A program made the position numbers and the translations under genes. This document shows, in pieces, positions 1-64,000 of a DNA stretch of 64,000 nt. Every line of letters starts with the position of its first letter. Within the stretch, counting starts at the first letter, position 1. The DNA lies in the NCBI RefSeq assembly GCF_006874585.1, contig NZ_CP029761.1, forward strand, positions 2,429,001-2,493,000, read 5' to 3'. This DNA is from Sphingomonas sp. IC081. GTDB lineage: Bacteria; Pseudomonadota; Alphaproteobacteria; Sphingomonadales; Sphingomonadaceae. The notes under the pieces were generated by a model, which made no database searches, was not told the origin of the DNA, and worked only from the letters and a program-made list of their open reading frames with translations.

Positions 1-345
1 TTCGATACTGCCGTCCAGCGAGGCGGCGCGCATGGCCTCCTGCGCGATCGGCGCGTCGAAACCGATGCCGAGCGTGGCACCCGGCTCGGCGGCAACGATC
101 AGCCAGCACTCCTCCTTGCCCTGCCTGCCGATGCCCTTGGCCAGTGTCTGCGCATCGCTGGGATGGACCTGCACGGACAGCTTTTCGCTGGTGAAGATGT
201 ATTTCACCAGCAGGTCGGGCAACGCAGCTGGCGGCTCGAACCACACCTCGCCAATACGCTCACCGGCGGGTGCGACGAAAGGCGCGGGCAGGACATCCTT
301 GCCCCAGGGCTTCTCGACTTCGCGGATCGCGAGTGCGGCAGTCAT
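1..345 (-). CDS. manA: Class I mannose-6-phosphate isomerase, N-terminal part (runs off window start)
   Basis: This is the first 115 codons of a minus-strand gene cut by the window edge. Phosphomannose isomerase interconverts fructose-6-P and mannose-6-P in the cytoplasm. The visible protein begins MTAALAIREVEKPWGKD and contains PWGKD and the VHPSD stretch typical of the cupin metal site of class I enzymes. ATG is at 343-345. It lies 23 bp downstream of the manC stop and in the same direction, so the two probably form a GDP-mannose precursor operon for exopolysaccharide or glycan synthesis. The C-terminal half is not visible, so length and completeness cannot be judged. Confidence 0.8.
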   Translation of the reverse strand, partial: MTAALAIREVEKPWGKDVLPAPFVAPAGERIGEVWFEPPAALPDLLVKYIFTSEKLSVQVHPSDAQTLAKGIGRQGKEECWLIVAAEPGATLGIGFDAPIAQEAMRAASLDGSIE

Positions 346-368
346 TGCAAGATCCTCTATTGATGCCC

Positions 369-1460
369 TTATTGGTTAAGGGCCCCGTTCAGCTTTCCGA
401 CCTTCTGCACGCCTTCGGCCGTGGTGACCAGCACCTCGTTGCCGTCCACCACGACAATGACGTTGTCGAGCCCGATCACCGAGACGCGCGGCCCGTCGCT
501 GTCGACCAGCATATTGCGGCAATCGACCAGTTCCGCCTCGCCGCTGCCGCGCACCGAATTGCCGCTCTCGTCGCGTTCGAGCGCATCGTGCAGCGCCTGC
601 CAGTTGCCGATGTCGGACCAGTCCATGTCGGCCGGCACCATCGCCGCGCGGCTGGTGTTTTCCATCACCGCATAGTCCACCGAATCGCTCGGCACTGCGG
701 CAAAAGTCGCCGCATCGGGGTGGAAGCGATGGCCGTCGGCCACCCCCTTCTCGACCGCCTCGCGCACCTTGGCGGCAATTTCGGGGCGATGGGATGAAAG
801 CTCGGCCATGAAGTCGCCCACGCGGAAGGCAAAGATGCCGCCGTTCCAGGCATAACCGCCATCGGCGAGGAAGGCCTTCGCCCGCTCAAGGTCCGGCTTC
901 TCGACGAACTGGGCGGTGCGATAGCCGGGCGTGCCGGCGATGGCCTCGCCGCGCTTGAGATAGCCGAAGCCGGTCTCGGGCGCAGTCGCCTCGATGCCGA
1001 AGGACACCAGCCAGCCCTCGCTCGCCAGCGCCGCGGCAGCGCCGGCAGCCTCGGCAAAAACGTCGGGGCGGCCGATGTGGTGGTCGCTCGGGCAGACCAG
1101 CATCACCGCATCGTCCGGCAGGCGGCAGGCGGCCAGCGCAATGGCGGCGGCCGTGTTGCGCGCGGCCGGTTCGACGATCACCGTGGCGCCGGGGGCACCC
1201 GAAAGCTGCGCCTCGACGTGATCGAGATGCCTGGTCCCCGTCACCACCACCGGTGCCGAAAAACCAAGGTCCGCCGGGCAGCGCGCAAGGCTCGCCTCGA
1301 ACAGCGTGGTGTCGCCAACCAGTGGCAGGAACGGCTTGGGCATGGCCGCACGGCTGCGCGGCCAGAGCCGCGTGCCACTGCCGCCACAGAGAATGACCGG
1401 GATTATCTGAGGCATGGAAGGCGAACGATCGCTGGAATGGGATTGCATGCGAATCGCCAT
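369..1460 (-). CDS. manC: Mannose-1-phosphate guanylyltransferase (GDP-mannose pyrophosphorylase)
   Basis: It makes GDP-mannose from mannose-1-P and GTP. The nucleotidyltransferase signature IPVILCGGSGTRLWPRS is near residues 20-36, with VEKPD and NGGIFAF further in. At about 363 residues it matches the short form, without the C-terminal isomerase domain of bifunctional ManC/AlgA, and a separate manA follows downstream. The ATG at 1460 has a GAAGGG ribosome-binding site just upstream. An internal ATG at 1415 (MPQIIPV) would fit the usual family N-terminus equally well, so the first 15 residues are uncertain. Confidence 0.85.
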   Translation of the reverse strand: MAIRMQSHSSDRSPSMPQIIPVILCGGSGTRLWPRSRAAMPKPFLPLVGDTTLFEASLARCPADLGFSAPVVVTGTRHLDHVEAQLSGAPGATVIVEPAARNTAAAIALAACRLPDDAVMLVCPSDHHIGRPDVFAEAAGAAAALASEGWLVSFGIEATAPETGFGYLKRGEAIAGTPGYRTAQFVEKPDLERAKAFLADGGYAWNGGIFAFRVGDFMAELSSHRPEIAAKVREAVEKGVADGHRFHPDAATFAAVPSDSVDYAVMENTSRAAMVPADMDWSDIGNWQALHDALERDESGNSVRGSGEAELVDCRNMLVDSDGPRVSVIGLDNVIVVVDGNEVLVTTAEGVQKVGKLNGALNQ

Positions 1461-1491
1461 AACCGCCCTTCAAGGCAATGCAACGGCGAGG

Positions 1492-2256
1492 TCATTCCTG
1501 TCCTGTGAGGAACCATCGCTGACGCCAGCCATAGTCGCCCTCCACTGGGTTGCCCGCCCCATCCCGTGCCGGGCGGAAACGGAAGCGTTCGCCCGCGAGA
1601 CGGCACGTGATGCGATCCGCCTCCGCATCGGGGCTCGGCTTCGCAACCCGGCAGGACTTCACCCTGCCATCGATGCCGACCCGGACGATAACAACCACCT
1701 CGTGCCCGAGCCGCAAGTCACGACTGGCGCGCGGATAATCGCGGGCGGAATTGATGTCCCCGGCAGTCTTGACCGGCTTGCTCGCACCGCCGCCTCCGCC
1801 GGTTCCCGCTCCGCTCGCTCCTGCCCCCAGACCCATGCCTTGGCCGGACGCTCCAGTTCCCGTGCCCATGTCGGCCGCTCCGGCGGCATTTTCCAGTCCG
1901 GTTCCGGCAACCGGCGGTGCCTCGGTGGGCTTCACCGCGAACGGCGCCTTGGGCACGGCGACGTCGCGCGGGGCGGCCTTGCGCCCGGGCGTACCGGCTG
2001 CGCCTTTCTCGCGCGGCATGGCAGGCTTGCGCCGCTGTTCAGGCGCTGGCTGTTCAGGCGTGGGCGGTACGGGCCTCGGCGGATCGAGCGGAACGTCGAA
2101 GGCAGTCGTGATCGAACCGACGATGGTCGCGGCGATCCTGGGCGTGAAAGCCTGCACCAGCGCCATAATCGCCAAGAGATGCAGCACGGCGACCAGCGCG
2201 ACGACGCCCCACCTGGACCGGCGGGGAAGGCCAGGTTCAGCTCTCCCGATCACCAT
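1492..2256 (-). CDS. TonB-family energy transducer
   Basis: This 254-residue protein has one N-terminal membrane segment (about residues 17-37), a proline- and glycine-rich periplasmic linker (PPTPEQPAPEQ and Gly/Ala repeats) and a C-terminal TonB domain. That domain carries VRVGIDGRVKSCRV and a terminal FRFRPARDGAGNPV stretch. It would transmit proton-motive force from an ExbBD complex to outer-membrane receptors. It ends 31 bp upstream of the manC start, on the same strand. It faces away from the TonB-dependent receptor that begins 660 bp away, and a functional pairing with that receptor is only a guess. No exbB or exbD is in the window. Confidence 0.75.
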   Translation of the reverse strand: MVIGRAEPGLPRRSRWGVVALVAVLHLLAIMALVQAFTPRIAATIVGSITTAFDVPLDPPRPVPPTPEQPAPEQRRKPAMPREKGAAGTPGRKAAPRDVAVPKAPFAVKPTEAPPVAGTGLENAAGAADMGTGTGASGQGMGLGAGASGAGTGGGGGASKPVKTAGDINSARDYPRASRDLRLGHEVVVIVRVGIDGRVKSCRVAKPSPDAEADRITCRLAGERFRFRPARDGAGNPVEGDYGWRQRWFLTGQE

Positions 2257-2918
2257 GCCCTGGTCAATCCGTCACCTGTGCCATTCGTTCCCGATGCCAT
2301 GATCGGTGCGGCACTGACAAGTGCATCGGTCAGGGCCGGCAACCGGCTCTCTGCCTGCCGTGCTGATGTTCCGGCGCGACATGGCAAAGCGCTGCGCCGC
2401 GAACTCGACGAACCCGATCCCGACCACTCAGGCAACGCCCCCGGGAATTACCTATGACCGGACGGCACATCGTATTGCCTGGAAAGGAACAATGATGCCG
2501 CTCGAACAGACAATCGGCAAGTGACACCGCCAGACATGCGTCCCGGCCGCCACAGTCACCAAAAAGACGATCAAGGGCTTTCCTTCGAATAATTGCACAG
2601 CTTCGAGGCCGGATATATCCTGCAAGCCACGCGCAGGACTCATGGAACACAACAAGCAGCTTAGAAAAAGACACAAGATTGCGCGGATAAGGGAGTGGGC
2701 CAGAAGATGCCGGTCATCGGCACGCGGCTCTATTTGGGAGATCGGTAGCAAGGGAACGCGTGAACCGCAGCCCGGCCCGGTAAACGGCCGCCATGCGGCC
2801 GCCGTTCCCGGAATTTGTCGACAGTCGGACCGTCCTTGCCCGCGATCCCGGCATCAACCGGCCCGCGCGCCTTCTCGGATCCGACGTGAGAACAAGGTTT
2901 CCGGAGGAGAGGACAGAC
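2257..2918. other. Long divergent intergenic region, no gene recognised
   Basis: About 660 bp separate the TonB-like gene from the TonB-dependent receptor. The centre (about 2440-2700) is clearly less GC-rich than its surroundings. Short open frames cross it but none has recognisable protein features. A GC-rich hairpin, CGGCCGC-cat-GCGGCCG, sits near 2783-2799, and a strong ribosome-binding site GGAGGAGAGG is at 2903-2912 before the receptor gene. It probably holds the two divergent promoters. Confidence 0.5.
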
Positions 2919-5612
2919 ATGTTTGCAAGGATTTTCAAGACTTCGCTCATGCTCGGCGTCGGGTGCGCAGCCGTTTACGCGGCGCCCGCAATGGCCCAGG
3001 ATGCCACACCGTCGGCCCCGGAAAAGCCGCAGACCGGCAGGCGCGAAAGCCCGGTGGTCAATCCCGGCGACATCATCGTCACCGCCCGGCGCACTGAGGA
3101 ACGCCTTCAGGACGTGCCGATCTCCATCACCGTGTTCAATCAGGAACAGCTGACCAACCGCAACGTGGTGAGCGCGGCAGACCTTGCCACCAGCACGCCG
3201 TCGCTTTCGGCCAACACCAATTTCGGCTCGCAGAACTCGTCCTTCGCGATCCGCGGCTTCGTGCAGGATCTGGGAACGGCGCCTTCGGTCGGCGTCTACT
3301 TCGCCGACGTGGTGGCCCCGCGCGGCGCCTCCAACGGCCTGCCTTCGGGTGACGGTGCGGGCCCCGGCGCCTATTTCGACCTTCAGAACGTGCAAGTGCT
3401 GAAAGGCCCGCAAGGCACGCTGTTCGGCCGCAACACCACCGGCGGCGCCGTGCTGCTGGTGCCGCAAAGGCCCACCGACCTGTTCGAGGGTTATGTGCAG
3501 GGATCGATCGGCAACTACGACATGCGCCGCGTTCAGGCCGTGCTCAACGTGCCGCTGGCCGATACCTTCAAGGTCCGCCTCGGCGTCGATCGCATGAAGC
3601 GCGACGGCTACCTCCACAACACCAGCGGCGTCGGCCCCAAGGACTTCAACGATGTCGACTATCTCTCGGCGCGCCTCAGCGTGGTTGCCGAACTGACGCC
3701 CGATCTTGAGAACTACACGATCGCCACGTATTCGCGCTCGGACACGCACGGCGATGCGCAAAAGATGATTGCTGCCGACCCGATCTACAACCTCGGCCGC
3801 TTCGCGGCTGAACAGCTCGATCCCGACAGTGCCAATTACCAGGGCTCGGGCTTCTACGACTTCGCGCAGGACCTGCCCAATGCGCGCTCGCTGCTCAATG
3901 TCTGGCAGATCATCAACACCACGACCTGGCGCGCCAGCGACACGCTGACGTTCAAGAATATCGTCAGCTACGGCGAGCTGAAAAACACCTTCAACAACCC
4001 GATCTTCGGCACCGCCTTCATGAGCCCGGCGATCGCCGCGATCGGCCTGCCCAGCTACCGCTTCGGCTTTGCCAGCAGCCAGCCATTGCCCGGCCACCGC
4101 ACGGCCGACGAATCCACCTTCACCGAAGAGTTCCAGGTCCAGGGCCGGACCAGCGACGACAGGCTGAACTGGCAGATCGGCGGCTATCTGGAATCGGTTC
4201 GCCCGCTCGACGTGGTCGGATCGAAATCGCCGGTGATCCAGTCCTGCGCTGGCCCCGAAGCGGTGGCGGCCAGCCAGTGCTACGACATTCTGGGCTATCT
4301 GGCGGCGGTCACGCCGGTCTTCTTCGGCGGCGCCTTCGACCCGACCGAACATGCCGGCGCCATCAACACCACCGCCGGGCGCACCTCGTTCCATGACGTC
4401 GGCCTCTATGCGCAGGCGACCTACAAGATCTCCGACCAGTTCAAGGTCACGGGGGGCTTCCGCTACACCTGGGACCGCGAGCGCAACACCAGCGTCCAGA
4501 CGACGACGATCACCGGCTATCCGCTGAGCTATCCGACCTTCCAGCCGATCCCGGCCGGGCCGCTCTTCACGTTCTGCACCTATCCCGACGCTGCCGTGCA
4601 GAACCCGAACGCAGTCAACGGCTGCCGCCGCGACCTGAAGCAGAAGTCCTCCGCCCCCACCTGGCTGATCGATTTCGATTATACGCCGACGGACGATATC
4701 CTCGTCTACGCCAAATACGCGCGCGGCTACCGTGCCGGCGGCATCGCCCCGAACGTGACTTCGGCTTTCGCAATCTTCGATCCGGAAAAGGTCGATGCCT
4801 TCGAACTCGGCGCCAAGACCAGCTGGCACGGATCGATGCCGGGCAACTTCAACATTGCCAGCTTCTACAACAAGTTCAGCAACCAGCAGTTGCAACTGGG
4901 CTTCAACGCCAACCCTTGCCAGTCCACCGATCAGGACGGCAACTGCGTCGCCGCGACGGTCTCCCCCACGGCGGCCCCGGTCAACGCCGGCAAGTCGCGT
5001 ATCTGGGGCATCGAGGTGGAAGGCTCGATCAGCCCGTTCGAGGGACTGATGCTCCAGGTGGGCTACACCTACCTCAACACCAGGCTGACTTCGGTGAAGA
5101 CTTTCGCACTCGAACCCGGCTCGCCCTACGTGCTTTCAGGCACCTACCTGGTCGGCGATCCACTGGCGCTGACGCCGAAGAACAAGGTGACGGTCTCGGG
5201 CAACTACACGCTGCCGCTCTCCGACAGTATCGGCAAGATCACCTTCGGGGCCACGTTCACGCATACCGACAGGATGCTCGCGAACACCGGCAACCGTTTT
5301 TACTACGGCTGCAACGGTACGGCAGGAGCCAACCTGCCCAGTTGCCAGGCAGGAGCGATCACCGATCCTGACACGGCGGCCTATATCCAGAGCCTGTCCT
5401 ACCTGCAGCCGACGGACCTGCTGAATCTCAACGTCAGCTGGGAGAATATCGCCGGATTGCCCATCGACGCCGCGTTCTTTGCCACCAACGTGACCAAGGA
5501 AAAGTACTATTCCTACATCTCCGGCCTCGCCACCGGCACCGGCTTCCAGACCGCTGCCGTAGGCGCGCCGCGCATGTATGGGCTCAGCCTGAAGTACCGC
5601 TTCGGAAGCTGA
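2919..5612 (+). CDS. TonB-dependent outer-membrane receptor
   Basis: This 897-residue receptor starts at the ATG preceded by GGAGGAGAGG, giving a signal peptide that ends PAMAQ. The plug follows with IIVTARRTEERLQDVPIS (about residues 50-70), then VLKGPQGTLFGRNTTGGAV, then a long beta-barrel with repeated Tyr/Phe strands. It ends in KYRFGS with aromatic residues, as expected for outer-membrane insertion. It belongs to the large sphingomonad receptor family often tied to aromatic, terpenoid or other hydrophobic substrates. The substrate cannot be told from sequence. It is monocistronic, with a strong terminator 24 bp after the stop. Confidence 0.9.
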   Translation: MFARIFKTSLMLGVGCAAVYAAPAMAQDATPSAPEKPQTGRRESPVVNPGDIIVTARRTEERLQDVPISITVFNQEQLTNRNVVSAADLATSTPSLSANTNFGSQNSSFAIRGFVQDLGTAPSVGVYFADVVAPRGASNGLPSGDGAGPGAYFDLQNVQVLKGPQGTLFGRNTTGGAVLLVPQRPTDLFEGYVQGSIGNYDMRRVQAVLNVPLADTFKVRLGVDRMKRDGYLHNTSGVGPKDFNDVDYLSARLSVVAELTPDLENYTIATYSRSDTHGDAQKMIAADPIYNLGRFAAEQLDPDSANYQGSGFYDFAQDLPNARSLLNVWQIINTTTWRASDTLTFKNIVSYGELKNTFNNPIFGTAFMSPAIAAIGLPSYRFGFASSQPLPGHRTADESTFTEEFQVQGRTSDDRLNWQIGGYLESVRPLDVVGSKSPVIQSCAGPEAVAASQCYDILGYLAAVTPVFFGGAFDPTEHAGAINTTAGRTSFHDVGLYAQATYKISDQFKVTGGFRYTWDRERNTSVQTTTITGYPLSYPTFQPIPAGPLFTFCTYPDAAVQNPNAVNGCRRDLKQKSSAPTWLIDFDYTPTDDILVYAKYARGYRAGGIAPNVTSAFAIFDPEKVDAFELGAKTSWHGSMPGNFNIASFYNKFSNQQLQLGFNANPCQSTDQDGNCVAATVSPTAAPVNAGKSRIWGIEVEGSISPFEGLMLQVGYTYLNTRLTSVKTFALEPGSPYVLSGTYLVGDPLALTPKNKVTVSGNYTLPLSDSIGKITFGATFTHTDRMLANTGNRFYYGCNGTAGANLPSCQAGAITDPDTAAYIQSLSYLQPTDLLNLNVSWENIAGLPIDAAFFATNVTKEKYYSYISGLATGTGFQTAAVGAPRMYGLSLKYRFGS

Positions 5613-5635
5613 TCCGCCCAGCGGTTCCGCAGGGA

Positions 5636-5665
5636 GGACCGTCCGCCTTGCGGGCGGTCCTTTTT
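5636..5665 (+). terminator. Rho-independent terminator of the TonB-dependent receptor gene
   Basis: An 11-bp GC-rich stem (GGACCGTCCGC with GCGGGCGGTCC, one G-U pair) with a short loop is followed directly by TTTTT at 5661-5665. Confidence 0.85.
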
Positions 5666-5851
5666 ACGTTCAGGCGGCCGGCAAAAGCCTCGATGCTCGG
5701 CGGATCAACACGGCGAGTGATCGCCCAGCCGCCACGCTGGAACCGTCGCCGGCCGAATTGCGAATTTATTCTCGACTATTCGGTAAATCGACCAGCAAGG
5801 GCGATCGAGCGAACGTCGCCGCGGGTGATGACAGAATTTGATGTTCGAAAT

Positions 5852-7519
5852 TCAGTTTCGGCTGCCCGAGCCGCTAATGGACAAGGACTGTCCCTCCGCC
5901 AGGCGCTCCGCGACGATCCGCGCGATTTCGCGGCGGGCGACCTTGTTGGAATGCAGGAGCGGCACTTCGTCGCGGGTAAGCTCGACCCACGCGCGCGGCA
6001 CTTTGTAAGACGAAAGACTGGCCTTCATCCGCGTCTCGATGGCAGGCAGGTCGAGCATCGCCCCGTCGCGCGGAACAAGTGCCGCCACCAGCAGCGCCCC
6101 CCGCTCGCGATCCGGCAGGCCGACGACATAGGCGCTGTGCACGCCATCCAACGCTTGCAGTTCCATCTCCACCTCAGCAGGCGCGACGTTCGATCCGGAC
6201 ACCTTGATCATATCCCCGCCCCGGCCGACAAAATGGACGCGGCGCCCATCGGCACCGTCCTCGTCGCGCTCTTCGACAAGGCAAAGGTCGCCGGTGCGCA
6301 AATAGCCATCCGGCGTGTAATGCTCGGCCGGGTCGATCTTGTGGAGAGCCGGGGCAACGGCAGCGCCACGCACCTGCATTTCCCCCACTTCGCCGTTGGC
6401 CACCGGCCGGCCGCGCTCATCGACGATGCGGATCTCGTACCCCGGAGCAAAGTGGTCCATCGGCGCGCAGACCGGACGGCCCGGCGCGCGGAAAACGTCC
6501 CCCCAACCGTAAGGCCCCAGGGTCTCGCTCATGCCGAGCCCCCACCAGGGCTGCGCGCCCCGGATCCTTTCGAGGTCTTCCTCGGCCAGTACCGATCCCA
6601 TCGCGAAGCGGCTGTTGCTGAGTGTCCGCTCGCGGCAAACCGTGGTCGCGCCGCGCACCCAGCCGGGCAGCAGCGCCAGCATCAACCCGCCCACCCAGAA
6701 CATCGGCAATGGCGCCGGGCGCTGCTGCCCCGCTTGCACACCCAGCATCCCTGCAAGCCAGTGACTGCGCGCCATCACCGCACCGTGAACATGACGCACG
6801 CCCTTGGGCAACGCCGTCGAGCCGGATGTGTAGATCTCGATCATCTGGTCCGTCGGATGCACTTCGGCTTCGACCTCGCGCAGGACTTGCGCGCCCGCAT
6901 CGACTTGGGTGAGCCAGGCAATCGGTGCCACGGCAAGGGGCAAGCCTGCGCCGCTGGAGACGATCCAGCGCAAGTACGGCACACGCGGCAGACGCAATGC
7001 ACCCCAAAGTTGACCATCCAGCTCCGGCAACGCATCGACAAGCCGCGCCACAAGATCGTTGCCGAGAACAGTCCGTTGGACAATCAGTCCCTGCACATCG
7101 CTCTGGCGTAATACGCGCACCAGTTCGCCGGCACGCAGCATCGTGCTGATCGGCACCGCAACCGCGCCGATGCGAGCGATGGCGGCCATCACCACGGCAA
7201 AACCGGGACCATTGCCGAAGATGAACCCGACACGCGTGCCCTTCCCGGCGCCCCGCGCCAGCAAACCGCGCGCGAGTTCTGCAGACCGGCGATCCAGTTC
7301 CCCGAACGTGGCGCTTTCGCTGCCCGTTTCCGTCTCCAGCGTGATCGCCAGCGCATCGCCATACACGGCAGCGGCGGAGCGGATCAGTTCGGGGAATGTC
7401 CGGGCTGAACCCGGCGCGCCGTCGCTGCCCAATGCCTTCACCCTCTTGCCCGAGCACGATCCTGAAGCCCCGATGCTGCGCCGAGCGCAGCATCCTCGCA
7501 AGCATGCGCAGCGTGCCAT
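5852..7519 (-). CDS. AMP-dependent acyl-CoA synthetase/ligase
   Basis: This is an ANL-superfamily ligase of about 530-555 residues that would activate a carboxylic acid to its acyl-CoA. The P-loop is a variant, YTSGSTALPKGV instead of SGTTG. Later motifs include YLRTGDL and a C-terminal lysine in LLHSNKVARRE, so both adenylation and thioesterification halves are present. The substrate is unknown. It follows the RamB/ScfR-like regulator in the same direction 51 bp downstream, which suggests co-transcription and a link to short-chain or branched acid use. The first 26 residues (Cys/Arg-rich) look non-native, and GTG at 7441 is a plausible alternative start. Confidence 0.8.
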   Translation of the reverse strand: MARCACLRGCCARRSIGASGSCSGKRVKALGSDGAPGSARTFPELIRSAAAVYGDALAITLETETGSESATFGELDRRSAELARGLLARGAGKGTRVGFIFGNGPGFAVVMAAIARIGAVAVPISTMLRAGELVRVLRQSDVQGLIVQRTVLGNDLVARLVDALPELDGQLWGALRLPRVPYLRWIVSSGAGLPLAVAPIAWLTQVDAGAQVLREVEAEVHPTDQMIEIYTSGSTALPKGVRHVHGAVMARSHWLAGMLGVQAGQQRPAPLPMFWVGGLMLALLPGWVRGATTVCRERTLSNSRFAMGSVLAEEDLERIRGAQPWWGLGMSETLGPYGWGDVFRAPGRPVCAPMDHFAPGYEIRIVDERGRPVANGEVGEMQVRGAAVAPALHKIDPAEHYTPDGYLRTGDLCLVEERDEDGADGRRVHFVGRGGDMIKVSGSNVAPAEVEMELQALDGVHSAYVVGLPDRERGALLVAALVPRDGAMLDLPAIETRMKASLSSYKVPRAWVELTRDEVPLLHSNKVARREIARIVAERLAEGQSLSISGSGSRN

Positions 7520-7570
7520 CGCCCGGACGAACTTGCCGCATGCGCGTTTGGAAATTCGAAACTGAGAATT

Positions 7571-8959
7571 TCAGCTTTCAGCAAACGTGTAAGGCTGCGC
7601 GGCGCGGCGATAGTCGTCAGCGAGCACGTCGCGCCCGATCGGCGGCACCGAACGGGCGGCGCAATCGGCGCGCTGACACAGGCGGCAGGTAACGCCGATC
7701 GGCGTGACGCTCGCTTCACCGCCCGCCGCATAGACAAGCTTGCCCGCCTCCTCCGCCGCGCAGGCCAGCGCCACGGCCCGCGTGACCTTCATCCGCCCAT
7801 GCCGCCCCTCCCCCGAAACGACGGTGCGAGCGACCGAGAAAAAGCGCTGACCGTCCGGCAGTTCCAGCCACTGCGTATGCACCTCGCCCGGCCAGCGGAA
7901 CACCTGATGCACCGACCACAAGGGGCAACCACCACCATGCGCGGCGAAAGGAAAACCCGCGCCGTCCAGCCGCTTCGAGACGTTGCCGGCCTCGTCCACG
8001 CGCAGGAAAAAGAACGGCACCCGCTCCTCCCCCGGACGGTGCAGGGTGGTGAGGCGATGGGCGACCTGCTCGAAGCTGGTGCCGAACAGTCCGCAGAGAG
8101 CCTCGACATCGTAGCGCCGTGCCTCCGCTGCGCGGGCAAACCTTGCATAAGGCATGAGGATCGCCGCTGCCGCATAGCCCGCCAGTGCCCGGCGCACCAA
8201 GGTCGCCGTGGTGGTTTGTGCGAAGGCGGCCGCGCGCACCACCGCCACGATATCGCTGCGCATCGCCGTATGCGCGATGTGCGTGGCGATCTGGAATGCC
8301 CTGCTCGAAGCGCCAAGCGTATCGTCGATCAGGAGTTGCTGGTTATGCCGGTCGAACCGCCTCAGCGAATCGACCATGACGTCGGGCGGCAGGAAACGCA
8401 CGCGCACGCCCTTGGCGGCAAGCCATGCCGTGGCGCCGCCGGCCTGCTCGATTTCACCGGCCAGTTCTTCCGCCCGCACGTCGATGCCGTGGAAATAGTT
8501 GCGCGAAGCCCCAAGGAACCGCTGTGCCTCGCGCACCGGCTCGTTTTCCTCTGCGACCGGGCCAGACGCGCGCTGTTCGGCCAGGGCCTGGCTTTCGCGG
8601 GTATAGGCCCCATGAAGCCGCAGGAGCGCCTCGGAGATGCCCGGGAAGCTCATCGCCAGATCGGCCACTTCCAGCGAAGGCAAGTCGATGTCCGCAAACA
8701 AGGGATCACGCAGGATATCTGCAACGCGGCGGGCATAGTCTTCACCATCGTCCCCGGCGATGTCGGCGATATCCAGCCGATAGGTCCGCGCCAGCCGCAG
8801 CAGCATGTCCGCCGTGACCGGTCGCTGGTTGCGTTCCAGCAAGGCAACGTAGCTGGGCGAGATCTCCAGATCGTCCGCCATCGCCTGCTGTGTAAGCCCC
8901 AGTTCGCGGCGCAGGCGCCGCAAGCGCGGGCCCAGATAAAGAGGTCGTGTTTCCGCCAT
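7571..8959 (-). CDS. XRE-family regulator with IrrE-like and DUF2083 domains (RamB/ScfR type)
   Basis: A DNA-binding HTH lies at about residues 5-62 (LGPRLRRLRRELGLTQQAMAD, cut here to its core LGLTQQAMAD). An IrrE/ImmA-like middle region follows, without the HExxH metal motif. The C-terminal domain carries the Cys cluster CRLCQRADC near the end. RamB- and ScfR-type proteins of this build control the glyoxylate shunt or propionate and acetate metabolism. The divergent neighbour is isocitrate lyase and the downstream gene is an acyl-CoA ligase, consistent with that role. ATG at 8959 is chosen; an in-frame GTG at 8968 is possible. Two overlapping inverted repeats lie 30-60 bp upstream. Confidence 0.85.
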   Translation of the reverse strand: MAETRPLYLGPRLRRLRRELGLTQQAMADDLEISPSYVALLERNQRPVTADMLLRLARTYRLDIADIAGDDGEDYARRVADILRDPLFADIDLPSLEVADLAMSFPGISEALLRLHGAYTRESQALAEQRASGPVAEENEPVREAQRFLGASRNYFHGIDVRAEELAGEIEQAGGATAWLAAKGVRVRFLPPDVMVDSLRRFDRHNQQLLIDDTLGASSRAFQIATHIAHTAMRSDIVAVVRAAAFAQTTTATLVRRALAGYAAAAILMPYARFARAAEARRYDVEALCGLFGTSFEQVAHRLTTLHRPGEERVPFFFLRVDEAGNVSKRLDGAGFPFAAHGGGCPLWSVHQVFRWPGEVHTQWLELPDGQRFFSVARTVVSGEGRHGRMKVTRAVALACAAEEAGKLVYAAGGEASVTPIGVTCRLCQRADCAARSVPPIGRDVLADDYRRAAQPYTFAES

Positions 8960-8988
8960 CGTCGGCACACTTTGTCACGACCACACAT

Positions 8989-9019
8989 CTTTACAAGGAA
9001 TATCTGTAAAGTTTTACAA
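8989..9019. promoter_or_regulatory. Overlapping inverted repeats in the regulator/aceA intergenic region (likely operator)
   Basis: CTTTACA (8989-8995) and TGTAAAG (9005-9011) form a perfect 7-bp dyad with a 9-bp spacer. The right arm is reused in TGTAAA-gt-TTTACA (9005-9018). The motif resembles the AT-rich half-sites bound by RamB/ScfR-type regulators. Placement between the regulator and aceA suggests autoregulation and aceA control. Confidence 0.6.
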
Positions 9020-9109
9020 CCGGACTTCGGAGCACATTCCGGCACGAAAAACTTTCGACTACCTGCAGGTCATAGCCCAGCAACATTCTTCCAACGGGGA
9101 ATTGGCAAA

Positions 9110-10702
9110 GTGACCTATCAGAGCAAGATCATCGAAGCCGGAAAGACCATCGGAACCGAGCCGAACTGGAACGGGATCGAGGCCGAATCGGTCGCCCGCA
9201 TGCGCCACCAGAACCGCTTCAGGACCGGCCTCGACATCGCCCGCTACACCGCGCGCATCATGCGCCAGGACATGGCTGCCTACGATCTCGACCCGGCCAA
9301 CTACACGCAGTCGCTGGGCTGCTGGCACGGCTTCATCGGCCAGCAGAAGATGATTTCCATCAAGAAGCACTTCGGCACCACCAAGGGCCGCTACCTCTAC
9401 CTCTCGGGCTGGATGGTCGCGGCGCTGCGCAGCGAGTTCGGGCCACTTCCCGACCAGTCGATGCACGAGAAAACCTCGGTGCCCGCGCTGATCGAGGAGC
9501 TCTACACCTTCCTGCGCCAGGCCGACGCGCGCGAGCTGGGCATGATGTTCCGCGATCTCGACAAGGCCCGCGAGGCCGGCGACGAGGTCGAGGCCAAGCG
9601 CCTCGAACATGCCATCGATAACCACGAAACGCACGTCGTGCCGATCGTCGCCGACATCGACGCAGGCTTCGGCAACGCGGAGGCAACGTACCTCCTCGCC
9701 AAGAAGTTCATCGAGGCAGGTGCCTGCTGCATCCAGATCGAGAACCAGGTCTCGGACGAGAAGCAGTGCGGCCACCAGGACGGCAAGGTCACCGTCCCGC
9801 ACGAGGACTTCATCGCGAAGATCCGCGCGGTCCGCTACGCCTTCATGGAACTGGGGGTCGACGAAGGGCTGATCGTGGCGCGCACCGATTCGCTCGGCGC
9901 CGGGCTCACCAAGCAGATCGCCTATACCCGCGAGGCCGGCGACATCGGCGACCAGTACAATGCCTTCCTCGACTGCGACCAGGTCGAAGCGGGGAACCTC
10001 GGCCACGGCGACGTGCTGATCAGCCGCGACGGCAAGCTGATGCGCCCCAAGCGCCTGCCCAGCAACCTCTTCCAGTTCCGTTCGGGAACCGGCGAGGACC
10101 GCTGCGTGCTCGACTGCATCCATGCCCTTCAGAACGGCGCGGACCTGCTCTGGATCGAGACCGAGAAGCCCCACATCGGCCAGATCGGCGGCATGGTCAG
10201 CCGCATCCGCGAGGTGATCCCGAACGCCAAGCTGGTCTACAACAACTCGCCCAGCTTCAACTGGACGCTCAATTTCCGCCAGCAGGTCTTCGACAAGTGG
10301 GCCGAGGAAGGACGCGACATGAGCCAGTACGACCGGGCAAGGCTGATGAGCGTGGACTACGACGCCACCGACCTGGCGGCAGAGGCCGACGAGCGCATCC
10401 GCACCTTCCAGAAGGACGCGGCGCGCGAGGCGGGCATCTTCCACCACCTCATCACGCTGCCGACCTACCACACCGCCGCGCTCTCGACCGACAATCTGGC
10501 GAGGGAATACTTCGGCGAAGCGGGCATGCTCGGCTACGTCAAGGGCGTCCAGCGCCAGGAGATCCGCCAGGGCATCGCCTGCGTGAAGCACCAGAACATG
10601 GCCGGCTCCGACATCGGCGACGACCACAAGGAATACTTCGCCAAGGAAGCCGCACTCAAGGCGGGCGGCGCCCACAACACGATGAACCAGTTTGCTGCCT
10701 GA
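9110..10702 (+). CDS. aceA: Isocitrate lyase (long form)
   Basis: It cleaves isocitrate to glyoxylate and succinate in the glyoxylate shunt. The 530-residue length matches the long bacterial subfamily, as in Pseudomonas aeruginosa, rather than the ~430-residue form. The active-site loop reads EKQCGHQ with Cys at residue 220. VADIDAGFGNAEATYLL and IVARTDSLGA are also present. The start is GTG at 9110, preceded by ACGGGGA; a longer open frame upstream only shadows the regulator gene. No malate synthase is in the window. Confidence 0.93.
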   Translation: MTYQSKIIEAGKTIGTEPNWNGIEAESVARMRHQNRFRTGLDIARYTARIMRQDMAAYDLDPANYTQSLGCWHGFIGQQKMISIKKHFGTTKGRYLYLSGWMVAALRSEFGPLPDQSMHEKTSVPALIEELYTFLRQADARELGMMFRDLDKAREAGDEVEAKRLEHAIDNHETHVVPIVADIDAGFGNAEATYLLAKKFIEAGACCIQIENQVSDEKQCGHQDGKVTVPHEDFIAKIRAVRYAFMELGVDEGLIVARTDSLGAGLTKQIAYTREAGDIGDQYNAFLDCDQVEAGNLGHGDVLISRDGKLMRPKRLPSNLFQFRSGTGEDRCVLDCIHALQNGADLLWIETEKPHIGQIGGMVSRIREVIPNAKLVYNNSPSFNWTLNFRQQVFDKWAEEGRDMSQYDRARLMSVDYDATDLAAEADERIRTFQKDAAREAGIFHHLITLPTYHTAALSTDNLAREYFGEAGMLGYVKGVQRQEIRQGIACVKHQNMAGSDIGDDHKEYFAKEAALKAGGAHNTMNQFAA

Positions 10703-10759
10703 GGCAGCGAAGGCAGCCGATTTGCCGCCGGACAGGGCGGGGAAACGAACTTCGAAGAA

Positions 10760-10782
10760 CGCCCGGGGACAGTCCCCGGGCG
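10760..10782 (+). repeat. Perfect 10-bp hairpin between aceA and the small downstream ORF
   Basis: CGCCCGGGGA-cag-TCCCCGGGCG is a perfect stem with a 3-nt loop and no following T-run. It probably acts as an mRNA-processing or 3'-end protecting hairpin between aceA and the small ORF, and not as a full terminator. Confidence 0.55.
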
Positions 10783-10822
10783 GCGGGGGAAAGCCCCAGT
10801 GAAGCAAGGAAAGGAAGGTACA

Positions 10823-10993
10823 ATGACCACCATGACCACCGAACCGGCCCGCGCCCGCGCGGTGCTTTCGAACCAGGATTTCAAGCTGCTGCAGGAAGCC
10901 GTGCTTTTCTACATGCGCGCCCACGAGGATGACCCGATCTCCTCGCAATACTCGAACCTCTACCACAGGCTCGGCAGCGCCACACGGCGCTGA
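10823..10993 (+). CDS. Small hypothetical protein (56 aa) downstream of aceA
   Basis: ATG at 10823 follows AAGGAAGG at good spacing, and the strong terminator at 11113 lies downstream, so this is likely a real gene. The protein is soluble and mostly helical in appearance, with NQDFKLLQEAVLFYMRAHED and YSNLYHRLG. No family is recognised. Its place directly after aceA, behind a hairpin, suggests a linked role or regulation, but nothing in the sequence shows a function. Confidence 0.6.
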   Translation: MTTMTTEPARARAVLSNQDFKLLQEAVLFYMRAHEDDPISSQYSNLYHRLGSATRR

Positions 10994-11112
10994 TCACAAG
11001 AAGCCTGATCAAGAAGACTGCCGGCAAGCGGGAGTGACGCCCGATTGCCGAAACCCCGCTCGCCCCAAGGCTGGACGGGGCCACTCAAGACCTTTCCTGG
11101 GGAGGAAAGTCC

Positions 11113-11144
11113 GCCCGCCGCACCCTGTGTGCGGCGGGCTTTTT
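11113..11144 (+). terminator. Rho-independent terminator of the aceA transcript
   Basis: An 11-bp GC stem (GCCCGCCGCAC with GTGCGGCGGGC) with a 5-nt loop is followed by TTTTT at 11140-11144. Confidence 0.9.
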
Positions 11145-11216
11145 CATGGCGCCCCGGAGAAGCCCTCATGGCCGGTTTAGCCGCCCTGCAAGTAGCCATC
11201 GCTCAGGACTTCCAGG

Positions 11217-14048
11217 ATGGAACCCCTGCCTTTTGCCGGGATCGGCGACATCTTCCTGTGCCTGCGCGATCAGCACCGTCCCGGCGCACTGCTGCTGGCC
11301 GCGCTGGTCTGCACGATGGCGGCGGCGACCGGCGTCATGCTCATGCGCCAGGCCCGCTGCGAGAACGGCGCAACGCGGCACAACTGGGCAACATTGGCCG
11401 GCGTCGCTTTCGGCTTTGGCACCTGGGCGACCCATTTCGTGGCCCTGCTCGCCTATACCGGCATGCAAGCACTCGCGTTCCGGCTCGACCTGACCCTGCT
11501 GTCGCTGGTCGTCGCACTCGCAACCACGCCGCTGGCCATGCGGCTGTCTCTAGCCAGCCACCGGACGTTGCACGGGTTCGCCGCAGCCTTGGTGCTGGGC
11601 GGCGGAATCGCGGCCATGCATTACATCGGTACGGCCGCGCTCGAAATCCCCGCCCGAATCGTCTGGCGCCCCGACATGGTGGCACTATCCATCCTCCTGC
11701 CCACATTGCTATGGTTTCCCGGCCTGCGACTTGCCGTTCACGGGAAAGGGATCTGGGCTCCGGTTGGCGCCGCCCTCTGCCTCGTCGCTGGCGTGCTGCT
11801 GCTTCATTTCACGGCGATGGCCGCCATCACCCTGATCCCGGCGCGTCCACGCGCCTCAGGCATCGCCATCAGCCCCACCGTTCTGACCGCATGGATCAGC
11901 ATGCTGATCCTGGGCATCTTCGCGCTCGGCATGACCACCCAAAGCGTCAATCGTATCGCCCGTAACGCCTTGGATGAAAGCGAGCGTCGCTTCTCGCAGT
12001 TGGTCAAGACGATTTCCGACTATGCGATCTGCATGCTCGACCACGACGGTCGCATCTCGCAATGGAATCTCGGGGCCAAGCGACTGACCGGATACAACGC
12101 GCAGGAAATGATCGGCCTGCCGATCGCGCGCCTGTTCACCGAAGAGGATCGGACTGCGGGCCTGCCCGATTTCCTGCTTGCCCAGGCCCGCGAAAACGGC
12201 CTTCATTCTGGCACGGGTGAATGCCTGAGACAGGACGGCTCGCGCTTCTGGGCCCATGGCACGGTGGAAAAGCTGCTTGCACCATCGGGCGAGGAACTGG
12301 GCTTTTCCTTCGTGATGCACAACATCACCCCGTTCCGCGAAGCCCAGGCACTGATCGCGGAAACCTCGCGCCATCTCGACACTGCGCTCGAAAACATGCT
12401 CCAGGGGCTGTGCCTCTTCGACGCAGACCAGCGCGTCGTCCTGTGCAACCGTCGTTTCCGGGAGATCTGGTCACTCGAAGAAGACGATTGCCGCAACGGC
12501 ACCGATTTAACCGCGCTGATCGCCAGCGGCTTCATGAACCTGGGAGGCGAGCAGGCCGGTTCACAGGTCCTCCAGAACATGAAGGACATCCTCGAGGAAA
12601 CCCTGGCCGATACCGGAAGCCCCCCTATAATCGCGGACTTCGGAGAGAACCATGTGATCTCGGTGGCCAACCGCGCCTTGCCCGAAGGCGGCTGGGTCAC
12701 GACCTGCGACGACATCACCGAACAGCGCAAATCGGAGGCCAAGATCGCGCACATGGCCTTGCACGATCCGCTGACCGGCCTGCCGAACCGTACGCGCTTT
12801 GCCATGCTATTGGATGAACTTCTGGCGGTAGCGGCACCGCAGAAAAAGCAGCTCGCCGTCATTGGCGTGGACCTGGACCGCTTCAAGGAAATCAACGATT
12901 CGCAGGGCCACGCGGCGGGCGATCTCGTGCTCCAGTCGATAGCCCAGCGGCTTGGCGAAATGCTTGGCGAAGGAGAAGCGGTCGCTCGCCTCGGTGGTGA
13001 CGAGTTCGCTGCTTGCAAGATGTTCGCCAACCGCAGCGAACTGAACGACTTCCTCGCGCGTCTGCGCAATGCCATCATCGCGCCGATAGGTGACAGCGAA
13101 CACCATTTTGTGGTGGACGGCAGCATCGGCATCGCGATCTACCCGAACGACGGGACCGATCGCGAGACCCTTCTCAACAACGCCGATCTTGCCATGTACC
13201 GGGCCAAGGCAACACTCGGCGAAAGCGTCTGTTTCTTCGAGCACGGCATGGACGAAACCGCCCGCCAGCGCCGGCAATTGGCCGCCGACTTGCGCCATGC
13301 GGTGGACCGCGGCGAACTCTCGCTATTGTACCAACCGCAACGCTCGCTCCACACCGGCCAATTGAGCGCCTACGAAGCGCTACTGCGTTGGCATCACCCC
13401 GCCCATGGCCTGGTGCCCCCCGATGATTTCATTCCGATCGCCGAGGAAAACGGCGAGATCATCCGCATCGGCGAATGGGTGCTTCGCGAGGCCTGCCGCG
13501 AAGCCCGCAAATGGCCGAGTGCAATCAAGATCGCGGTCAACCTGTCCCCGGTGCAATTCCTCCAGCCCGGGCTGGTCGAGACACTGCGCGAGATTCTGGT
13601 CGAAACGGGTCTTTCCCCCAGCCGGCTGGAACTGGAGATCACCGAAACCGCGATCATCTCCGACAAGCTGCGCGCCCTGCACTGCCTGCGCCAGATCAAG
13701 AGCATGGGCGTAAGCGTCGCCATTGACGACTTCGGCACCGGCTATTCCTCGCTCGACACCCTGCACTCCTTCCCCTTCGACAAGATCAAGATCGACAAAT
13801 CCTTCATGTCGCGCGCCGAACACAGCAATCAGGCCCGCGCCATCATCCGCGCCGTACTGGCGCTCGGCCGCAGCCTGCAGATCCCGGTTCTGGCCGAAGG
13901 GGTCGAAACCGAAAAGCAGCTGGCCGTGCTGCGCGATGAAGGCTGCGACGAGGCTCAGGGCTACCTGTTCGGACGGCCGGCCGCTCCGCCGCGCGAATGC
14001 GAAGACGCCTCGGAACCAGCACGAACGGCAAGCGCAACCAGCAACTGA
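11217..14048 (+). CDS. MHYT-PAS-PAS-GGDEF-EAL cyclic-di-GMP protein
   Basis: This is a 943-residue membrane signalling protein. The N-terminal ~250 residues are hydrophobic and carry MHYT motifs (THFVALLAY near 66, AMHYIGTAAL near 131), a domain proposed to sense gases or redox through copper. Two PAS segments follow (about 265-390 and 395-520). GGDEF is intact at residues 593-597 and EAL intact at 720-722, with DDFGTGYSS and the later QGYLFGRP. Both synthesis and hydrolysis of c-di-GMP look possible. The inhibitory RxxD I-site is absent (GEGE stands in its place). A second GGDEF-EAL gene follows 100 bp downstream. Confidence 0.9.
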   Translation: MEPLPFAGIGDIFLCLRDQHRPGALLLAALVCTMAAATGVMLMRQARCENGATRHNWATLAGVAFGFGTWATHFVALLAYTGMQALAFRLDLTLLSLVVALATTPLAMRLSLASHRTLHGFAAALVLGGGIAAMHYIGTAALEIPARIVWRPDMVALSILLPTLLWFPGLRLAVHGKGIWAPVGAALCLVAGVLLLHFTAMAAITLIPARPRASGIAISPTVLTAWISMLILGIFALGMTTQSVNRIARNALDESERRFSQLVKTISDYAICMLDHDGRISQWNLGAKRLTGYNAQEMIGLPIARLFTEEDRTAGLPDFLLAQARENGLHSGTGECLRQDGSRFWAHGTVEKLLAPSGEELGFSFVMHNITPFREAQALIAETSRHLDTALENMLQGLCLFDADQRVVLCNRRFREIWSLEEDDCRNGTDLTALIASGFMNLGGEQAGSQVLQNMKDILEETLADTGSPPIIADFGENHVISVANRALPEGGWVTTCDDITEQRKSEAKIAHMALHDPLTGLPNRTRFAMLLDELLAVAAPQKKQLAVIGVDLDRFKEINDSQGHAAGDLVLQSIAQRLGEMLGEGEAVARLGGDEFAACKMFANRSELNDFLARLRNAIIAPIGDSEHHFVVDGSIGIAIYPNDGTDRETLLNNADLAMYRAKATLGESVCFFEHGMDETARQRRQLAADLRHAVDRGELSLLYQPQRSLHTGQLSAYEALLRWHHPAHGLVPPDDFIPIAEENGEIIRIGEWVLREACREARKWPSAIKIAVNLSPVQFLQPGLVETLREILVETGLSPSRLELEITETAIISDKLRALHCLRQIKSMGVSVAIDDFGTGYSSLDTLHSFPFDKIKIDKSFMSRAEHSNQARAIIRAVLALGRSLQIPVLAEGVETEKQLAVLRDEGCDEAQGYLFGRPAAPPRECEDASEPARTASATSN

Positions 14049-14149
14049 GTGCCCGCGGCACGAGGGCCTCAGCCTGTCGCATGTAACATTGACAAGAAAA
14101 TTAACGCCTTGCCTAGTATCCCCCGGTTGCCAGCTTTGGGGGCACCATC

Positions 14150-16270
14150 TTGATTCTTGGGGACGATTTCGAACGGGAAGCAAGGAAACCGGCGGATGAT
14201 CCGTCGGTAGCGCTCACGCACGAATCGCTCGCAGCGGCTCTTTCCGCCGCTTCACGCGCCGAAAGACTGCTGCGCGACGCGATCGAAGCCATGCCCCAGG
14301 GTATCGTCATCCTCGATGAGGAAGACCGCTACATTCTCTGGAATCGCCGCTATGCGGAAATCTACTGCCGCTCGGCCGATCTGCTGCAACCCGGCGCAAA
14401 GCTGGGCGACACCCTGCGGATCGGCGTGGCCCGCGGCGATTATCCCGAAGCGATCGGGCAGGAAGAGGAATGGCTGGCCCGCCGCATCGAGATGTTGCGC
14501 CAGTCCGACTGCCGCCACGAACAGCGCCTTTCCAATGGCCGTTGCATCCTGATCGAAGAGCGCAAGACCGAAAGCGGCGGCACGATCGGCATCCGCGTCG
14601 ACATCACCGACATCCGCCGGCGCGAGGAAGCCTTTCGCCTGCTGTTCGAGCAGAACCCGCTGGCAATGCTGGTCTACGACGCCGCGACTGGGCTTATCCG
14701 TTCCGCCAATGAGGCGGCGTGCCGCTTGTTCCGCTACGGCGCCGACGAGATGGCCGGCCTGGACGCCGAATGCCTGTTCTCCCGCGCCGACCGCGACAGC
14801 GCCATGGCCCTCTTGGCCAGCGATTGCCCCGAAGGGGATTCATGCTGGCCACTGAGACGCCGTGACGGCACGAACGTCGAAGCCATGGTATCGACGCGCC
14901 TTTCGCACATGGAAGACGAACCCGTCACCATCGTCTCGATCGTCGACGTCACCGAACGCCGCCGCATCGAACAGCGCATGGCGCACATGGCGCGTCACGA
15001 CGAACTGACCGGCCTCGCCAACCGCCCGCACTGCCGCGAATACCTGAGCGCCGTGCTCGAAGAAGCGTCACCGGCCAACACGGTCACCCTTGCGCTGGTA
15101 GACCTCGATCACTTCAAGGCGGTGAACGACACATACGGCCATCACTTCGGCGACATGCTGCTGACCGACGCGGCCCGCCGCATGCGCGAACTGATCCCGC
15201 CAGGCGCCCTGCTGTGCCGCATCGGCGGTGATGAATTCGCGATCATCTTCCGCCGCGCCAGCCAGACCCAGGCCGAACTCGTCGCCAAGTCCATTATCAC
15301 CGCCCTCAGCGAACCGTTCTTCATCCACGGCAACATGCTGCACATCGGCGCGACCATCGGCTTCTCGGTAGCGCCTTACGACAGTTCCGATTCACAAACC
15401 CTGATGCGCTACGCAGACCTTGCGCTCTATGCGGCCAAGGCCGAACGACGCGGTACCTGCCGCAGTTTCGAACTGCGCATGGACGAGGCGGCTCAGGCCA
15501 AGAGCCGGCTCGAGAAGGACTTGCGCAAGGCCGTGCAGGACGGCGACCTGGAAGTCCACTACCAGCCACTCGTGAATCTCGAGACCGGGCAGATCGAATG
15601 CTGCGAGGCCCTGCTGCGCTGGCACCACGCCGAACGCGGGCATGTATCGCCCGAAGTTTTCATCCCGCTTGCGGAAGAACTGGGGCTGATCGATCAGGTC
15701 GGCCGCTTCGTACTCAATTCCGCCTGCCGCGAGGCGATGTCCTGGCCGCAGCATGTCCGGCTTTCGGTCAATGTCTCGCCCCTGCAGTTCCGCAACGGCA
15801 ATCTGCTCAGCACCGTGATCAATGCGCTCTCCTCCTCGGGCCTTGTCGCCGAGCGGCTCGAACTGGAAATCACCGAGGCCGTGCTGATGGAGCGCGGCCC
15901 CCGCCCGGCTGCGATCATCCGCAACTTGCGGGCCTTCGGCATCGGCATCTCGCTCGACGATTTCGGTACCGGCTATTCGTCGCTCAGCTATCTGCTCAAC
16001 TACCCCTTCACCAAGATCAAGATCGACAAGTCGTTCATCCTGAACCTCCAGCGCGAGGCCAATTCGCGCGCGGTGATCCGCGCGGTCATCGGACTTGGCC
16101 GCAGTCTGGGCGTGACCGTGGTGGCCGAAGGTATCGAGCGCGAGATGGAGCGCGAATACTTGCGCAGCGAAGGCTGCACCCAGGGCCAGGGCTTCCTGTT
16201 CGGCAAGCCGGGCCCGGCAGCGATGGTTGATTTCCAGAGCCTGCTTCCCCGCGCCTGCAACGCCGCTTGA
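14150..16270 (+). CDS. PAS-PAS-GGDEF-EAL cyclic-di-GMP protein
   Basis: This is a 706-residue cytoplasmic protein without membrane segments. A PAS_7-like domain (about 45-160, EAMPQGIVILDEEDRYILW trimmed to PQGIVIL) and a second PAS (about 165-280) precede GGDEF, intact at residues 359-363, and EAL, intact at 486-488. DDFGTGYSS, KIKIDKSF and AEGIE are all present, so both activities look possible. No RxxD I-site is visible before GGDEF. The start is TTG at 14150 with a GGGGG-rich site upstream. It shares domain order with the preceding MHYT protein, so the pair may derive from duplication and divergence. Confidence 0.88.
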   Translation: MILGDDFEREARKPADDPSVALTHESLAAALSAASRAERLLRDAIEAMPQGIVILDEEDRYILWNRRYAEIYCRSADLLQPGAKLGDTLRIGVARGDYPEAIGQEEEWLARRIEMLRQSDCRHEQRLSNGRCILIEERKTESGGTIGIRVDITDIRRREEAFRLLFEQNPLAMLVYDAATGLIRSANEAACRLFRYGADEMAGLDAECLFSRADRDSAMALLASDCPEGDSCWPLRRRDGTNVEAMVSTRLSHMEDEPVTIVSIVDVTERRRIEQRMAHMARHDELTGLANRPHCREYLSAVLEEASPANTVTLALVDLDHFKAVNDTYGHHFGDMLLTDAARRMRELIPPGALLCRIGGDEFAIIFRRASQTQAELVAKSIITALSEPFFIHGNMLHIGATIGFSVAPYDSSDSQTLMRYADLALYAAKAERRGTCRSFELRMDEAAQAKSRLEKDLRKAVQDGDLEVHYQPLVNLETGQIECCEALLRWHHAERGHVSPEVFIPLAEELGLIDQVGRFVLNSACREAMSWPQHVRLSVNVSPLQFRNGNLLSTVINALSSSGLVAERLELEITEAVLMERGPRPAAIIRNLRAFGIGISLDDFGTGYSSLSYLLNYPFTKIKIDKSFILNLQREANSRAVIRAVIGLGRSLGVTVVAEGIEREMEREYLRSEGCTQGQGFLFGKPGPAAMVDFQSLLPRACNAA

Positions 16271-16376
16271 CCCGACAAGCCTCCGACCGCACAGCTTGAC
16301 GGCTGTCGCCAATGACGGGCATGTTTTCCGTCACTTAGGTCGTAAACTCATAAACGCCCCCTCTTGGAGCCGCCCG

Positions 16377-17306
16377 ATGAAAAGCATCGCCACGCTAACC
16401 ATGAACCCGACGATCGACGTCTCCTACAACGTCGGCAAAGTCCGCCACACGCACAAGATGCGCACCGACAACGAACACTACGCACCTGGGGGCGGCGGCA
16501 TCAATGTCGCGCGGGTCTTCGTACGACTCGGCGGCAACGCGCGATGCTATTACCTGTCCGGTGGTGCCACCGGCCCCGCGCTCGACGGCCTGATCGACCT
16601 GCATCAACTGGTCCGCACACGCATCACGATCGAGGGCCCGACGCGTATCGCCGCCGACATTCTCGAACACGACACCGGCAAGGAATTCCGCTTCACTCCC
16701 GCCGGCCCCCATGTCAGCGAGGCCGAGTGGGGCCGCTGCCTGGACCTGCTCGCCGAAGCAGATTGCGACGTCATGGTCATGAGCGGTTCCCTCCCCCCCG
16801 GCGTACCGACAGACTTCTACGCCCGGGTCACCCGCCTGCTCGCGCCGCGGGGCATCGAGATGGTGCTCGACACCTCGGGCGAGGCGCTGGCAGCAGGCAT
16901 CGCGCAAGGTGACTTGGCGCTGGTCAAGCCCAGCATCGGTGAACTGGCGCAGTACACAGGTCGTACGCTCGACAACCTCGAAGAAATCGGAACCGCGGCG
17001 ATGGATATCGTGTCCACCGGCAAGGTCCGGCTCGTTGCCGTCACCATGGGCCATGAAGGCGCACTGCTCGCCAATGCCGGGGGCACCACCTATCTTCCCG
17101 CGCTCAAGATCGACGCTGCCAGTGCCGTCGGCGCCGGTGACAGCTTTGTTGCCGCGATGGTCCACGCCCTGTGCCGGGGCGACGATGACCTCACTGCCTT
17201 TCGGATCGGCCTTGCCGCCGGGTCGGCGGCGGTCCTGCGCGCAGGCACGGACCTGGCCCGTCCCGCGGACATCGAGCGCCTGCTCCGGATGGTCGAGCCG
17301 GCCTGA
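16377..17306 (+). CDS. pfkB: PfkB-family hexose kinase (6-phosphofructokinase II or 1-phosphofructokinase)
   Basis: This is a ribokinase-fold sugar-phosphate kinase of 309 residues, the same length as E. coli PfkB. It shows LTMNPTIDVS at the N-terminus, PGGGGINVAR in the substrate region, SGSLPPGVP, and the anion-hole/catalytic VGAGDSFVAAM with Asp255. Overall it reads most like PfkB (Pfk-2), with FruK as an alternative. ATG at 16377 is chosen because the protein then starts directly at the first beta strand; the longer frame upstream overlaps the EAL gene. It converges with the TetR gene, leaving only 7 bp between stops. Confidence 0.85.
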   Translation: MKSIATLTMNPTIDVSYNVGKVRHTHKMRTDNEHYAPGGGGINVARVFVRLGGNARCYYLSGGATGPALDGLIDLHQLVRTRITIEGPTRIAADILEHDTGKEFRFTPAGPHVSEAEWGRCLDLLAEADCDVMVMSGSLPPGVPTDFYARVTRLLAPRGIEMVLDTSGEALAAGIAQGDLALVKPSIGELAQYTGRTLDNLEEIGTAAMDIVSTGKVRLVAVTMGHEGALLANAGGTTYLPALKIDAASAVGAGDSFVAAMVHALCRGDDDLTAFRIGLAAGSAAVLRAGTDLARPADIERLLRMVEPA

Positions 17307-17313
17307 AGTCGTC

Positions 17314-18009
17314 TTACGCCGCAATCGCCCGCAAACAGAACGACCAGATCGCTTGCGCAAGTGCCTCGCGCTCGGCTCGATCGGGCGCCCGGCCTTCCTC
17401 TTCGAGCAAGAGCGTGTGCACCGTCGTCGAAACGAGGTTGTAGATAAGCCGCGCCTGCAACTGCGGATCGGCCTGCCGGAAGACCCCAGCGGCCATCCCC
17501 TTGCCGATATGCCCCGCCATTAAATCCAGCAAGGGCTGAAGCGCGGCCTTCAATTCAGCGGGACGCTGCTGCGCCAACCGCAAATGCTCCCGGCTGAGCG
17601 CCGCACTGCGCAAGTGAGCTCCGCCAACCGGCATGCCTTGCGCCGCAACTGAAGACCGGTCCTGCGACTTGCCCTGAAACTGCGCCTGGCCAACGACAAT
17701 GCCACGGACGATTCCCTCAAGCGCCTGCGCCGACCCCACTTCCGGCTTGGTCATCGCTTCGAATGCCCGCGCGGCCGAACGCAACGTGGTATCGAAAACC
17801 GCGAGAACAAGATCGTCCTTGCTTTGGAAACGCTCATAGAAGGCTCTGCGCGCAAGCCCCGTGCGTGCCAGCACCGCGCGGATCGTCAGGCCTTCCAGTC
17901 CTGCTTCGTCAAGCAATTCGTGTGCCGCCGCGATGAGCTTCTGGGAGCGATCTTCATCGCCTTCATCAGATGCAGCGGACAAGGCGAGATTGGATTTCGT
18001 CGTAGCCAT
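17314..18009 (-). CDS. TetR-family regulator next to the ferredoxin-P450 genes
   Basis: This is a 231-residue regulator. The HTH lies at about residues 40-65 (LTIRAVLARTGLARRAFYERF, core GLARRAFYERF), with an all-helical ligand-binding C-terminal part typical of TetR. It is divergent from the ferredoxin-P450 pair, so it likely represses those genes and releases them on binding a substrate-like ligand. A 15-bp dyad at 18122-18136 in the shared intergenic region is a candidate operator. Confidence 0.82.
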   Translation of the reverse strand: MATTKSNLALSAASDEGDEDRSQKLIAAAHELLDEAGLEGLTIRAVLARTGLARRAFYERFQSKDDLVLAVFDTTLRSAARAFEAMTKPEVGSAQALEGIVRGIVVGQAQFQGKSQDRSSVAAQGMPVGGAHLRSAALSREHLRLAQQRPAELKAALQPLLDLMAGHIGKGMAAGVFRQADPQLQARLIYNLVSTTVHTLLLEEEGRAPDRAEREALAQAIWSFCLRAIAA

Positions 18010-18121
18010 CGATCAATCGCGTATCGCGTCTCCCATCACGGGTCCAGCCCGTCCTGCGATGCCTTGGCTCGTCCGCTCCCGTATCGATTGACTCGATCAC
18101 CACCCTCACGCTAAAAATGTC

Positions 18122-18136
18122 GAGAACAGCGTTCTC
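18122..18136. promoter_or_regulatory. Inverted repeat upstream of the ferredoxin gene, candidate TetR operator
   Basis: GAGAAC-agc-GTTCTC is a perfect 6-bp dyad, 37 bp before the ferredoxin ATG and 113 bp before the divergent TetR start. It is the clearest dyad seen in the shared promoter region. Confidence 0.45.
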
Positions 18137-18172
18137 ATAAAGGCGCGAAGACAGGAAATCAGGAGAGTTCCG

Positions 18173-18499
18173 ATGCCCAAGGTCACTTATGTCGACCATA
18201 CCGGCCACGCGACGACCGTAGAGGTCGATGCCGGCGAAAACGTCATGCGCGGCGCACTTTACAACGGGGTCGAAGGGATCACCGGCGAATGCGGCGGCGG
18301 CCTGTCTTGCGCCACCTGTCACTGCTATGTCGACGCGGACTGGACCGCGGCGGTTGGCGGCCCCTCCTCGCAGGCCGAGGAGGAACTGCTCGAATCCGCA
18401 GCCAGCGAAGTAAAACCCTCCAGCCGCCTGTCCTGCCAGATGGTCGTCACCGAGGCGCTCGACGGGCTTGTCGTCCACCTTCCCGAACACCAGTTCTAA
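18173..18499 (+). CDS. [2Fe-2S] ferredoxin, putidaredoxin type
   Basis: This 108-residue electron carrier has the cluster ligands Cys40, Cys46, Cys49 and Cys88 in the C-x5-C-x2-C...C pattern of adrenodoxin/putidaredoxin ferredoxins. It would pass electrons from a NAD(P)H ferredoxin reductase to the P450 encoded 14 bp downstream. No reductase gene is adjacent, so that partner must lie elsewhere. GGAGAG precedes the ATG at a suitable distance. Confidence 0.92.
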   Translation: MPKVTYVDHTGHATTVEVDAGENVMRGALYNGVEGITGECGGGLSCATCHCYVDADWTAAVGGPSSQAEEELLESAASEVKPSSRLSCQMVVTEALDGLVVHLPEHQF

Positions 18500-18513
18500 G
18501 CGGGAGAGAGCCG

Positions 18514-19773
18514 ATGCCTATCGACGCCGCCAATCCGGTTCCGCCCAGCTTTCCGCGCCACGTCGGCATGGATCAGGTGCCCGATCATGTCCCCGCCGAC
18601 CTGGTTCGCCAGGTAGGCCTTACCTTCGGACCGGAATTTCTCGCCGCTCCGCACGATTTCATGGCCGCGCTGCATGATAAGCAGCCGCCGATCTATTACG
18701 ACGTCAGCCCGATGGGCAACATGTGGCATTTCACCCGCCACGAAGATGCCCTGTTCGGCCTGCGCCATCCGGAAATCTTCTCGAACGAGGGGGCCACGCC
18801 GTTTCCGCGTGATCCAAACGACTATTTCTACTTCATCCCGATCGAGATCGATCCGCCGCACCACCGCAAGTATCGCAACATCGTCGACCCGGTATTCAGC
18901 CCCCAGGGCGTGCTCAAGCTGGAGGAGCAAATCCGCCAGCGCGCCAACGACCTGATCGACGAGATCGAGGCCAAGGTCGCAGCCGGAGGAACATGCGAGT
19001 TCACCGAAGATTTCGGCCGACCGCTACCGGTTTCGGTATTCCTCGACATCATGGGTCTGCCGCAGGACATGCGCGACACGTTCGTGTCCTGGGCGATGGA
19101 TCTGCTCCACTCGAACGACCGCGCGATCATGGGCCAGGCAATGCAGAACATCACTGCCTATCTCAAGGAAGCCATCGCCGAGAAGAAGGCGCACCCCGAT
19201 CAAGGCGTGGTAAGCCTGATTGCCCATGCAGAACCGGGCGGCGTGCCGCTATCCGAAAAGGAGATCTTCGGCTTCGTCTGCTTCCTGTTCATCGGCGGGC
19301 TGGACACCGTGTTCGCAACGCTCAACAACGTCTGGGCATGGCTTGCGCAGAACCCGGAAAAGCGCCAGGAAATCATCGATCGCCCGCAGGACATCGACAA
19401 GGTGGTAGAAGAACTGTTGCGGCGATGGTCCGTCACATTCTCGGGCCGCGTCCTTGATCAGGACTATGAAATGCGCGGCGTGCAGCTCAAGAAGGGCGAC
19501 CGCGTGACCTTCATCCTGCCCGCATGCAACTTCGACCCCGATGTCTTCCCCGATCCTCTGACGGTAGACTTCGACCGCCCGCGCAAGACAACCCTCGCCT
19601 TCACGGTTGGCGTGCACAGCTGCATGGGCGGACACCTGGCCCGCCTGGAAGTGAAGATCGCGCTTCAGGAATGGCTGAGGCGCATTCCCGACTTCGGCCT
19701 CAAGCCCGGCACCCAAATAGAGTACCGACCAGGCGGCGTAATCGGGCCAGAAGAAGTGCCGTTGGTCTGGTAA
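18514..19773 (+). CDS. Cytochrome P450 (CYP101-like bacterial class I)
   Basis: This is a 419-residue soluble monooxygenase. The I-helix has GGLDT (FLFIGGLDTVFATL, core GGLDT), the K-helix has ExxR in VEELLRR, and the heme loop is FTVGVHSCMGG with the ligand Cys370. Size and motifs fit the CYP101/CYP111 type that hydroxylates terpenoids or other small hydrophobic compounds. The substrate is not predictable here. The start at 18514 follows GGGAGAG and sits 14 bp after the ferredoxin stop, so the two form an operon. A structured non-coding region follows. Confidence 0.9.
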   Translation: MPIDAANPVPPSFPRHVGMDQVPDHVPADLVRQVGLTFGPEFLAAPHDFMAALHDKQPPIYYDVSPMGNMWHFTRHEDALFGLRHPEIFSNEGATPFPRDPNDYFYFIPIEIDPPHHRKYRNIVDPVFSPQGVLKLEEQIRQRANDLIDEIEAKVAAGGTCEFTEDFGRPLPVSVFLDIMGLPQDMRDTFVSWAMDLLHSNDRAIMGQAMQNITAYLKEAIAEKKAHPDQGVVSLIAHAEPGGVPLSEKEIFGFVCFLFIGGLDTVFATLNNVWAWLAQNPEKRQEIIDRPQDIDKVVEELLRRWSVTFSGRVLDQDYEMRGVQLKKGDRVTFILPACNFDPDVFPDPLTVDFDRPRKTTLAFTVGVHSCMGGHLARLEVKIALQEWLRRIPDFGLKPGTQIEYRPGGVIGPEEVPLVW

Positions 19774-20503
19774 TTCGACACGACGCTCGGGGATTGGATC
19801 GCACAAGGTCCAGTCCCTGCCCCGTAGAGCGCTCAGAGGGATAGAGATCGATCCATCTCCGACCAACGGAAACTGAATAGCCCTGAGCAGCCTCTAGGAA
19901 TAGGGTCGTTGGCCAGCTGACAGGCGAGTCGGCTGATCCCGCGAAATTGGTTTTTACAAGTTTCCAGCAGTCCCTTGACGCGACCTGTCATGGCCACTTT
20001 CCACGGGGATGAAGATAATTACGCGATTTCCGGGGCACCAGCCACGCAACGATGCCTAAGGGACACACCACAGACAAACATCACAAGAAGTTGCACCTCC
20101 AGAACAAATTCGCGCTTTTCGAATGGCAAAAGATGTTGCAAGGTAGTCAGCGAAAGGCCTTTTCGGCCTTGCCGGTGTTGGGAGAGAGCGCGCCGGGGGG
20201 ATTAAAATCCTTTCCGGCGCGCCGAATCTTCGCAAGTGCAACATTTGCTCCGATAGACGCAATGTAAAGTTCGATTTGCGCCTCCAGTCCGTTAAGTTCG
20301 TGGTTTACGCGAATTTTCCGACTGGAGGCGCAAGTGTTTTTTGCGTCTAAGGCCTAAGTAACCTTACGCAGCCGCAGCATAAAACGTATAAATCTTGTGC
20401 ATTAGCGAACCCCGCCGGTGATTCGCGGCCACATGGCCACGATTGACCATCCGTGATTCGCCCCGCGGCCTTGTGCCGTGGCGGCCCGACTGGACCGAAG
20501 CAC
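19774..20503. other. Gene-free region with strong inverted repeats
   Basis: No protein-coding gene is supported in these 730 bp. Base composition is less GC-rich than the surroundings, especially around 19920-20450. The segment 20131-20342 holds nested stem-loops described as a separate entry. The rest, including the promoter area before the flavoprotein gene, shows nothing recognisable. Confidence 0.6.
20131..20342 (+). ncRNA. Candidate structured RNA ending in a terminator-like stem
   Basis: An outer stem pairs 20131-20140 with 20237-20246 (core ATGTTGCA/TGCAACAT). It encloses a hairpin AAGGCC-5 nt-GGCCTT (20154-20170) and a large GC hairpin with arms GCGCGCCGG and CCGGCGCGC (20188-20222). 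A perfect 14-bp stem follows (20276-20289 with 20320-20333, 30-nt loop), and then T6 at 20337-20342. The nested layout plus a T-run suggests a small RNA or a leader element ahead of the flavoprotein-MATE genes. It matches no RNA family I recognise, and strand choice rests on the T-run. Confidence 0.4.
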
Positions 20504-22099
20504 ATGCCCGACATCGAGTGCGACGTTCTAATCGTGGGAAGCGGGATCGGTGGCCTAACCTCCGCCATTGCCGCCCGCATGGCTGGCCTGGAAGCTCTCG
20601 TGGTCGAACAGGACTTGCTGATCGGCGGGCCCTCCTCCGCCTCCAACGGCATGCTCTGGCTGCCAAACAGCCCGCTTATGTTGCGCGAAAAAGTGCCCGA
20701 TTCGCGCCGGGCCGCACTCGATTATCTTGCCAACTTCGTGGATGATGGCGATCCCTCGTCCTGCCCCGAACGGCGCGCGGCCTTTGTCGACGGCGTCGCA
20801 CCGCTCGTAGCGCTCTATGAATCCCGCAACATTCCGCTGCACCTGTGCGAAGGCTACCCCGACCATTACGATACGCTCCCAGGCGGCCATGCCACCGGAC
20901 GAGCCGTTGAAACCGAAGTGATCGACGCCGAAAAGCTCGGAACCTGGAAACGTCGCATTCGACCGCAAAGTTACCCGATCCCCGCCCGTGCATCGGAATG
21001 GGCGCGGCTCGGTCGCACCGAATCCACATGGGACGGACGCATCGGGGCTGCCAGACTGCGTTGGCGCAGTCTGGCAGCCCGAGTTCGGGCGCAGAAACTG
21101 CTGTCTGCCGGAGCCGCCTTGCAGGCACGGCTTTTGCTTGCTGCACTCCAACTTGGCGCCAGAATCAGTACGCGCACCGCGCTGCTGTCACTGGAATATA
21201 ACAACGGCCGTGTCTGCGGCGCGATGATCGATTGCGACAGTTGGCATCGCCGGGTCCATGTACGTCATGGTGTAGTGATCGCCACTGGACGCATTCCCCA
21301 ACCCTCGCCGTTACCGAGCGCCGACGGCGACGCCGTTACAGGGATGCTCGGCCTCGGCGCGGGCACGGGCTGGATGAACGAGGACTGGCGCTTCCTCAGG
21401 CTTGCTTCCGAACAGGCGCGCCCCGCAACCACCGTGCTGACTGCTCTGGGCAAGCCTCATTTAATCATTGTCGGACGTGACGGACGTCGTTTCGTCGACG
21501 AGGCCGCCCCTCCGATGGAAGTAGGCAGCGCGAGCCTCGCTCTGGAAAAAGCCTCGGACGCCTCTCCCGCGGCATGGGCGATCTTCGATGCTCGCCACCG
21601 CTCTCGCTATCGCTTCGGACCGATCGCACCGGGGCGCATTCCCCGGCAACGCCTGCAAGACGGCAGCCTCGTCCGCGCAGCAACGCTCGATGCGCTCGCC
21701 CGCGAATGCGGGATCGATCCTACCGGACTGGAGGCCACGATCAACCGCTGGAACGTCATGGCGGGCCGCGGCATTGACGACGATTTCGGGAAAGGCGCAT
21801 CATCCTACGACCGCTATCACGGAGACCCCGCTCATGCCCCCAACCCCTGCATGGGACCGATTTCACGAGGACCGTTCTATGCCGTGCCGCTCAGGGCAGA
21901 AAGTCTAGGAACATGCGGCGGCGTTACCGTTGATCCTTTCGCACGCGTGACAAGGATCGATGGAACACCGATTTCAGGTCTATATGCCATCGGTGGCTGC
22001 ACCGCGCCGCTCTCTGGTCCCCACGACGTCGCCCCTGGCTTCGCGGCTGGCGTAGCCGCCGTGTTCGGGATGATTGCGATACGCAACATGGTCAGTTAG
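20504..22099 (+). CDS. FAD-dependent oxidoreductase (fumarate reductase / ketosteroid dehydrogenase-like)
   Basis: This is a 531-residue flavoprotein. The Rossmann dinucleotide motif VLIVGSGIGGLTSAIAA is at the N-terminus (about residues 7-23), and a C-terminal FAD segment with GGCTAPLSGPHDVAPGFAAG (core GLYAIGGC) closes the fold. It belongs to the FAD-binding-2 family that includes fumarate reductases and 3-ketosteroid delta-1-dehydrogenases. It would act on a ketone, enone or steroid-like substrate, not identifiable here. A MATE exporter follows after 42 bp, likely in one transcript. Confidence 0.82.
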   Translation: MPDIECDVLIVGSGIGGLTSAIAARMAGLEALVVEQDLLIGGPSSASNGMLWLPNSPLMLREKVPDSRRAALDYLANFVDDGDPSSCPERRAAFVDGVAPLVALYESRNIPLHLCEGYPDHYDTLPGGHATGRAVETEVIDAEKLGTWKRRIRPQSYPIPARASEWARLGRTESTWDGRIGAARLRWRSLAARVRAQKLLSAGAALQARLLLAALQLGARISTRTALLSLEYNNGRVCGAMIDCDSWHRRVHVRHGVVIATGRIPQPSPLPSADGDAVTGMLGLGAGTGWMNEDWRFLRLASEQARPATTVLTALGKPHLIIVGRDGRRFVDEAAPPMEVGSASLALEKASDASPAAWAIFDARHRSRYRFGPIAPGRIPRQRLQDGSLVRAATLDALARECGIDPTGLEATINRWNVMAGRGIDDDFGKGASSYDRYHGDPAHAPNPCMGPISRGPFYAVPLRAESLGTCGGVTVDPFARVTRIDGTPISGLYAIGGCTAPLSGPHDVAPGFAAGVAAVFGMIAIRNMVS

Positions 22100-22141
22100 G
22101 CGGACTGACGAAAGCCAATCACCAGACACCGGGTTCCCCGC

Positions 22142-23479
22142 TTGCGTAGTCCTTCCTTCAATTCGGCATCGCAGACCCGCCTCTTATGGTCGATAGCCTT
22201 GCCCGCGATGCTCACCAACGTGGCAACGGCGCTGTTCGGGCTAGCAGACATGTGGGCGATTGGACGCCTTGGCGACGCTCCCGCGCAAGGTGCTGTAGAA
22301 CTGGGCGCCAAGTTCATGATGGCACTGCTCAACGTGTTCAACTTCCTGCGCACGAGCACCGTTGCGCTAACCGCGCAAGGTGCTGGCCGGGGTACCACGC
22401 ATGCACAAGCAGAAACCCTTGCCCGCGCTCTTGCAGTCGCACTCGGCATCGGCACCGTCCTGCTGCTCGCGATGCCGCTCGCGATCCCTTTTGGCCTTGA
22501 CCTGCTAGGCGCCAAAGAGTCCCTTCGCGAAAGCGCGCGGCACTACATCGCCATCCGCTACTGGGCCGCCCCCTTATGGCTGGGCAATTGCGCGTTGGTT
22601 GGATGGCTGATCGGCCAACGCCTGGTGCGTCACGTGCTGGTCGTCGAAGTGGCCGCCAACCTGGTGCATATCGCACTCGACATGCTGCTGGTTCTGCTTG
22701 CCCACTGGGGAGTAGCCGGGGTTGCTATTGCCACGCTCACTTCCGAATGCTTCAAGTTTATAGTGCTCGGCATTCTGGTGCTGCGCCGTTCGGACGGGCG
22801 AGGCGTACTCACATCGTTCGCGGCGCGAACGACATGGCGCCGCCGCGAACTGGCAGCCCTGTTCGCCCTCAATCGCGACCTGTTCCTGCGGACGCTGCTC
22901 CTGACCGCCGCAATGCTGCTGTTTGCACGGAGTGGCGCTCAGGATGGGCCAGTGACATTGGCGGCCAACGGCATCCTGTTCCAACTCTTCATGCTGGCCG
23001 CACTGATCCTTGATGGCTTCGAGAGCGCAGCACAAGTCCTCTGCGGCGAAGCACTCGGAGCCCGCGAGCGCACACGCTTCGACAAAGCCGTCCGCTCATC
23101 GATGCTGTGGGCCGGCGCTGCCGCATTGGCCATGACTCTTGCTTACGCGGCAGGAGGTGAAGTTCTTGCCGCGCGCTTCACCACCGACCCTGCAGTCGCG
23201 GCTCGAAGTGCGACTTATGTACCATGGCTCGCCGTCTTGCCGCTGGCCAGCTTTACGTCGTTCGTCCTCGACGGCGTATTTGTCGGAACCGGCTGGACAC
23301 GGGCTATGCTGGGCACGATGGCCTTGGCGCTGGCGGGCTATACCTTGCTGCTCTGGTTGCTCCACCCGCTTGGCAATGCCGGGCTGTGGAGTGCCTTCAC
23401 GGTCTTTTTCCTGCTGCGCGGGGCAGGACAGCTCGTCCTGACACCCCGTAAGACGCGTAGCAGCTTCAGCACCTCCTGA
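22142..23479 (+). CDS. MATE-family multidrug/metabolite exporter
   Basis: This 445-residue membrane protein has about twelve hydrophobic segments in the MATE arrangement. The N-terminal LLWSIALPAMLTNVATALFGLADMW (core LPAMLTNVATALFGLAD) is typical of the DinF-like branch. It would export cationic or hydrophobic compounds using Na+ or H+. The start is TTG at 22142 and the gene sits 42 bp after the flavoprotein gene. Its 3' end overlaps by 14 bp the end of the convergent, IS-disrupted methyltransferase gene. Confidence 0.85.
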   Translation: MRSPSFNSASQTRLLWSIALPAMLTNVATALFGLADMWAIGRLGDAPAQGAVELGAKFMMALLNVFNFLRTSTVALTAQGAGRGTTHAQAETLARALAVALGIGTVLLLAMPLAIPFGLDLLGAKESLRESARHYIAIRYWAAPLWLGNCALVGWLIGQRLVRHVLVVEVAANLVHIALDMLLVLLAHWGVAGVAIATLTSECFKFIVLGILVLRRSDGRGVLTSFAARTTWRRRELAALFALNRDLFLRTLLLTAAMLLFARSGAQDGPVTLAANGILFQLFMLAALILDGFESAAQVLCGEALGARERTRFDKAVRSSMLWAGAAALAMTLAYAAGGEVLAARFTTDPAVAARSATYVPWLAVLPLASFTSFVLDGVFVGTGWTRAMLGTMALALAGYTLLLWLLHPLGNAGLWSAFTVFFLLRGAGQLVLTPRKTRSSFSTS

Positions 23480-23670
23480 AGACCACCGTCAGGTTATTGG
23501 CGGGCATCTCGACCACCCGGTCAAGGGCAAGCCCATGCCCAACCGCCACTTTGGCGACATCTTCCAGACAGCGCAGCCCCCATCCCGGATTGCGGCGCTT
23601 CAGGTCCTCATCAAACGCGGCATTTCCCGGTTCGATTGCATGACCTTCCCGGCGATAGGGGCCGTAGAGT
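23466..23670 (-). pseudogene. DUF938 (UPF0585) SAM-dependent methyltransferase, C-terminal fragment cut off by IS21 element
   Basis: Read on the minus strand, this fragment begins LYGPYRREGHAIEPGNAAFD and ends MPANNLTVVFRRC, the C-terminal third of the DUF938 family. It has no start of its own. Joined to the N-terminal fragment at 26144-26578 after removal of the IS and one copy of the 9-bp target repeat, it gives an uninterrupted 204-residue protein of normal family length. The insertion therefore looks recent. Confidence 0.9.
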
Positions 23671-23759
23671 TGTTGATTGCCACTGAGATGTGACCCAGGG
23701 TTTCCATTGAGAATTGACCCGGGTGGGTATGGGTTATGTGCTGCCGTATCCTGGCAGGT

Positions 23760-24539
23760 TCAAGATGCTGGCTTCTCCTTTCTGGCTTTTGGCGCAGCGG
23801 TGCTGGCACGGAAGCGGAAGCTGTCGTTTCCGGTTTCCAGGATGTGGCAGTGGTGGGTTAGCCGATCGAGCAACGCGGTGGTCATCTTGGCATCGCCGAA
23901 CACGCCAGCCCATTCGCTGAAGCTTAGGTTGGTGGTGATGACGACGCTGGTGCGCTCGTACAGCTTGCTGAGCAGATGGAAGAGCATGGCTCCGCCCGAT
24001 GGGCTGAAGGGCAGATAACCCAGCTCGTCGAGGATGAGCAGGTCGAGACGTAGCAGGCGTTCTGCCAGCTGGCCGGATCGGTTCATGGTCTTTTCCTGCT
24101 CAAGCGCATTGACCAAATCGACCGTGGAGAAGAAGCGGACCTTCTTGCGGTGATGCTCGACGGCCTGGACGCCCAGCGCAGTTGCGATATGGCTCTTGCC
24201 GGTTCCGGGCCCGCCAATCAGCACGACATTGTCGGCGTTTTCCATGAAGTCGCCCTGATGAAGCTGGCGGACGAGGGCTTCGTTGATCTCGCTGGCAGCA
24301 AAGTCGAAGCCAGCCAGATCCTTATAGGCCGGGAAGCGGGCCGCCTTGATTTGATAGGCGATGGACCTGACCTCGCGTTCGGCCATCTCTGCCTTCAGGA
24401 GTCCAGCGAGCATCGGCACGGCAGCATCGAAGGCAGGCGCGCCCTGCTCGATCAGTTCGTCGGCGGCCTGAGCCATGCCGAACATCTTGAGGCTGCGCAG
24501 CATGACGACGACCGCGGCGCTGGCGGGGTCATGACGCAT
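23760..24539 (-). CDS. istB: IS21-family helper ATPase IstB
   Basis: This is a 259-residue DnaC-like AAA+ ATPase that assists the IstA transposase and target selection. Walker A is GGPGTGKSH at residues 109-117 and Walker B is [12 protein letters not shown]. The start overlaps the istA 3' end by 11 bp, typical of coupled IS21 genes. The reading frame is intact. Confidence 0.95.
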
Positions 24540-26049
24540 GGCGGATATCCCTCAGCCTGTCATAGCGAACGACATTGGCCTCGGGCTCCTGCGTCAGGCG
24601 CAGGGCTTGAGGCGCATCGATCGGCGAAGCTGGAGGCGCCTTGCCGTCGATGAGGCGATGTAACACGTTGAGAACGTGAGTCTTGGTGGCGACACCGGCC
24701 CCCAAAGCCAACTCGACCGCGCTCAACACAGCCTGTTCGTCGTGATGCAGAACGAGAGAAAGTATCTCGACCATCTCCCTGTCGCCACCAGGGCGCTTGA
24801 GCAGATGGCCCTGTAACTGCCGGAAGGCTTCGGGCATCTCGAGGAAGGGAGCGCCATTACGCAAGGCGCCGGGCTTGCGCTGGATTACCGCCAGATAATG
24901 CCGCCAGTCATAGATTGTGCGTCCCGGCTTGTGATGAGAGCGCTCGATGAGCCGGGCATGTTCGCACACGATCTGGCCTTCGGCCGCTATGACCAGACGA
25001 TCAGGGTAGATCCGCAGGCTGACCGGTCGGTTCGCGAAGGAGGCAGGTACCGAGTAGCGGTTGCGGTCAAAGGCGATGAGGCAGGTCGGCGACACGCGCT
25101 TGATCTGCTCGACAAAGCCATCGAAGGGCCGGCCCAGCGGCATCAGGCAGGAAACTTCCTCGGCATGCGCATCGGCCACCGTGCCGGGCATGACGCCATG
25201 CTGGATATCGCTCCATTGGACGATGCATTGCTCTTCCAGCCAGGCGTTCAGCTCAGCCAGGCCAGGGAAACTGGGCATCGGTTGCCACAACCGGCGCCGA
25301 GCGTCCTGGACGTTCTTCTCGACCTGACCCTTCTCCCAACCAGAAGCCGGATTGCAGAAATCCGTCTCGAACAGATAGTGGCTGGCCATGGCGGCAAATC
25401 TTGCGTTGACCTGCCGCGCCTTCCCGGTCCCGATCTTGTCGACAGCGGTCCTCATATTATCGAAGATCCCACGCTGGGGCACGCCGCCCAGCACTCGGAA
25501 CGCCTGCGTCAGCGCGTCGAACAGCATCTCATGGGTCTGGAGCAGATAGGCGCGGACGATGAAGGCGCGGCTATGCGCCAGTTTGGTATGAGCGACCTGC
25601 AGCTTCGTGGGCTTGCCATCCAGTACGGCATAGTCCTCGCTCCAGTCGAACTGGAACGCCTCGCCAGGCTGGAAAACCAGGGGCACGAATGTTCCACGCC
25701 CGCTGGTCTGCTGCTCATATTGCAGCTCGGTCCGCCATCGTCGGGCAAAAGCGGCAACCCGGTTATAAGAGCCATCGTATCCCAGCTCGACCAGATCAGC
25801 ATGCAACTGCTTGGCAGTCCGCCTTTGTTTACGGGACTTCTTGGATTCCACTCGCAACCAGGCCGTCAGCTTCTCGGCGTAAGGGTCGAGCTTGCTCGGC
25901 CGGATCGGAACCTTGAAGCTCGGCTCAATCGCGTCAGAACGCAGATATTTGCGGATGGTATTGCGGGACAGGCCGGTCCGCCTCTTGATCTCCCGAATGG
26001 AGATCTTCTGCCGGAAATGCCACCGGCGGATCACACTGAGTAAGTCCAT
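24529..26049 (-). CDS. istA: IS21-family transposase IstA
   Basis: This is a 506-residue DDE transposase counted from the ATG at 26049, which has GGAGTGATCG just upstream. An N-terminal HTH (residues about 17-36, [20 protein letters not shown], core [12 protein letters not shown]) precedes the catalytic residues Asp135 (FQFDWSED), Asp197 (IFDNMRTAV) and Glu244 (GQVEKNV). All are present and no frameshift is seen. Confidence 0.95.
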
Positions 26050-26143
26050 GTCGATCACTCCACGACCCTCCGACTGGCAGCCGGAGGCGAGGGAAACATG
26101 GGTCAATTCTCAATGGTAATTTATACGCCCCCCGGGTCACATC

Positions 26144-26578
26144 TCAGTGGCAATCAACACCGTAGAGTACCAGCGGAGCGCCCTGAGACAAGAGGCGCCC
26201 CGCGCCTGCCATCAATCCAAGCGTTGCCGACCATGGGCTGATGTGGATCATGTTGATGCAGACCAACGCATCAGCGCTCTCCAGCGGCCACTGCGCAGCC
26301 GCTGCATCAAGAGCAATCGGGACCATCAGGTTGTGCAGCCCCTCCGCCTCGCGCCATGCGGCGATAGAAGCACGGGCATTGGCGTCAGGATCGCTCGGTT
26401 TCCAGAAGATTCCCGCCAAAAATCGAGAGAAATAGACCGCATGTTCGCCAGTCCCTGCAGCGATCTCGAGTACAGTGCCCGACGTGGGTAGCACCTCGCG
26501 CAGCACGGCCAGAATGGGATCGCGATTACGCATCGCAGCCGGAGCATAGCGACGGTCGGAATGTGACGAGCCGGACAT
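26144..26578 (-). pseudogene. DUF938 (UPF0585) SAM-dependent methyltransferase, N-terminal fragment
   Basis: The fragment starts MSGSSHSDRRYAPAAMRNRD and shows the SAM-binding stretch LEIAAGTGEHAVYFSR and CINMIHISPW, diagnostic for DUF938. It stays in frame until the IS21 insertion after APLVLYG and then gains four foreign residues and a stop inside the IS terminal repeat. Its C-terminal part is at 23466-23670. It lies downstream of the chemotaxis operon in the same direction, starting 25 bp after the last che-operon stop. Confidence 0.9.
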
Positions 26579-26602
26579 GCCAGACGAGTTATCGCCGCCC
26601 GG

Positions 26603-26974
26603 TCAATCCCACAAGTCGAGCGGTCCACCATCGCCGTTTCCGTTGGCCGGCGGTGAATCAAGCGGTACCTCGCAGAGTGTTTCGCTGTCGTCGAGAAAAT
26701 GACGGAAGCGCAGGTTGATCGCCTCCAGGTTGATGCGGCGCATCTCTGTCGCACTGAACCCTGCACTGAGAATGGCCGACAACGCACGCTGCTTCTGGGA
26801 AATCAGATCGATCGCCTGAAGCTCGCGAATGTGCCCTGCAGCGAAACCCTCGTCCCGACACAATACTTCGCCCAGGGCCTCGATCTCGCCCGCAAGCTCG
26901 GTCAAGACTTCGGCCATAGCCAGAAATCGGGGTTCAAGCAGCCTCGGGGCCAGAAAGCGCGATTCATGGATCAT
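26603..26974 (-). CDS. Small che-operon protein with DxxxQ motif, possible CheY phosphatase (CheZ/CheT-like)
   Basis: This 123-residue, largely helical protein is the last gene of the che operon, starting 3 bp after the cheW stop. Residues 51-60 read ELQAIDLISQ, which contains Asp56-x3-Gln60 in a long helix. That is the arrangement used by CheZ and CheT phosphatases (as in CheZ DLTGQ) to dephosphorylate CheY. No other CheY phosphatase is in the window. The family link is inferred from the motif and operon position only; it could instead be an unrelated helical che accessory protein. Confidence 0.6.
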   Translation of the reverse strand: MIHESRFLAPRLLEPRFLAMAEVLTELAGEIEALGEVLCRDEGFAAGHIRELQAIDLISQKQRALSAILSAGFSATEMRRINLEAINLRFRHFLDDSETLCEVPLDSPPANGNGDGGPLDLWD

Positions 26975-26977
26975 GGC

Positions 26978-27418
26978 TCAGGCCGCCGCCAACGCATCCC
27001 CGGATGTCCCCAGCGTCTGGAGATCAAGCACCATGACCATGTGCTCGTCTATCGCCACCAGCCCCTCGAGAAATGGGATCACCCCGTCCTGTCCGGCACT
27101 GGGCGGCGCCTGCAAGGTCTCGGAATGAAGCGCGACGATGTCCGACACCGAATCCACGATCAGACCCTGCGACTGCCCATTGACCTGACAGACAATGATG
27201 GCGTGGCGCGGCGTGGCCTCGGTCGGCGTCCAGCCCAGCCGGGCAGCAAGATCGATCACCGGCAATACCGTACCGCGCAAGTTGACCACGCCTGCCACGT
27301 AATGCGGGACACGCGGCATCGGCGTTACCGGGGTCCAGGCGCGGATCTCGCGGATCGCCATGATGTCGAGCGCGAAGATCTGGCCGGCGACTTCGAAGGT
27401 GATGAGTTCGCGGTGCAT
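26978..27418 (-). CDS. cheW: Chemotaxis adaptor CheW
   Basis: This is a 146-residue SH3-like adaptor linking chemoreceptors to CheA at the cytoplasmic array. It contains TFEVAGQIFALDIMAIREI, VVNLRGTVLPVIDLAARLG and DSVSDIVAL, all characteristic (trimmed cores AIREI, NLRGTVLPVIDL). ATG at 27418 is preceded by GGAGG. It is the seventh gene of the minus-strand che operon, after cheY. Confidence 0.92.
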   Translation of the reverse strand: MHRELITFEVAGQIFALDIMAIREIRAWTPVTPMPRVPHYVAGVVNLRGTVLPVIDLAARLGWTPTEATPRHAIIVCQVNGQSQGLIVDSVSDIVALHSETLQAPPSAGQDGVIPFLEGLVAIDEHMVMVLDLQTLGTSGDALAAA

Positions 27419-27432
27419 GACCGAGGCCTCCT

Positions 27433-27804
27433 TCAGTGGGCGACGCGGCGGACCGCCGCGACGAGCTTGTCGGTGTCGAAAGGCTTGACGATCCAACCGG
27501 TCGCGCCGGCTGCTCGCGCACGCGCCTTCTTCTCGTCCGAACTCTCGGTTGTCAGTACCAGGATGGGGCGATCGCGATGTCGGGTGCCTCCACGGACCTG
27601 CTCGATCAGGCCAAAGCCATCGAGACGCGGCATATTGATGTCTGTTATGACGACATCGACTTCGTTCAGCGCCAGCCATTCCAGCGCAGAAACGCCATCG
27701 TCGGCCTGCGACACGTCGAAGCCGTTGTTCGACAACGCATGATTGAGCAGCGCCCGCATGGATGCGCTATCGTCAACGGTCAGGACTCGGGTGGTCTTGG
27801 ACAT
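27433..27804 (-). CDS. cheY: Chemotaxis response regulator CheY
   Basis: This single-domain receiver has 123 residues. The acidic pair is TVDDSAS, the phospho-acceptor is Asp55 (ITDINMPRLDG), the switch Thr is in LVLTTESS and the Lys is in IVKPFD. It would carry the CheA signal to the flagellar motor or another output. ATG at 27804 is taken because it gives the normal CheY length; the frame extends upstream into cheD without a reason to start there. It sits between cheD and cheW. Confidence 0.93.
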   Translation of the reverse strand: MSKTTRVLTVDDSASMRALLNHALSNNGFDVSQADDGVSALEWLALNEVDVVITDINMPRLDGFGLIEQVRGGTRHRDRPILVLTTESSDEKKARARAAGATGWIVKPFDTDKLVAAVRRVAH

Positions 27805-27838
27805 CGGATCCTCATTTTTCCTTGAAACAGATCGACCC

Positions 27839-28381
27839 TTAAAACAGTTCGACTTCGCCGCGCGGTTCCCGCCGGACCACCGGCTGGACAGCCACTTCCG
27901 GAGCCTCGGCAACGGTACGGCAGCGCACGAGACCGGATGCCGGTCGAAAATCGACACGGCGCGCGCAAGTACCGCCGAGATCCTCACGCATTAGCTCGAT
28001 GCGCTCTCGGACCAGGAAACCCCGCGCGAATTCAGCATTGGCCGTGCCAATCCGTTGCATACCCGCTCGGATGTTCGCGCCGCCGTACAGATGGGCTCTG
28101 AGCCGCTCCTTGCGGGCACCATAGGCGAGCATCTCGTTGATCAGCATCTCCATGAGGTAAACCCCATAGTGGACATCGACCTCCCCCCGCGCGTGCGTAG
28201 CGGGCGGCTCGGAAAGCAGAAAATGGTTCATGCCGCCCAGTTCGATCACCGGATCATAGAGGCACGTCGCCACGCACGAGCCCAAGACCGTACTGAGTTC
28301 CACCTTGGGGCCCGCACTGACCCTGAACTGCCCCTGCAGCACCGTAAGGTGCGTACTCGCGGGTGAATTTGCAGATGCCAT
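27839..28381 (-). CDS. cheD: Chemoreceptor glutamine deamidase CheD
   Basis: It deamidates receptor glutamines and often pairs with CheC or CheY-P feedback. From ATG 28381 the protein has 180 residues, with catalytic Cys36 in VLGSCVATC and His53 in GGMNHFLL, the CheD active-site pattern. A C-terminal extension (about 25 residues, Arg/Glu-rich) goes beyond the usual core. The start lies 4 bp after the cheB stop. No cheC is seen in the window. Confidence 0.9.
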   Translation of the reverse strand: MASANSPASTHLTVLQGQFRVSAGPKVELSTVLGSCVATCLYDPVIELGGMNHFLLSEPPATHARGEVDVHYGVYLMEMLINEMLAYGARKERLRAHLYGGANIRAGMQRIGTANAEFARGFLVRERIELMREDLGGTCARRVDFRPASGLVRCRTVAEAPEVAVQPVVRREPRGEVELF

Positions 28382-28385
28382 CTTG

Positions 28386-29459
28386 TCATGCCGCCTTGTT
28401 GAGGGCGTGGCCGGCAATCCGGTCGACCGGGGCCACTACATTTGCCGCACCGAGCGAAATTGCCACGCGCGGCATCCCGAACACCGTGCAAGTGCGTTCA
28501 TCCTGCGCAATCGTATGCGCGCCGGCCTGACGCATGGCCAGCAACCCCCGCGCACCGTCCTGCCCCATGCCGGTAAGAAGAATGCCGACCGCCTCAGCCC
28601 CCACGACCTGTGCCACCGAGGCGAACAGGGCATCGACGCTCGGGACATGACCGCTGATCGGTTCACCGCGCCGCATCTTCCCCAGCAGCGTGCTTCCGTC
28701 CCGATCGAGCTTCACAGTCAAATGGCAACTGGCGGCGGCTGCAAGATAGACATTTCCAGGCAACAAGGGCGTATCCATGTCGGCAGCCTGGACGTGCGCC
28801 GGACAGGCCAGATCGAGCGTCCGGGCAATAGCCGGAGCAAAGCGCGGGTTGACGTGCTGGACGATCACGGTCGGCGGACAATCGATCGGGAAGCCTCCCA
28901 GCACGACCTGCAACGCCTCCACACCGCCTGTCGAGGAGCCGATCGCGATCAACCGGGTTTCGCGCCGGATCGAGAGCCGACTTTCAGCGGCTACCATGGT
29001 AGCAGCGCCAACTCGGACATCCCGCGGCCGCTGCTCCGGCCTCGATTCGATTCGAGCATCGAAACGCACTTGCGCCGCATCGCGGATTAGATCCGCCAGT
29101 TCCCCGCCGTCCTGCAACGCCAGCTTGCCGCCGGGATCATACTTCGCATAACAATTGACTGCCCCGAGCGCGAGTGCACGGGCAGTCACCTCGTTACCGT
29201 CCTGGGTGGCGCCCGACACCACGATCACCGGGGTCGGACGCAAGGCCATGATCTTTTCGAGAAAGTCGAGCCCGTTCATGCCTGGCATCTCGATGTCGAG
29301 CGTCACCACGTCGGGATCGAGCTGCTTGATAAGAGCCCTCCCCTCGGCCGCATCAGAAGCGGTGCCGACAACCTCGATGTCCCCCTGCTCGCGCAGCCTC
29401 GACATCAGGATCGCCCGCATGGTCGGCGAATCGTCGACGATGAGAACCCTGATGCTCAC
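28386..29459 (-). CDS. cheB: Chemotaxis methylesterase/response regulator CheB (active form)
   Basis: This 357-residue receiver-methylesterase has its phospho-acceptor at Asp55 (LDIEMPGMNG). The catalytic triad is complete: Ser176 (IGSSTGG), His202 (VIVQHVNPRF) and Asp301 (LLTGMGQDG). It removes methyl groups from receptors and deamidates glutamines. The 5' end overlaps the cheR stop by 4 bp. It contrasts with the second CheB homologue at 33100-34137, which lacks the histidine. Confidence 0.93.
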   Translation of the reverse strand: MSIRVLIVDDSPTMRAILMSRLREQGDIEVVGTASDAAEGRALIKQLDPDVVTLDIEMPGMNGLDFLEKIMALRPTPVIVVSGATQDGNEVTARALALGAVNCYAKYDPGGKLALQDGGELADLIRDAAQVRFDARIESRPEQRPRDVRVGAATMVAAESRLSIRRETRLIAIGSSTGGVEALQVVLGGFPIDCPPTVIVQHVNPRFAPAIARTLDLACPAHVQAADMDTPLLPGNVYLAAAASCHLTVKLDRDGSTLLGKMRRGEPISGHVPSVDALFASVAQVVGAEAVGILLTGMGQDGARGLLAMRQAGAHTIAQDERTCTVFGMPRVAISLGAANVVAPVDRIAGHALNKAA

Positions 29460-30325
29460 GCCGCGCTCCTCTGGTAGATGGTTGGACCGACCAGCCTAAG
29501 CACCTGCGTTGCCGGACCGGTCACGCGCTCGGAATGGCCAATGTAGAGAAAGCCTCCCGGCTGCAGGGCCTGGGCATAGCGGGCAACAAGCCGCTCCTTG
29601 GTTTCGTTGTCGAAGTAGATCATCACGTTGCGGCAGAAGATCGCATCAAAGCGCCCCTTCATCGGCCACTCGCCTTGCAGGTTGAGTGTCCGGAACCGCA
29701 CCAATGCACGCGCGGCATCGGCGATGCGGACCTGCCCTCCGCTCGATGCACTCCATGCCGACCGCAGCGCGGCCGGCACCGGATCGAGATCCCCCGCCGC
29801 ATACGTCGCCGCCTCGGCCTTTGCCAGCGCGTGAGGAGCGATGTCGCTCGCCAGCAGCACGAAATCACGCCGGGCCATGTCAAGGCCAGCACTCCGGTCG
29901 CTGCCCAGCATGGTCATCACGATTGACCACACTTCCTCGCCGCTCGAACATCCCGCCGACCATAGACGCACCGGCTGCCCTGCGCGCAAGCATTCGATCG
30001 CATGGGGCCGGACATGCTCGGCAAGATGCTCGAAGTGGTGCGCTTCACGATAGAAGAAGGTGTGATTGGTGGTCAGCGCGGCCACCGCACGCCCCATCTC
30101 GGTGCTGTCTGCGCGCATCATTTCGACATAACGCGCAAAGCTGATCGCGCCCGTCTCGCGCACCAGGGGAGCAAGACGCGAATAGACCAGCATCGACTTG
30201 CGCTGCGAGAGCACGATGCCCACCGCATCATAGACAATCTTGGCGATCGCCGCGAAATCGGCGTCCCCATAGATGTCCGGGCTGACCCCGGGGACCTGTT
30301 CGGTCGCCGTTGCCATAGCGTTCAT
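29456..30325 (-). CDS. cheR: Chemotaxis methyltransferase CheR
   Basis: This 289-residue SAM-dependent methyltransferase methylates receptor glutamates. It shows TTNHTFFYREAHHFEHL, the SAM-binding WSAGCSSGEEVWS, and FDAIFCRNVMIYFD (cores FFYREAHHF, SAGCSSGEE, CRNVMIYF). The start overlaps the cheA stop by 4 bp, so translation is probably coupled. Confidence 0.94.
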   Translation of the reverse strand: MNAMATATEQVPGVSPDIYGDADFAAIAKIVYDAVGIVLSQRKSMLVYSRLAPLVRETGAISFARYVEMMRADSTEMGRAVAALTTNHTFFYREAHHFEHLAEHVRPHAIECLRAGQPVRLWSAGCSSGEEVWSIVMTMLGSDRSAGLDMARRDFVLLASDIAPHALAKAEAATYAAGDLDPVPAALRSAWSASSGGQVRIADAARALVRFRTLNLQGEWPMKGRFDAIFCRNVMIYFDNETKERLVARYAQALQPGGFLYIGHSERVTGPATQVLRLVGPTIYQRSAA

Positions 30326-32619
30326 GCGACCTGCCTCTCATGACCGGCGCGATCCTGGGCAGGCAGAGCGCAGGCGACCAGACCGTCGACATCGACAATC
30401 AGCGCCACCCGGCCATCGCCGAGGATGGTCGCCCCCGCCACGCCTTCCACGGGACGAAAATTAGTGGCGAGACTTTTGATAACGAACTGGCGCTGGTCCT
30501 GGATATCATCGACCAGCAAGGCTGCCTGGCCCGCGCTTTCGGTATCGACAACGATGAGCACCCCCTGCTCTGGATGCCCGGCAAGCCTATCCTCCGAACC
30601 CATCTGGGCACCAAGTGCCTCACGCAGGGAAATGACCGGAATGAAACGGCCACGCACGTTGAGCATCGCCTGGCTCGATCCCAAGCCCTGCACATCATCC
30701 GGCGAGGGCCGCAAGCTCTCCACCACATGTGCAAGCGGGACCACCAGCGTCTGGTCGCAGACATTGACTATCATGCCATCGGAAATTGCCAGCGTAAGCG
30801 GCAGCGTCAGGATAAAAGCCGTCCCCTTGCCGGGATTGCTTTCGATAGTGATACGCCCGCCCAGATCCTTCACGTTCTGACGCACGACATCCATGCCGAC
30901 CCCGCGCCCGGAGATATTCGAGACGACCTGCGCAGTGGAGAACCCTGGCGCGAAGATCAGGTTGTCAATCTCTTCGGCGGAAAGCTGTGCATCGGCACTG
31001 ACGATGCCCTTCTCGATCGCCTTGGCCAGAACCCGCTCGCGGTTGATCCCGGCGCCATCGTCGGCAATCGAAATGAGGATGCGGCCGGCACGGTGTTCGG
31101 CCGAAAGGGTCAGCGTACCCTCCGGTGACTTGCCCGCGGCGATGCGCGCTTCGGCAGTCTCGATGCCGTGATCGACCGCGTTGCGGATGAGGTGGGTCAA
31201 CGGCTCACCGAGCCGCTCGATCACCGTCTTGTCGAGTTCCGTGGTTTCGCCGAAAACATCCAGCTTTACATGCTTGCCCGTCGAAGCCGCGAGATCCCGT
31301 AAAATGCGAGGCACACGGCTGAATACGCTCCCAATCGGCTGGGCTCGGATCGACATCGCGCTTTCCTGGATGTCGCGCGTCAAGCTCTCGAGCAGTGAAA
31401 GTTCCTCGCTGGCATTGATCGTCACCCCTTCAAGGCGCTGAACCAGCATGGCTTGGGCGATTACCAGTTCGCCAACCAGATCGATCAGCCGATCAAGTTT
31501 GAACAGGTCGATGCGGATCGATTGACCTGCCCCGGATACCGGAGCAGTTCCCCCAGCAGGAGCCGCGGAAGCGGTCGCTGCAGCAGTTGCCGCCGGTTCA
31601 GCGGCTGGCGGCAAAACTGCCACCGCGACCGGCGTTGGCATAGGCGGCGGAACAGGAACAGGTCGGCTGGAAACCGGCTCGGCTTCTGATGCCCTTCCTG
31701 TCCCGTCCGGCAAGCCATCCGCAGCCTCGGTCACGGCCGGGCCGACTTGCGCTGAAATGGTGGTCGGATCCAGTTCGGTCGAAGCTACAGCGTCTTCGGC
31801 CGAGTCATCGCCGAACACCACCGCGCAGTCATCACCGATGAAGTCGAAGATGTCGCGCACTGCATCTTCGCTCACTTCGGCGGGCATCGCAAAAGTCCAG
31901 GCCAGATATCCCTCGGCAATGTCGAGACTATCGAGCGGCGGCACTTGCGAAACGTCGCAGGCAGCCACACGCCCGCCGAGTGATGCGACTTCACGCAGCA
32001 TGAGCAGCGGTTCGCTTCCGTTGCGCATGGCTCCGGCTCGCGGGCGCACCTGGACATGCCAACTGGCAGGTTCGACCGCGCCGTCTGCAGTTGTCGCACT
32101 GGCGGGAACATCGAATCCACCGGTCAGATCGTCGAGCAGCGAATCGAGATCTATACCGAAATCATCATCACCGCCGGAAGAACTCGTCACAGCGGGGTCA
32201 GGCTCGCGATCGGATTCAGCAGCATGCGCCGCGCCCGCAACATTGGCCGCCATCGCCCCTTCCATCTCGGCGATCAGCGCCGCATCGGCAGGTGCATCCC
32301 CGCCCTCGCGTGCGGCCTCGACGTGATCAGCCAGGGTGTCGAGCGCACGCAGCAGGAGATCGACGAGTTTCGGGTCGATCGGCACCAGGCCCTCACGCAC
32401 GTCGGACAGCAGCGTCTCGAATGTATGAGTATAAGCCTGAAGCGCGCCAAAACCGAAAGCGCCGGCACCACCCTTGATCGAATGAACCCCGCGAAACACC
32501 GCGTTCACGGTATCCGAATCGTGTGTACCCGCCTTGCACGCCGCGAGCCCCGCTTCGGCGGCAGCCAGCGACTCTTCGCACTCAGCGAAGAATATCTGCT
32601 GGATTTCTTCGGGACTCAC
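30322..32619 (-). CDS. cheA: Chemotaxis histidine kinase CheA
   Basis: This 765-residue kinase has an HPt domain with His46 (GVHSIKGGAGAFGF). A long acidic and Pro/Ala-rich linker (about 110-370) follows, replacing a typical P2 layout. The dimerization and ATPase domains show HLIRNAVDHGIE, ADDGAGI and GRGVGMDVV. A C-terminal CheW-like domain ends the protein. It phosphorylates CheY and CheB in response to receptors. The start overlaps the stop of the upstream STAS gene by 4 bp. Confidence 0.94.
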   Translation of the reverse strand: MSPEEIQQIFFAECEESLAAAEAGLAACKAGTHDSDTVNAVFRGVHSIKGGAGAFGFGALQAYTHTFETLLSDVREGLVPIDPKLVDLLLRALDTLADHVEAAREGGDAPADAALIAEMEGAMAANVAGAAHAAESDREPDPAVTSSSGGDDDFGIDLDSLLDDLTGGFDVPASATTADGAVEPASWHVQVRPRAGAMRNGSEPLLMLREVASLGGRVAACDVSQVPPLDSLDIAEGYLAWTFAMPAEVSEDAVRDIFDFIGDDCAVVFGDDSAEDAVASTELDPTTISAQVGPAVTEAADGLPDGTGRASEAEPVSSRPVPVPPPMPTPVAVAVLPPAAEPAATAAATASAAPAGGTAPVSGAGQSIRIDLFKLDRLIDLVGELVIAQAMLVQRLEGVTINASEELSLLESLTRDIQESAMSIRAQPIGSVFSRVPRILRDLAASTGKHVKLDVFGETTELDKTVIERLGEPLTHLIRNAVDHGIETAEARIAAGKSPEGTLTLSAEHRAGRILISIADDGAGINRERVLAKAIEKGIVSADAQLSAEEIDNLIFAPGFSTAQVVSNISGRGVGMDVVRQNVKDLGGRITIESNPGKGTAFILTLPLTLAISDGMIVNVCDQTLVVPLAHVVESLRPSPDDVQGLGSSQAMLNVRGRFIPVISLREALGAQMGSEDRLAGHPEQGVLIVVDTESAGQAALLVDDIQDQRQFVIKSLATNFRPVEGVAGATILGDGRVALIVDVDGLVACALPAQDRAGHERQVA

Positions 32620-32900
32620 AGCGCGGCCTCCTCAAAGAGTTCGGACTCCAGGCCCGTCAGTTGCACGGCATCGAGCAGAGCCGGGGACGCAGTGATCACC
32701 GCTCCGCCGCCGCTTCGCCGCGCCGAAACGAGTAGTTGCAGCACGGCCTGACCGACATGCTCGACCCCGCTGCCGTCGATGCTGATGGGCTGAAGACCCA
32801 CAGCTGCCACGAACTCCGGCAACAGCACTTCGGCCGCGGCCCGGTCGCAACGGGCGGGAAGGACTATCCCAGCCCCACTTGCCTCGCTGATCGCTGTCAT
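32616..32900 (-). CDS. STAS-domain protein, first gene of the che operon
   Basis: This 94-residue protein has a STAS (anti-sigma antagonist-like) fold: alternating strands and helices, with the ISIDGSGVEHVGQAVLQLLV segment (core VEHVGQAVLQLL) where a regulatory serine would sit. ATG at 32900 has GAGGAAA just upstream. It overlaps cheA by 4 bp, so it is the leader gene of the operon. Similar small STAS proteins head che clusters in other proteobacteria. The Ser58-like residue of true SpoIIAA proteins is not clear here. Confidence 0.75.
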   Translation of the reverse strand: MTAISEASGAGIVLPARCDRAAAEVLLPEFVAAVGLQPISIDGSGVEHVGQAVLQLLVSARRSGGGAVITASPALLDAVQLTGLESELFEEAAL

Positions 32901-33099
32901 CGAAATTTCCTCGTCGCATTGCCCCACATCGTCTTCTTCCGAGCAGGAAGAGAACGGGCTCGACGCCGTTCTATGCCCAGCCATGCCAACGGTGCGTTGT
33001 GCGCATTCTCAGTCGAAGCCCTTATCTCCGTTAAGGAAATTGGTCGGCTAATCGGCGGTATCGGCATGGTGAGAAATCTTAGGAAGAAGGCGAAACCCG

Positions 33100-34137
33100 A
33101 TGCATGACGCCCGCGTACTCGTGGTCGACGATTCAGCAGCGATGCGCGCGTTGTTTTGCGACGTCCTGGAGCAGTCCAAAAACGTCGTCGTCGTCGGCAC
33201 CGCCGCAAGCGCCGCCGAGGCCCGCAGCCAGATCGCCCAACTGCAGCCCAATGTCGTGACGCTTGACGTCGAGATGCCGGGGATGAGCGGAATCGAATTC
33301 CTCGAGGAGATCATGAGCACCAACCCGATGCCGGTGGTCATGCTTTCCGCCCTTACTCAAAGCGGCACGGAAACCTCACTCAAGGCCTTCGAACTGGGGG
33401 CGGTGGAGTGCTTTCCAAAGCCGCTCAAGGCCACACCCGAACAATTCGCCAAGACGGTCGGCAAACTGGGCAAAGTGGTGGTCGCCGCAGCCAACTCGAA
33501 CGTGCGCGACCGTCCCCGCCATCGCGGACCCAAGGCCGAGAGCACCGAGGGCTATACGCCCAATGGCAAGATCGCCGCTTTCAGTACCTCCATGGGCGGC
33601 GTCGACGCCTTGACCGAAGTGCTCGGCCACTATCCAAAGAATTGTCCACCCACAGTCATCATTCTTCAGACCGAACCAGCCCTCGCCGAAATGTTCATCA
33701 CCCGTGCCAACAAGGACTGTGCATGCACTATCAAGGCGGTCGCCGATGGAGCGGAACTGGTGGCGGGAACGGTCCATATCGCGTTCGATCCCGGGAAACA
33801 CGTGATCGTGGAGCCGGGTAGCCCGCCGAAACTGCGGACGGTCGAACGCGAACCGGTCGAAGGCTTCCGCCCTTCCGCAACGCTGCTGTTCGGCACTATC
33901 GCGCGCGGCGGACTTCCCGCCATCGGCGCGGTGTTGACCGGTATGGGCGAGGATGGCGCAAAAGGTCTAAAACTCCTGCAGGCGGCGGGCTGTCGTACCC
34001 TCGCTCAGGACCGCGGAACGGCAACGGTACCGCAGGCGCCCGCGGCTGCGGTCGAGGCGGGCGCAGTCGATGCCGAATTGAAGCTGGAAGAACTTGCTGC
34101 CGATGTGCTGACCCAGTGCGGTGCGGCGGAGGGTTAA
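33100..34137 (+). CDS. CheB homologue lacking the catalytic histidine
   Basis: This 345-residue protein is divergent from the che operon. The receiver domain is normal, with Asp56 in LDVEMPGMSG. The methylesterase half keeps Ser164 (FSTSMGG) and Asp285 (TGMGEDG), but the residue matching His190 of Salmonella CheB is Thr191 (IILQTEPAL). The usual C-terminal FGMPREA is replaced by VPQAPAAAVEAG. It is therefore probably inactive as a methylesterase and may act as a receiver sink, an array adaptor or a regulator of the active CheB. Confidence 0.85.
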   Translation: MHDARVLVVDDSAAMRALFCDVLEQSKNVVVVGTAASAAEARSQIAQLQPNVVTLDVEMPGMSGIEFLEEIMSTNPMPVVMLSALTQSGTETSLKAFELGAVECFPKPLKATPEQFAKTVGKLGKVVVAAANSNVRDRPRHRGPKAESTEGYTPNGKIAAFSTSMGGVDALTEVLGHYPKNCPPTVIILQTEPALAEMFITRANKDCACTIKAVADGAELVAGTVHIAFDPGKHVIVEPGSPPKLRTVEREPVEGFRPSATLLFGTIARGGLPAIGAVLTGMGEDGAKGLKLLQAAGCRTLAQDRGTATVPQAPAAAVEAGAVDAELKLEELAADVLTQCGAAEG

Positions 34138-34248
34138 AGCACCCACCTTTCCTACGGCACCGGCCCGCTCCCCCTCCCTGCCTCCCCTACGGGATAGAAT
34201 CTGGAAGGTCGCCGCAAGCTCGTCACAAGTGTGACGAACGCTCCCAAC

Positions 34249-34291
34249 AAAAAAGCCGCCGACGCCGAGGGATAGGGGAGGCGTCGGCGGC
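34249..34291 (-). terminator. Rho-independent terminator of the emr efflux operon
   Basis: On the minus strand, a perfect 12-bp stem (GCCGCCGACGCC with GGCGTCGGCGGC, 13-nt loop) is followed by TTTTTT. It lies 24 bp after the emrB stop. Confidence 0.9.
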
Positions 34292-34314
34292 TCGCCGGTC
34301 GGTGGGTGGACGGG

Positions 34315-35868
34315 TTAATGTCCGCCCGAGGCCGGCTTCGCACCGCGAGGCGGACGCGGTGCAATCCAGATCGTGCAGGCTGCGATGAACAGCAGCACGG
34401 CACAGAGCGCGAAAACATGGACAGTGCCCAGCGCCGTGCCCTGCCCGTCGACGAGGTTGGCCAAAGTCTGCCGTGCCTGCGCCAGCGAGAACCCGGCGGC
34501 CTGAAGCTGGTCCATCGTCTGCTGCGCGCCGTTCATCGAGGCGGCCATGTCGGCGCTGTTGGCACGCGACATGTCTTCCCAGGTGGTCGTCACCAGAGCC
34601 GTGGCGATGGCGCTAGCAAGGGTGCGGCCGAAGTTGGCGATGCCCGCCGCGCCCGCCGTCTCGTCCGGATCGACCGAGGCGAGGCTGATCGTGGTCAGCG
34701 GCACCATGAACAGCGACACACCCACGCCCTGCACCAGCTGCGGCCAGGCAATGGTCCAGAACGCCACGTCGGTGGACCAGCTGGTGCGGAAGATCGCGAC
34801 GATGCCGATCCACGAAATGCCGAGGAACACCAGCAAACGCGGATCGAAGCGCTGCATCAGCTTGGGCACGAAGGGCGATGCGAAGACCGCCAGCACGCCG
34901 GAAAAGGCCATCGCCTCACCCGCCTGCGTCGCGGTGTAGCCCATCGAGGCCTGCAACCACTGCGGGATCACCACGACCGACGCGAAGTAAGTGCCGAAAG
35001 CGATGGTGAGCGAGAACGTCGCTGCCGAGAAACCGCGATGGCGGAAGACTTTCAGGTCCACCACCGGGTGATCCTCGGTCAGTTCCCAGACCACGAAGGC
35101 GATGAAGAAGATCACCGCGATCACCGCCAGCGCGACGATGAAGGGCGAGCCGAACCAGTCATGCTCGCGCCCGAGGTCGAGCATCATCTGGAACGCCGCC
35201 ACCCATGCGATCAGCAGGCCAAGACCGACAACGTCGATCGGCAGCTTGCGCGTGGGCGTCTCGATCCCGCGCAAGATCGTGAACAGGCCGAAGAAGACCA
35301 GCGCCACGATCGGCACGTTGATGAAGAAGATCCACTCCCACGACCAATTGTCGGAGATGTAGCCACCGACGATCGGACCGGCGATAGGCGCCGTCACCAC
35401 CGTCATCGCCCACATAGCCATGGCGCGGGGATGCATGTGCCTGGGGAAGATGCGCAGCAGCAGCGTCTGCGTCAGTGGCATCAGCGGGCCGCCGCAGAAG
35501 CCCTGTCCAAGGCGGAACAGCACCAGCAGCGGGAACGTATGGGCGATACCGCAGAGCGCGGAAAACAGGCCAAAGCCGATCAGCGAGAGCAGGAATACCC
35601 GCAGGCTGCCGAAGCGCCCTGCGAGCCAGCCCGTAAGCGGCACGCAGATTGCCTCGGCCACGGCGTAGGACGTGATCGCCCAGGTGCCGTTCGACACCGA
35701 CACCCCGAGCCCGCCCGAAATGTGCGGGATCGAGACGTTGGCGATCGTCATGTCGAGCACGACGACGAAGTTGGCCATCGCCAGCAGGAAGCCGGCCACC
35801 AGCAACTTCGCGCCGGTGAACGTTGGCCCGTCAACCGCCCCGGCAGCAGCGGGGGGAGCGCCGGCCAT
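34315..35868 (-). CDS. emrB: DHA2-family MFS drug exporter (EmrB-like)
   Basis: This 517-residue inner-membrane transporter has about 14 hydrophobic segments. The N-terminal LDMTIANVSIPHISGGLG is the classic DHA2 signature, and FRLGQGFCGGPLMP matches motif C/A-type regions. It would pump drugs or other hydrophobic compounds through the EmrA adaptor and the outer-membrane channel encoded upstream. The ATG overlaps the emrA TGA by one base. Confidence 0.9.
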   Translation of the reverse strand: MAGAPPAAAGAVDGPTFTGAKLLVAGFLLAMANFVVVLDMTIANVSIPHISGGLGVSVSNGTWAITSYAVAEAICVPLTGWLAGRFGSLRVFLLSLIGFGLFSALCGIAHTFPLLVLFRLGQGFCGGPLMPLTQTLLLRIFPRHMHPRAMAMWAMTVVTAPIAGPIVGGYISDNWSWEWIFFINVPIVALVFFGLFTILRGIETPTRKLPIDVVGLGLLIAWVAAFQMMLDLGREHDWFGSPFIVALAVIAVIFFIAFVVWELTEDHPVVDLKVFRHRGFSAATFSLTIAFGTYFASVVVIPQWLQASMGYTATQAGEAMAFSGVLAVFASPFVPKLMQRFDPRLLVFLGISWIGIVAIFRTSWSTDVAFWTIAWPQLVQGVGVSLFMVPLTTISLASVDPDETAGAAGIANFGRTLASAIATALVTTTWEDMSRANSADMAASMNGAQQTMDQLQAAGFSLAQARQTLANLVDGQGTALGTVHVFALCAVLLFIAACTIWIAPRPPRGAKPASGGH

Positions 35869-37019
35869 CAGTCAGCGTCCGTCAGTTCGACTTCCGCGTC
35901 CATCGACAGGCCGATGCGCAGCGGATGCTCCTGCAGTTCCTTAGGATCGAGTTCGATGCGCACCGGCAGGCGCTGCACCACCTTGATCCAGTTGCCGGTT
36001 GCGTTCTGCGCCGGGATCAGCGCGAAAGCGGCGCCGGTGCCGCCGGCAAAGCCGATCACCTTGCCGTGGTACCGGACCTTGGAACCGTAGAAGTCCGAGG
36101 TCAGCGTGGCCTTCTGGCCGGGGCGCACGTTGCCGAGCTGCGTTTCCTTGAAGTTCGCATCGACATAGAGCTGGCCGACCGGAACCACGGTCATCGCCAC
36201 ATTGCCGGCCTGAACCTTCTGTCCCACCTGAATGGCGCGCTTGGCGATCACACCGTCGATCGGCGCGCGCACGATGGTGCGTTCGAGATCGAGCTTGGCC
36301 TGATCGACCTTGGCCTGGGCCTGGCGGATCTGCGGCGCGGTGCTGAGCGTGGTGCCCTGGGTGATGGCGACCGAGGCGTCTTCCTGACGGCGGGCGCTGA
36401 CGGCAGCGGCCTGCATCTGGGCCAGCATCGCGCGGGCCTCGCCTTCCGACGCCTTGGCCGAGGCCAGAGCCTCACGCGCGGTGGTCAGGTCTTCGGCGGA
36501 AACCGCCCCCGAACCGACCAGAGCGGCGCGGCGTCCGTAATCGGCCTGCGCCTTGGTCAGCGTGGCCTTCGCGGAAGCGAGCTTCGCCTTGGCCGAGTTG
36601 ATCTGCGCATCGCTGGCGTCTGCCGAAGCGCCCAGCGCCCGGTTATTGGCAAGCGACTGGCCGTAAGTGCGCTGCGCCGAAGCCAGTTCGGCCTCGGCCT
36701 GTTCAAGCGCGATCCGCTGGTCGGCATCTTCGATGCGGAACAGCAGCTGGCCCTTGCGCACCGGCTGCGTGTCTGTGACCAGCACTTCGACCACGCGGCC
36801 CGACGTGAGCGGCGTCACCTGCGCATTGTCACCGCCGACATAGGCATTGTCGGTCGAGACCGAGCGGCTGCCGATGAAGAGATCGTAGGCGCCATAGAGC
36901 ACCGCGACGCCGACAACGGCGGCGCCAAGGCCCAGCAGCAAAGGCTTGCGGCGGCTCTTGCCCAGCACGCTGGTGTCTCCAGCGTTTCCTGCGGGCGAAC
37001 CCTGCGCTTCGTCAGTCAT
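35868..37019 (-). CDS. emrA: HlyD/EmrA-family membrane-fusion protein
   Basis: This 383-residue adaptor spans the periplasm. One N-terminal membrane segment (about 20-45) precedes STDNAYVGGDNAQVTPLTSGRV, the EmrA signature (core TDNAYVGGDNAQVTP). A long helical hairpin (about 105-220) and a C-terminal beta domain with VGQLYVDANFKETQL follow (core DANFKE). The ATG overlaps the outer-membrane gene's TGA, so translation is coupled. A longer 397-residue reading exists, but the internal Met at 37019 fits the coupling better. Confidence 0.9.
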   Translation of the reverse strand: MTDEAQGSPAGNAGDTSVLGKSRRKPLLLGLGAAVVGVAVLYGAYDLFIGSRSVSTDNAYVGGDNAQVTPLTSGRVVEVLVTDTQPVRKGQLLFRIEDADQRIALEQAEAELASAQRTYGQSLANNRALGASADASDAQINSAKAKLASAKATLTKAQADYGRRAALVGSGAVSAEDLTTAREALASAKASEGEARAMLAQMQAAAVSARRQEDASVAITQGTTLSTAPQIRQAQAKVDQAKLDLERTIVRAPIDGVIAKRAIQVGQKVQAGNVAMTVVPVGQLYVDANFKETQLGNVRPGQKATLTSDFYGSKVRYHGKVIGFAGGTGAAFALIPAQNATGNWIKVVQRLPVRIELDPKELQEHPLRIGLSMDAEVELTDAD

Positions 37020-38484
37020 TGTCAGCGGCCTTCTTGCTGGAATTGTCTTCGTAACCGCCACCGAGCGCGCGCTTGAGCGCGACGTCTTCGGAAAGCGTCC
37101 GGAAATGAGCGTCGACCGCCTGCTGGCGGGCGTCGAGAGCGGTGGTCTGGGCGGTCAGGGCATCGAGATAGTTGCCGATGCCGCCGTGGTAGCGCTGGAA
37201 AGCAAGGTCCTGCGCGCGGGCGGACTTGGCCGCCGCGTCGGCGGCAGCGCTTTCCTGATCCTGCGCGGCATTGCGGCTTGCCAGCGCATCGGCCACGTCC
37301 TGAAGCGCGCCGATCACGGTGGAGTTGTAGCTCGCCACCGCCTCGTCATAGCTGCCGCGCGCCTGGGTGTAGTCACCCTTGAGGCGGCCGCCTTCAAAGA
37401 TCGGCAGGCTGATCGCGCCAGTGGCATTGCCGTAAGTAGAACCGGTCTTGATGAGGTTCGAAAGCCCCAGCGACTGGAGCCCGATCAGGCCCGAGAGCGA
37501 GATGTCCGGCATGAACGCCGCCTTGGCGACGCCGATGCGCTTGTCCGCCGCTTCCGCGCGCAGACGGGCGGCGACGATATCGGGACGACGGCCGACGAGG
37601 CCGATCCCGGCATCGGCAGGCAGCGCCGCGACCGGGATCGCGGTAATGGCAGTGGGGTTGATCGACAGGCCGCGATCGGGGCCGGCGCCCAGCAGCGCGG
37701 CCAAGGCATGGCGGCGCAGCAGGATCTGCTCGTCATTCTGCGACAGCGCGACGCGGGCCGAGGCGGCGAGCGCTTCGGACTGGCGCAGCGGCGCTTCCTG
37801 ATCGAGGCCCTGACGCACGCGCTGGCCGGTCAGGTCCACCAGTGCCTCGCGCGCCTTGAGCGCATCCTTCAGCGCCTCGCCCCGCGTGATCAGGCGGGCA
37901 AGGTCGAAGTAGGAGGAGACCACGTTGGACGAGATCATCAGCTCGGCCTGACGGGCATCAGCCTCGGCAGCCATACGCTCGGACGTGGCGGCGGCAAGCT
38001 GCTTGCGGTTCTTGCCCCAGAGATCGAGGTCGAAGTCGCCCGAAAGCGCCAGATCGCCGGTGCTGTTCCAGCCCTTGGGAACATAGGCCTTGGGGAAACC
38101 GTTGTTGTAGCTCTGCTTGGTGAAACCCCCGGAGCCCTGCCCGTTCAGGCTCGGCAGGGTCGCGGCGCCCGCCACCTGGGCTGCGCCGCGCGCCTGCAGG
38201 ATGCGCGCCTGCGCAGAGGCGACATCCGGCGAGCCTGCAAGGGCTTCCGCCACCAGCGCATCAAGCTGCGGGTCGCCATAGGCGGTCCACCACTGCTGCT
38301 GCGGCCACTGGACAGCCTCGCTGGCGGAAAGCGACTGGCTGCTTTCCAGCGTTGAAGAAGCCCGCATCTGCGGCTTCGGCCCAAGGTCGGGCACCGCGCA
38401 GGCGGACAGCGAAAGGCCGACGGCCAGCATCGAGGCTGCCGCGACTCGGGGGAGTGTGATCGTACTCATCAGTACAGTTTTCAT
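37012..38484 (-). CDS. NodT-family outer-membrane efflux lipoprotein
   Basis: This 490-residue trimeric outer-membrane channel has a lipobox LSAC after a signal peptide, so it is lipid-anchored. QWWTAYGDPQLDALVAEAL and repeated alpha-helical hairpins (core WWTAYGDPQLDAL) are typical of NodT/OprM proteins. It completes a tripartite exporter with emrA and emrB in one operon. ATG at 38484 is used, with GAGG upstream; ATG at 38469 is an alternative that would start inside an operator-like dyad. Confidence 0.88.
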   Translation of the reverse strand: MKTVLMSTITLPRVAAASMLAVGLSLSACAVPDLGPKPQMRASSTLESSQSLSASEAVQWPQQQWWTAYGDPQLDALVAEALAGSPDVASAQARILQARGAAQVAGAATLPSLNGQGSGGFTKQSYNNGFPKAYVPKGWNSTGDLALSGDFDLDLWGKNRKQLAAATSERMAAEADARQAELMISSNVVSSYFDLARLITRGEALKDALKAREALVDLTGQRVRQGLDQEAPLRQSEALAASARVALSQNDEQILLRRHALAALLGAGPDRGLSINPTAITAIPVAALPADAGIGLVGRRPDIVAARLRAEAADKRIGVAKAAFMPDISLSGLIGLQSLGLSNLIKTGSTYGNATGAISLPIFEGGRLKGDYTQARGSYDEAVASYNSTVIGALQDVADALASRNAAQDQESAAADAAAKSARAQDLAFQRYHGGIGNYLDALTAQTTALDARQQAVDAHFRTLSEDVALKRALGGGYEDNSSKKAADND

Positions 38485-38531
38485 CGACCTCGGCCTTGCC
38501 CCTGTCAATCGAAAAGTGTACTATGCAGTAC
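38462..38531. promoter_or_regulatory. Two matching operator-like dyads in the efflux/TetR divergent promoter
   Basis: GTACT-CATC-AGTAC (38462-38475) and GTACT-ATGC-AGTAC (38518-38531) share identical half-sites. Their centres are 56 bp apart. The second ends 1 bp before the TetR ATG and the first overlaps the beginning of the efflux gene. This fits a TetR-type repressor controlling both genes. Confidence 0.65.
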
Positions 38532-38532
38532 T

Positions 38533-39156
38533 ATGACAGGATGTACGGGTAAGAGAGAGCTCAACAAGGCAAAGAAGCGCGCCGAGATCGTCGAGGTTGC
38601 AACGCGATCGTTTTTCGGCCGCGGGTATGCCGCCACCAGCATGTCGGCCATCGCCGACGAACTGGGCGGATCGAAGGCCACGCTTTGGGCGCACTTCTCC
38701 TCGAAGGAAGAACTGTTCGCGGCAGTGGTCGACAACAAGGTCGAGACTTTTTCCCAGGACGTGGACGAAGTGCTTACCGGGCAGGTATTCTCCTTCCCGG
38801 CGCTGCGCCGCGCGTGCCTGCGCTTCCTCGACTGCCTGCTGCGCGAGAATTCGGTGCAACTGTTCCGTCTCGTCGTCAGCGAGGGCGAGCGCTTCCCCGA
38901 AATCAACGAGATGTTCTACGAGCGCGGCCCCTTCAAGTTCCGCGCCTGCGTGACCAGATTCTTCGAAACCCGCTTCTCGCACGAGGAGGCGGAGCGGCTG
39001 ACGCTGATGACCGTCTCGGCCATGATCGGCTATCGCTCGGACGTGCTTATGCGTCCGGAGCGGCCCACCTTGCGCGACCGTGAAGCTTTCATCGACATGA
39101 TGATCGGCCTGATCGACTGGCCTCGCACCCTGCCGGCAGAGCCCTTACCGACCTGA
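38533..39156 (+). CDS. TetR-family regulator of the efflux operon
   Basis: This 207-residue regulator has its HTH at about residues 30-60 (ATSMSAIADELGGSKATLWAHF, core LGGSKATLWAHF). A TetR_C-like ligand-binding domain with Phe-rich helices follows. It is divergent from the NodT-emrA-emrB operon and is its probable repressor. The ATG follows a GTACT dyad directly, so transcripts may be nearly leaderless. Its 3' end overlaps the convergent TetR gene by 12 bp. Confidence 0.85.
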   Translation: MTGCTGKRELNKAKKRAEIVEVATRSFFGRGYAATSMSAIADELGGSKATLWAHFSSKEELFAAVVDNKVETFSQDVDEVLTGQVFSFPALRRACLRFLDCLLRENSVQLFRLVVSEGERFPEINEMFYERGPFKFRACVTRFFETRFSHEEAERLTLMTVSAMIGYRSDVLMRPERPTLRDREAFIDMMIGLIDWPRTLPAEPLPT

Positions 39157-39750
39157 GATCGCGCAGGCGACGCTATCCGCCACGCGCGCTTTGGCGGCTG
39201 CAAGCGGATCGTCCTCGCCCAGCATCGCGAAAGTGCCGTTGAGCGCGAAGAAGCAGTGCCCATGGACACTCGCCAGCAGCGAGCGCGCCAGCGGAACCGC
39301 CTTTTCACGCACGCTTTCGGGAAGGACTGCGGCAATCTCGCGCACGATCACGCCAGTGATGGTCGCCACTTTCTCGCGGTAGAACGCAGGCGATTCGCTG
39401 CCTTCCGGCAGACGGAAGTCGTAAAGCGCAGTCCAGGCGTGGCGATGGCTGAGCGCAAAATCGAAATAGGCGCCGATCGCTGCGTCAAGACGCACGGCAC
39501 CGTCCTCGCAAGCCGCCAGCCGCCCCTCCAGAAAGGCGATCCACATATCGAGCGTGCGGCCGTTGATCTCAACCATCAGCGCGTCCAGCGAGCCGAACAC
39601 GTTGTAGATCGTACCCACCGAATAGCCGACCTGCTTGGCCACCTCGCGCGCGGAAAACCGGGCAAAACCGACTTCGGACAGCAAGGCGTGCCCCTGCGCC
39701 ACGAAAAGTTCGCGCAGTTCCTCGCGGCTGTGATCCGATCGCCGTCCCAT
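39145..39750 (-). CDS. TetR-family regulator next to the lysophospholipid acyltransferase fusion
   Basis: This is a 201-residue TetR regulator. The HTH lies at about residues 25-55 (FSAREVAKQVGYSVGTIYNVF, core VGYSVGTIYNVF). The C-terminal half is helical with a TetR_C_33-like region. It is divergent from the LplT-PlsC-ligase gene. The 8-bp dyad between them is a candidate operator, so control of lipid repair or membrane homeostasis is plausible. Confidence 0.82.
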   Translation of the reverse strand: MGRRSDHSREELRELFVAQGHALLSEVGFARFSAREVAKQVGYSVGTIYNVFGSLDALMVEINGRTLDMWIAFLEGRLAACEDGAVRLDAAIGAYFDFALSHRHAWTALYDFRLPEGSESPAFYREKVATITGVIVREIAAVLPESVREKAVPLARSLLASVHGHCFFALNGTFAMLGEDDPLAAAKARVADSVACAISGR

Positions 39751-39810
39751 TCATGCCCTCATTCGATTGCAGTGCCAGATAACCGAATAAATTGAACGAT
39801 GTCCAATTTT

Positions 39811-39833
39811 TTAATTGAACAACGATCAATTAA
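39811..39833. promoter_or_regulatory. Inverted repeat between TetR and acyltransferase-fusion genes
   Basis: TTAATTGA-acaacga-TCAATTAA is a perfect 8-bp dyad. A related half-site pair, TTGAAC...TCCAA, lies at about 39791-39806. These sit in the AT-rich promoter region and are a likely TetR binding region. Confidence 0.5.
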
Positions 39834-39963
39834 ATGCCACCCCTACCATCGCGACGATGATGTGACATGATTCGTTGCAGAGGATGGGCGAGTGACTGGC
39901 ACCGTTAACCGCCCGCAAAGTCCTTGAAGTCCAAGCAGTCCCATCAAAAGGGGGAATACGGGC

Positions 39964-42900
39964 GTGGCGGCACCAGACTTTTCATTGCTGACCAAGCGGC
40001 GGTTCGCGCCGATGTTCTGCGTCCAGTTCCTGGGCGCCTTCAACGACAACCTGCTGAAGTACGCGATGCTGCTGCTGGCCAACTACGGCCTGCTGCGCGA
40101 TGCGCCGGACAAGGCGGGGATGCTGTCGGTGGTCGCAACGGGGCTGTTCACCCTGCCCTATTTCCTGTTCTCTGCCCTTGCCGGCCAGATCGCGGACCGG
40201 ATCGACAAGGCGAAACTCGTCCGCTGGATCAAGCTGGCCGAAGTCGGCATCATGGGCCTTGCCCTCATTGGTTTCGCGTGGGAATCGATCACGGTCCTGC
40301 TCGCCAGCCTGTTCCTGATGGGCCTGCACTCCACCGTGTTCGGCCCGGTGAAGTACTCGATCCTGCCGCAGCACCTTGGCGAGCGCGAAGTCATGGGCGG
40401 CACCGGCCTGATCGAAGCGGGCACCTTTCTCGCCATTCTGGGCGGCCAGTTGCTAGCCGGGCAGGTCGTGCCATGGGAAGCGGGTCTGGTCGCCATGGGC
40501 CTCGCCGTGGTGGGCTGGCTCGCCGCGCAGGCGATCCCGGCGGCGCCGCCCAGCCGGGGCGGCCATCCGATCGACTGGAACATCGCGCGCGGCACATGGC
40601 ACATCATCGCCGCCGCCCATCGCGGCCGCGGCGTATGGCTGGCGGTACTGGGCATCAGCTGGTTCTTCACGGCGGGCGCGATCCTGCTGACCGAGTTCGT
40701 CCCCCTCGTTTCCGACACGCTGCAGGCGCAAAAGGACGTGGCGACGCTGTTCCTCGTCGTGTTCTCGGTCGTCATCGCGCTGGGTTCGATGACGGTGAAC
40801 CGCATGCTGAAGGGCGAAGTCTCGGCCCGCTATGTGCCGGTCAGCGCGCTGATGCTGGCCATCGGCCTGATCGACCTGTGGATCTCCACCCGCGCCTTCG
40901 TGCCAACGGTGATCGACGCCGATGTGCGCCAGTTCGTGGCCAACCCGCAGTCGTGGAAGATCTTCGCGGACCTCGTCATCATCGCCTTCTCCGGCGGGAT
41001 GTTCATCGTGCCGCTCTACGCGATCCTCCAGATCCATTCAGCGCCCGAGGAACGCTCTCAGGTGATCGCCGCCAACAACATCCTCAACGCCGGCATGACC
41101 GTGGCAGCCGTGGGCATTGTCGCGGTGCTGCTGGGCAACGGGATGAGCGTGCCGGGCGTGATCGGCGTACTGGGCTTCGCGACGCTGCTGGTTGCCGTCA
41201 CCTCGATCTGGCTGCTGCCCGAAACGCTGTTCAAGGCGGTGATCCGCACGGTGCTGCGCATGCTCTACCGCGTGGAAGTGACCGGCATCGAGAACATGCC
41301 CAAGCCCGGCGAACCGGCCGTGGTCGTCGTCAACCACCTCTCCTACCTCGACGGCGTGCTGCTGGGCGCCTTCCTGCCCGGCAAGCCGACATTCGCGGTC
41401 CACACCGCCATTGCCAAGAGCTGGTGGATCCAGCCCTTCCTCAAGCTGTTCCGCGCCTTCCCGGTCGATCCCACCAATCCGATGGCGGCCAAGGCCATGG
41501 TCCGCGCCGTGAAGGAAGGCCGCACCTTGGTGATCTTCCCCGAAGGCCGCATCACCGTGACCGGCGCGCTGATGAAGGTGTTCGACGGCCCCGGCATGGT
41601 GGCCGACAAGGCCGACGCGCCGATCATCCCCGTCCGCCTTGACGGGCCGCAGTACACGCCCTTCTCCCACCTCAAGGGCAAAGTCCGCCAGCGCTGGTTC
41701 CCCAAAGTCTCGATCGAAGTGCTGCCCGCACGCCGCTTCAGCATTGAAGGCGAGATGCCTGCCCGCCAGCGCCGCGCCATCGCCGGTCGCCGTCTCTATG
41801 ACGAGATGAGCCGGATGATCTTCGACACCAGCCACACCGACCGCACGCTGTTCGCCGCGCTCTGCGAAGCCCGCGCGATCCACGGCGGCAAGACCAAGGT
41901 GGTGGAGGACATCAAGCGCACGCCGCTGGCCTACAACCGCCTGATCCTCGGCGCCGAACTGCTGGGTGAGCGGCTCGCCTATCGCACCCGTCCCGGCGAA
42001 GCCGTGGGTTTGCTGCTGCCGAACGTCAGCGGCGTCGCCCTCGCCTTCTTCGCGCTTCAGGCCGAAGGGCGCGTGCCTGCCATGCTGAACTTCACGGTGG
42101 GTCAGGCCAGCCTCGTGTCCGCCTGCGCCACCGCGAAGATCGAAACCGTCGTCACCGCGCGCGCGTTCGTCGAACAGGGCAAGCTGGACGCCGTGATCGC
42201 CGCGCTGGAAGCGGACGGTCGCAACGTACTCTACCTCGAAGACCTAGCCGCAGAGATCGGCACCACCGCCAAGCTTTGGCACATGGTGACCGGCCGCCTT
42301 GCCGCCAGCCGCCATGCCCGCCGCAAGGTTTCGCCCGACGCGCCGGCGGTGATCCTGTTCACCTCGGGCTCCGAAGGCGCGCCCAAGGGCGTGGTGCTCA
42401 GCCACTGCAACCTGCTGTCCAACTGCGCACAACTGGCCGCGCGAATCGACTTCAACCCCGCCGACGTGGTGCTGAACGCGCTGCCGGTGTTCCACTCGTT
42501 CGGGCTGACCGGCGGCACCCTGCTGCCGCTGCTGAACGGCATCCGCACCGTGTTCTACCCCAGCCCGCTGCACTACCGCATCGTGCCCGCGCTCGCCTAC
42601 GACGCCAACGCCACGATCCTGTTCGGCACCGACACGTTCCTCTCCGGCTATGCCCGCATGGCGCACAGCTACGACTTCTACTCGCTGCGCTACATCTTCG
42701 CGGGGGCGGAGAAGGTGCGCGAGGAAACCCGCCGCACTTATGCCGACAAGTTCGGCCTGCGCATCCTCGAAGGCTATGGCGCCACCGAGTGCGCGCCGGT
42801 GATCGCGGTGAACACGCCGATGCACTTCAAGGCGGGCACCGTCGGCCGGATGCTGCCGGCGATGGAAGCGCGGCTCGAACAGGTGCCCGGCATCGCCGAG

Positions 42901-43359
42901 GGCGGCCGTCTCTATGTTCGCGGGCCCAACGTCATGGCCGGATACCTGTTGGCGAGTGAACCCGGCGTACTCCGCCCGCCCGCCGAAGGCTGGCACGACA
43001 CCGGCGATATCGTCACCATCGACGAGATCGGCTTCGTCACCATCCGTGGCCGCGCCAAGCGCTTTGCCAAGATCGCTGGCGAAATGGTCTCTCTGCCCGC
43101 TGTCGAGGGCTATGCCGCCAAGGTCTGGCCCGATGCGGAATGCGCAGTGGTCACCCGGCCCGATGCGAAGAAGGGCGAGCAATTGGTGCTCTACACCACG
43201 GCCAAGGGCGCCGATCACAAGGCCCTGCAGGAATGGGGCCGCGCCAACGGCGTGGCCGAACTGATGATCCCGCGCGAGATCCGCGTGCTGGATGCCTTGC
43301 CTGTGCTGGGCACCGGCAAGCTGGACTACGTGACGCTGAACGAGATGGCGAAAGCCTGA
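39964..43359 (+). CDS. LplT-like transporter / PlsC acyltransferase / acyl-ACP synthetase fusion
   Basis: This 1131-residue protein joins three activities. The N-terminal ~420 residues form an MFS flippase domain like LplT. A PlsC acyltransferase lies at about 440-630, with the HX4D motif NHLSYLD at 457-463 and FPEGRIT. The C-terminal ~480 residues form an ANL ligase with FTSGSEGAPKG near 799. In E. coli, LplT plus Aas flip and re-acylate lysophosphatidylethanolamine; here all steps are on one chain. The start is GTG at 39964 with AAGGGGGAA upstream. A TetR gene is divergent. Confidence 0.88.
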   Translation: MAAPDFSLLTKRRFAPMFCVQFLGAFNDNLLKYAMLLLANYGLLRDAPDKAGMLSVVATGLFTLPYFLFSALAGQIADRIDKAKLVRWIKLAEVGIMGLALIGFAWESITVLLASLFLMGLHSTVFGPVKYSILPQHLGEREVMGGTGLIEAGTFLAILGGQLLAGQVVPWEAGLVAMGLAVVGWLAAQAIPAAPPSRGGHPIDWNIARGTWHIIAAAHRGRGVWLAVLGISWFFTAGAILLTEFVPLVSDTLQAQKDVATLFLVVFSVVIALGSMTVNRMLKGEVSARYVPVSALMLAIGLIDLWISTRAFVPTVIDADVRQFVANPQSWKIFADLVIIAFSGGMFIVPLYAILQIHSAPEERSQVIAANNILNAGMTVAAVGIVAVLLGNGMSVPGVIGVLGFATLLVAVTSIWLLPETLFKAVIRTVLRMLYRVEVTGIENMPKPGEPAVVVVNHLSYLDGVLLGAFLPGKPTFAVHTAIAKSWWIQPFLKLFRAFPVDPTNPMAAKAMVRAVKEGRTLVIFPEGRITVTGALMKVFDGPGMVADKADAPIIPVRLDGPQYTPFSHLKGKVRQRWFPKVSIEVLPARRFSIEGEMPARQRRAIAGRRLYDEMSRMIFDTSHTDRTLFAALCEARAIHGGKTKVVEDIKRTPLAYNRLILGAELLGERLAYRTRPGEAVGLLLPNVSGVALAFFALQAEGRVPAMLNFTVGQASLVSACATAKIETVVTARAFVEQGKLDAVIAALEADGRNVLYLEDLAAEIGTTAKLWHMVTGRLAASRHARRKVSPDAPAVILFTSGSEGAPKGVVLSHCNLLSNCAQLAARIDFNPADVVLNALPVFHSFGLTGGTLLPLLNGIRTVFYPSPLHYRIVPALAYDANATILFGTDTFLSGYARMAHSYDFYSLRYIFAGAEKVREETRRTYADKFGLRILEGYGATECAPVIAVNTPMHFKAGTVGRMLPAMEARLEQVPGIAEGGRLYVRGPNVMAGYLLASEPGVLRPPAEGWHDTGDIVTIDEIGFVTIRGRAKRFAKIAGEMVSLPAVEGYAAKVWPDAECAVVTRPDAKKGEQLVLYTTAKGADHKALQEWGRANGVAELMIPREIRVLDALPVLGTGKLDYVTLNEMAKA

Positions 43360-43393
43360 TCGGGCGAGCAAGAGCCAACCGTTCAACCCCAAC

Positions 43394-43472
43394 CTCGTCG
43401 CCCCCGCGAAGGCGGGGGCCCCGCTTGGCGAGGTTGCAGAAGGAAGCGGGATCCCCGCATTAGCGGGGACGA
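43394..43472. repeat. Double-hairpin palindromic repeat (REP-like)
   Basis: Two GC hairpins occur in tandem: CCCCCGC-gaag-GCGGGGG (43401-43418) and CCCCGC-atta-GCGGGG (43453-43468). They are bounded by TCGTCG and GACGAC ends, so the whole unit is also roughly palindromic. This looks like a dispersed intergenic repeat of the REP/BIME type common in sphingomonads. It follows the acyltransferase fusion gene and may stabilise or end its mRNA. Confidence 0.6.
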
Positions 43473-43547
43473 CAGCGTTTGTGCGGAAGGGTCAGGCACT
43501 ATCGCCAACGGTTGCCCCGCCCCCGCCGCCAGTTTAAAGGCGCGTGC

Positions 43548-44039
43548 ATGACTCTCGCCCCCATCCTCGTCGTCACTACCGGCGGCACGTTCGACAAGCA
43601 GTACTTCGACGCGCTCAGCGAATACCAGATCGCCGAAAGCGTCATCGAAAAGCTGCTCAAGACCTCGCGCGTGGCCCATCCGTTTCGCGTGGTGGAACTG
43701 CTCCGCAAGGACAGCCTCGAACTCACCGACGAGGATCGCGCCCTCATCCGCGCTACCATCGCCGCGGCGCCCGAAAGCCACGTGGTCGTCACTCATGGCA
43801 CCGACACCATGACCGACACCGCCAAGGCGCTGGAAGGTCTGGAAGGCAAGACCGTGGTGCTAACCGGTGCCCTCGCCCCCGCGCGCTTTGCCGAAAGCGA
43901 TGCAACCTTCAACCTTGGCATGGCCTTTGCTTGCTGTCAGTCTGCACAGCCCGGCGTGTGGATCACCATGAGCGGGTCGGTGTTTGACGGGCTCAAAGTG
44001 CGCAAGGACCGCGACGCAGGCAAGTTCGTCGCGATCTGA
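43548..44039 (+). CDS. Short asparaginase-domain protein
   Basis: This 163-residue protein holds only the N-terminal domain of type I/II asparaginases, with VVTTGGTFDKQYF (first catalytic Thr) and VVVTHGTDTMTDTA (second Thr-Asp pair). Full asparaginases have about 330 residues and use both domains. The single-domain form recurs in alphaproteobacteria as a short family, so it is probably not a truncation. No signal peptide is seen, so it is cytoplasmic, and the activity is unproven. Confidence 0.75.
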   Translation: MTLAPILVVTTGGTFDKQYFDALSEYQIAESVIEKLLKTSRVAHPFRVVELLRKDSLELTDEDRALIRATIAAAPESHVVVTHGTDTMTDTAKALEGLEGKTVVLTGALAPARFAESDATFNLGMAFACCQSAQPGVWITMSGSVFDGLKVRKDRDAGKFVAI

Positions 44040-44247
44040 GCGCTCACCCTGTAAAATCCGCCCTGCAATCGTTGCGAGGCCCTCGCATTACGGGAATAGA
44101 CGGAAGTGCTCCTTCGTGAGCCGCAAACGGCCTAGGTCCAAAGTATGACGCTGGAGGTTCATTCCTCGCGTCGCTGAAGAACGCGAAACGACCTCCCGGT
44201 CGCACCGCCTGATCCTTCCCGCTCCCGGGAAAGGACTGGCGATCTGC

Positions 44248-45717
44248 ATGGGAGGTCGTGTGACGATTACTGTCGATAGCCTGGCCGAAACCCACGCCGC
44301 GCTCCAACATGCGCCGATCGGCGCCGCCATCCTCGATAGGGCCGGAGTCATTTCGTGGGCCAATCCTGCCCTGGGCTCAATCGTTGGCGAAACGGATGCC
44401 ACCGCCCTGCGCCTTTCATTGATCACCGTCTGGTTCGAGACGGAAGAAGGCGACGCGCTGTTGCAGATGATCGAGTCCCATTTCGACGCCTTGCCGGAAA
44501 CGCGCGTCCCCTGGTCCCGAGCAATCAACTTCAACCGCCGAGATGGTGCCGAACAGCCCTGCGAAATCACCCTTGTGCCCTGCACTGCAGCATTCGACCA
44601 ATGGGCGATCCTTTACGTGAAGAGCCTTGCCCAACTGACCTTGGCGGAAAAGCGCTTCACCCAGATCTTCGAGAACCTACCCCTCGGTCTTCTCGTAATA
44701 GATGGTCGCCAGCGGATCGTTCAGGTCAACTCCGCGCTGGCCGACGAGTTCGGCTACGCCCGTGAAGAGCTTGTCGGCAGATCACTCGAAATGTTGCTGC
44801 CCGAGCGCTATCGCGCAAGTCACGCAGGCCATGTCGAAGGCTATACTCGAGCGCCCGAATCCCGGGCGATGGGCTCTGGCCGCGACCTTACCGGACGCCA
44901 TCGTTCCGGTCGCGAGATCCCTGTAGAGATCGCCCTCACCCGTCTCGAGACGGTCGCCCAACCGCTTTTCATGGCGATCATCACCGACATCTCGAAACGC
45001 AAGCGCGCACAGATGGCGCTCGAGCAGACCAATACACAACTCGAAGAATTCACCTATGTCGCCAGCCATGACTTGCGGTCACCACTGCGTGGGATCGGCG
45101 ACCTTGTCTCGTGGATCCGCGAAGACATCGGCGACGAACACCTTTCCGACGGAGTAAAACACAACTTCGACCGCATCTCGCTGCGCATAACTCGCGCAGA
45201 GCAAATGATCGATGATCTCCTGACGTATGCCCGGGTTGGCGTGCGCGATCCGCACATGGAATCCATCGACCCTGCCAAGCTCATCGAAGAGGCCGTAACT
45301 CTTGCCAACGTGCCGGACGGTTTCACCGTCACCATCGAAGCCAACGGCTCGCGCTTCAGCGCCCCGCTGGCGCCTCTTGCGACCAGCCTCCGCAATCTGA
45401 TCGGCAATGCGGTCAAACACCATGGCAGCGAAACCGGTGTAATTCGCATTACCATGCATGACGAAGGCCGCTTCGCGGTCTTCACCGTCGATGACGATGG
45501 GCGAGGGGTCACCCCCGGTACCGAAGAGCGCATCTTCAAGCTGTTCCACCGCGCCTCTCCCGGCACCAGCGGCGACGGCCTCGGCCTCGCCTTCACGCGG
45601 CGGATGATCAACGCCCACGGAGGCATGATCACGGTACAATCGCCAGGGGCGCTTGGCGGCGCCAGCTTCGAGATCCACTGGCCGCGCATCCTGCTCAAGG
45701 AGTTCGAAGATGACTGA
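44248..45717 (+). CDS. PAS-PAS sensor histidine kinase
   Basis: This 489-residue kinase has two PAS domains (about 15-130 and 145-255), then HisKA with His274 in SHDLRSPLRG, then an HATPase with NLIGNAVKHH, DDGRGV and GDGLGLAF. There is no membrane segment, so it senses cytoplasmic signals. The 3' end overlaps the next gene's start by 8 bp (ATGACTGA). The layout resembles phytochrome-type kinases without the GAF/PHY part. ATG at 44248 is used; an in-frame GTG at 44260 sits very close to the GGAGGT site. Confidence 0.88.
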   Translation: MGGRVTITVDSLAETHAALQHAPIGAAILDRAGVISWANPALGSIVGETDATALRLSLITVWFETEEGDALLQMIESHFDALPETRVPWSRAINFNRRDGAEQPCEITLVPCTAAFDQWAILYVKSLAQLTLAEKRFTQIFENLPLGLLVIDGRQRIVQVNSALADEFGYAREELVGRSLEMLLPERYRASHAGHVEGYTRAPESRAMGSGRDLTGRHRSGREIPVEIALTRLETVAQPLFMAIITDISKRKRAQMALEQTNTQLEEFTYVASHDLRSPLRGIGDLVSWIREDIGDEHLSDGVKHNFDRISLRITRAEQMIDDLLTYARVGVRDPHMESIDPAKLIEEAVTLANVPDGFTVTIEANGSRFSAPLAPLATSLRNLIGNAVKHHGSETGVIRITMHDEGRFAVFTVDDDGRGVTPGTEERIFKLFHRASPGTSGDGLGLAFTRRMINAHGGMITVQSPGALGGASFEIHWPRILLKEFEDD

Positions 45718-46168
45718 TACTCTTGAAAAGGTGACAAACGACACTCGCCAATCCGTATGCACGGTTCTGGTGGTGGACGACGACGACGTTGCGCTCGAAG
45801 GCGTGTTGCGCAGCTTCGTCCGACACGATGTCCCCTGCAATCTGGTCACCGCGACCGACGGCGCCGAAGCACTTGCGATCCTGCAGAATCGTCACCCAAA
45901 AAGTCACGCCGCTACCCCGGTCATCGTTCTGCTCGACCTCAACATGCCGATCATGGACGGCTTCCAGTTTCTTCGCGCCCTGCGAGCCGACCCTGAACTG
46001 TGCCGCACGGTCGTCTTCGTACTGACCACAAGCTGCCGCGATCAGGACCGCTCCCGTGCCTACGACGAGCATGTCGCAGGCTACATGGTAAAGTCCTCGG
46101 TTGGCCCGCAATTCGCACAACTGGCTCAATTCATCGGCAAATATGCCCGGACCCAGGAGCTACCCTGA
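45710..46168 (+). CDS. Single-domain response regulator (Rcp1-like)
   Basis: This 152-residue receiver has acidic residues in VVDDDDVA and the phospho-acceptor Asp76 in LLDLNMPIMDG. The Lys sits in YMVKSS rather than the usual KP. It is encoded directly after, and overlapping, the PAS kinase gene, and 2 bp before the REC-GGDEF-EAL gene. It probably carries phosphate from that kinase, either as an output or as a relay step. Confidence 0.88.
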   Translation: MTDTLEKVTNDTRQSVCTVLVVDDDDVALEGVLRSFVRHDVPCNLVTATDGAEALAILQNRHPKSHAATPVIVLLDLNMPIMDGFQFLRALRADPELCRTVVFVLTTSCRDQDRSRAYDEHVAGYMVKSSVGPQFAQLAQFIGKYARTQELP

Positions 46169-46170
46169 TC

Positions 46171-48018
46171 ATGACCTTTCAAGCCCGGCCCGAAGCCTAT
46201 CACCCCGAACCCTACCTCATCGCCTCCAACCCATCCGGCGAAGGGATACCTCGCATGGAATCCCTTCAAAACGGCACTTCCGACATCCAGGCCCTGGTAA
46301 TCGATGACGACGATGTCGACCGCGAACGCCTGATCCGCATGCTGGAGCGCTGCCCGCGCCGGATCAACGTGATGGAAGCAGCGTCGCAGGCGGAGGCGCT
46401 GCAACTGATCCGCCTTGCGGAACCGCAATTTGACATCGTCTTCCTCGACTTCGGCCTGGGCGACGGCGACGGCCGCGACCTGGTGCCGACTATCCGCGCC
46501 GAAGTTGATCCAGACTGCCCAATTGTTGCAGTCACCGGCAACGCCGACGAGCAGATCGCCGCAGATTCGATCAAGTCCGGCATGACAGAGTTCCTCACCA
46601 AGCGTGGCCTTTCGCCCGAACGCGTCGCCGCTTCGGTCGAGGAAGGCATCGCCTGGCGCAAGTACCGACAGGACTTGCGCCGCGCCGAGGAGGAACTGAC
46701 CCACCGCAGCCTTCACGATCCCCTAACTGACCTACCGAACCGCACCTTGCTGTTTGACCGGCTTGGCCAGTCATGCGCCCGTGCGCGTCGCACCGGCGAC
46801 GGTTTTGCAGTCATGATGATCGACCTCGACCGCTTCAAGGAAATCAATGACAGCTTTGGCCACGCGGTCGGTGATATCGTCCTTACCACGGTCGCCCGGC
46901 GCCTGCGCGGCCATTTGCGCGAAGTTGACACCGTAGCCCGCCTCGGCGGCGACGAGTTCGCCCTGCTGCTGCAGGACATCGACAGCGACGAAACAGCCGC
47001 AGCCATGGGCGCCAAGCTGGTCCGCCTGATCGAACAACCAATCGTCCATGAAAGCCGCGTCCTTCACGTCGGCGCCTCGCTCGGCATTGCGCTCTGCCCG
47101 CAACGCGGTTTCTCGCCGGCGGGACTGCTCTCAGCCGCTGATGACGCCATGTACGAGGCCAAGCGCGGACTTGCCAAACTGGCGACCTGGCAAGAGGACA
47201 TGCCCTCGCAACCTCCGCTCGATCCCAGGCTCATGCTGGAGGAACTGGAAACCGCAATCGCACACGATGCCCTGCAATGGCATTGGCAACCCAAGGTGGA
47301 CATGCGCGACGGCCGAGTACTCGGCTTTGAGGCGCTCGTCCGCTGGGAGCACCCACGCATCGGCAACATCCCCGCCGACCAGCTGGTTCGCGCGGTGGAA
47401 CACAGCGCCATGCTGGAAACTTTTACCCACCAGTGCATCGACAAGGTGCTAGAACAATTCGCACGGATTCAGGACAAGGTCGACGGCGCCTCGATCTCGA
47501 TAAACCTCTCGGCGCGTATGCTGGAACGCACCAGTTTCGTGGATGACCTTGTCGATATGGTGAACTGCCATCGTATCGACGCCAAGCGCGTGACGCTCGA
47601 ACTGACGGAGACCGCGCTCATCACCAACCCCTCGCAAGCACGCCAAGTTGTCGAACGGCTGCGCGAGAACGGCATTGCCCTATCCATCGACGACTTCGGC
47701 GCCGGCTTCACTTCATTCGGCTATTTGCGCGACTTCGCGATCAGCGAGATCAAGATCGACCGCTCATTCATCCAGCGCTTCACCGAAAACCGTTTCGATC
47801 AGTCGCTGGTCAACAGCCTCGTGGTGCTGTGCGAAAGCCTTGGCATTCCTCTCGTCGCCGAGGGCGTGGAAAATGAGGAAATCCGCGACTTGCTGGTATC
47901 GCTCGGCTGCTTCAACGGCCAAGGCTACGGCATCTGCCGCCCGATGCCCTATGAGGACGTCCTGGGCTGGATGGCCGACTGGCAAGAAAGCGCCCCGACG
48001 CGGCAGCTCAATGCCTGA
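46171..48018 (+). CDS. REC-GGDEF-EAL cyclic-di-GMP protein
   Basis: This 615-residue response regulator has a dual c-di-GMP output. The receiver has VIDDDDVDRERL and its acceptor Asp in FLDFGLGDG. GGDEF is intact at 259-263 and has an RxxD I-site (REVD, 250-253) at the right spacing, so product inhibition is likely. EAL is intact at 387-389, with IDDFGAGFTS and AEGVE. It lies 2 bp after the single-domain regulator, so kinase, regulator and output form one operon. ATG at 46171 is used; ATG at 46255 is an alternative with a better ribosome-binding site. Confidence 0.88.
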   Translation: MTFQARPEAYHPEPYLIASNPSGEGIPRMESLQNGTSDIQALVIDDDDVDRERLIRMLERCPRRINVMEAASQAEALQLIRLAEPQFDIVFLDFGLGDGDGRDLVPTIRAEVDPDCPIVAVTGNADEQIAADSIKSGMTEFLTKRGLSPERVAASVEEGIAWRKYRQDLRRAEEELTHRSLHDPLTDLPNRTLLFDRLGQSCARARRTGDGFAVMMIDLDRFKEINDSFGHAVGDIVLTTVARRLRGHLREVDTVARLGGDEFALLLQDIDSDETAAAMGAKLVRLIEQPIVHESRVLHVGASLGIALCPQRGFSPAGLLSAADDAMYEAKRGLAKLATWQEDMPSQPPLDPRLMLEELETAIAHDALQWHWQPKVDMRDGRVLGFEALVRWEHPRIGNIPADQLVRAVEHSAMLETFTHQCIDKVLEQFARIQDKVDGASISINLSARMLERTSFVDDLVDMVNCHRIDAKRVTLELTETALITNPSQARQVVERLRENGIALSIDDFGAGFTSFGYLRDFAISEIKIDRSFIQRFTENRFDQSLVNSLVVLCESLGIPLVAEGVENEEIRDLLVSLGCFNGQGYGICRPMPYEDVLGWMADWQESAPTRQLNA

Positions 48019-48089
48019 GCGTCCAAGAGGCAGATTTGGCCCGGCCCATTGAAGACGTCGATGGACCGGGCTTGCGGGGCCATGCGCCC

Positions 48090-48803
48090 TCAGGGCGCGC
48101 AGCGATATTCGGCCAAGGTCTTCACCACCTGACCATTGGCATCGACGATCCCGATACCTACGCCATCCACAGTTCCATTGGCCCTGGGCGGGTTCTTTTC
48201 CAGCTCGGCCACGAACGCCGCGAAGCCGTTGTGCGTCTCGTTTGCCAGCAAAGTCAGATGCGGGTCAAACTGCATGAAGACGTTGGGCGATCCATAGCGT
48301 TCGAATGCGGGCAGCTTTGCGGGGTATTCGCCCATCCACGCAGGAGGGGTAACGTCACGCGACCGAAACGGCTCGGCCGTGAGGGTAATTTCGTCCGCCA
48401 ATCGCTGCAGGGCTACGCTCCGTCCGACGCGCAGAAACAGCCAGTTGGATGCCGTCCGTTCCGATCCTTCGACGACGAGGGGAAAGGACCGGCAATCCTT
48501 CACTGCCCTGGCCACAGCAGCCTTTAGCTGGGGCTCCGCGCTCATGGGGTATCGGGTCATGTAGAGCGTGACGTGAACCGCATGGCCCTGCGCGAAGAAT
48601 GTCCTCATGCCATGCCGGGCAAGGTCGCTGCTGGTTTTCGCGACGAGATCAACGATGGATCGGGACGGAATGGCGTAGACATCGATACTCACCGTGTCCT
48701 CCGCTCGTGCTGGCTGAGCGAACATCATGAAGGCAAGGCAAAGCGGAATTAAGTGACCACGCGACAAACCAGACATCCAACTATCGAATCGAGAGATCCT
48801 CAT
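48090..48803 (-). CDS. Exported 2H phosphoesterase-like protein
   Basis: This 237-residue protein has an N-terminal signal peptide ending PARAED (cleavage near residue 36), so it is periplasmic or secreted. It carries two HxT motifs, His77-Val-Thr79 (VHVTLYM) and His182-Leu-Thr184 (DPHLTLLAN), the catalytic pair of 2H phosphoesterases. Known members cleave 2'-5' or cyclic phosphodiester bonds in RNA or nucleotides. The start codon is uncertain, as no ribosome-binding site is visible. It converges with the REC-GGDEF-EAL gene 72 bp away. Confidence 0.72.
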   Translation of the reverse strand: MRISRFDSWMSGLSRGHLIPLCLAFMMFAQPARAEDTVSIDVYAIPSRSIVDLVAKTSSDLARHGMRTFFAQGHAVHVTLYMTRYPMSAEPQLKAAVARAVKDCRSFPLVVEGSERTASNWLFLRVGRSVALQRLADEITLTAEPFRSRDVTPPAWMGEYPAKLPAFERYGSPNVFMQFDPHLTLLANETHNGFAAFVAELEKNPPRANGTVDGVGIGIVDANGQVVKTLAEYRCAP

Positions 48804-48934
48804 ACCGGAAAGGAGGAGTTTGCCCCCAAAAAAACCCGCCCCGATGATACTTCTCCGCGTTCAGCCATCGCTTCTGGACCCACCGGCCAACCTTCGCGAT
48901 CCTTCGCCGCAACAAGCGTGGAGAGGAGCACGGC

Positions 48935-49450
48935 ATGAGCGACGAAACCGCAGCGGCCATCAGTGCCGTCCGGCGCGACTGGGTGACCGAGCATCGTGAG
49001 ATGTACTTGGGCTCCGGCGGCGTGCAGGGCCATATCGTGGACATCACCCCCGTCGGCGGGCGCAAGTTCGCGACGCACTGTCTGGTCAAATACACCGGCC
49101 GCAAGAGCGGCAAGGTGTTCATCACCCCGCTCTGCTATGCCGATATCGGTGGCGAAGTGGCGATCTGCGGCTCCAAGGGCGGGGCCGACCATCATCCGCA
49201 ATGGTATCTGAACCTCGTCGCCACTTCCGAGGTCGAGTTCCAGATCGCCACGCAGGCCTTTCGCGGCACCTGGCGCGAACCGGAAGGGGCTGAGCGCCAG
49301 AAGGTGTGGGACTTCTTCATCGATTGCCACCCATTCTATGCCGACTACCAGAAGTCGACCGACCGCGTGCTACCGCTGGTTCTGCTCAAAGCAGACGAAG
49401 AAATCTCGGTTTTCAAGCCCGAGGACGCCACCGGCCTGCGCAACGCCTGA
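48935..49450 (+). CDS. Nitroreductase/deazaflavin-type DUF385 protein
   Basis: This 171-residue protein shows YTGRKSGKVFITPL and CGSKGGADHHPQWYLNLVA, diagnostic of the DUF385 (nitroreductase/F420-type) family. Members bind a flavin or deazaflavin and some reduce nitro or quinone groups. A clear GGAGAGG site precedes the ATG. It is followed after about 58 bp by a double-hotdog dehydratase, so the two may work on one substrate, but the pathway is unknown. Confidence 0.8.
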   Translation: MSDETAAAISAVRRDWVTEHREMYLGSGGVQGHIVDITPVGGRKFATHCLVKYTGRKSGKVFITPLCYADIGGEVAICGSKGGADHHPQWYLNLVATSEVEFQIATQAFRGTWREPEGAERQKVWDFFIDCHPFYADYQKSTDRVLPLVLLKADEEISVFKPEDATGLRNA

Positions 49451-49508
49451 CCTTAACTTCCGAAAACGACACCGGCGGCTGCCTTGCCGCCCAAGGACAC
49501 CTTTTCCG

Positions 49509-50684
49509 ATGAACGCTACTGCAACCGCCACACTCGACTGCTCCGACATCGACCAGTACCTCGGCAAAGTCATGGACTTCTCGCCCCTGCGCGAGCCGAT
49601 TGCGGCCAACGATATCCGGCGCTGGGTCCATGCGATGCACTACCCCAACCTCGTGCATTTCGATCCGAACTTCGCGGCCGCCAGCCGCTGGGGCGGCCTT
49701 GTCGCGCCGCAGAGCTTCCCGATCGCCACCGACGACGGCCACGGCGCCGCCCCGGCCTGCGTAGGCTGCATTCCCAATTCGCATCTGCTTTTCGCGGGCG
49801 ACGAATGGTGGTTCCATGACACCCGCATCAAGGCGGGCGACGTCATCACCAATACCCGTATTCCCTTCGACTACGCGGTCAAGGAAACCGGCTTCGGCCC
49901 CACCTGTTTCCAGCGCGGTGACAACAACTACACCAACCAGCATGGCGAGAAGATCGCCACGCAGCGCTCCACCGCCTTGCGCTACAACGCCCACGCCGGC
50001 GGCGCCACCGTCAACCCGGCCGATTTCGACGATCCCGAGTGGACCGACGAAGCCCTGACGGACATCGAGGCGCGCGTCTTCACCTGGGTGAAGATGCTGC
50101 ACGATCTTGGCCACAAGGAACGCTGGTGGGACGACGTGGCCGTGGGCGACCAGCTTCCCGAGCGCGTGTTCGGCCCGCACTCGCTGGCCAGCTTCGCCAC
50201 CGAATGGCGCGCCTATATCGTCAACACCTGGGGGACGATGAGCTTGCGCAAGAACGATCTGGAAGCGCTCGGCTTCACGCGCGAAATGGCCGGGTACGAG
50301 AACGATCCGGACATGATGAAGGAGAACCCCTTCCTCACCGACGGCGCCTATTACGGTCCCTCACGCGGACACCTGTTCCCCAAGTACGCCCGCCGCATCG
50401 GCATGCCGCGCGGCTATGGCTACGGCGCCTCGATGGGATCCTGGGTAACCGACTACCTCTCCGGATGGGCTGGCGAGCATGGCATGCTCGCCCACTCGAT
50501 ATCAAACTACCGCGGCCCAGCACTAACCGGTGACGTGACGATCCAGACGGCCGAAGTGACCGAAAAATCAATCGATTCCGAAGGGCGTCACCTTGTCCAT
50601 GTTACTCACCTGATGACGAACCAGCGCGGCGTGAAGATGTGCGTAGGCACCGCCGAGATCGCGCTGCCGAAGAAGCCGGTTTAG
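49509..50684 (+). CDS. Double-hotdog MaoC/FAS1-like dehydratase
   Basis: This 391-residue protein is built of two hotdog halves. The first half has NDIRRWVHAMHYPNLVHFDP and the second has GDQLPERVFGPHSLASFATEWRAY and ISNYRGPALTGDV (cores HAMHYPNL, RGPALTGDV). Such proteins hydrate or dehydrate acyl-CoA thioesters in degradation of unusual acids or aromatic/steroid-like compounds. It follows the DUF385 gene in the same direction. Its 3' end overlaps the convergent PhzF gene by 4 bp. Confidence 0.8.
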   Translation: MNATATATLDCSDIDQYLGKVMDFSPLREPIAANDIRRWVHAMHYPNLVHFDPNFAAASRWGGLVAPQSFPIATDDGHGAAPACVGCIPNSHLLFAGDEWWFHDTRIKAGDVITNTRIPFDYAVKETGFGPTCFQRGDNNYTNQHGEKIATQRSTALRYNAHAGGATVNPADFDDPEWTDEALTDIEARVFTWVKMLHDLGHKERWWDDVAVGDQLPERVFGPHSLASFATEWRAYIVNTWGTMSLRKNDLEALGFTREMAGYENDPDMMKENPFLTDGAYYGPSRGHLFPKYARRIGMPRGYGYGASMGSWVTDYLSGWAGEHGMLAHSISNYRGPALTGDVTIQTAEVTEKSIDSEGRHLVHVTHLMTNQRGVKMCVGTAEIALPKKPV

Positions 50685-51520
50685 AACGCCAACGTGCCGC
50701 CGGACGACACAGTATCCACCCGTCCGGCGATCCACACCGAGCCGTCGGCCTCCTGGACACAATGCACCAGGCCGTCGGCCCCGGTCTTCCGTCCCTGCGC
50801 CGCAACGTAGCTTCCTTCGGCCAGTCCGGCACCGAACAGGTATTGCGCCACCGCCGCGTTGAGGCTGCCCGTCACCGGATCCTCGCAAAGTCGCCCGGTC
50901 GCATCGGCGAAGAAGGCGCGCAGTTCGAACTGGGCGGGACCGCCAGGCGCATGCGCTCCGAGCAACGCCACATCGGTTCCCGGCGCAGCGCGGGCAGCGG
51001 GCTCAGCAGCTAACACTGCCTCTGCGCTAGACAAGTGGAGCAACTTCCAGCCCGGTCCATTGGCGGCATGAACAGCCGCGAGTATCCGCGCCGGATCCGC
51101 TCCTGTCAGACTGATCGTATCCGCCAAGTCCGCTCCATCCAGTGGTCCTTCACGCATCAACGGCGGCGCACGAAATGCCAGGCGCCCATCATGCTGCCTC
51201 ACCTCTACAAGCCCTATGCCACATTCCTGAATGATCCGCCCTGCCACCTTTGGCACCCCGTCCGCCATCAACCAGGCATGGGCGCTGCCGAGCGTCGGAT
51301 GCCCAGCAAAAGGCAGTTCTCCCGCCGGGTAGAAGATCCGGACCCGATAGTCCGCATCGGCATCATTCGGCGGCAACAGAAAGGTGGTTTCGGAAAAACC
51401 TAGCCAGCGCGTTATTGCCAGCATCTGTGCAGAATCGAGATCGTGCCCCCCGCGCACAACCCCAAGCGGATTCCCGCTAAGAGGACCTGAAGCAAAGACA
51501 TCGACCAGATCGATCTGCAT
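50681..51520 (-). CDS. PhzF-family epimerase/isomerase-like protein
   Basis: This protein has the diaminopimelate epimerase-like two-domain fold. It contains VFASGPLSGNPLGVV, a Glu at residue 44 (FSETTF), AGHPTLGSA and CEDPVTGSLNAAV. PhzF itself isomerizes an intermediate of phenazine synthesis, but most homologues have unknown substrates. ATG at 51520 is chosen because AAGGTGAC lies just upstream and the fold starts there; a frame starting at 51574 adds 18 residues. Confidence 0.85.
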   Translation of the reverse strand: MQIDLVDVFASGPLSGNPLGVVRGGHDLDSAQMLAITRWLGFSETTFLLPPNDADADYRVRIFYPAGELPFAGHPTLGSAHAWLMADGVPKVAGRIIQECGIGLVEVRQHDGRLAFRAPPLMREGPLDGADLADTISLTGADPARILAAVHAANGPGWKLLHLSSAEAVLAAEPAARAAPGTDVALLGAHAPGGPAQFELRAFFADATGRLCEDPVTGSLNAAVAQYLFGAGLAEGSYVAAQGRKTGADGLVHCVQEADGSVWIAGRVDTVSSGGTLAF

Positions 51521-51699
51521 CTGCGTCACCTTATTCGTCCCTTTCATTCCGCCGAGCCCGAAATTCCATCGCAATCAGAACGCTCTTCCTCGGCCATTTG
51601 CGTCAGTAATCCAAGTGGCGCATCAAACATGATGGAGCCTATAGCCAGATCACGCGTTAAACCGGCAAACTGACCACCTTCAAAAAGGGAAGCCGTAAA

Positions 51700-52071
51700 A
51701 TGAAGAAAACGCTTCTAGCGCTCACTATGGCCGCCGTCGCGATTCCGCTCGCAACGCCAGTGGCTGCCGATCCGCCCCGCCATGCTCCCGCCCACGGCTA
51801 TCGCGACAAGCACAAGTACGATTCGCGCGGTCGCTATGCCGAACCGCGCCGAATGTCCCGCAACGACCATGTCTGGCGCGGACATGACGGGCGCTATTAT
51901 TGCAAGCGCGACAATGGCACCACAGGCCTTATCATCGGTGCCGGTGCCGGCGCTTTGGCCGGCCACGAGATCGCCGGCAATGGCGACCAGACCCTCGGCG
52001 CGATCATCGGCGGCGTTGCTGGCGGCCTGCTCGGCCGCGAGATCGATCGCGGCGAAGTAAAGTGTCGTTGA
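51700..52071 (+). CDS. Glycine-zipper cell-envelope protein
   Basis: This 123-residue exported protein has a signal peptide that ends near ATPVAA, a basic His/Arg-rich middle region, and a C-terminal glycine-zipper 2TM segment. The zipper reads GLIIGAGAGALAGHEIAG and GAIIGGVAGGLLGREIDRG. Proteins of this type associate with the outer or inner membrane and often respond to envelope or osmotic stress. It is monocistronic, with AAGGGA before the ATG and a long hairpin after the stop. Confidence 0.8.
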   Translation: MKKTLLALTMAAVAIPLATPVAADPPRHAPAHGYRDKHKYDSRGRYAEPRRMSRNDHVWRGHDGRYYCKRDNGTTGLIIGAGAGALAGHEIAGNGDQTLGAIIGGVAGGLLGREIDRGEVKCR

Positions 52072-52094
52072 TCGTAACCTGACGACCTGCCGGG

Positions 52095-52133
52095 GGGCAA
52101 TGCCGCGCGCCGCCAAGGCGAGCGGCATTGCCC
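52095..52133 (+). terminator. Long perfect hairpin after the glycine-zipper gene
   Basis: A 12-bp stem (GGGCAATGCCGC with GCGGCATTGCCC, 15-nt loop) lies 23 bp past the stop. There is only TTC after the stem, so it is a weak or factor-dependent terminator. Confidence 0.55.
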
Positions 52134-52334
52134 TTCAAAGTATCGTGCAAGCATGAATGCGGACCTAGGAACGCTCCCTAGCCCTTCCAACTCATGATCT
52201 TAGTCTCTGTCCTCTAGCCCAGTTAGCGCGCAAGCGTGCGGTCAGTCCGGGAGCTTCCCAGGTCGCTCGCTTGACATCCTGTCAGGGGGCTTCCGGCAGG
52301 CAGAACGTGATTGCGAAGGGGATGGGCTGATCAC

Positions 52335-53813
52335 ATGAACGCGATTTCGACCGACATCGGCGCCGCCGCAAAAGCCAATATCGCACCGCTTACAGAGAGC
52401 AACTATCGGCTCTTTCCCAAGCTGCGGGCGATGATGGTCAAACATGCCCCAAAGGCGCTCGCGCGGCTTTACGAACGTATCGAGGCCACTCCTGACCTTG
52501 CCCGCATGCTTCCCAGTGCAGAGATCCGAGAACGCGCATCCAACGCGCAGTATGAGCACTGGCTCAAGATGTTCTCCGGTCGCTTCGATAGTGCTGCCCG
52601 CGCCCGAAGCCAAAAGATCGGCGAGATCCATGCCCGTGTTGGACTAACGCCGGACTATTACGTCACAGCCTATGCCACCGTGCTAGAGGACGTGATCGTC
52701 GCGATGCTGTCAGGCAAATTCATCACGCCGCTCAACAGCCGCACCACCGGTCAAGTCATCGGGACACTGGTTCGGGCTTCCCTTGAAGACATGCAGATCG
52801 CACTGGGCACCTACTTCCTGCACGAGGCCCAAACCCGCGACCGCGCACTGACCGCCATGAGCGACGCCATGGCGGAAGTCGCCAACGGCAACCTCCAGGC
52901 CCAACTCGCGGATTTGCCATCCTCGTTCGAAAAACTTGCCGTCGATTTCCATGAAATGCGACGCCGGATGAGCGCAATGGTGATGGACATCACCGAATCC
53001 GCGGAAAGCGTGAAAGTCAGCGCTCAGGAAATCAATGCAGCGGCCAGCGACCTTGCCTATCGAACCGAAAGTCAGGCGGCCACGATCGCTCGTGTCGCCG
53101 AAGGCATCCGTGACGTGACTGGGGCAATCACTACCACAGCCAGCAGCGCCACTCAGGTCAACGCCAGCGTCGCCGAAGTGGCCCGGCACGCCCACCACGG
53201 CGGAACAGTGATGGAATCAGCCGTCGAGGCCATGGACAAGATCAAGAACAGCTCCGCCCAGATTGCCAGCATCATCGACGTCATTGAGGCCATTGCCTTC
53301 CAGACCAACTTGCTTGCGCTCAACGCCGGTGTCGAGGCTGCCCGTGCTGGCGAGGCAGGCAAAGGCTTTGCCGTTGTCGCCACCGAGGTGCGCGCGCTAG
53401 CCCATCGCACCACGGAATCGGCAAACAACATCAAGGACCTCATTACGACCTCGACGCAAGATGTGCACGAAGGCGTAGACCTTGTCGCGCAAACGCGCGC
53501 CGCATTGGAGGAGATCATCGGCAAGCTCGCCGACACGACCGAGCGCGCCGACGAGATCTCCCGCCTCTCCGGCTCGCAAGCAGAAACGATGCGAGGTCTT
53601 TCGGGCGAAATCCAGCAACTCGACTCAAACACACAGCAGAACGCCGCCATGGTCGAGGAATCGAACGCCGCCGCACGCGCACTTACCGAGCAGGCAGACG
53701 GGATGACCCAGACAGTAGGCAAGTTCAAGTTCGAGCGCCGCACTCGCCTGCGTGGCGACGACGAAGGTGCTCGTTCTGTACACAGCGTGATCAAGAAAGC
53801 GGTCGGATTCTAA
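52335..53813 (+). CDS. Globin-coupled methyl-accepting chemotaxis protein (oxygen sensor)
   Basis: This 492-residue soluble chemoreceptor has an N-terminal globin sensor domain (about 1-160) with the proximal heme ligand His99 in IGEIHARVGLTPDYYVTAY (core HARVGLTPDYY). A short linker and a signalling coiled coil follow, with the conserved hairpin tip IAFQTNLLALNAGVEAARAG (core TNLLALNAGVEAARAG). It resembles HemAT, an O2 or CO/NO sensor for aerotaxis. It is the only receptor gene in the window and likely feeds the che operon 20 kb away. ATG at 52335 is used. Confidence 0.92.
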   Translation: MNAISTDIGAAAKANIAPLTESNYRLFPKLRAMMVKHAPKALARLYERIEATPDLARMLPSAEIRERASNAQYEHWLKMFSGRFDSAARARSQKIGEIHARVGLTPDYYVTAYATVLEDVIVAMLSGKFITPLNSRTTGQVIGTLVRASLEDMQIALGTYFLHEAQTRDRALTAMSDAMAEVANGNLQAQLADLPSSFEKLAVDFHEMRRRMSAMVMDITESAESVKVSAQEINAAASDLAYRTESQAATIARVAEGIRDVTGAITTTASSATQVNASVAEVARHAHHGGTVMESAVEAMDKIKNSSAQIASIIDVIEAIAFQTNLLALNAGVEAARAGEAGKGFAVVATEVRALAHRTTESANNIKDLITTSTQDVHEGVDLVAQTRAALEEIIGKLADTTERADEISRLSGSQAETMRGLSGEIQQLDSNTQQNAAMVEESNAAARALTEQADGMTQTVGKFKFERRTRLRGDDEGARSVHSVIKKAVGF

Positions 53814-53853
53814 TCCGACTGCGATCCAGCGCTCGACGTCCGCAAGATCACAA

Positions 53854-54636
53854 TCAGCTCAACCGCCCACGCAGACCTGATGCCGCAGGGGACGGCGCGC
53901 CCAGCGACAATGCGCGTTCACCAGGGTCCCCAAGCCAGCGCGCCGGGCAATTCCATACACGCGTGACGACTTCGCGTGACAAGGCGATCTCGGGCGGTCC
54001 TTCGGCAACTACCCTGCCCTTTTCCAGCACCACCACCTGGTCTGCATGGTTCATCGCCGTTGCCAGATCGTGCAGCACAAGCACCACCCCACGACCGACA
54101 TTCGCCTGCTGACGGAAATGGCGCATGAGCGAAGCCGCATGGGCAAGATCAAGAGCGGCGAAAGGCTCGTCAGCCAGCAGCCAGCCGGGCTGGGTCGCCA
54201 AAACCCGTGCCATCAGTGCCCGTGCCCGCTCACCGCCCGACAGGCGGGAAACCGGACGATGTCGCAGTTCCTGCAAATCCATCGCCGCTATGGCGTCCTC
54301 GATCGCCTCTCGTGATTCGATCGCGGGTGCGTCCTTCCACGGCAGCCGGCCAAGAGAGATCAACACTTCGACCGATACGTCCCAGGCCACCTCCGGTGAC
54401 TGCGGAAGATAGCCGATCCATCGCGCGCGGCGCGAAAGAGTCTGGCGGTGCAATGGCAATCCGCCAAGCAGCGTCTCGCCGCTATCAGGGAGCATCAACC
54501 CGGCGAGGCACGACAATGCGGTCGACTTCCCAGCACCGTTAGGCCCGCAGATCGCGGTGACCATTCCGCGCCGGCATTGCAGCGACACTCTGTCAAGCCG
54601 TCCTGCGACGCCAGCCAGATTAAGAGCGAGCGTCAT
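53854..54636 (-). CDS. btuD: Vitamin B12 ABC transporter ATPase
   Basis: This 260-residue ABC ATPase has Walker A GPNGAGKS, signature LSGGERARA and Walker B WLLADEPFAALD. The ATG overlaps the permease TGA (ATGA), indicating coupling. It is the last gene of the B12 operon, after btuB, btuF and btuC. Iron-siderophore transporters share this architecture, but the riboswitch upstream of btuB supports cobalamin. Confidence 0.88.
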   Translation of the reverse strand: MTLALNLAGVAGRLDRVSLQCRRGMVTAICGPNGAGKSTALSCLAGLMLPDSGETLLGGLPLHRQTLSRRARWIGYLPQSPEVAWDVSVEVLISLGRLPWKDAPAIESREAIEDAIAAMDLQELRHRPVSRLSGGERARALMARVLATQPGWLLADEPFAALDLAHAASLMRHFRQQANVGRGVVLVLHDLATAMNHADQVVVLEKGRVVAEGPPEIALSREVVTRVWNCPARWLGDPGERALSLGAPSPAASGLRGRLS

Positions 54637-55598
54637 GCCAATTCCTTGCGCATGCGCAGCAAGAGCCGCAGGAAGAACGGCGTACCGAGCAGGCTGAGCG
54701 CAATGCCCAGCCGCAACTCGCCCCCCGCCAGCGGCAAAATGCGGCATAGGCAGTCCGCCAGCAGCATCAGCAATGCACCAGCCAATGCAGAAGGCAACAA
54801 CAACGACGAGGGGCGACGGTCGGTAAGTGGGCGCACCAGATGGGGCACCATCAGCCCGACGAATCCGATAATCCCGGCCACTGCCACACCAGCTCCAACG
54901 GTGAGCCCAACCCCTGCAATCATCAAAGCTCGCAAACGCAACAGGTCGACGCCAAGTGAATGGGCGGCGACTTCACCCAGCGTCATCGCGTCGAGGTCAC
55001 GTCCGGCAATCCCCAGCACCATGGCTCCCAGCACTGTAAGCGGCGCCGCGATCCACACCTCGTGCCAACTTCTATCGGCTAGTGAACCCATCATCCAGGT
55101 CACTATCTCACTCATCGCAAAGGGGGACGGGCTAAGACTGATGGCAAGGCTCATCAGCGCGCCGGCCAGACTGGATACCATCAATCCCGCAAGCGTGAAC
55201 AAAGCCACTCCGCCGCCACGTCCGGCGATCAGCGCCAGCAGAGCCATCGCCCCGCCCGCCCCCGCCAGCGCGAAGAGCGGCAACATATAGGGAGCGGCGG
55301 CATAGCCGGTCCAGAAACTCAGCACTGCGCCCAGTGCGGCCCCGGGGGCGATCCCGAACAGGCCGGGGTCGGCAAGCGGATTGCGCAAATAACCCTGCAT
55401 CGCGGCTCCGGCAGTGCCGAGCCCTCCGCCCAGAACCAACGCCAGCACTGCACGCGGCAGTCGTAGTTCGACGAGGATCACCGACGCAGTCTGCAATTGC
55501 GGCGCAAGCGGGTCGATCCACACCCGCCCCGCCAGCAACGACAGCGGCACGGCAAGCAGCAGTGCAGCAAGCAGCGCGAGAATCACACGGATGTTCAT
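54633..55598 (-). CDS. btuC: Vitamin B12 ABC transporter permease
   Basis: This is a permease of the FecCD family, about 321 residues from the ATG at 55598 and about ten hydrophobic segments. LRNPLADPGLFGIAPGAALGA (core RNPLADPGLFGIAPGAALG) and LIGFVGLMVPHLVR (core GFVGLMVPHLVR) are characteristic. A longer frame to 55883 overlaps btuF and is not supported. It couples with btuD by an ATGA overlap and starts 13 bp after the btuF stop. Confidence 0.88.
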   Translation of the reverse strand: MNIRVILALLAALLLAVPLSLLAGRVWIDPLAPQLQTASVILVELRLPRAVLALVLGGGLGTAGAAMQGYLRNPLADPGLFGIAPGAALGAVLSFWTGYAAAPYMLPLFALAGAGGAMALLALIAGRGGGVALFTLAGLMVSSLAGALMSLAISLSPSPFAMSEIVTWMMGSLADRSWHEVWIAAPLTVLGAMVLGIAGRDLDAMTLGEVAAHSLGVDLLRLRALMIAGVGLTVGAGVAVAGIIGFVGLMVPHLVRPLTDRRPSSLLLPSALAGALLMLLADCLCRILPLAGGELRLGIALSLLGTPFFLRLLLRMRKELA

Positions 55599-55611
55599 GA
55601 GTGGGGGGAAT

Positions 55612-56502
55612 TCATGGCCGGCGCAGTTCATGCCTTGCTGCCGCGAGTTCGCCAAGCACTCTCGGAACAGTTGGGCCCCCACACCAAAGTGCGGCATGGT
55701 CAAGTTTGAAATAGGTCGTGCGCGCCAGCTTTTTGAGCGATGGGTGACGCAACATCCGATACTCGTCGTCCTGACCGTGCGGCTTTGGATTTCCGATTGA
55801 GAAGATGATCCGCGGTGGGTCTGCCAGTACTGATTCCAACGGTAGATAATCAGCCTGGCCAAGACCACGCGTGGAAACAGCATTCTCGAATCCAGCCCGA
55901 CGCATCATGTCGGCAATCAACGTCGCATTACCGGCAACCAACCCGCCGGACTGCCAGACCAGCGCCGGTACAGGCTTCCAGCCCGAGGGCGGCGCAGCAC
56001 GCGCCAGCGCTTCGTCGATTCGCGCGACCAGTGCCTCTCCCCGCTCGGGATGGCCAGCAAGGCTCGCCAATTCACGCACCTGTTTTCGTGTAGACGCGAT
56101 ATCCGAAGCGATAGGAACACGTACCACCCGGTATCCCAGGCCATTCAATGCACCGAAGGAGGCAGGATCGAGGAACGTACTCGCCACCACCACTTGCGGA
56201 CCGATTGCAGCGACTTCCTCGACCGAGCCGGACACCGCACGAAATCGGCGGGCGACAGCAATGTCCATCGAACTCGCAACCGGGTCGTGGCTATAGCTCG
56301 AAATCGCCAGCAATTGCCCCGGATCGGCCACTTCCGCAAGAATTGCGTCAGTACAGGGATTGAGCGAGACGATGGTGGGGGTCTTAGGCATCGTTGCGGG
56401 ATCCGACGGCGGGTTGGATGAGGCAATATCGGTGTCATCCAACCCGGCCATCACCACCCACGCGCCGCTGACAGCCAGCGCGCACGCGAGCAGGAATACC
56501 AT
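55612..56502 (-). CDS. btuF: Vitamin B12-binding periplasmic protein
   Basis: This is a class III solute-binding protein of about 296 residues, with a signal peptide-like N-terminus (MVFLLACALAVSGAWVVM) and SLNPCTDAILAEVADP near the first domain. ATG at 56502 is preceded by GGAGGGAAAGCGC, a strong site, so the frame that starts at 56565 is less likely. It follows btuB directly and precedes btuC, the usual order of a cobalamin-uptake operon. Confidence 0.85.
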   Translation of the reverse strand: MVFLLACALAVSGAWVVMAGLDDTDIASSNPPSDPATMPKTPTIVSLNPCTDAILAEVADPGQLLAISSYSHDPVASSMDIAVARRFRAVSGSVEEVAAIGPQVVVASTFLDPASFGALNGLGYRVVRVPIASDIASTRKQVRELASLAGHPERGEALVARIDEALARAAPPSGWKPVPALVWQSGGLVAGNATLIADMMRRAGFENAVSTRGLGQADYLPLESVLADPPRIIFSIGNPKPHGQDDEYRMLRHPSLKKLARTTYFKLDHAALWCGGPTVPRVLGELAAARHELRRP

Positions 56503-56561
56503 GCGCTTTCCCTCCTGGTCCGGGGGAGCAGGGCTCGGTAAACCAGGGGAAAGCGCGTCGG

Positions 56562-58385
56562 TCACATCTTCACCCGGACCCCCGCATAGGCAGCGCGCCC
56601 TGCGGTACCGTACGTCCGCACCACTTCGTAGTGCTCGTCAAACAGGTTCTCGACGCGGCCGTAGACCTCAAGGTGATCGTTCACCGCGACCGCCCCCCGC
56701 AGGCCCACCAGCACGTGGCCAGCCAGCCAGTATTGGTTCGCGACATCATCATAGCGCCCGCCGCCCACACGCAGGTCCGCGCCTAAACGGAACCGCTCGG
56801 CAATCAAGCGGTCGAGGCTGGCGTAGAAGTTGTTCTTCGGGCGGCGCGCCAGTTGCGCCCCGGTGTCTCGGTTCTCGGCATCGAGGTATGTGTAGGACAG
56901 GTTGACGTCGAAGCCCTGCCAATCGCTCACCTGCATACCGAGCTCAACGCCCTGCGCCCGCGCGCGGCCGACGTTATAGTAGTTCCATTCGGCATAATCG
57001 TAGTCGATCAGGTTCTTCGTCTTGCGGTCGAAGTACGTAACCGTGAAGCGCCCCTGCCCTTCGGCGAACGGCAGTTCAACGCCAGCATCCCAAGCCTTCG
57101 AGGTTTCAGGCGAAAGCTCGCGATATCCGCCATTGGTGTAGAGCTGATAGAGCGATGGCGCCTTGAAGCCCTCCCCGTAGCTGGCGCGCAGGATCGGGGC
57201 ATCGTTGCCCGAACCGATCGCCCAGGCGCCATTGGCCGAGAACGTGGTCTTGTGGCCGAAGTCCGAATTGTCGTCGTAACGCAAGCCGCCGTTCAGCGTC
57301 AGCCTGGCGAGCGGGTGAACCGTCAGCATGCCGTAGACACTGTCGATCGAGGTCGAATCCTTCGAACCGTAGTTGTCAGAGAACTTCTGCTTCTCGGTCT
57401 CGGCGCCGATCTGGATGCTGGCGAGATCGATCGGAGCGAAAGCGACCTGACCTTCGAAGCGATCGGCGCGGCCATTGGTGGTGTAGGGACCGTAGACTGC
57501 ATCGTCCGAGATACGCCGCGTGTCGGTGAGACCGTAACCAAGCCGGGCAGTCAGGCGCCCGTCGAGGCCCTTGTAGCGCAGGTTTGCGTAGCCGACCGTA
57601 TCGCGCTTCATGCCCAGGTTCAGCGCATCGGCCCCGGTGTTGTCGTAGTCGTAATTGGCCTTGGTCCAGTAAGTCCCGGCATCGGCGGTCAGGCCGCCCA
57701 CCAGTTCCACTTCGGCGCGGGCATTTGCGCTCTTGCTTTCGAAGCCGTCCTTTTCCTTGCCGCCAAGACGCTCGTCGAAGGCCGAATAGCCATCACCCTT
57801 GAGCCAGTTGCCGCCCAGCGTCAGGCCGACCGGACCGAGCTTGCCCGCTGCCGATGCGCCGAGCTGCTTCTGGTCGCGCCAGCCGTACTCGGCGTTCCCG
57901 CGCACTTGCCACTGGTCGGTCGGACGCGCGGTGATGAGGTTGATAACGCCGCCGATGGCGCGGCTGCCCCACAGCACGCCCGACGAGCCGCGCACCACTT
58001 CGATGCGGTCGAACTGGCCAACGGTCAGCGAGCCGAAGTCGAAACCGCCGCCGACATCGCCCGGATCGTTGATGCGCACGCCATCGATCAGCACAAGGCT
58101 CTGCGCGTTTTCGGCGCCGCGGATAAACAGGCTCGCGGGCTGGCCGAAACCGCCAGACTGCGAGACCGAAACGCCCGGAAGGCGTGCCAGCACATCGGTG
58201 GCGGCCACGGCCTGGGTGCGCTCGATATCCTCGCGGGTAATGACCGAGACCGACTGGCCAATCTCGCTGACCGGGGTTTCGGTGCGGGTGGCGGTGACGA
58301 CTATGGTATCGTTTGCAATGTCGTCGGCATAAGCGGGGGCGGCAGCGACGAACGGCGCCGCGCCGAGCAGAAACAGGTACTTCAC
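56562..58385 (-). CDS. btuB: Vitamin B12 outer-membrane receptor BtuB
   Basis: This is a TonB-dependent receptor of about 607 residues from the GTG at 58385, which has GGAGGAACC directly upstream. The signal peptide ends APAYA, the TonB box region is TIVVTATRTETP, the plug has GSSGVLWGSRAIGGVINL, and the barrel ends AGVRVKM. The cobalamin riboswitch upstream and the btuFCD genes downstream identify it as the B12 receptor. A longer frame to 58421 exists without a good ribosome-binding site. Confidence 0.9.
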   Translation of the reverse strand: MKYLFLLGAAPFVAAAPAYADDIANDTIVVTATRTETPVSEIGQSVSVITREDIERTQAVAATDVLARLPGVSVSQSGGFGQPASLFIRGAENAQSLVLIDGVRINDPGDVGGGFDFGSLTVGQFDRIEVVRGSSGVLWGSRAIGGVINLITARPTDQWQVRGNAEYGWRDQKQLGASAAGKLGPVGLTLGGNWLKGDGYSAFDERLGGKEKDGFESKSANARAEVELVGGLTADAGTYWTKANYDYDNTGADALNLGMKRDTVGYANLRYKGLDGRLTARLGYGLTDTRRISDDAVYGPYTTNGRADRFEGQVAFAPIDLASIQIGAETEKQKFSDNYGSKDSTSIDSVYGMLTVHPLARLTLNGGLRYDDNSDFGHKTTFSANGAWAIGSGNDAPILRASYGEGFKAPSLYQLYTNGGYRELSPETSKAWDAGVELPFAEGQGRFTVTYFDRKTKNLIDYDYAEWNYYNVGRARAQGVELGMQVSDWQGFDVNLSYTYLDAENRDTGAQLARRPKNNFYASLDRLIAERFRLGADLRVGGGRYDDVANQYWLAGHVLVGLRGAVAVNDHLEVYGRVENLFDEHYEVVRTYGTAGRAAYAGVRVKM

Positions 58386-58504
58386 TTGTGGTTCCTCCAA
58401 CCTGAACGCGATGCCGCTCATGGCGGAGGCCCGCGCGGCACCTCATGCCCGCGCGCGTCTCGCTGCAAGGGGGACACCCCGCCCCGTTGCGGAACGACCG
58501 TCAT

Positions 58505-58680
58505 GGGCAGGTCTCCTGGCTCCCGGATCGTCACGCGCCGCCCGCCTTCCCGGCTTTCCGGTTTCCCGGATCTCCAGTGGCACTCTGGGCAGAACACTCC
58601 CCGGTCACAGTTGCGGGGACAGCATCGGCTCGGCCGAATTTCCCTCTGGGCCCGCGCTCGCGGACGCCCGTGACGTCTCC
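58505..58680 (-). promoter_or_regulatory. Cobalamin riboswitch upstream of btuB
   Basis: Read on the minus strand, the conserved blocks are in order: GAGGGAAA, GCTGTCCCCGCAACTGTGA, CCACTG, GGGAAGG and the B12 box AGCCAGGAGACCTGCC (58506-58521). The aptamer ends 120 nt before the btuB start. A CCTCC stretch (58425-58429) can pair with the btuB GGAGG (58394-58398), a possible translation switch. Confidence 0.93.
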
Positions 58681-58877
58681 TGCGCCGATAAAGGGCTGCC
58701 CGCAGCTTGGCAAGCGAACGGGCGAGTCCACCTGCATGTCATCGCTCCCGAGTGACTTGTTCGCCACTCCTTCATCATTTGCGAGGATAGCGTACCGCTT
58801 CGGGACAGCCTTGAGCGCGTGGATGCGCGGCCTGCTCCTTTGCGCTAGGCGCTGCGCGCCTCACTGCCCGGGATCTT

Positions 58878-60020
58878 TTGTTGACCGATTTCGCCGCCTT
58901 TACCGCATCTGCCGAACCGGAACTGCGCCCGCGCGATTTCGGCGGGCGGTTCGTGCGCGGTGGCCAGCGCCATGTGCGGCGACGGATGCGGCGACGCTGG
59001 GCCCTGGGCGCCAGCGCACTCGCCGCCGTGGCCCTGCCCGCCTTTGCCGAGCCCGGCAGTTGGGAGCGCTTCACCATCGGCAATGCCCAGACAGCAGATC
59101 AGGCCGTCCTCCCGATGCCGTTCGAACAGCGCGGCGAGAGTTTTCCCGGCTCTGCCTTCTATTATCTCCAGCCCGATCCGGCCGTACTGACAACCAACGG
59201 TAACGGCGTTGACCAGAACCTGCTCGATCCCGCCGCCCCCGTCGGCCGCCCGTTCCGCATGGCTGGCTCAACCCTCGACCGGGCACGGGCGCAGCAGTGC
59301 CTGACCATGGTGATCTATTACGAGGCCGCCACCGAGCCCCATGCCGGCCAGCGTGCGGTGGCGCAAGTCGTGCTCAATCGCCTTGCGCACCCGGCCTATC
59401 CCAAGACCGTCTGCGGCGTCGTTTTCGAAGGTTCGGAACGGCCGACCGGCTGCCAGTTCACTTTCGCCTGCGATGGCGCGCTGGCCCGTGCGCCGCAGCG
59501 CTTCTTCTGGGACCGCGCCGCTGCGGTCGCCCGCGCAGCGCTCGCAGGCGAAGTCTACGCCCCCGTCGGTCTCGCGACACATTACCACACGATCCAGGTC
59601 AACCCTTACTGGGCGCCAAGCCTGCACTTCGTGACGACCATCGGCGCGCACCGGTTCTACCGGTTCGAAGGCGGCGCCGGTACGCCCACATCCTTCCGCC
59701 TCGCCTATCTCGGCGGTGAACCGATCGCCGCCCCGCACCCACGCGACCTTTCGGCGGCGTCTGCAATGGCCGACGCTGCGCTCGATCCAGTCGCCCTGCA
59801 ACGCGCCTTCGCCGCGCCCGAGGTCGCCGCTCCGGCAGTTCGCACCGCCACCAGCGACAGTGTTCAGGCCCATGCCACCACTCCCTCCCCGCGTTATGCA
59901 GATGCTGTGCGCACACGTGGCGGCGATACACTCTATCAAGCGCAGGGGCTGCCCGAGGCCCAAGGCATTCGCCCGGAGTATGCCAATTCGGGCAAATGGA
60001 TAGCGACACCGGGCACCTGA
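58878..60020 (+). CDS. SleB-type cell wall hydrolase
   Basis: This is a 380-residue exported protein. An Arg-rich twin-arginine-like N-terminus (about residues 33-42, RRRMRRRW) is followed by a hydrophobic segment ending PAFAEP. The Hydrolase_2 domain has CLTMVIYYEAATEPHAGQRAVAQVVLNR (core IYYEAATEP, QVVLNR) and TGCQFTFACDG, typical of SleB/CwlJ cortex-lytic relatives. It may trim peptidoglycan. A C-terminal Ala/Pro-rich tail follows. The TTG start is uncertain and a later start is possible. Confidence 0.8.
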   Translation: MLTDFAAFTASAEPELRPRDFGGRFVRGGQRHVRRRMRRRWALGASALAAVALPAFAEPGSWERFTIGNAQTADQAVLPMPFEQRGESFPGSAFYYLQPDPAVLTTNGNGVDQNLLDPAAPVGRPFRMAGSTLDRARAQQCLTMVIYYEAATEPHAGQRAVAQVVLNRLAHPAYPKTVCGVVFEGSERPTGCQFTFACDGALARAPQRFFWDRAAAVARAALAGEVYAPVGLATHYHTIQVNPYWAPSLHFVTTIGAHRFYRFEGGAGTPTSFRLAYLGGEPIAAPHPRDLSAASAMADAALDPVALQRAFAAPEVAAPAVRTATSDSVQAHATTPSPRYADAVRTRGGDTLYQAQGLPEAQGIRPEYANSGKWIATPGT

Positions 60021-60143
60021 ACCCCGCAGCGGAGCGCGTTTTCGAGCGTCATGAACGCTTTGGAAACCATAGCCTCTCACGAAGACTTAGCCCCCGTCGT
60101 GGCAGGAAGAACTCCCCCGGCAATGACAAAAGGGCCTGCAACG

Positions 60144-60539
60144 ATGACCATCCGCTTTTCCGCTGCACGAGGCGGAACGACGCCGGTGATCATGCGCGCG
60201 CTCTGCCCCTCCGCCCCGCTCGATGCGGTGAACGACAATCGGGAACCGCCGCAGCCACGCAGTCGCCGCGACTCCACGCGCAGGTCTAGCAGCTTCATCT
60301 CAGGTCCGGTCCTGCCCTCAGCCGCCAACCAGAACGGCCATGACGAGCGCATGTTGACCGAGGCCCTGCGCCACTTCGCGGCTTACGGCCTCGCTGCCGC
60401 GAGCCACGCCCGCGCCAATGCCGAAGCCGCCAGGCTCTCCGGCGACATGCAGGGCTGCGACTGGTGGATCGCGATCTGCCGTCAACTCGATCGCCGCATG
60501 GCCGACGCGCTGGTGCGCCGTATCGCCCGCAACGGCTGA
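60144..60539 (+). CDS. Hypothetical protein
   Basis: This frame of about 131 residues has a low-complexity first half (many Pro, Arg, Ser) and a helical second half with DERMLTEALRHFAAYGLAAASHARANAEAAR and ICRQLDRRMADALVRRIA (cores TEALRHFAAYG, CRQLDRRMA). Similar proteins appear to recur in sphingomonads, but no function is recognised. ATG at 60144 follows AGGG; in-frame ATGs at 60051 and 60123 are alternatives. It follows the cell-wall hydrolase gene after about 120 bp. Confidence 0.55.
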   Translation: MTIRFSAARGGTTPVIMRALCPSAPLDAVNDNREPPQPRSRRDSTRRSSSFISGPVLPSAANQNGHDERMLTEALRHFAAYGLAAASHARANAEAARLSGDMQGCDWWIAICRQLDRRMADALVRRIARNG

Positions 60540-61966
<1,427 letters not shown>

Positions 61967-61977
61967 TCCGAAAATCC

Positions 61978-62024
61978 AGCCCCGCCAGCCCCCGACGACA
62001 CGTTTCGAGAGGGCTGGCGGGGCT
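61978..62024 (+). terminator. Long intercistronic hairpin after mdh
   Basis: AGCCCCGCCAGCCC (61978-61991) pairs perfectly with GGGCTGGCGGGGCT (62011-62024) across a 19-nt loop. There is no T-run, so it may slow, process or protect the mRNA between mdh and sucD and not end it fully. Confidence 0.5.
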
Positions 62025-62142
62025 CCGGCCTATCTGGGCCGTTGATTTTACCACTTGGGCGGTTGCACTTCGCGGAATTTACGCCATGGCGCATACCAAG
62101 CCGGAATCGGCCCACCCCAGGAACAGGAATTAGGATCACCCT

Positions 62143-63033
62143 ATGTCCATTCTCGTCGACAAGAATACCAAGGTCATTACCCAGGGTATGACCGGCAAGA
62201 CCGGCAGCTTCCACACCGAAGCGGCGCTGGCCTATGGCACCCAGATGGTTGCCGGCGTCACCCCCGGCAAGGGCGGCACCAGCCACCTCAACCTGCCCCA
62301 GTACGACACCGTTGCCGAAGCCAAGGCGGCTACCGGTGCGACGGCTTCGTGCATCTACGTTCCGCCCGCAGGCTGCGCCGACGCCATCCTCGAAGCGATC
62401 GACGCCGAGATGGAACTGATCGTCGCGATCACCGAAGGCGTTCCGGTTCTCGACATGGTCCGCGTGAAGCGCGCCCTTTCGGGCTCGAAGTCGCGCCTGA
62501 TCGGTCCGAACTGCCCCGGCGTCCTGACCCCTGGCGAATGCAAGATCGGCATCATGCCCGGCAGCATCTTCTCCAAGGGTTCGGTCGGCGTTGTCTCGCG
62601 CTCGGGCACGCTTACCTATGAAGCCGTGTTCCAGACCACCAACGCGGGCCTGGGCCAGACCACGGCCGTCGGCATCGGCGGTGACCCGGTCAACGGCACC
62701 AACTTCATCGACGTCCTGGAACTGTTCCTGGCCGACGAAGCGACCAAGTCGATCATCATGATCGGCGAAATCGGCGGCAGCGCCGAAGAAGAAGCGGCTC
62801 AGTTCCTCAAGGACGAAGCCAAGCGCGGCCGCAAGAAGCCGATGGTCGGCTTCATCGCCGGTCGTACGGCTCCTCCGGGCCGTCGCATGGGCCACGCCGG
62901 CGCGATCGTGTCGGGCGGCCAGGGCGGCGCCGAGGACAAGATCGCGGCGATGGAAGAAGCGGGCATCCGCGTCTCCCCCTCGCCCTCGCTGCTTGGCGAG
63001 ACGCTGGTCGAGGTTCTCAAGGAACTGGCGTAA
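62143..63033 (+). CDS. sucD: Succinate--CoA ligase, alpha subunit
   Basis: This 296-residue subunit makes succinate and ATP or GTP from succinyl-CoA together with SucC. It has [21 protein letters not shown] (core [12 protein letters not shown]), the CoA-binding region, and the phospho-histidine site [13 protein letters not shown]. No sucC gene lies between mdh and sucD, so the beta subunit must be encoded elsewhere. It follows the hairpin after mdh and precedes sucA by 178 bp. Confidence 0.93.
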
Positions 63034-63211
63034 GTCAGTTTTGCCCGTGGCGGCGGTTTTCCGTCGCCACGGGTCTATAAAGTACCGGCGTGATCAAGAC
63101 GCCGGATGATTTGCGAAGACACGGGACTTTCCTCCCCGAAAGCCGGCTTCGCGCAGATTATGCTCGGTAGCGCCGGGAATCCCCTCCCGACGCCACATGA
63201 AGGTGATTCCC

Positions 63212-64000
63212 ATGGGCGACGAGAGTTTCGACTTCACCCCGGACCAGTCCCTCGACGGACCGCAGGCCGGACCTAGCTGGCAGCGCAAGAACTGGCCCCT
63301 CGTTGGCGCCGAGTTCGAGGACGACCTCACGCAGGGCCTCGACCCCAGCGCGCTGAAGGTCAAGATCGAGAAGGCTGCCGCCAAGGGCGGACAGAAGATC
63401 GACCAGTCCCGCATAGACGAAGCGGCGGCTGACGCCATCCGCGCCATGATGCTGATCCGCACATATCGCGTGCGCGGTCACCTCGCCGCCAACCTCGACC
63501 CGCTCGGCCTGAACCAGCGCCAGCTCCCGGCCGACCTCACCCCCGAGTACCACGGCTTCGTGGGCGCTGCGCAGGACCGTCCAGTCTACGTCGGCGGCGC
63601 ACTGGGCCTTGAGTGGACGACCGTTCGCGAGATCGTCCAGATCCTGCGCGCAAATTACTGCGGCAAGGTCGGCCTCGAATACATGCACATCGCCGATGTC
63701 GAGGAACGCCGCTTCCTCCAGGAGCGCATGGAAGGCGCCGACAAGGAAATCGAGTTCACCGTCGAAGGCAAGAAGGCGATCCTTCAGGCCGTCGTGCGCG
63801 GTGAGCAGTACGAGAAGTTCCTCGGCAAGAAGTACGTCGGCACGAAGCGCTTCGGCCTTGATGGCGGCGAAGCCATGATCCCGGCGCTCGAAGCCGTGAT
63901 CAAGTACGGCGGCACGCTGGGCGTGAAGGAAATCGTGTACGGCATGGCCCACCGCGGCCGCCTGAACGTCCTCGCCAACGTCCTTGCCAAGCCCTACAAG
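63212..64000 (+). CDS. sucA: 2-oxoglutarate dehydrogenase E1 component, N-terminal part
   Basis: The visible 263 residues are the start of the thiamine-dependent E1 subunit, cut by the window end. They include AIRAMMLIRTYRVRGHLAANLDPLG (core YRVRGHLAANLDPLG), LEWTTVREIVQILR, EYMHIADVEERRFLQERME (core EYMHI) and IPALEAVIKYG with MAHRGRLNVLAN. ATG at 63212 is preceded by GAAGGTGAT; an in-frame ATG at 63197 is less likely. It lies downstream of sucD, as expected for a sphingomonad TCA cluster. Confidence 0.92.
   Translation, partial: MGDESFDFTPDQSLDGPQAGPSWQRKNWPLVGAEFEDDLTQGLDPSALKVKIEKAAAKGGQKIDQSRIDEAAADAIRAMMLIRTYRVRGHLAANLDPLGLNQRQLPADLTPEYHGFVGAAQDRPVYVGGALGLEWTTVREIVQILRANYCGKVGLEYMHIADVEERRFLQERMEGADKEIEFTVEGKKAILQAVVRGEQYEKFLGKKYVGTKRFGLDGGEAMIPALEAVIKYGGTLGVKEIVYGMAHRGRLNVLANVLAKPYK

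Follow-up and report, generated by a model that had tools for sequence, protein, structure and literature searches.

What can a CheB-like response regulator without the catalytic histidine do beside a che operon whose own CheB is intact? This question is raised by a gene at 33100–34137 (plus strand) of the window, i.e. the whole stretch of 64,000 nucleotides of DNA that was analysed. The gene codes for 345 amino acids from an ATG start, and we use psB as the label for the family of its protein.

A CheB homologue without the catalytic histidine

The protein has a receiver domain (Response_reg, residues 6–111, 33115–33432, 78 bits) and a CheB_methylest domain (residues 162–335, 33583–34104, 135 bits), both Pfam domains scoring over the cut-off. 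In the receiver, Asp10, Asp11, Asp56, Ser83 and Lys107 are intact; the codon of the phospho-acceptor Asp56, assigned from the sequence and the family alignment, lies at 33265–33267. With the NCBIfam CheB model PRK00742, psB reaches 276.3 bits, which is under the cut-off of 293, and the operon CheB reaches 343.5 bits. When psB is compared to CheB as an enzyme, we find the two-domain architecture and the phosphorylation residues, but neither the triad nor the C-terminal GMP motif. The window's genome contains six CheB domains, and the five others have kept the histidine. Among the best 80 matches of a scan of named genomes, the closest named match is Novosphingobium clariflavum, with 99% identity over the psB protein.

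In a preliminary description of this DNA, Thr191 had been taken as the counterpart of His190 of Salmonella CheB. We find Gln190 (codon 33667–33669) opposite His190 and Thr191 opposite Met191: the alignment runs without gaps from Ser164 past position 190, and phmmer against the Salmonella (1a2o) and Pectobacterium (6ymz) structures, BLASTP and MAFFT are concordant. In BLASTP, Gln190 also pairs with His202 of the operon CheB. The claim that the catalytic histidine is missing stands nevertheless, and the error only concerns the residue that replaced it. Other observations of that description hold as well: Ser164 (codon 33589–33591) and Asp285 (codon 33952–33954, equivalent to Asp286 of Salmonella CheB) are present, the FGMPREA segment is rewritten (PQAPAAA in psB) and the operon CheB (28386–29459, minus strand) has the full triad Ser176-His202-Asp301. 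In addition, psB has Met in place of Thr165, Leu in place of Gln189 and Thr in place of Asp261; at each of these positions, 89 or 90 of the 90 other CheBs have the original residue. Thr165, together with Met283, is presumably important for CheB catalysis. In 6ymz, the triad is S165-H191-D287, which is offset by one from the Salmonella numbering (PMC7698151, in excerpt).

Loss of the triad across the family

The loss of the histidine in the window is not a chance event, since an intact Ser-His-Asp triad is found in 0 of 94 distinct psB proteins vs 90 of 90 other CheBs. The 94 have lost His only (70), Ser only (4) or both (20). At positions 164/190/286, the letters are SQD in 56, GDD in 11, SND in six, GAD in four and SPD, SRD and DHD in three each; DQD occurs twice and SSD, SGD, GQD, GED, NGD and EHD once each. 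All 90 other CheBs, the Salmonella reference among them, read SHD. Where His190 is lost, its place is taken by Gln, Asn, Pro, Arg and others. Four loci (L155, L184, L186 and L188) have retained His190 and carry Asp or Glu in place of Ser164, which is the opposite loss to that in Novosphingobium. The C-terminal (F/Y/W/H)GMP motif is found in none of the 94 psB proteins; among the other CheBs, 89 of 90 have GMP and one has GMA. Asp10, Asp11, Asp56, Ser83 and Lys107 are present in all 94, as is Asp286, and its persistence where Ser and His are both gone points to a structural role.

These counts are based on distinct sequences, where identical or contained sequences were merged (215 to 183), and they exclude aligned stretches shorter than 300 amino acids (the psB of L082, the CheBs of L077 and L147 and two CheB pieces of L041). 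All 94 counted psB proteins have full-length open frames. In Novosphingobium sp. ST904, the reading frame of the operon CheB is broken into two overlapping ORFs (L041, 4546–6221, minus strand), due to either a frameshift or an assembly error.

Membership of psB was assigned by a profile score of at least 333 bits or by position, and the triad was not a criterion. The scores of the two groups are close (lowest psB 335 bits, highest active CheB 327 bits) and the profile includes the window's own loss, so we tested the partition with a tree that omits the columns flanking Ser164 and His190 but retains those around Asp286. In this tree, from which near-duplicates and five divergent loci were excluded, 24 sampled psB proteins form one clade against 32 CheBs (support 100/100). 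His190 needs three changes on it and Ser164 also needs three, counts from which gain and loss are indistinguishable. In agreement with this, a rapid tree of 89 rows, which predates the fetching of six of the seven position-defined copies, placed 36 His-less rows and L155 on one branch (support 99). We consider it very likely that psB is no longer a CheB methylesterase, and judging from its receiver residues it can probably still be phosphorylated. That related bacteria have kept the broken copies suggests that these do useful work as a non-enzyme.

Gene order in the window and types of che clusters

In the window, psB is transcribed away from a minus-strand operon, from which it is separated by 115 intergenic positions (32985–33099). 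The first gene of the operon codes for a STAS-domain protein (32616–32984; Pfam STAS_2, 36.5 bits) that is CheS-like by domain and position. It is followed by CheA (30322–32619; Hpt, dimerisation, HATPase and CheW domains), CheR (29456–30325), the intact operon CheB, a CheD ORF (27839–28417) whose true start may be internal, the only CheY found in the cluster (27433–27804; the ORF is open from 27987 and an internal Met start was taken) and a CheW ORF (26978–27679; CheW domain at residues 92–223) whose true start is probably internal. Downstream of the operon lies an IS21-family pair (23760–26106, minus strand; IstB 23760–24539, IstA 24529–26106), which is adjoined by a DUF938 methyltransferase-like ORF (26144–26578). 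Beyond psB lie genes for EmrB-like and EmrA-like efflux proteins on the minus strand (34315–37061), and EmrB is likewise found there in several close relatives.

The position of psB differs between genera. In several of them, psB closes a cluster of genes that all point in the same direction, STAS-CheA-CheR-CheB-CheD-CheY-CheW-psB; in Novosphingobium and Erythrobacter-like genomes it lies upstream of STAS and is divergent from it. At one locus (L159 of genome G234), psB is found apart from its che cluster, beside an ORF partly similar to CheA. The motif GGTGAGATAC (at most one mismatch) occurs 95–123 bp before the psB start in 19 of 48 loci and in 7 of 1165 background stretches of 600 bp from the same loci. 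The motif may be a regulatory site common to the divergent promoters; no copy was found in L037–L046, the closest relatives of the window.

Of 60 sufficiently complete psB clusters, a single CheY was called in 47; another 11 contain one receiver within a longer open frame, which we read as CheY, and two (L060 and L145) end before the CheY position. A second type, STAS-CheY-CheA-CheW-CheR-CheB-CheY-CheD, has two CheYs and no psB. We examined ten such clusters, one of which belongs to the window's own genome; in the cluster at L190, one CheY is a receiver in a longer ORF (REC489). STAS was undetected in L183, L185 and L187, where similarity is weak. Since one CheY with psB and two CheYs without psB are a contrast of two cluster types, this pattern counts as about one evolutionary event. 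We also considered psB as a stand-in for a lost sink of the CheY1 type. In A. fabrum, cheY1 is by gene numbers the gene adjoining cheS (PMC12654446, in excerpt). The CheY of the psB clusters groups with the STAS-adjacent and not with the CheB-adjacent CheY of the two-CheY clusters, in a weakly resolved tree of 125 columns with many open forks, so this explanation is not supported in its simple form.

Distribution of psB across genomes

In 61 related genomes, we found 20 psB matches with at least 58% identity, including the window, all from the same genus; 18 of these came with loci, and the alignment comprised 17 sequences. The set was extended by the scan of named genomes (two peptide patterns, best 80 matches) and by 396 genomes of the order. 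A match at E≤1e-95 was found in 43 of the 396 genomes, and in two of these (G184 and G307) the match is the active CheB. The 41 profile-defined psB genomes all belong to the family of the window, in a search that was centred on the window and may miss relatives in other families. Seven more genomes (G168, G184, G216, G232, G315, G319 and G365) have a divergent psB directly after CheW, which results in a total of 48 of 396 genomes.

Most psB loci were found via psB itself, and the link to the cluster type can thus only be tested in genomes picked by CheA. A match to this CheA is present in 62 of the 396 genomes, of which 39 have psB by profile, seven have psB by position and nine (G307 and eight others) have a two-CheY cluster without psB; the cluster of G281 runs off its contig, and six genomes from other families were not fetched. 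Within the same family, psB is therefore present in 46 of 56 genomes with a CheA match, nine have the other cluster type and one (G281) is undecidable. In a set of 16 CheA loci that does not include G307, all six one-CheY clusters without a profile match had psB after CheW, and no psB was found in the fetched stretch of the eight two-CheY clusters. The remaining two loci are the incomplete cluster of G281 and that of G234, whose psB had already been placed elsewhere.

Within the genus, psB and this CheA occur together in 21 of 21 genomes; a further 12 genomes have neither, and ten of these 12 have FlhA. Thus, psB follows this che cluster and not flagella as such. FliM is missing or weak in many psB genomes; however, FlhA is found in 39 of the 41 profile-defined ones, so we rejected loss of flagella as an explanation, and the FliM gaps probably reflect divergence of the FliM protein. 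Two near-complete genomes (G288 and G337) have no match to this CheA or to FlhA and contain psB nonetheless, beside CheW in G288 (L144) and, in G337 (L153), as a fast-evolving copy with no che gene nearby. Two FlhA genes are present in the window's genome, one of them about 20 kb from the two-CheY cluster. This cluster is flanked by FliM and FlhA (G000, C1:144696–194638), and the second FlhA, with a lower score, is at C1:3826081; these are signs of two flagellar sets.

Selective constraint and structure

To compare the constraint on psB and CheB, we used 48 loci that each contain one psB and one operon CheB, resulting in 1128 locus pairs. The mean pairwise identity is 0.70 for the receiver and 0.46 for the effector of psB, compared to 0.64 and 0.62 in CheB. 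The gap between receiver and effector identity is greater in psB for 1125 of the 1128 pairs, which share loci and are thus not independent. The median dN/dS, from the 767 pairs with usable dS, is 0.22 for the psB receiver, 0.52 for the psB effector, 0.32 for the CheB receiver and 0.34 for the CheB effector. The psB effector has the higher dN/dS of the two effectors in 688 of the 767 pairs, with single psB values from 0.03 to 1.36. By these estimates, the psB effector is less constrained than the active one, yet under purifying selection on the whole, and the psB receiver is more constrained than that of CheB.

The constraint is unevenly distributed along the protein. Residues 94–138 (strand 5, helix 5 and an extension) are under tighter constraint in psB than in CheB, and Glu70, Phe105 and Pro106 are fixed in 94 of 94 psB receivers and rare in CheB. 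The gain in variability over CheB is greatest at 304–318, 319–333 and 184–198; for instance, segment entropy is 1.74 vs 0.94 at 184–198 and 1.74 vs 0.50 at 304–318. Conservation of segment 244–273 is about equal in psB and CheB.

The AlphaFold2 model of psB, based on 38 aligned sequences, has a pLDDT of 90.5 and a pTM of 0.88. Its best matches are 6ymz (Z 44.2, 336 residues, 2.3 Å) and 1a2o (Z 43.9, 342 residues, 2.6 Å), and 193 residues superimpose on 1chd at 1.8 Å. For the psB of L084, where Ser164 and His190 are both gone, the match to 1chd spans 182 alignment columns, also at 1.8 Å; how its domains are arranged is uncertain (pTM 0.59, full-length TM 0.53). Examined as a pseudo-enzyme, psB has kept the enzyme fold and is conserved by selection, as a clade that persists across genera with median dN/dS values below 1.

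Candidates for a rebuilt active site

The pseudo-enzyme reading of the preliminary description gains from the clade with its varied losses of Ser164 and His190, the missing GMP motif and the invariant phosphorylation site. What leaves some doubt is His226 (codon 33775–33777), which is present in most psB proteins that have kept the serine. Residue 226, which lies within strand 224–228 of the AlphaFold2 model, is His in 58 of 94 psB proteins vs 1 of 90 active CheBs, where Tyr is the rule (80 of 90). Furthermore, His226 tracks Ser164: it is found in 56 of the 70 psB proteins with Ser164 and in 2 of the 24 without it. The association may mark an active site that was rebuilt, or it may result from shared descent of the Novosphingobium clade.

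A psB that hydrolyses an ester or amide with a rebuilt site, using His226, another histidine or Ser-Asp chemistry, at least where Ser164 is kept, would fit this association as well as the retention of Ser164 in 70 and of Asp286 in all 94 members. We nevertheless consider it very unlikely. Tyr226 occurs in 14 of the 70 Ser-keeping proteins, several of them from Novosphingobium and some close relatives within this genus, and the link between His226 and Ser164 may be due to inheritance alone. The substitutes of His190 are varied, Ser is lost in 24 members and GMP in all, and Asp286 persists without both other residues. His234 was rejected as a replacement, as it is common to active CheBs (73 of 90) and to psB (93 of 94) and is kept even where Ser is lost. 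Glu192, in the motif Q-x-E-P, is not supported as a replacement either: Glu or Asp is found there in 86 of the 94 psB proteins, including members without Ser164.

Possible functions of psB

We tentatively favour a reading, still short of an even chance, in which psB is a regulator that can be phosphorylated but has no catalytic activity, draws phosphate from CheA in competition with other receivers and so acts as a sink or buffer, with its effector as a binding module. The phosphorylation residues are invariant, the output face of the receiver is conserved more strongly than in CheB and the effector lacks the triad, a combination best read as that of a receiver through which CheA phosphate is drained or buffered. 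The linkage of psB to one-CheY clusters and precedents in S. meliloti and R. sphaeroides (see below) also speak for this reading, and among the roles suggested in the preliminary description (phosphate sink, array adaptor or competitor of active CheB), a competitor under the control of phosphorylation agrees with the evidence. On this reading, psB descends from CheB and remains a response regulator, but the methyl esters of the receptors would no longer be its substrate. Its receiver would obtain phosphate from the CheA encoded next to it and would rival CheY and the active CheB as an acceptor, and psB would hydrolyse the phosphate or hand it back without any enzymatic output. Such a phosphoryl sink or buffer could tune the strength and duration of CheA signalling to CheY and CheB. 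The catalytically dead effector could serve as a phosphorylation-gated binding module that keeps psB closed or open, or that holds it at the array. Some observations count against this reading. A pure sink needs a receiver alone, yet the full-length effector is kept in all 94 members, from which psB proteins shorter than 300 amino acids were excluded by the length limit. In addition, G288 and G337 have psB without a match to this CheA or to FlhA, and the company of His226 with Ser164 (56/70) leaves some probability for a rebuilt active site.

Because the effector is kept, a strong rival, although we hold it to be unlikely, is an array adaptor or antagonist: phosphorylated psB would dock on the receptor, at its methylation helices or C-terminal pentapeptide, and block or guide CheB, CheR and CheD, as a natural dominant-negative CheB. 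This would explain that the effector fold is kept in the models of psB and of the Ser- and His-less L084, that the effector is mostly under purifying selection and that segment 244–273 is constrained about as in CheB. Two receptors of the window's genome have pentapeptide-like tails, DWAEF and DWSEF (L163 and L165), which resemble tethers of CheR and CheB and are two of the 11 receptor C-termini listed (19 MCP matches). In E. coli, an S164A CheB served in receptor-binding measurements (PMC8609364, in excerpt). However, the active-site segments 184–198 and 304–318 have lost much of their constraint. In the modelled pentapeptide pocket, 69 of 94 psB proteins have Asn in place of Arg134, which weakly disfavours competition for the pentapeptide, as only 41 of 90 active CheBs have Arg there.

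An effector that was recruited to another target, such as the motor, the STAS protein or another kinase, would make psB an output regulator of its own. The receiver residues Glu70, Phe105 and Pro106, the position of psB next to the STAS gene in rearranged clusters and its retention in G288 and G337 agree with such a new partner. If the effector had one conserved partner, we would expect a more distinct patch of conservation, whereas the segment comparison reveals no clearly conserved effector stretch besides 244–273 and the effector evolves fast, which renders this explanation improbable. The least credible explanation is that psB is a decaying, functionless remnant of a cheB duplication. It could account for the faster evolution of the effector and for the fast-evolving copy without che neighbours in G337, but not easily for full-length open frames in the 94 counted members, a receiver dN/dS below that of CheB and the presence of psB in 46/56 genomes of the family and 21/21 of the genus with a CheA match.

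Returning to the phosphate-competing regulator, we can extend it to a broader and more doubtful proposal: psB may be the standard eighth component of one class of Sphingomonadaceae che clusters, a CheB disarmed in various ways in different lineages that, as a phosphorylation-controlled non-enzyme, terminates or buffers signals in clusters with one CheY, where the sister clusters have two. If true, such a CheB would add a layer of control that the model systems of chemotaxis are not known to have.

Comparison to known systems

Few response regulators have been studied as well as CheB, whose output is equated with the demethylation of receptors. In the psB clade, the switch and the fold are kept and the catalytic residues are lost in various ways, which separates a phosphate-accepting role from the enzymatic role. 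psB thus offers a way of testing which share CheB has in chemotaxis by competing for the phosphate of CheA. There is a consequence for annotation as well, since a plain domain search labels psB proteins as methylesterases. Among the matches listed from the open-licence literature, we found no description of a CheB pseudo-enzyme; one may exist elsewhere.

When comparing psB to the CheBs of Salmonella (1a2o) and Pectobacterium (6ymz), we find the same two-domain fold throughout, with 33 and 35% identity, intact phosphorylation residues and the common company of CheA, CheR and CheD. The differences are Gln190 in place of His, Met in place of Thr165, the lost GMP motif and the PRK00742 score below the cut-off. 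In S. meliloti, CheY1 is a phosphate sink that is sharpened by CheS (PMC4214558, in excerpt), and CheS is a STAS protein (PMC12654446, in the excerpt cited above). Both CheY1 and psB add a second receiver to a cluster that has one CheA and a STAS protein; however, CheY1 has no effector, whereas psB is derived from CheB with the whole effector and would act as a sink only by inference. In R. sphaeroides, phosphorylated CheB2 is able to return phosphate to a CheA, so that here too a CheB-type receiver takes part in phosphate traffic; in contrast to psB, CheB2 is described as a methylesterase, and cells need its activity for normal chemotaxis (both from an excerpt of PMC2924250). Lastly, the closest parallel in the literature listed comes from Campylobacterota, which have an auxiliary CheB of the F3 class without a receiver domain (PMC9239204 and PMC9321776, in excerpts). 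This CheB and psB have each lost one of the two functions of CheB, but psB is the reverse case: it has kept the receiver and lost the catalytic residues.
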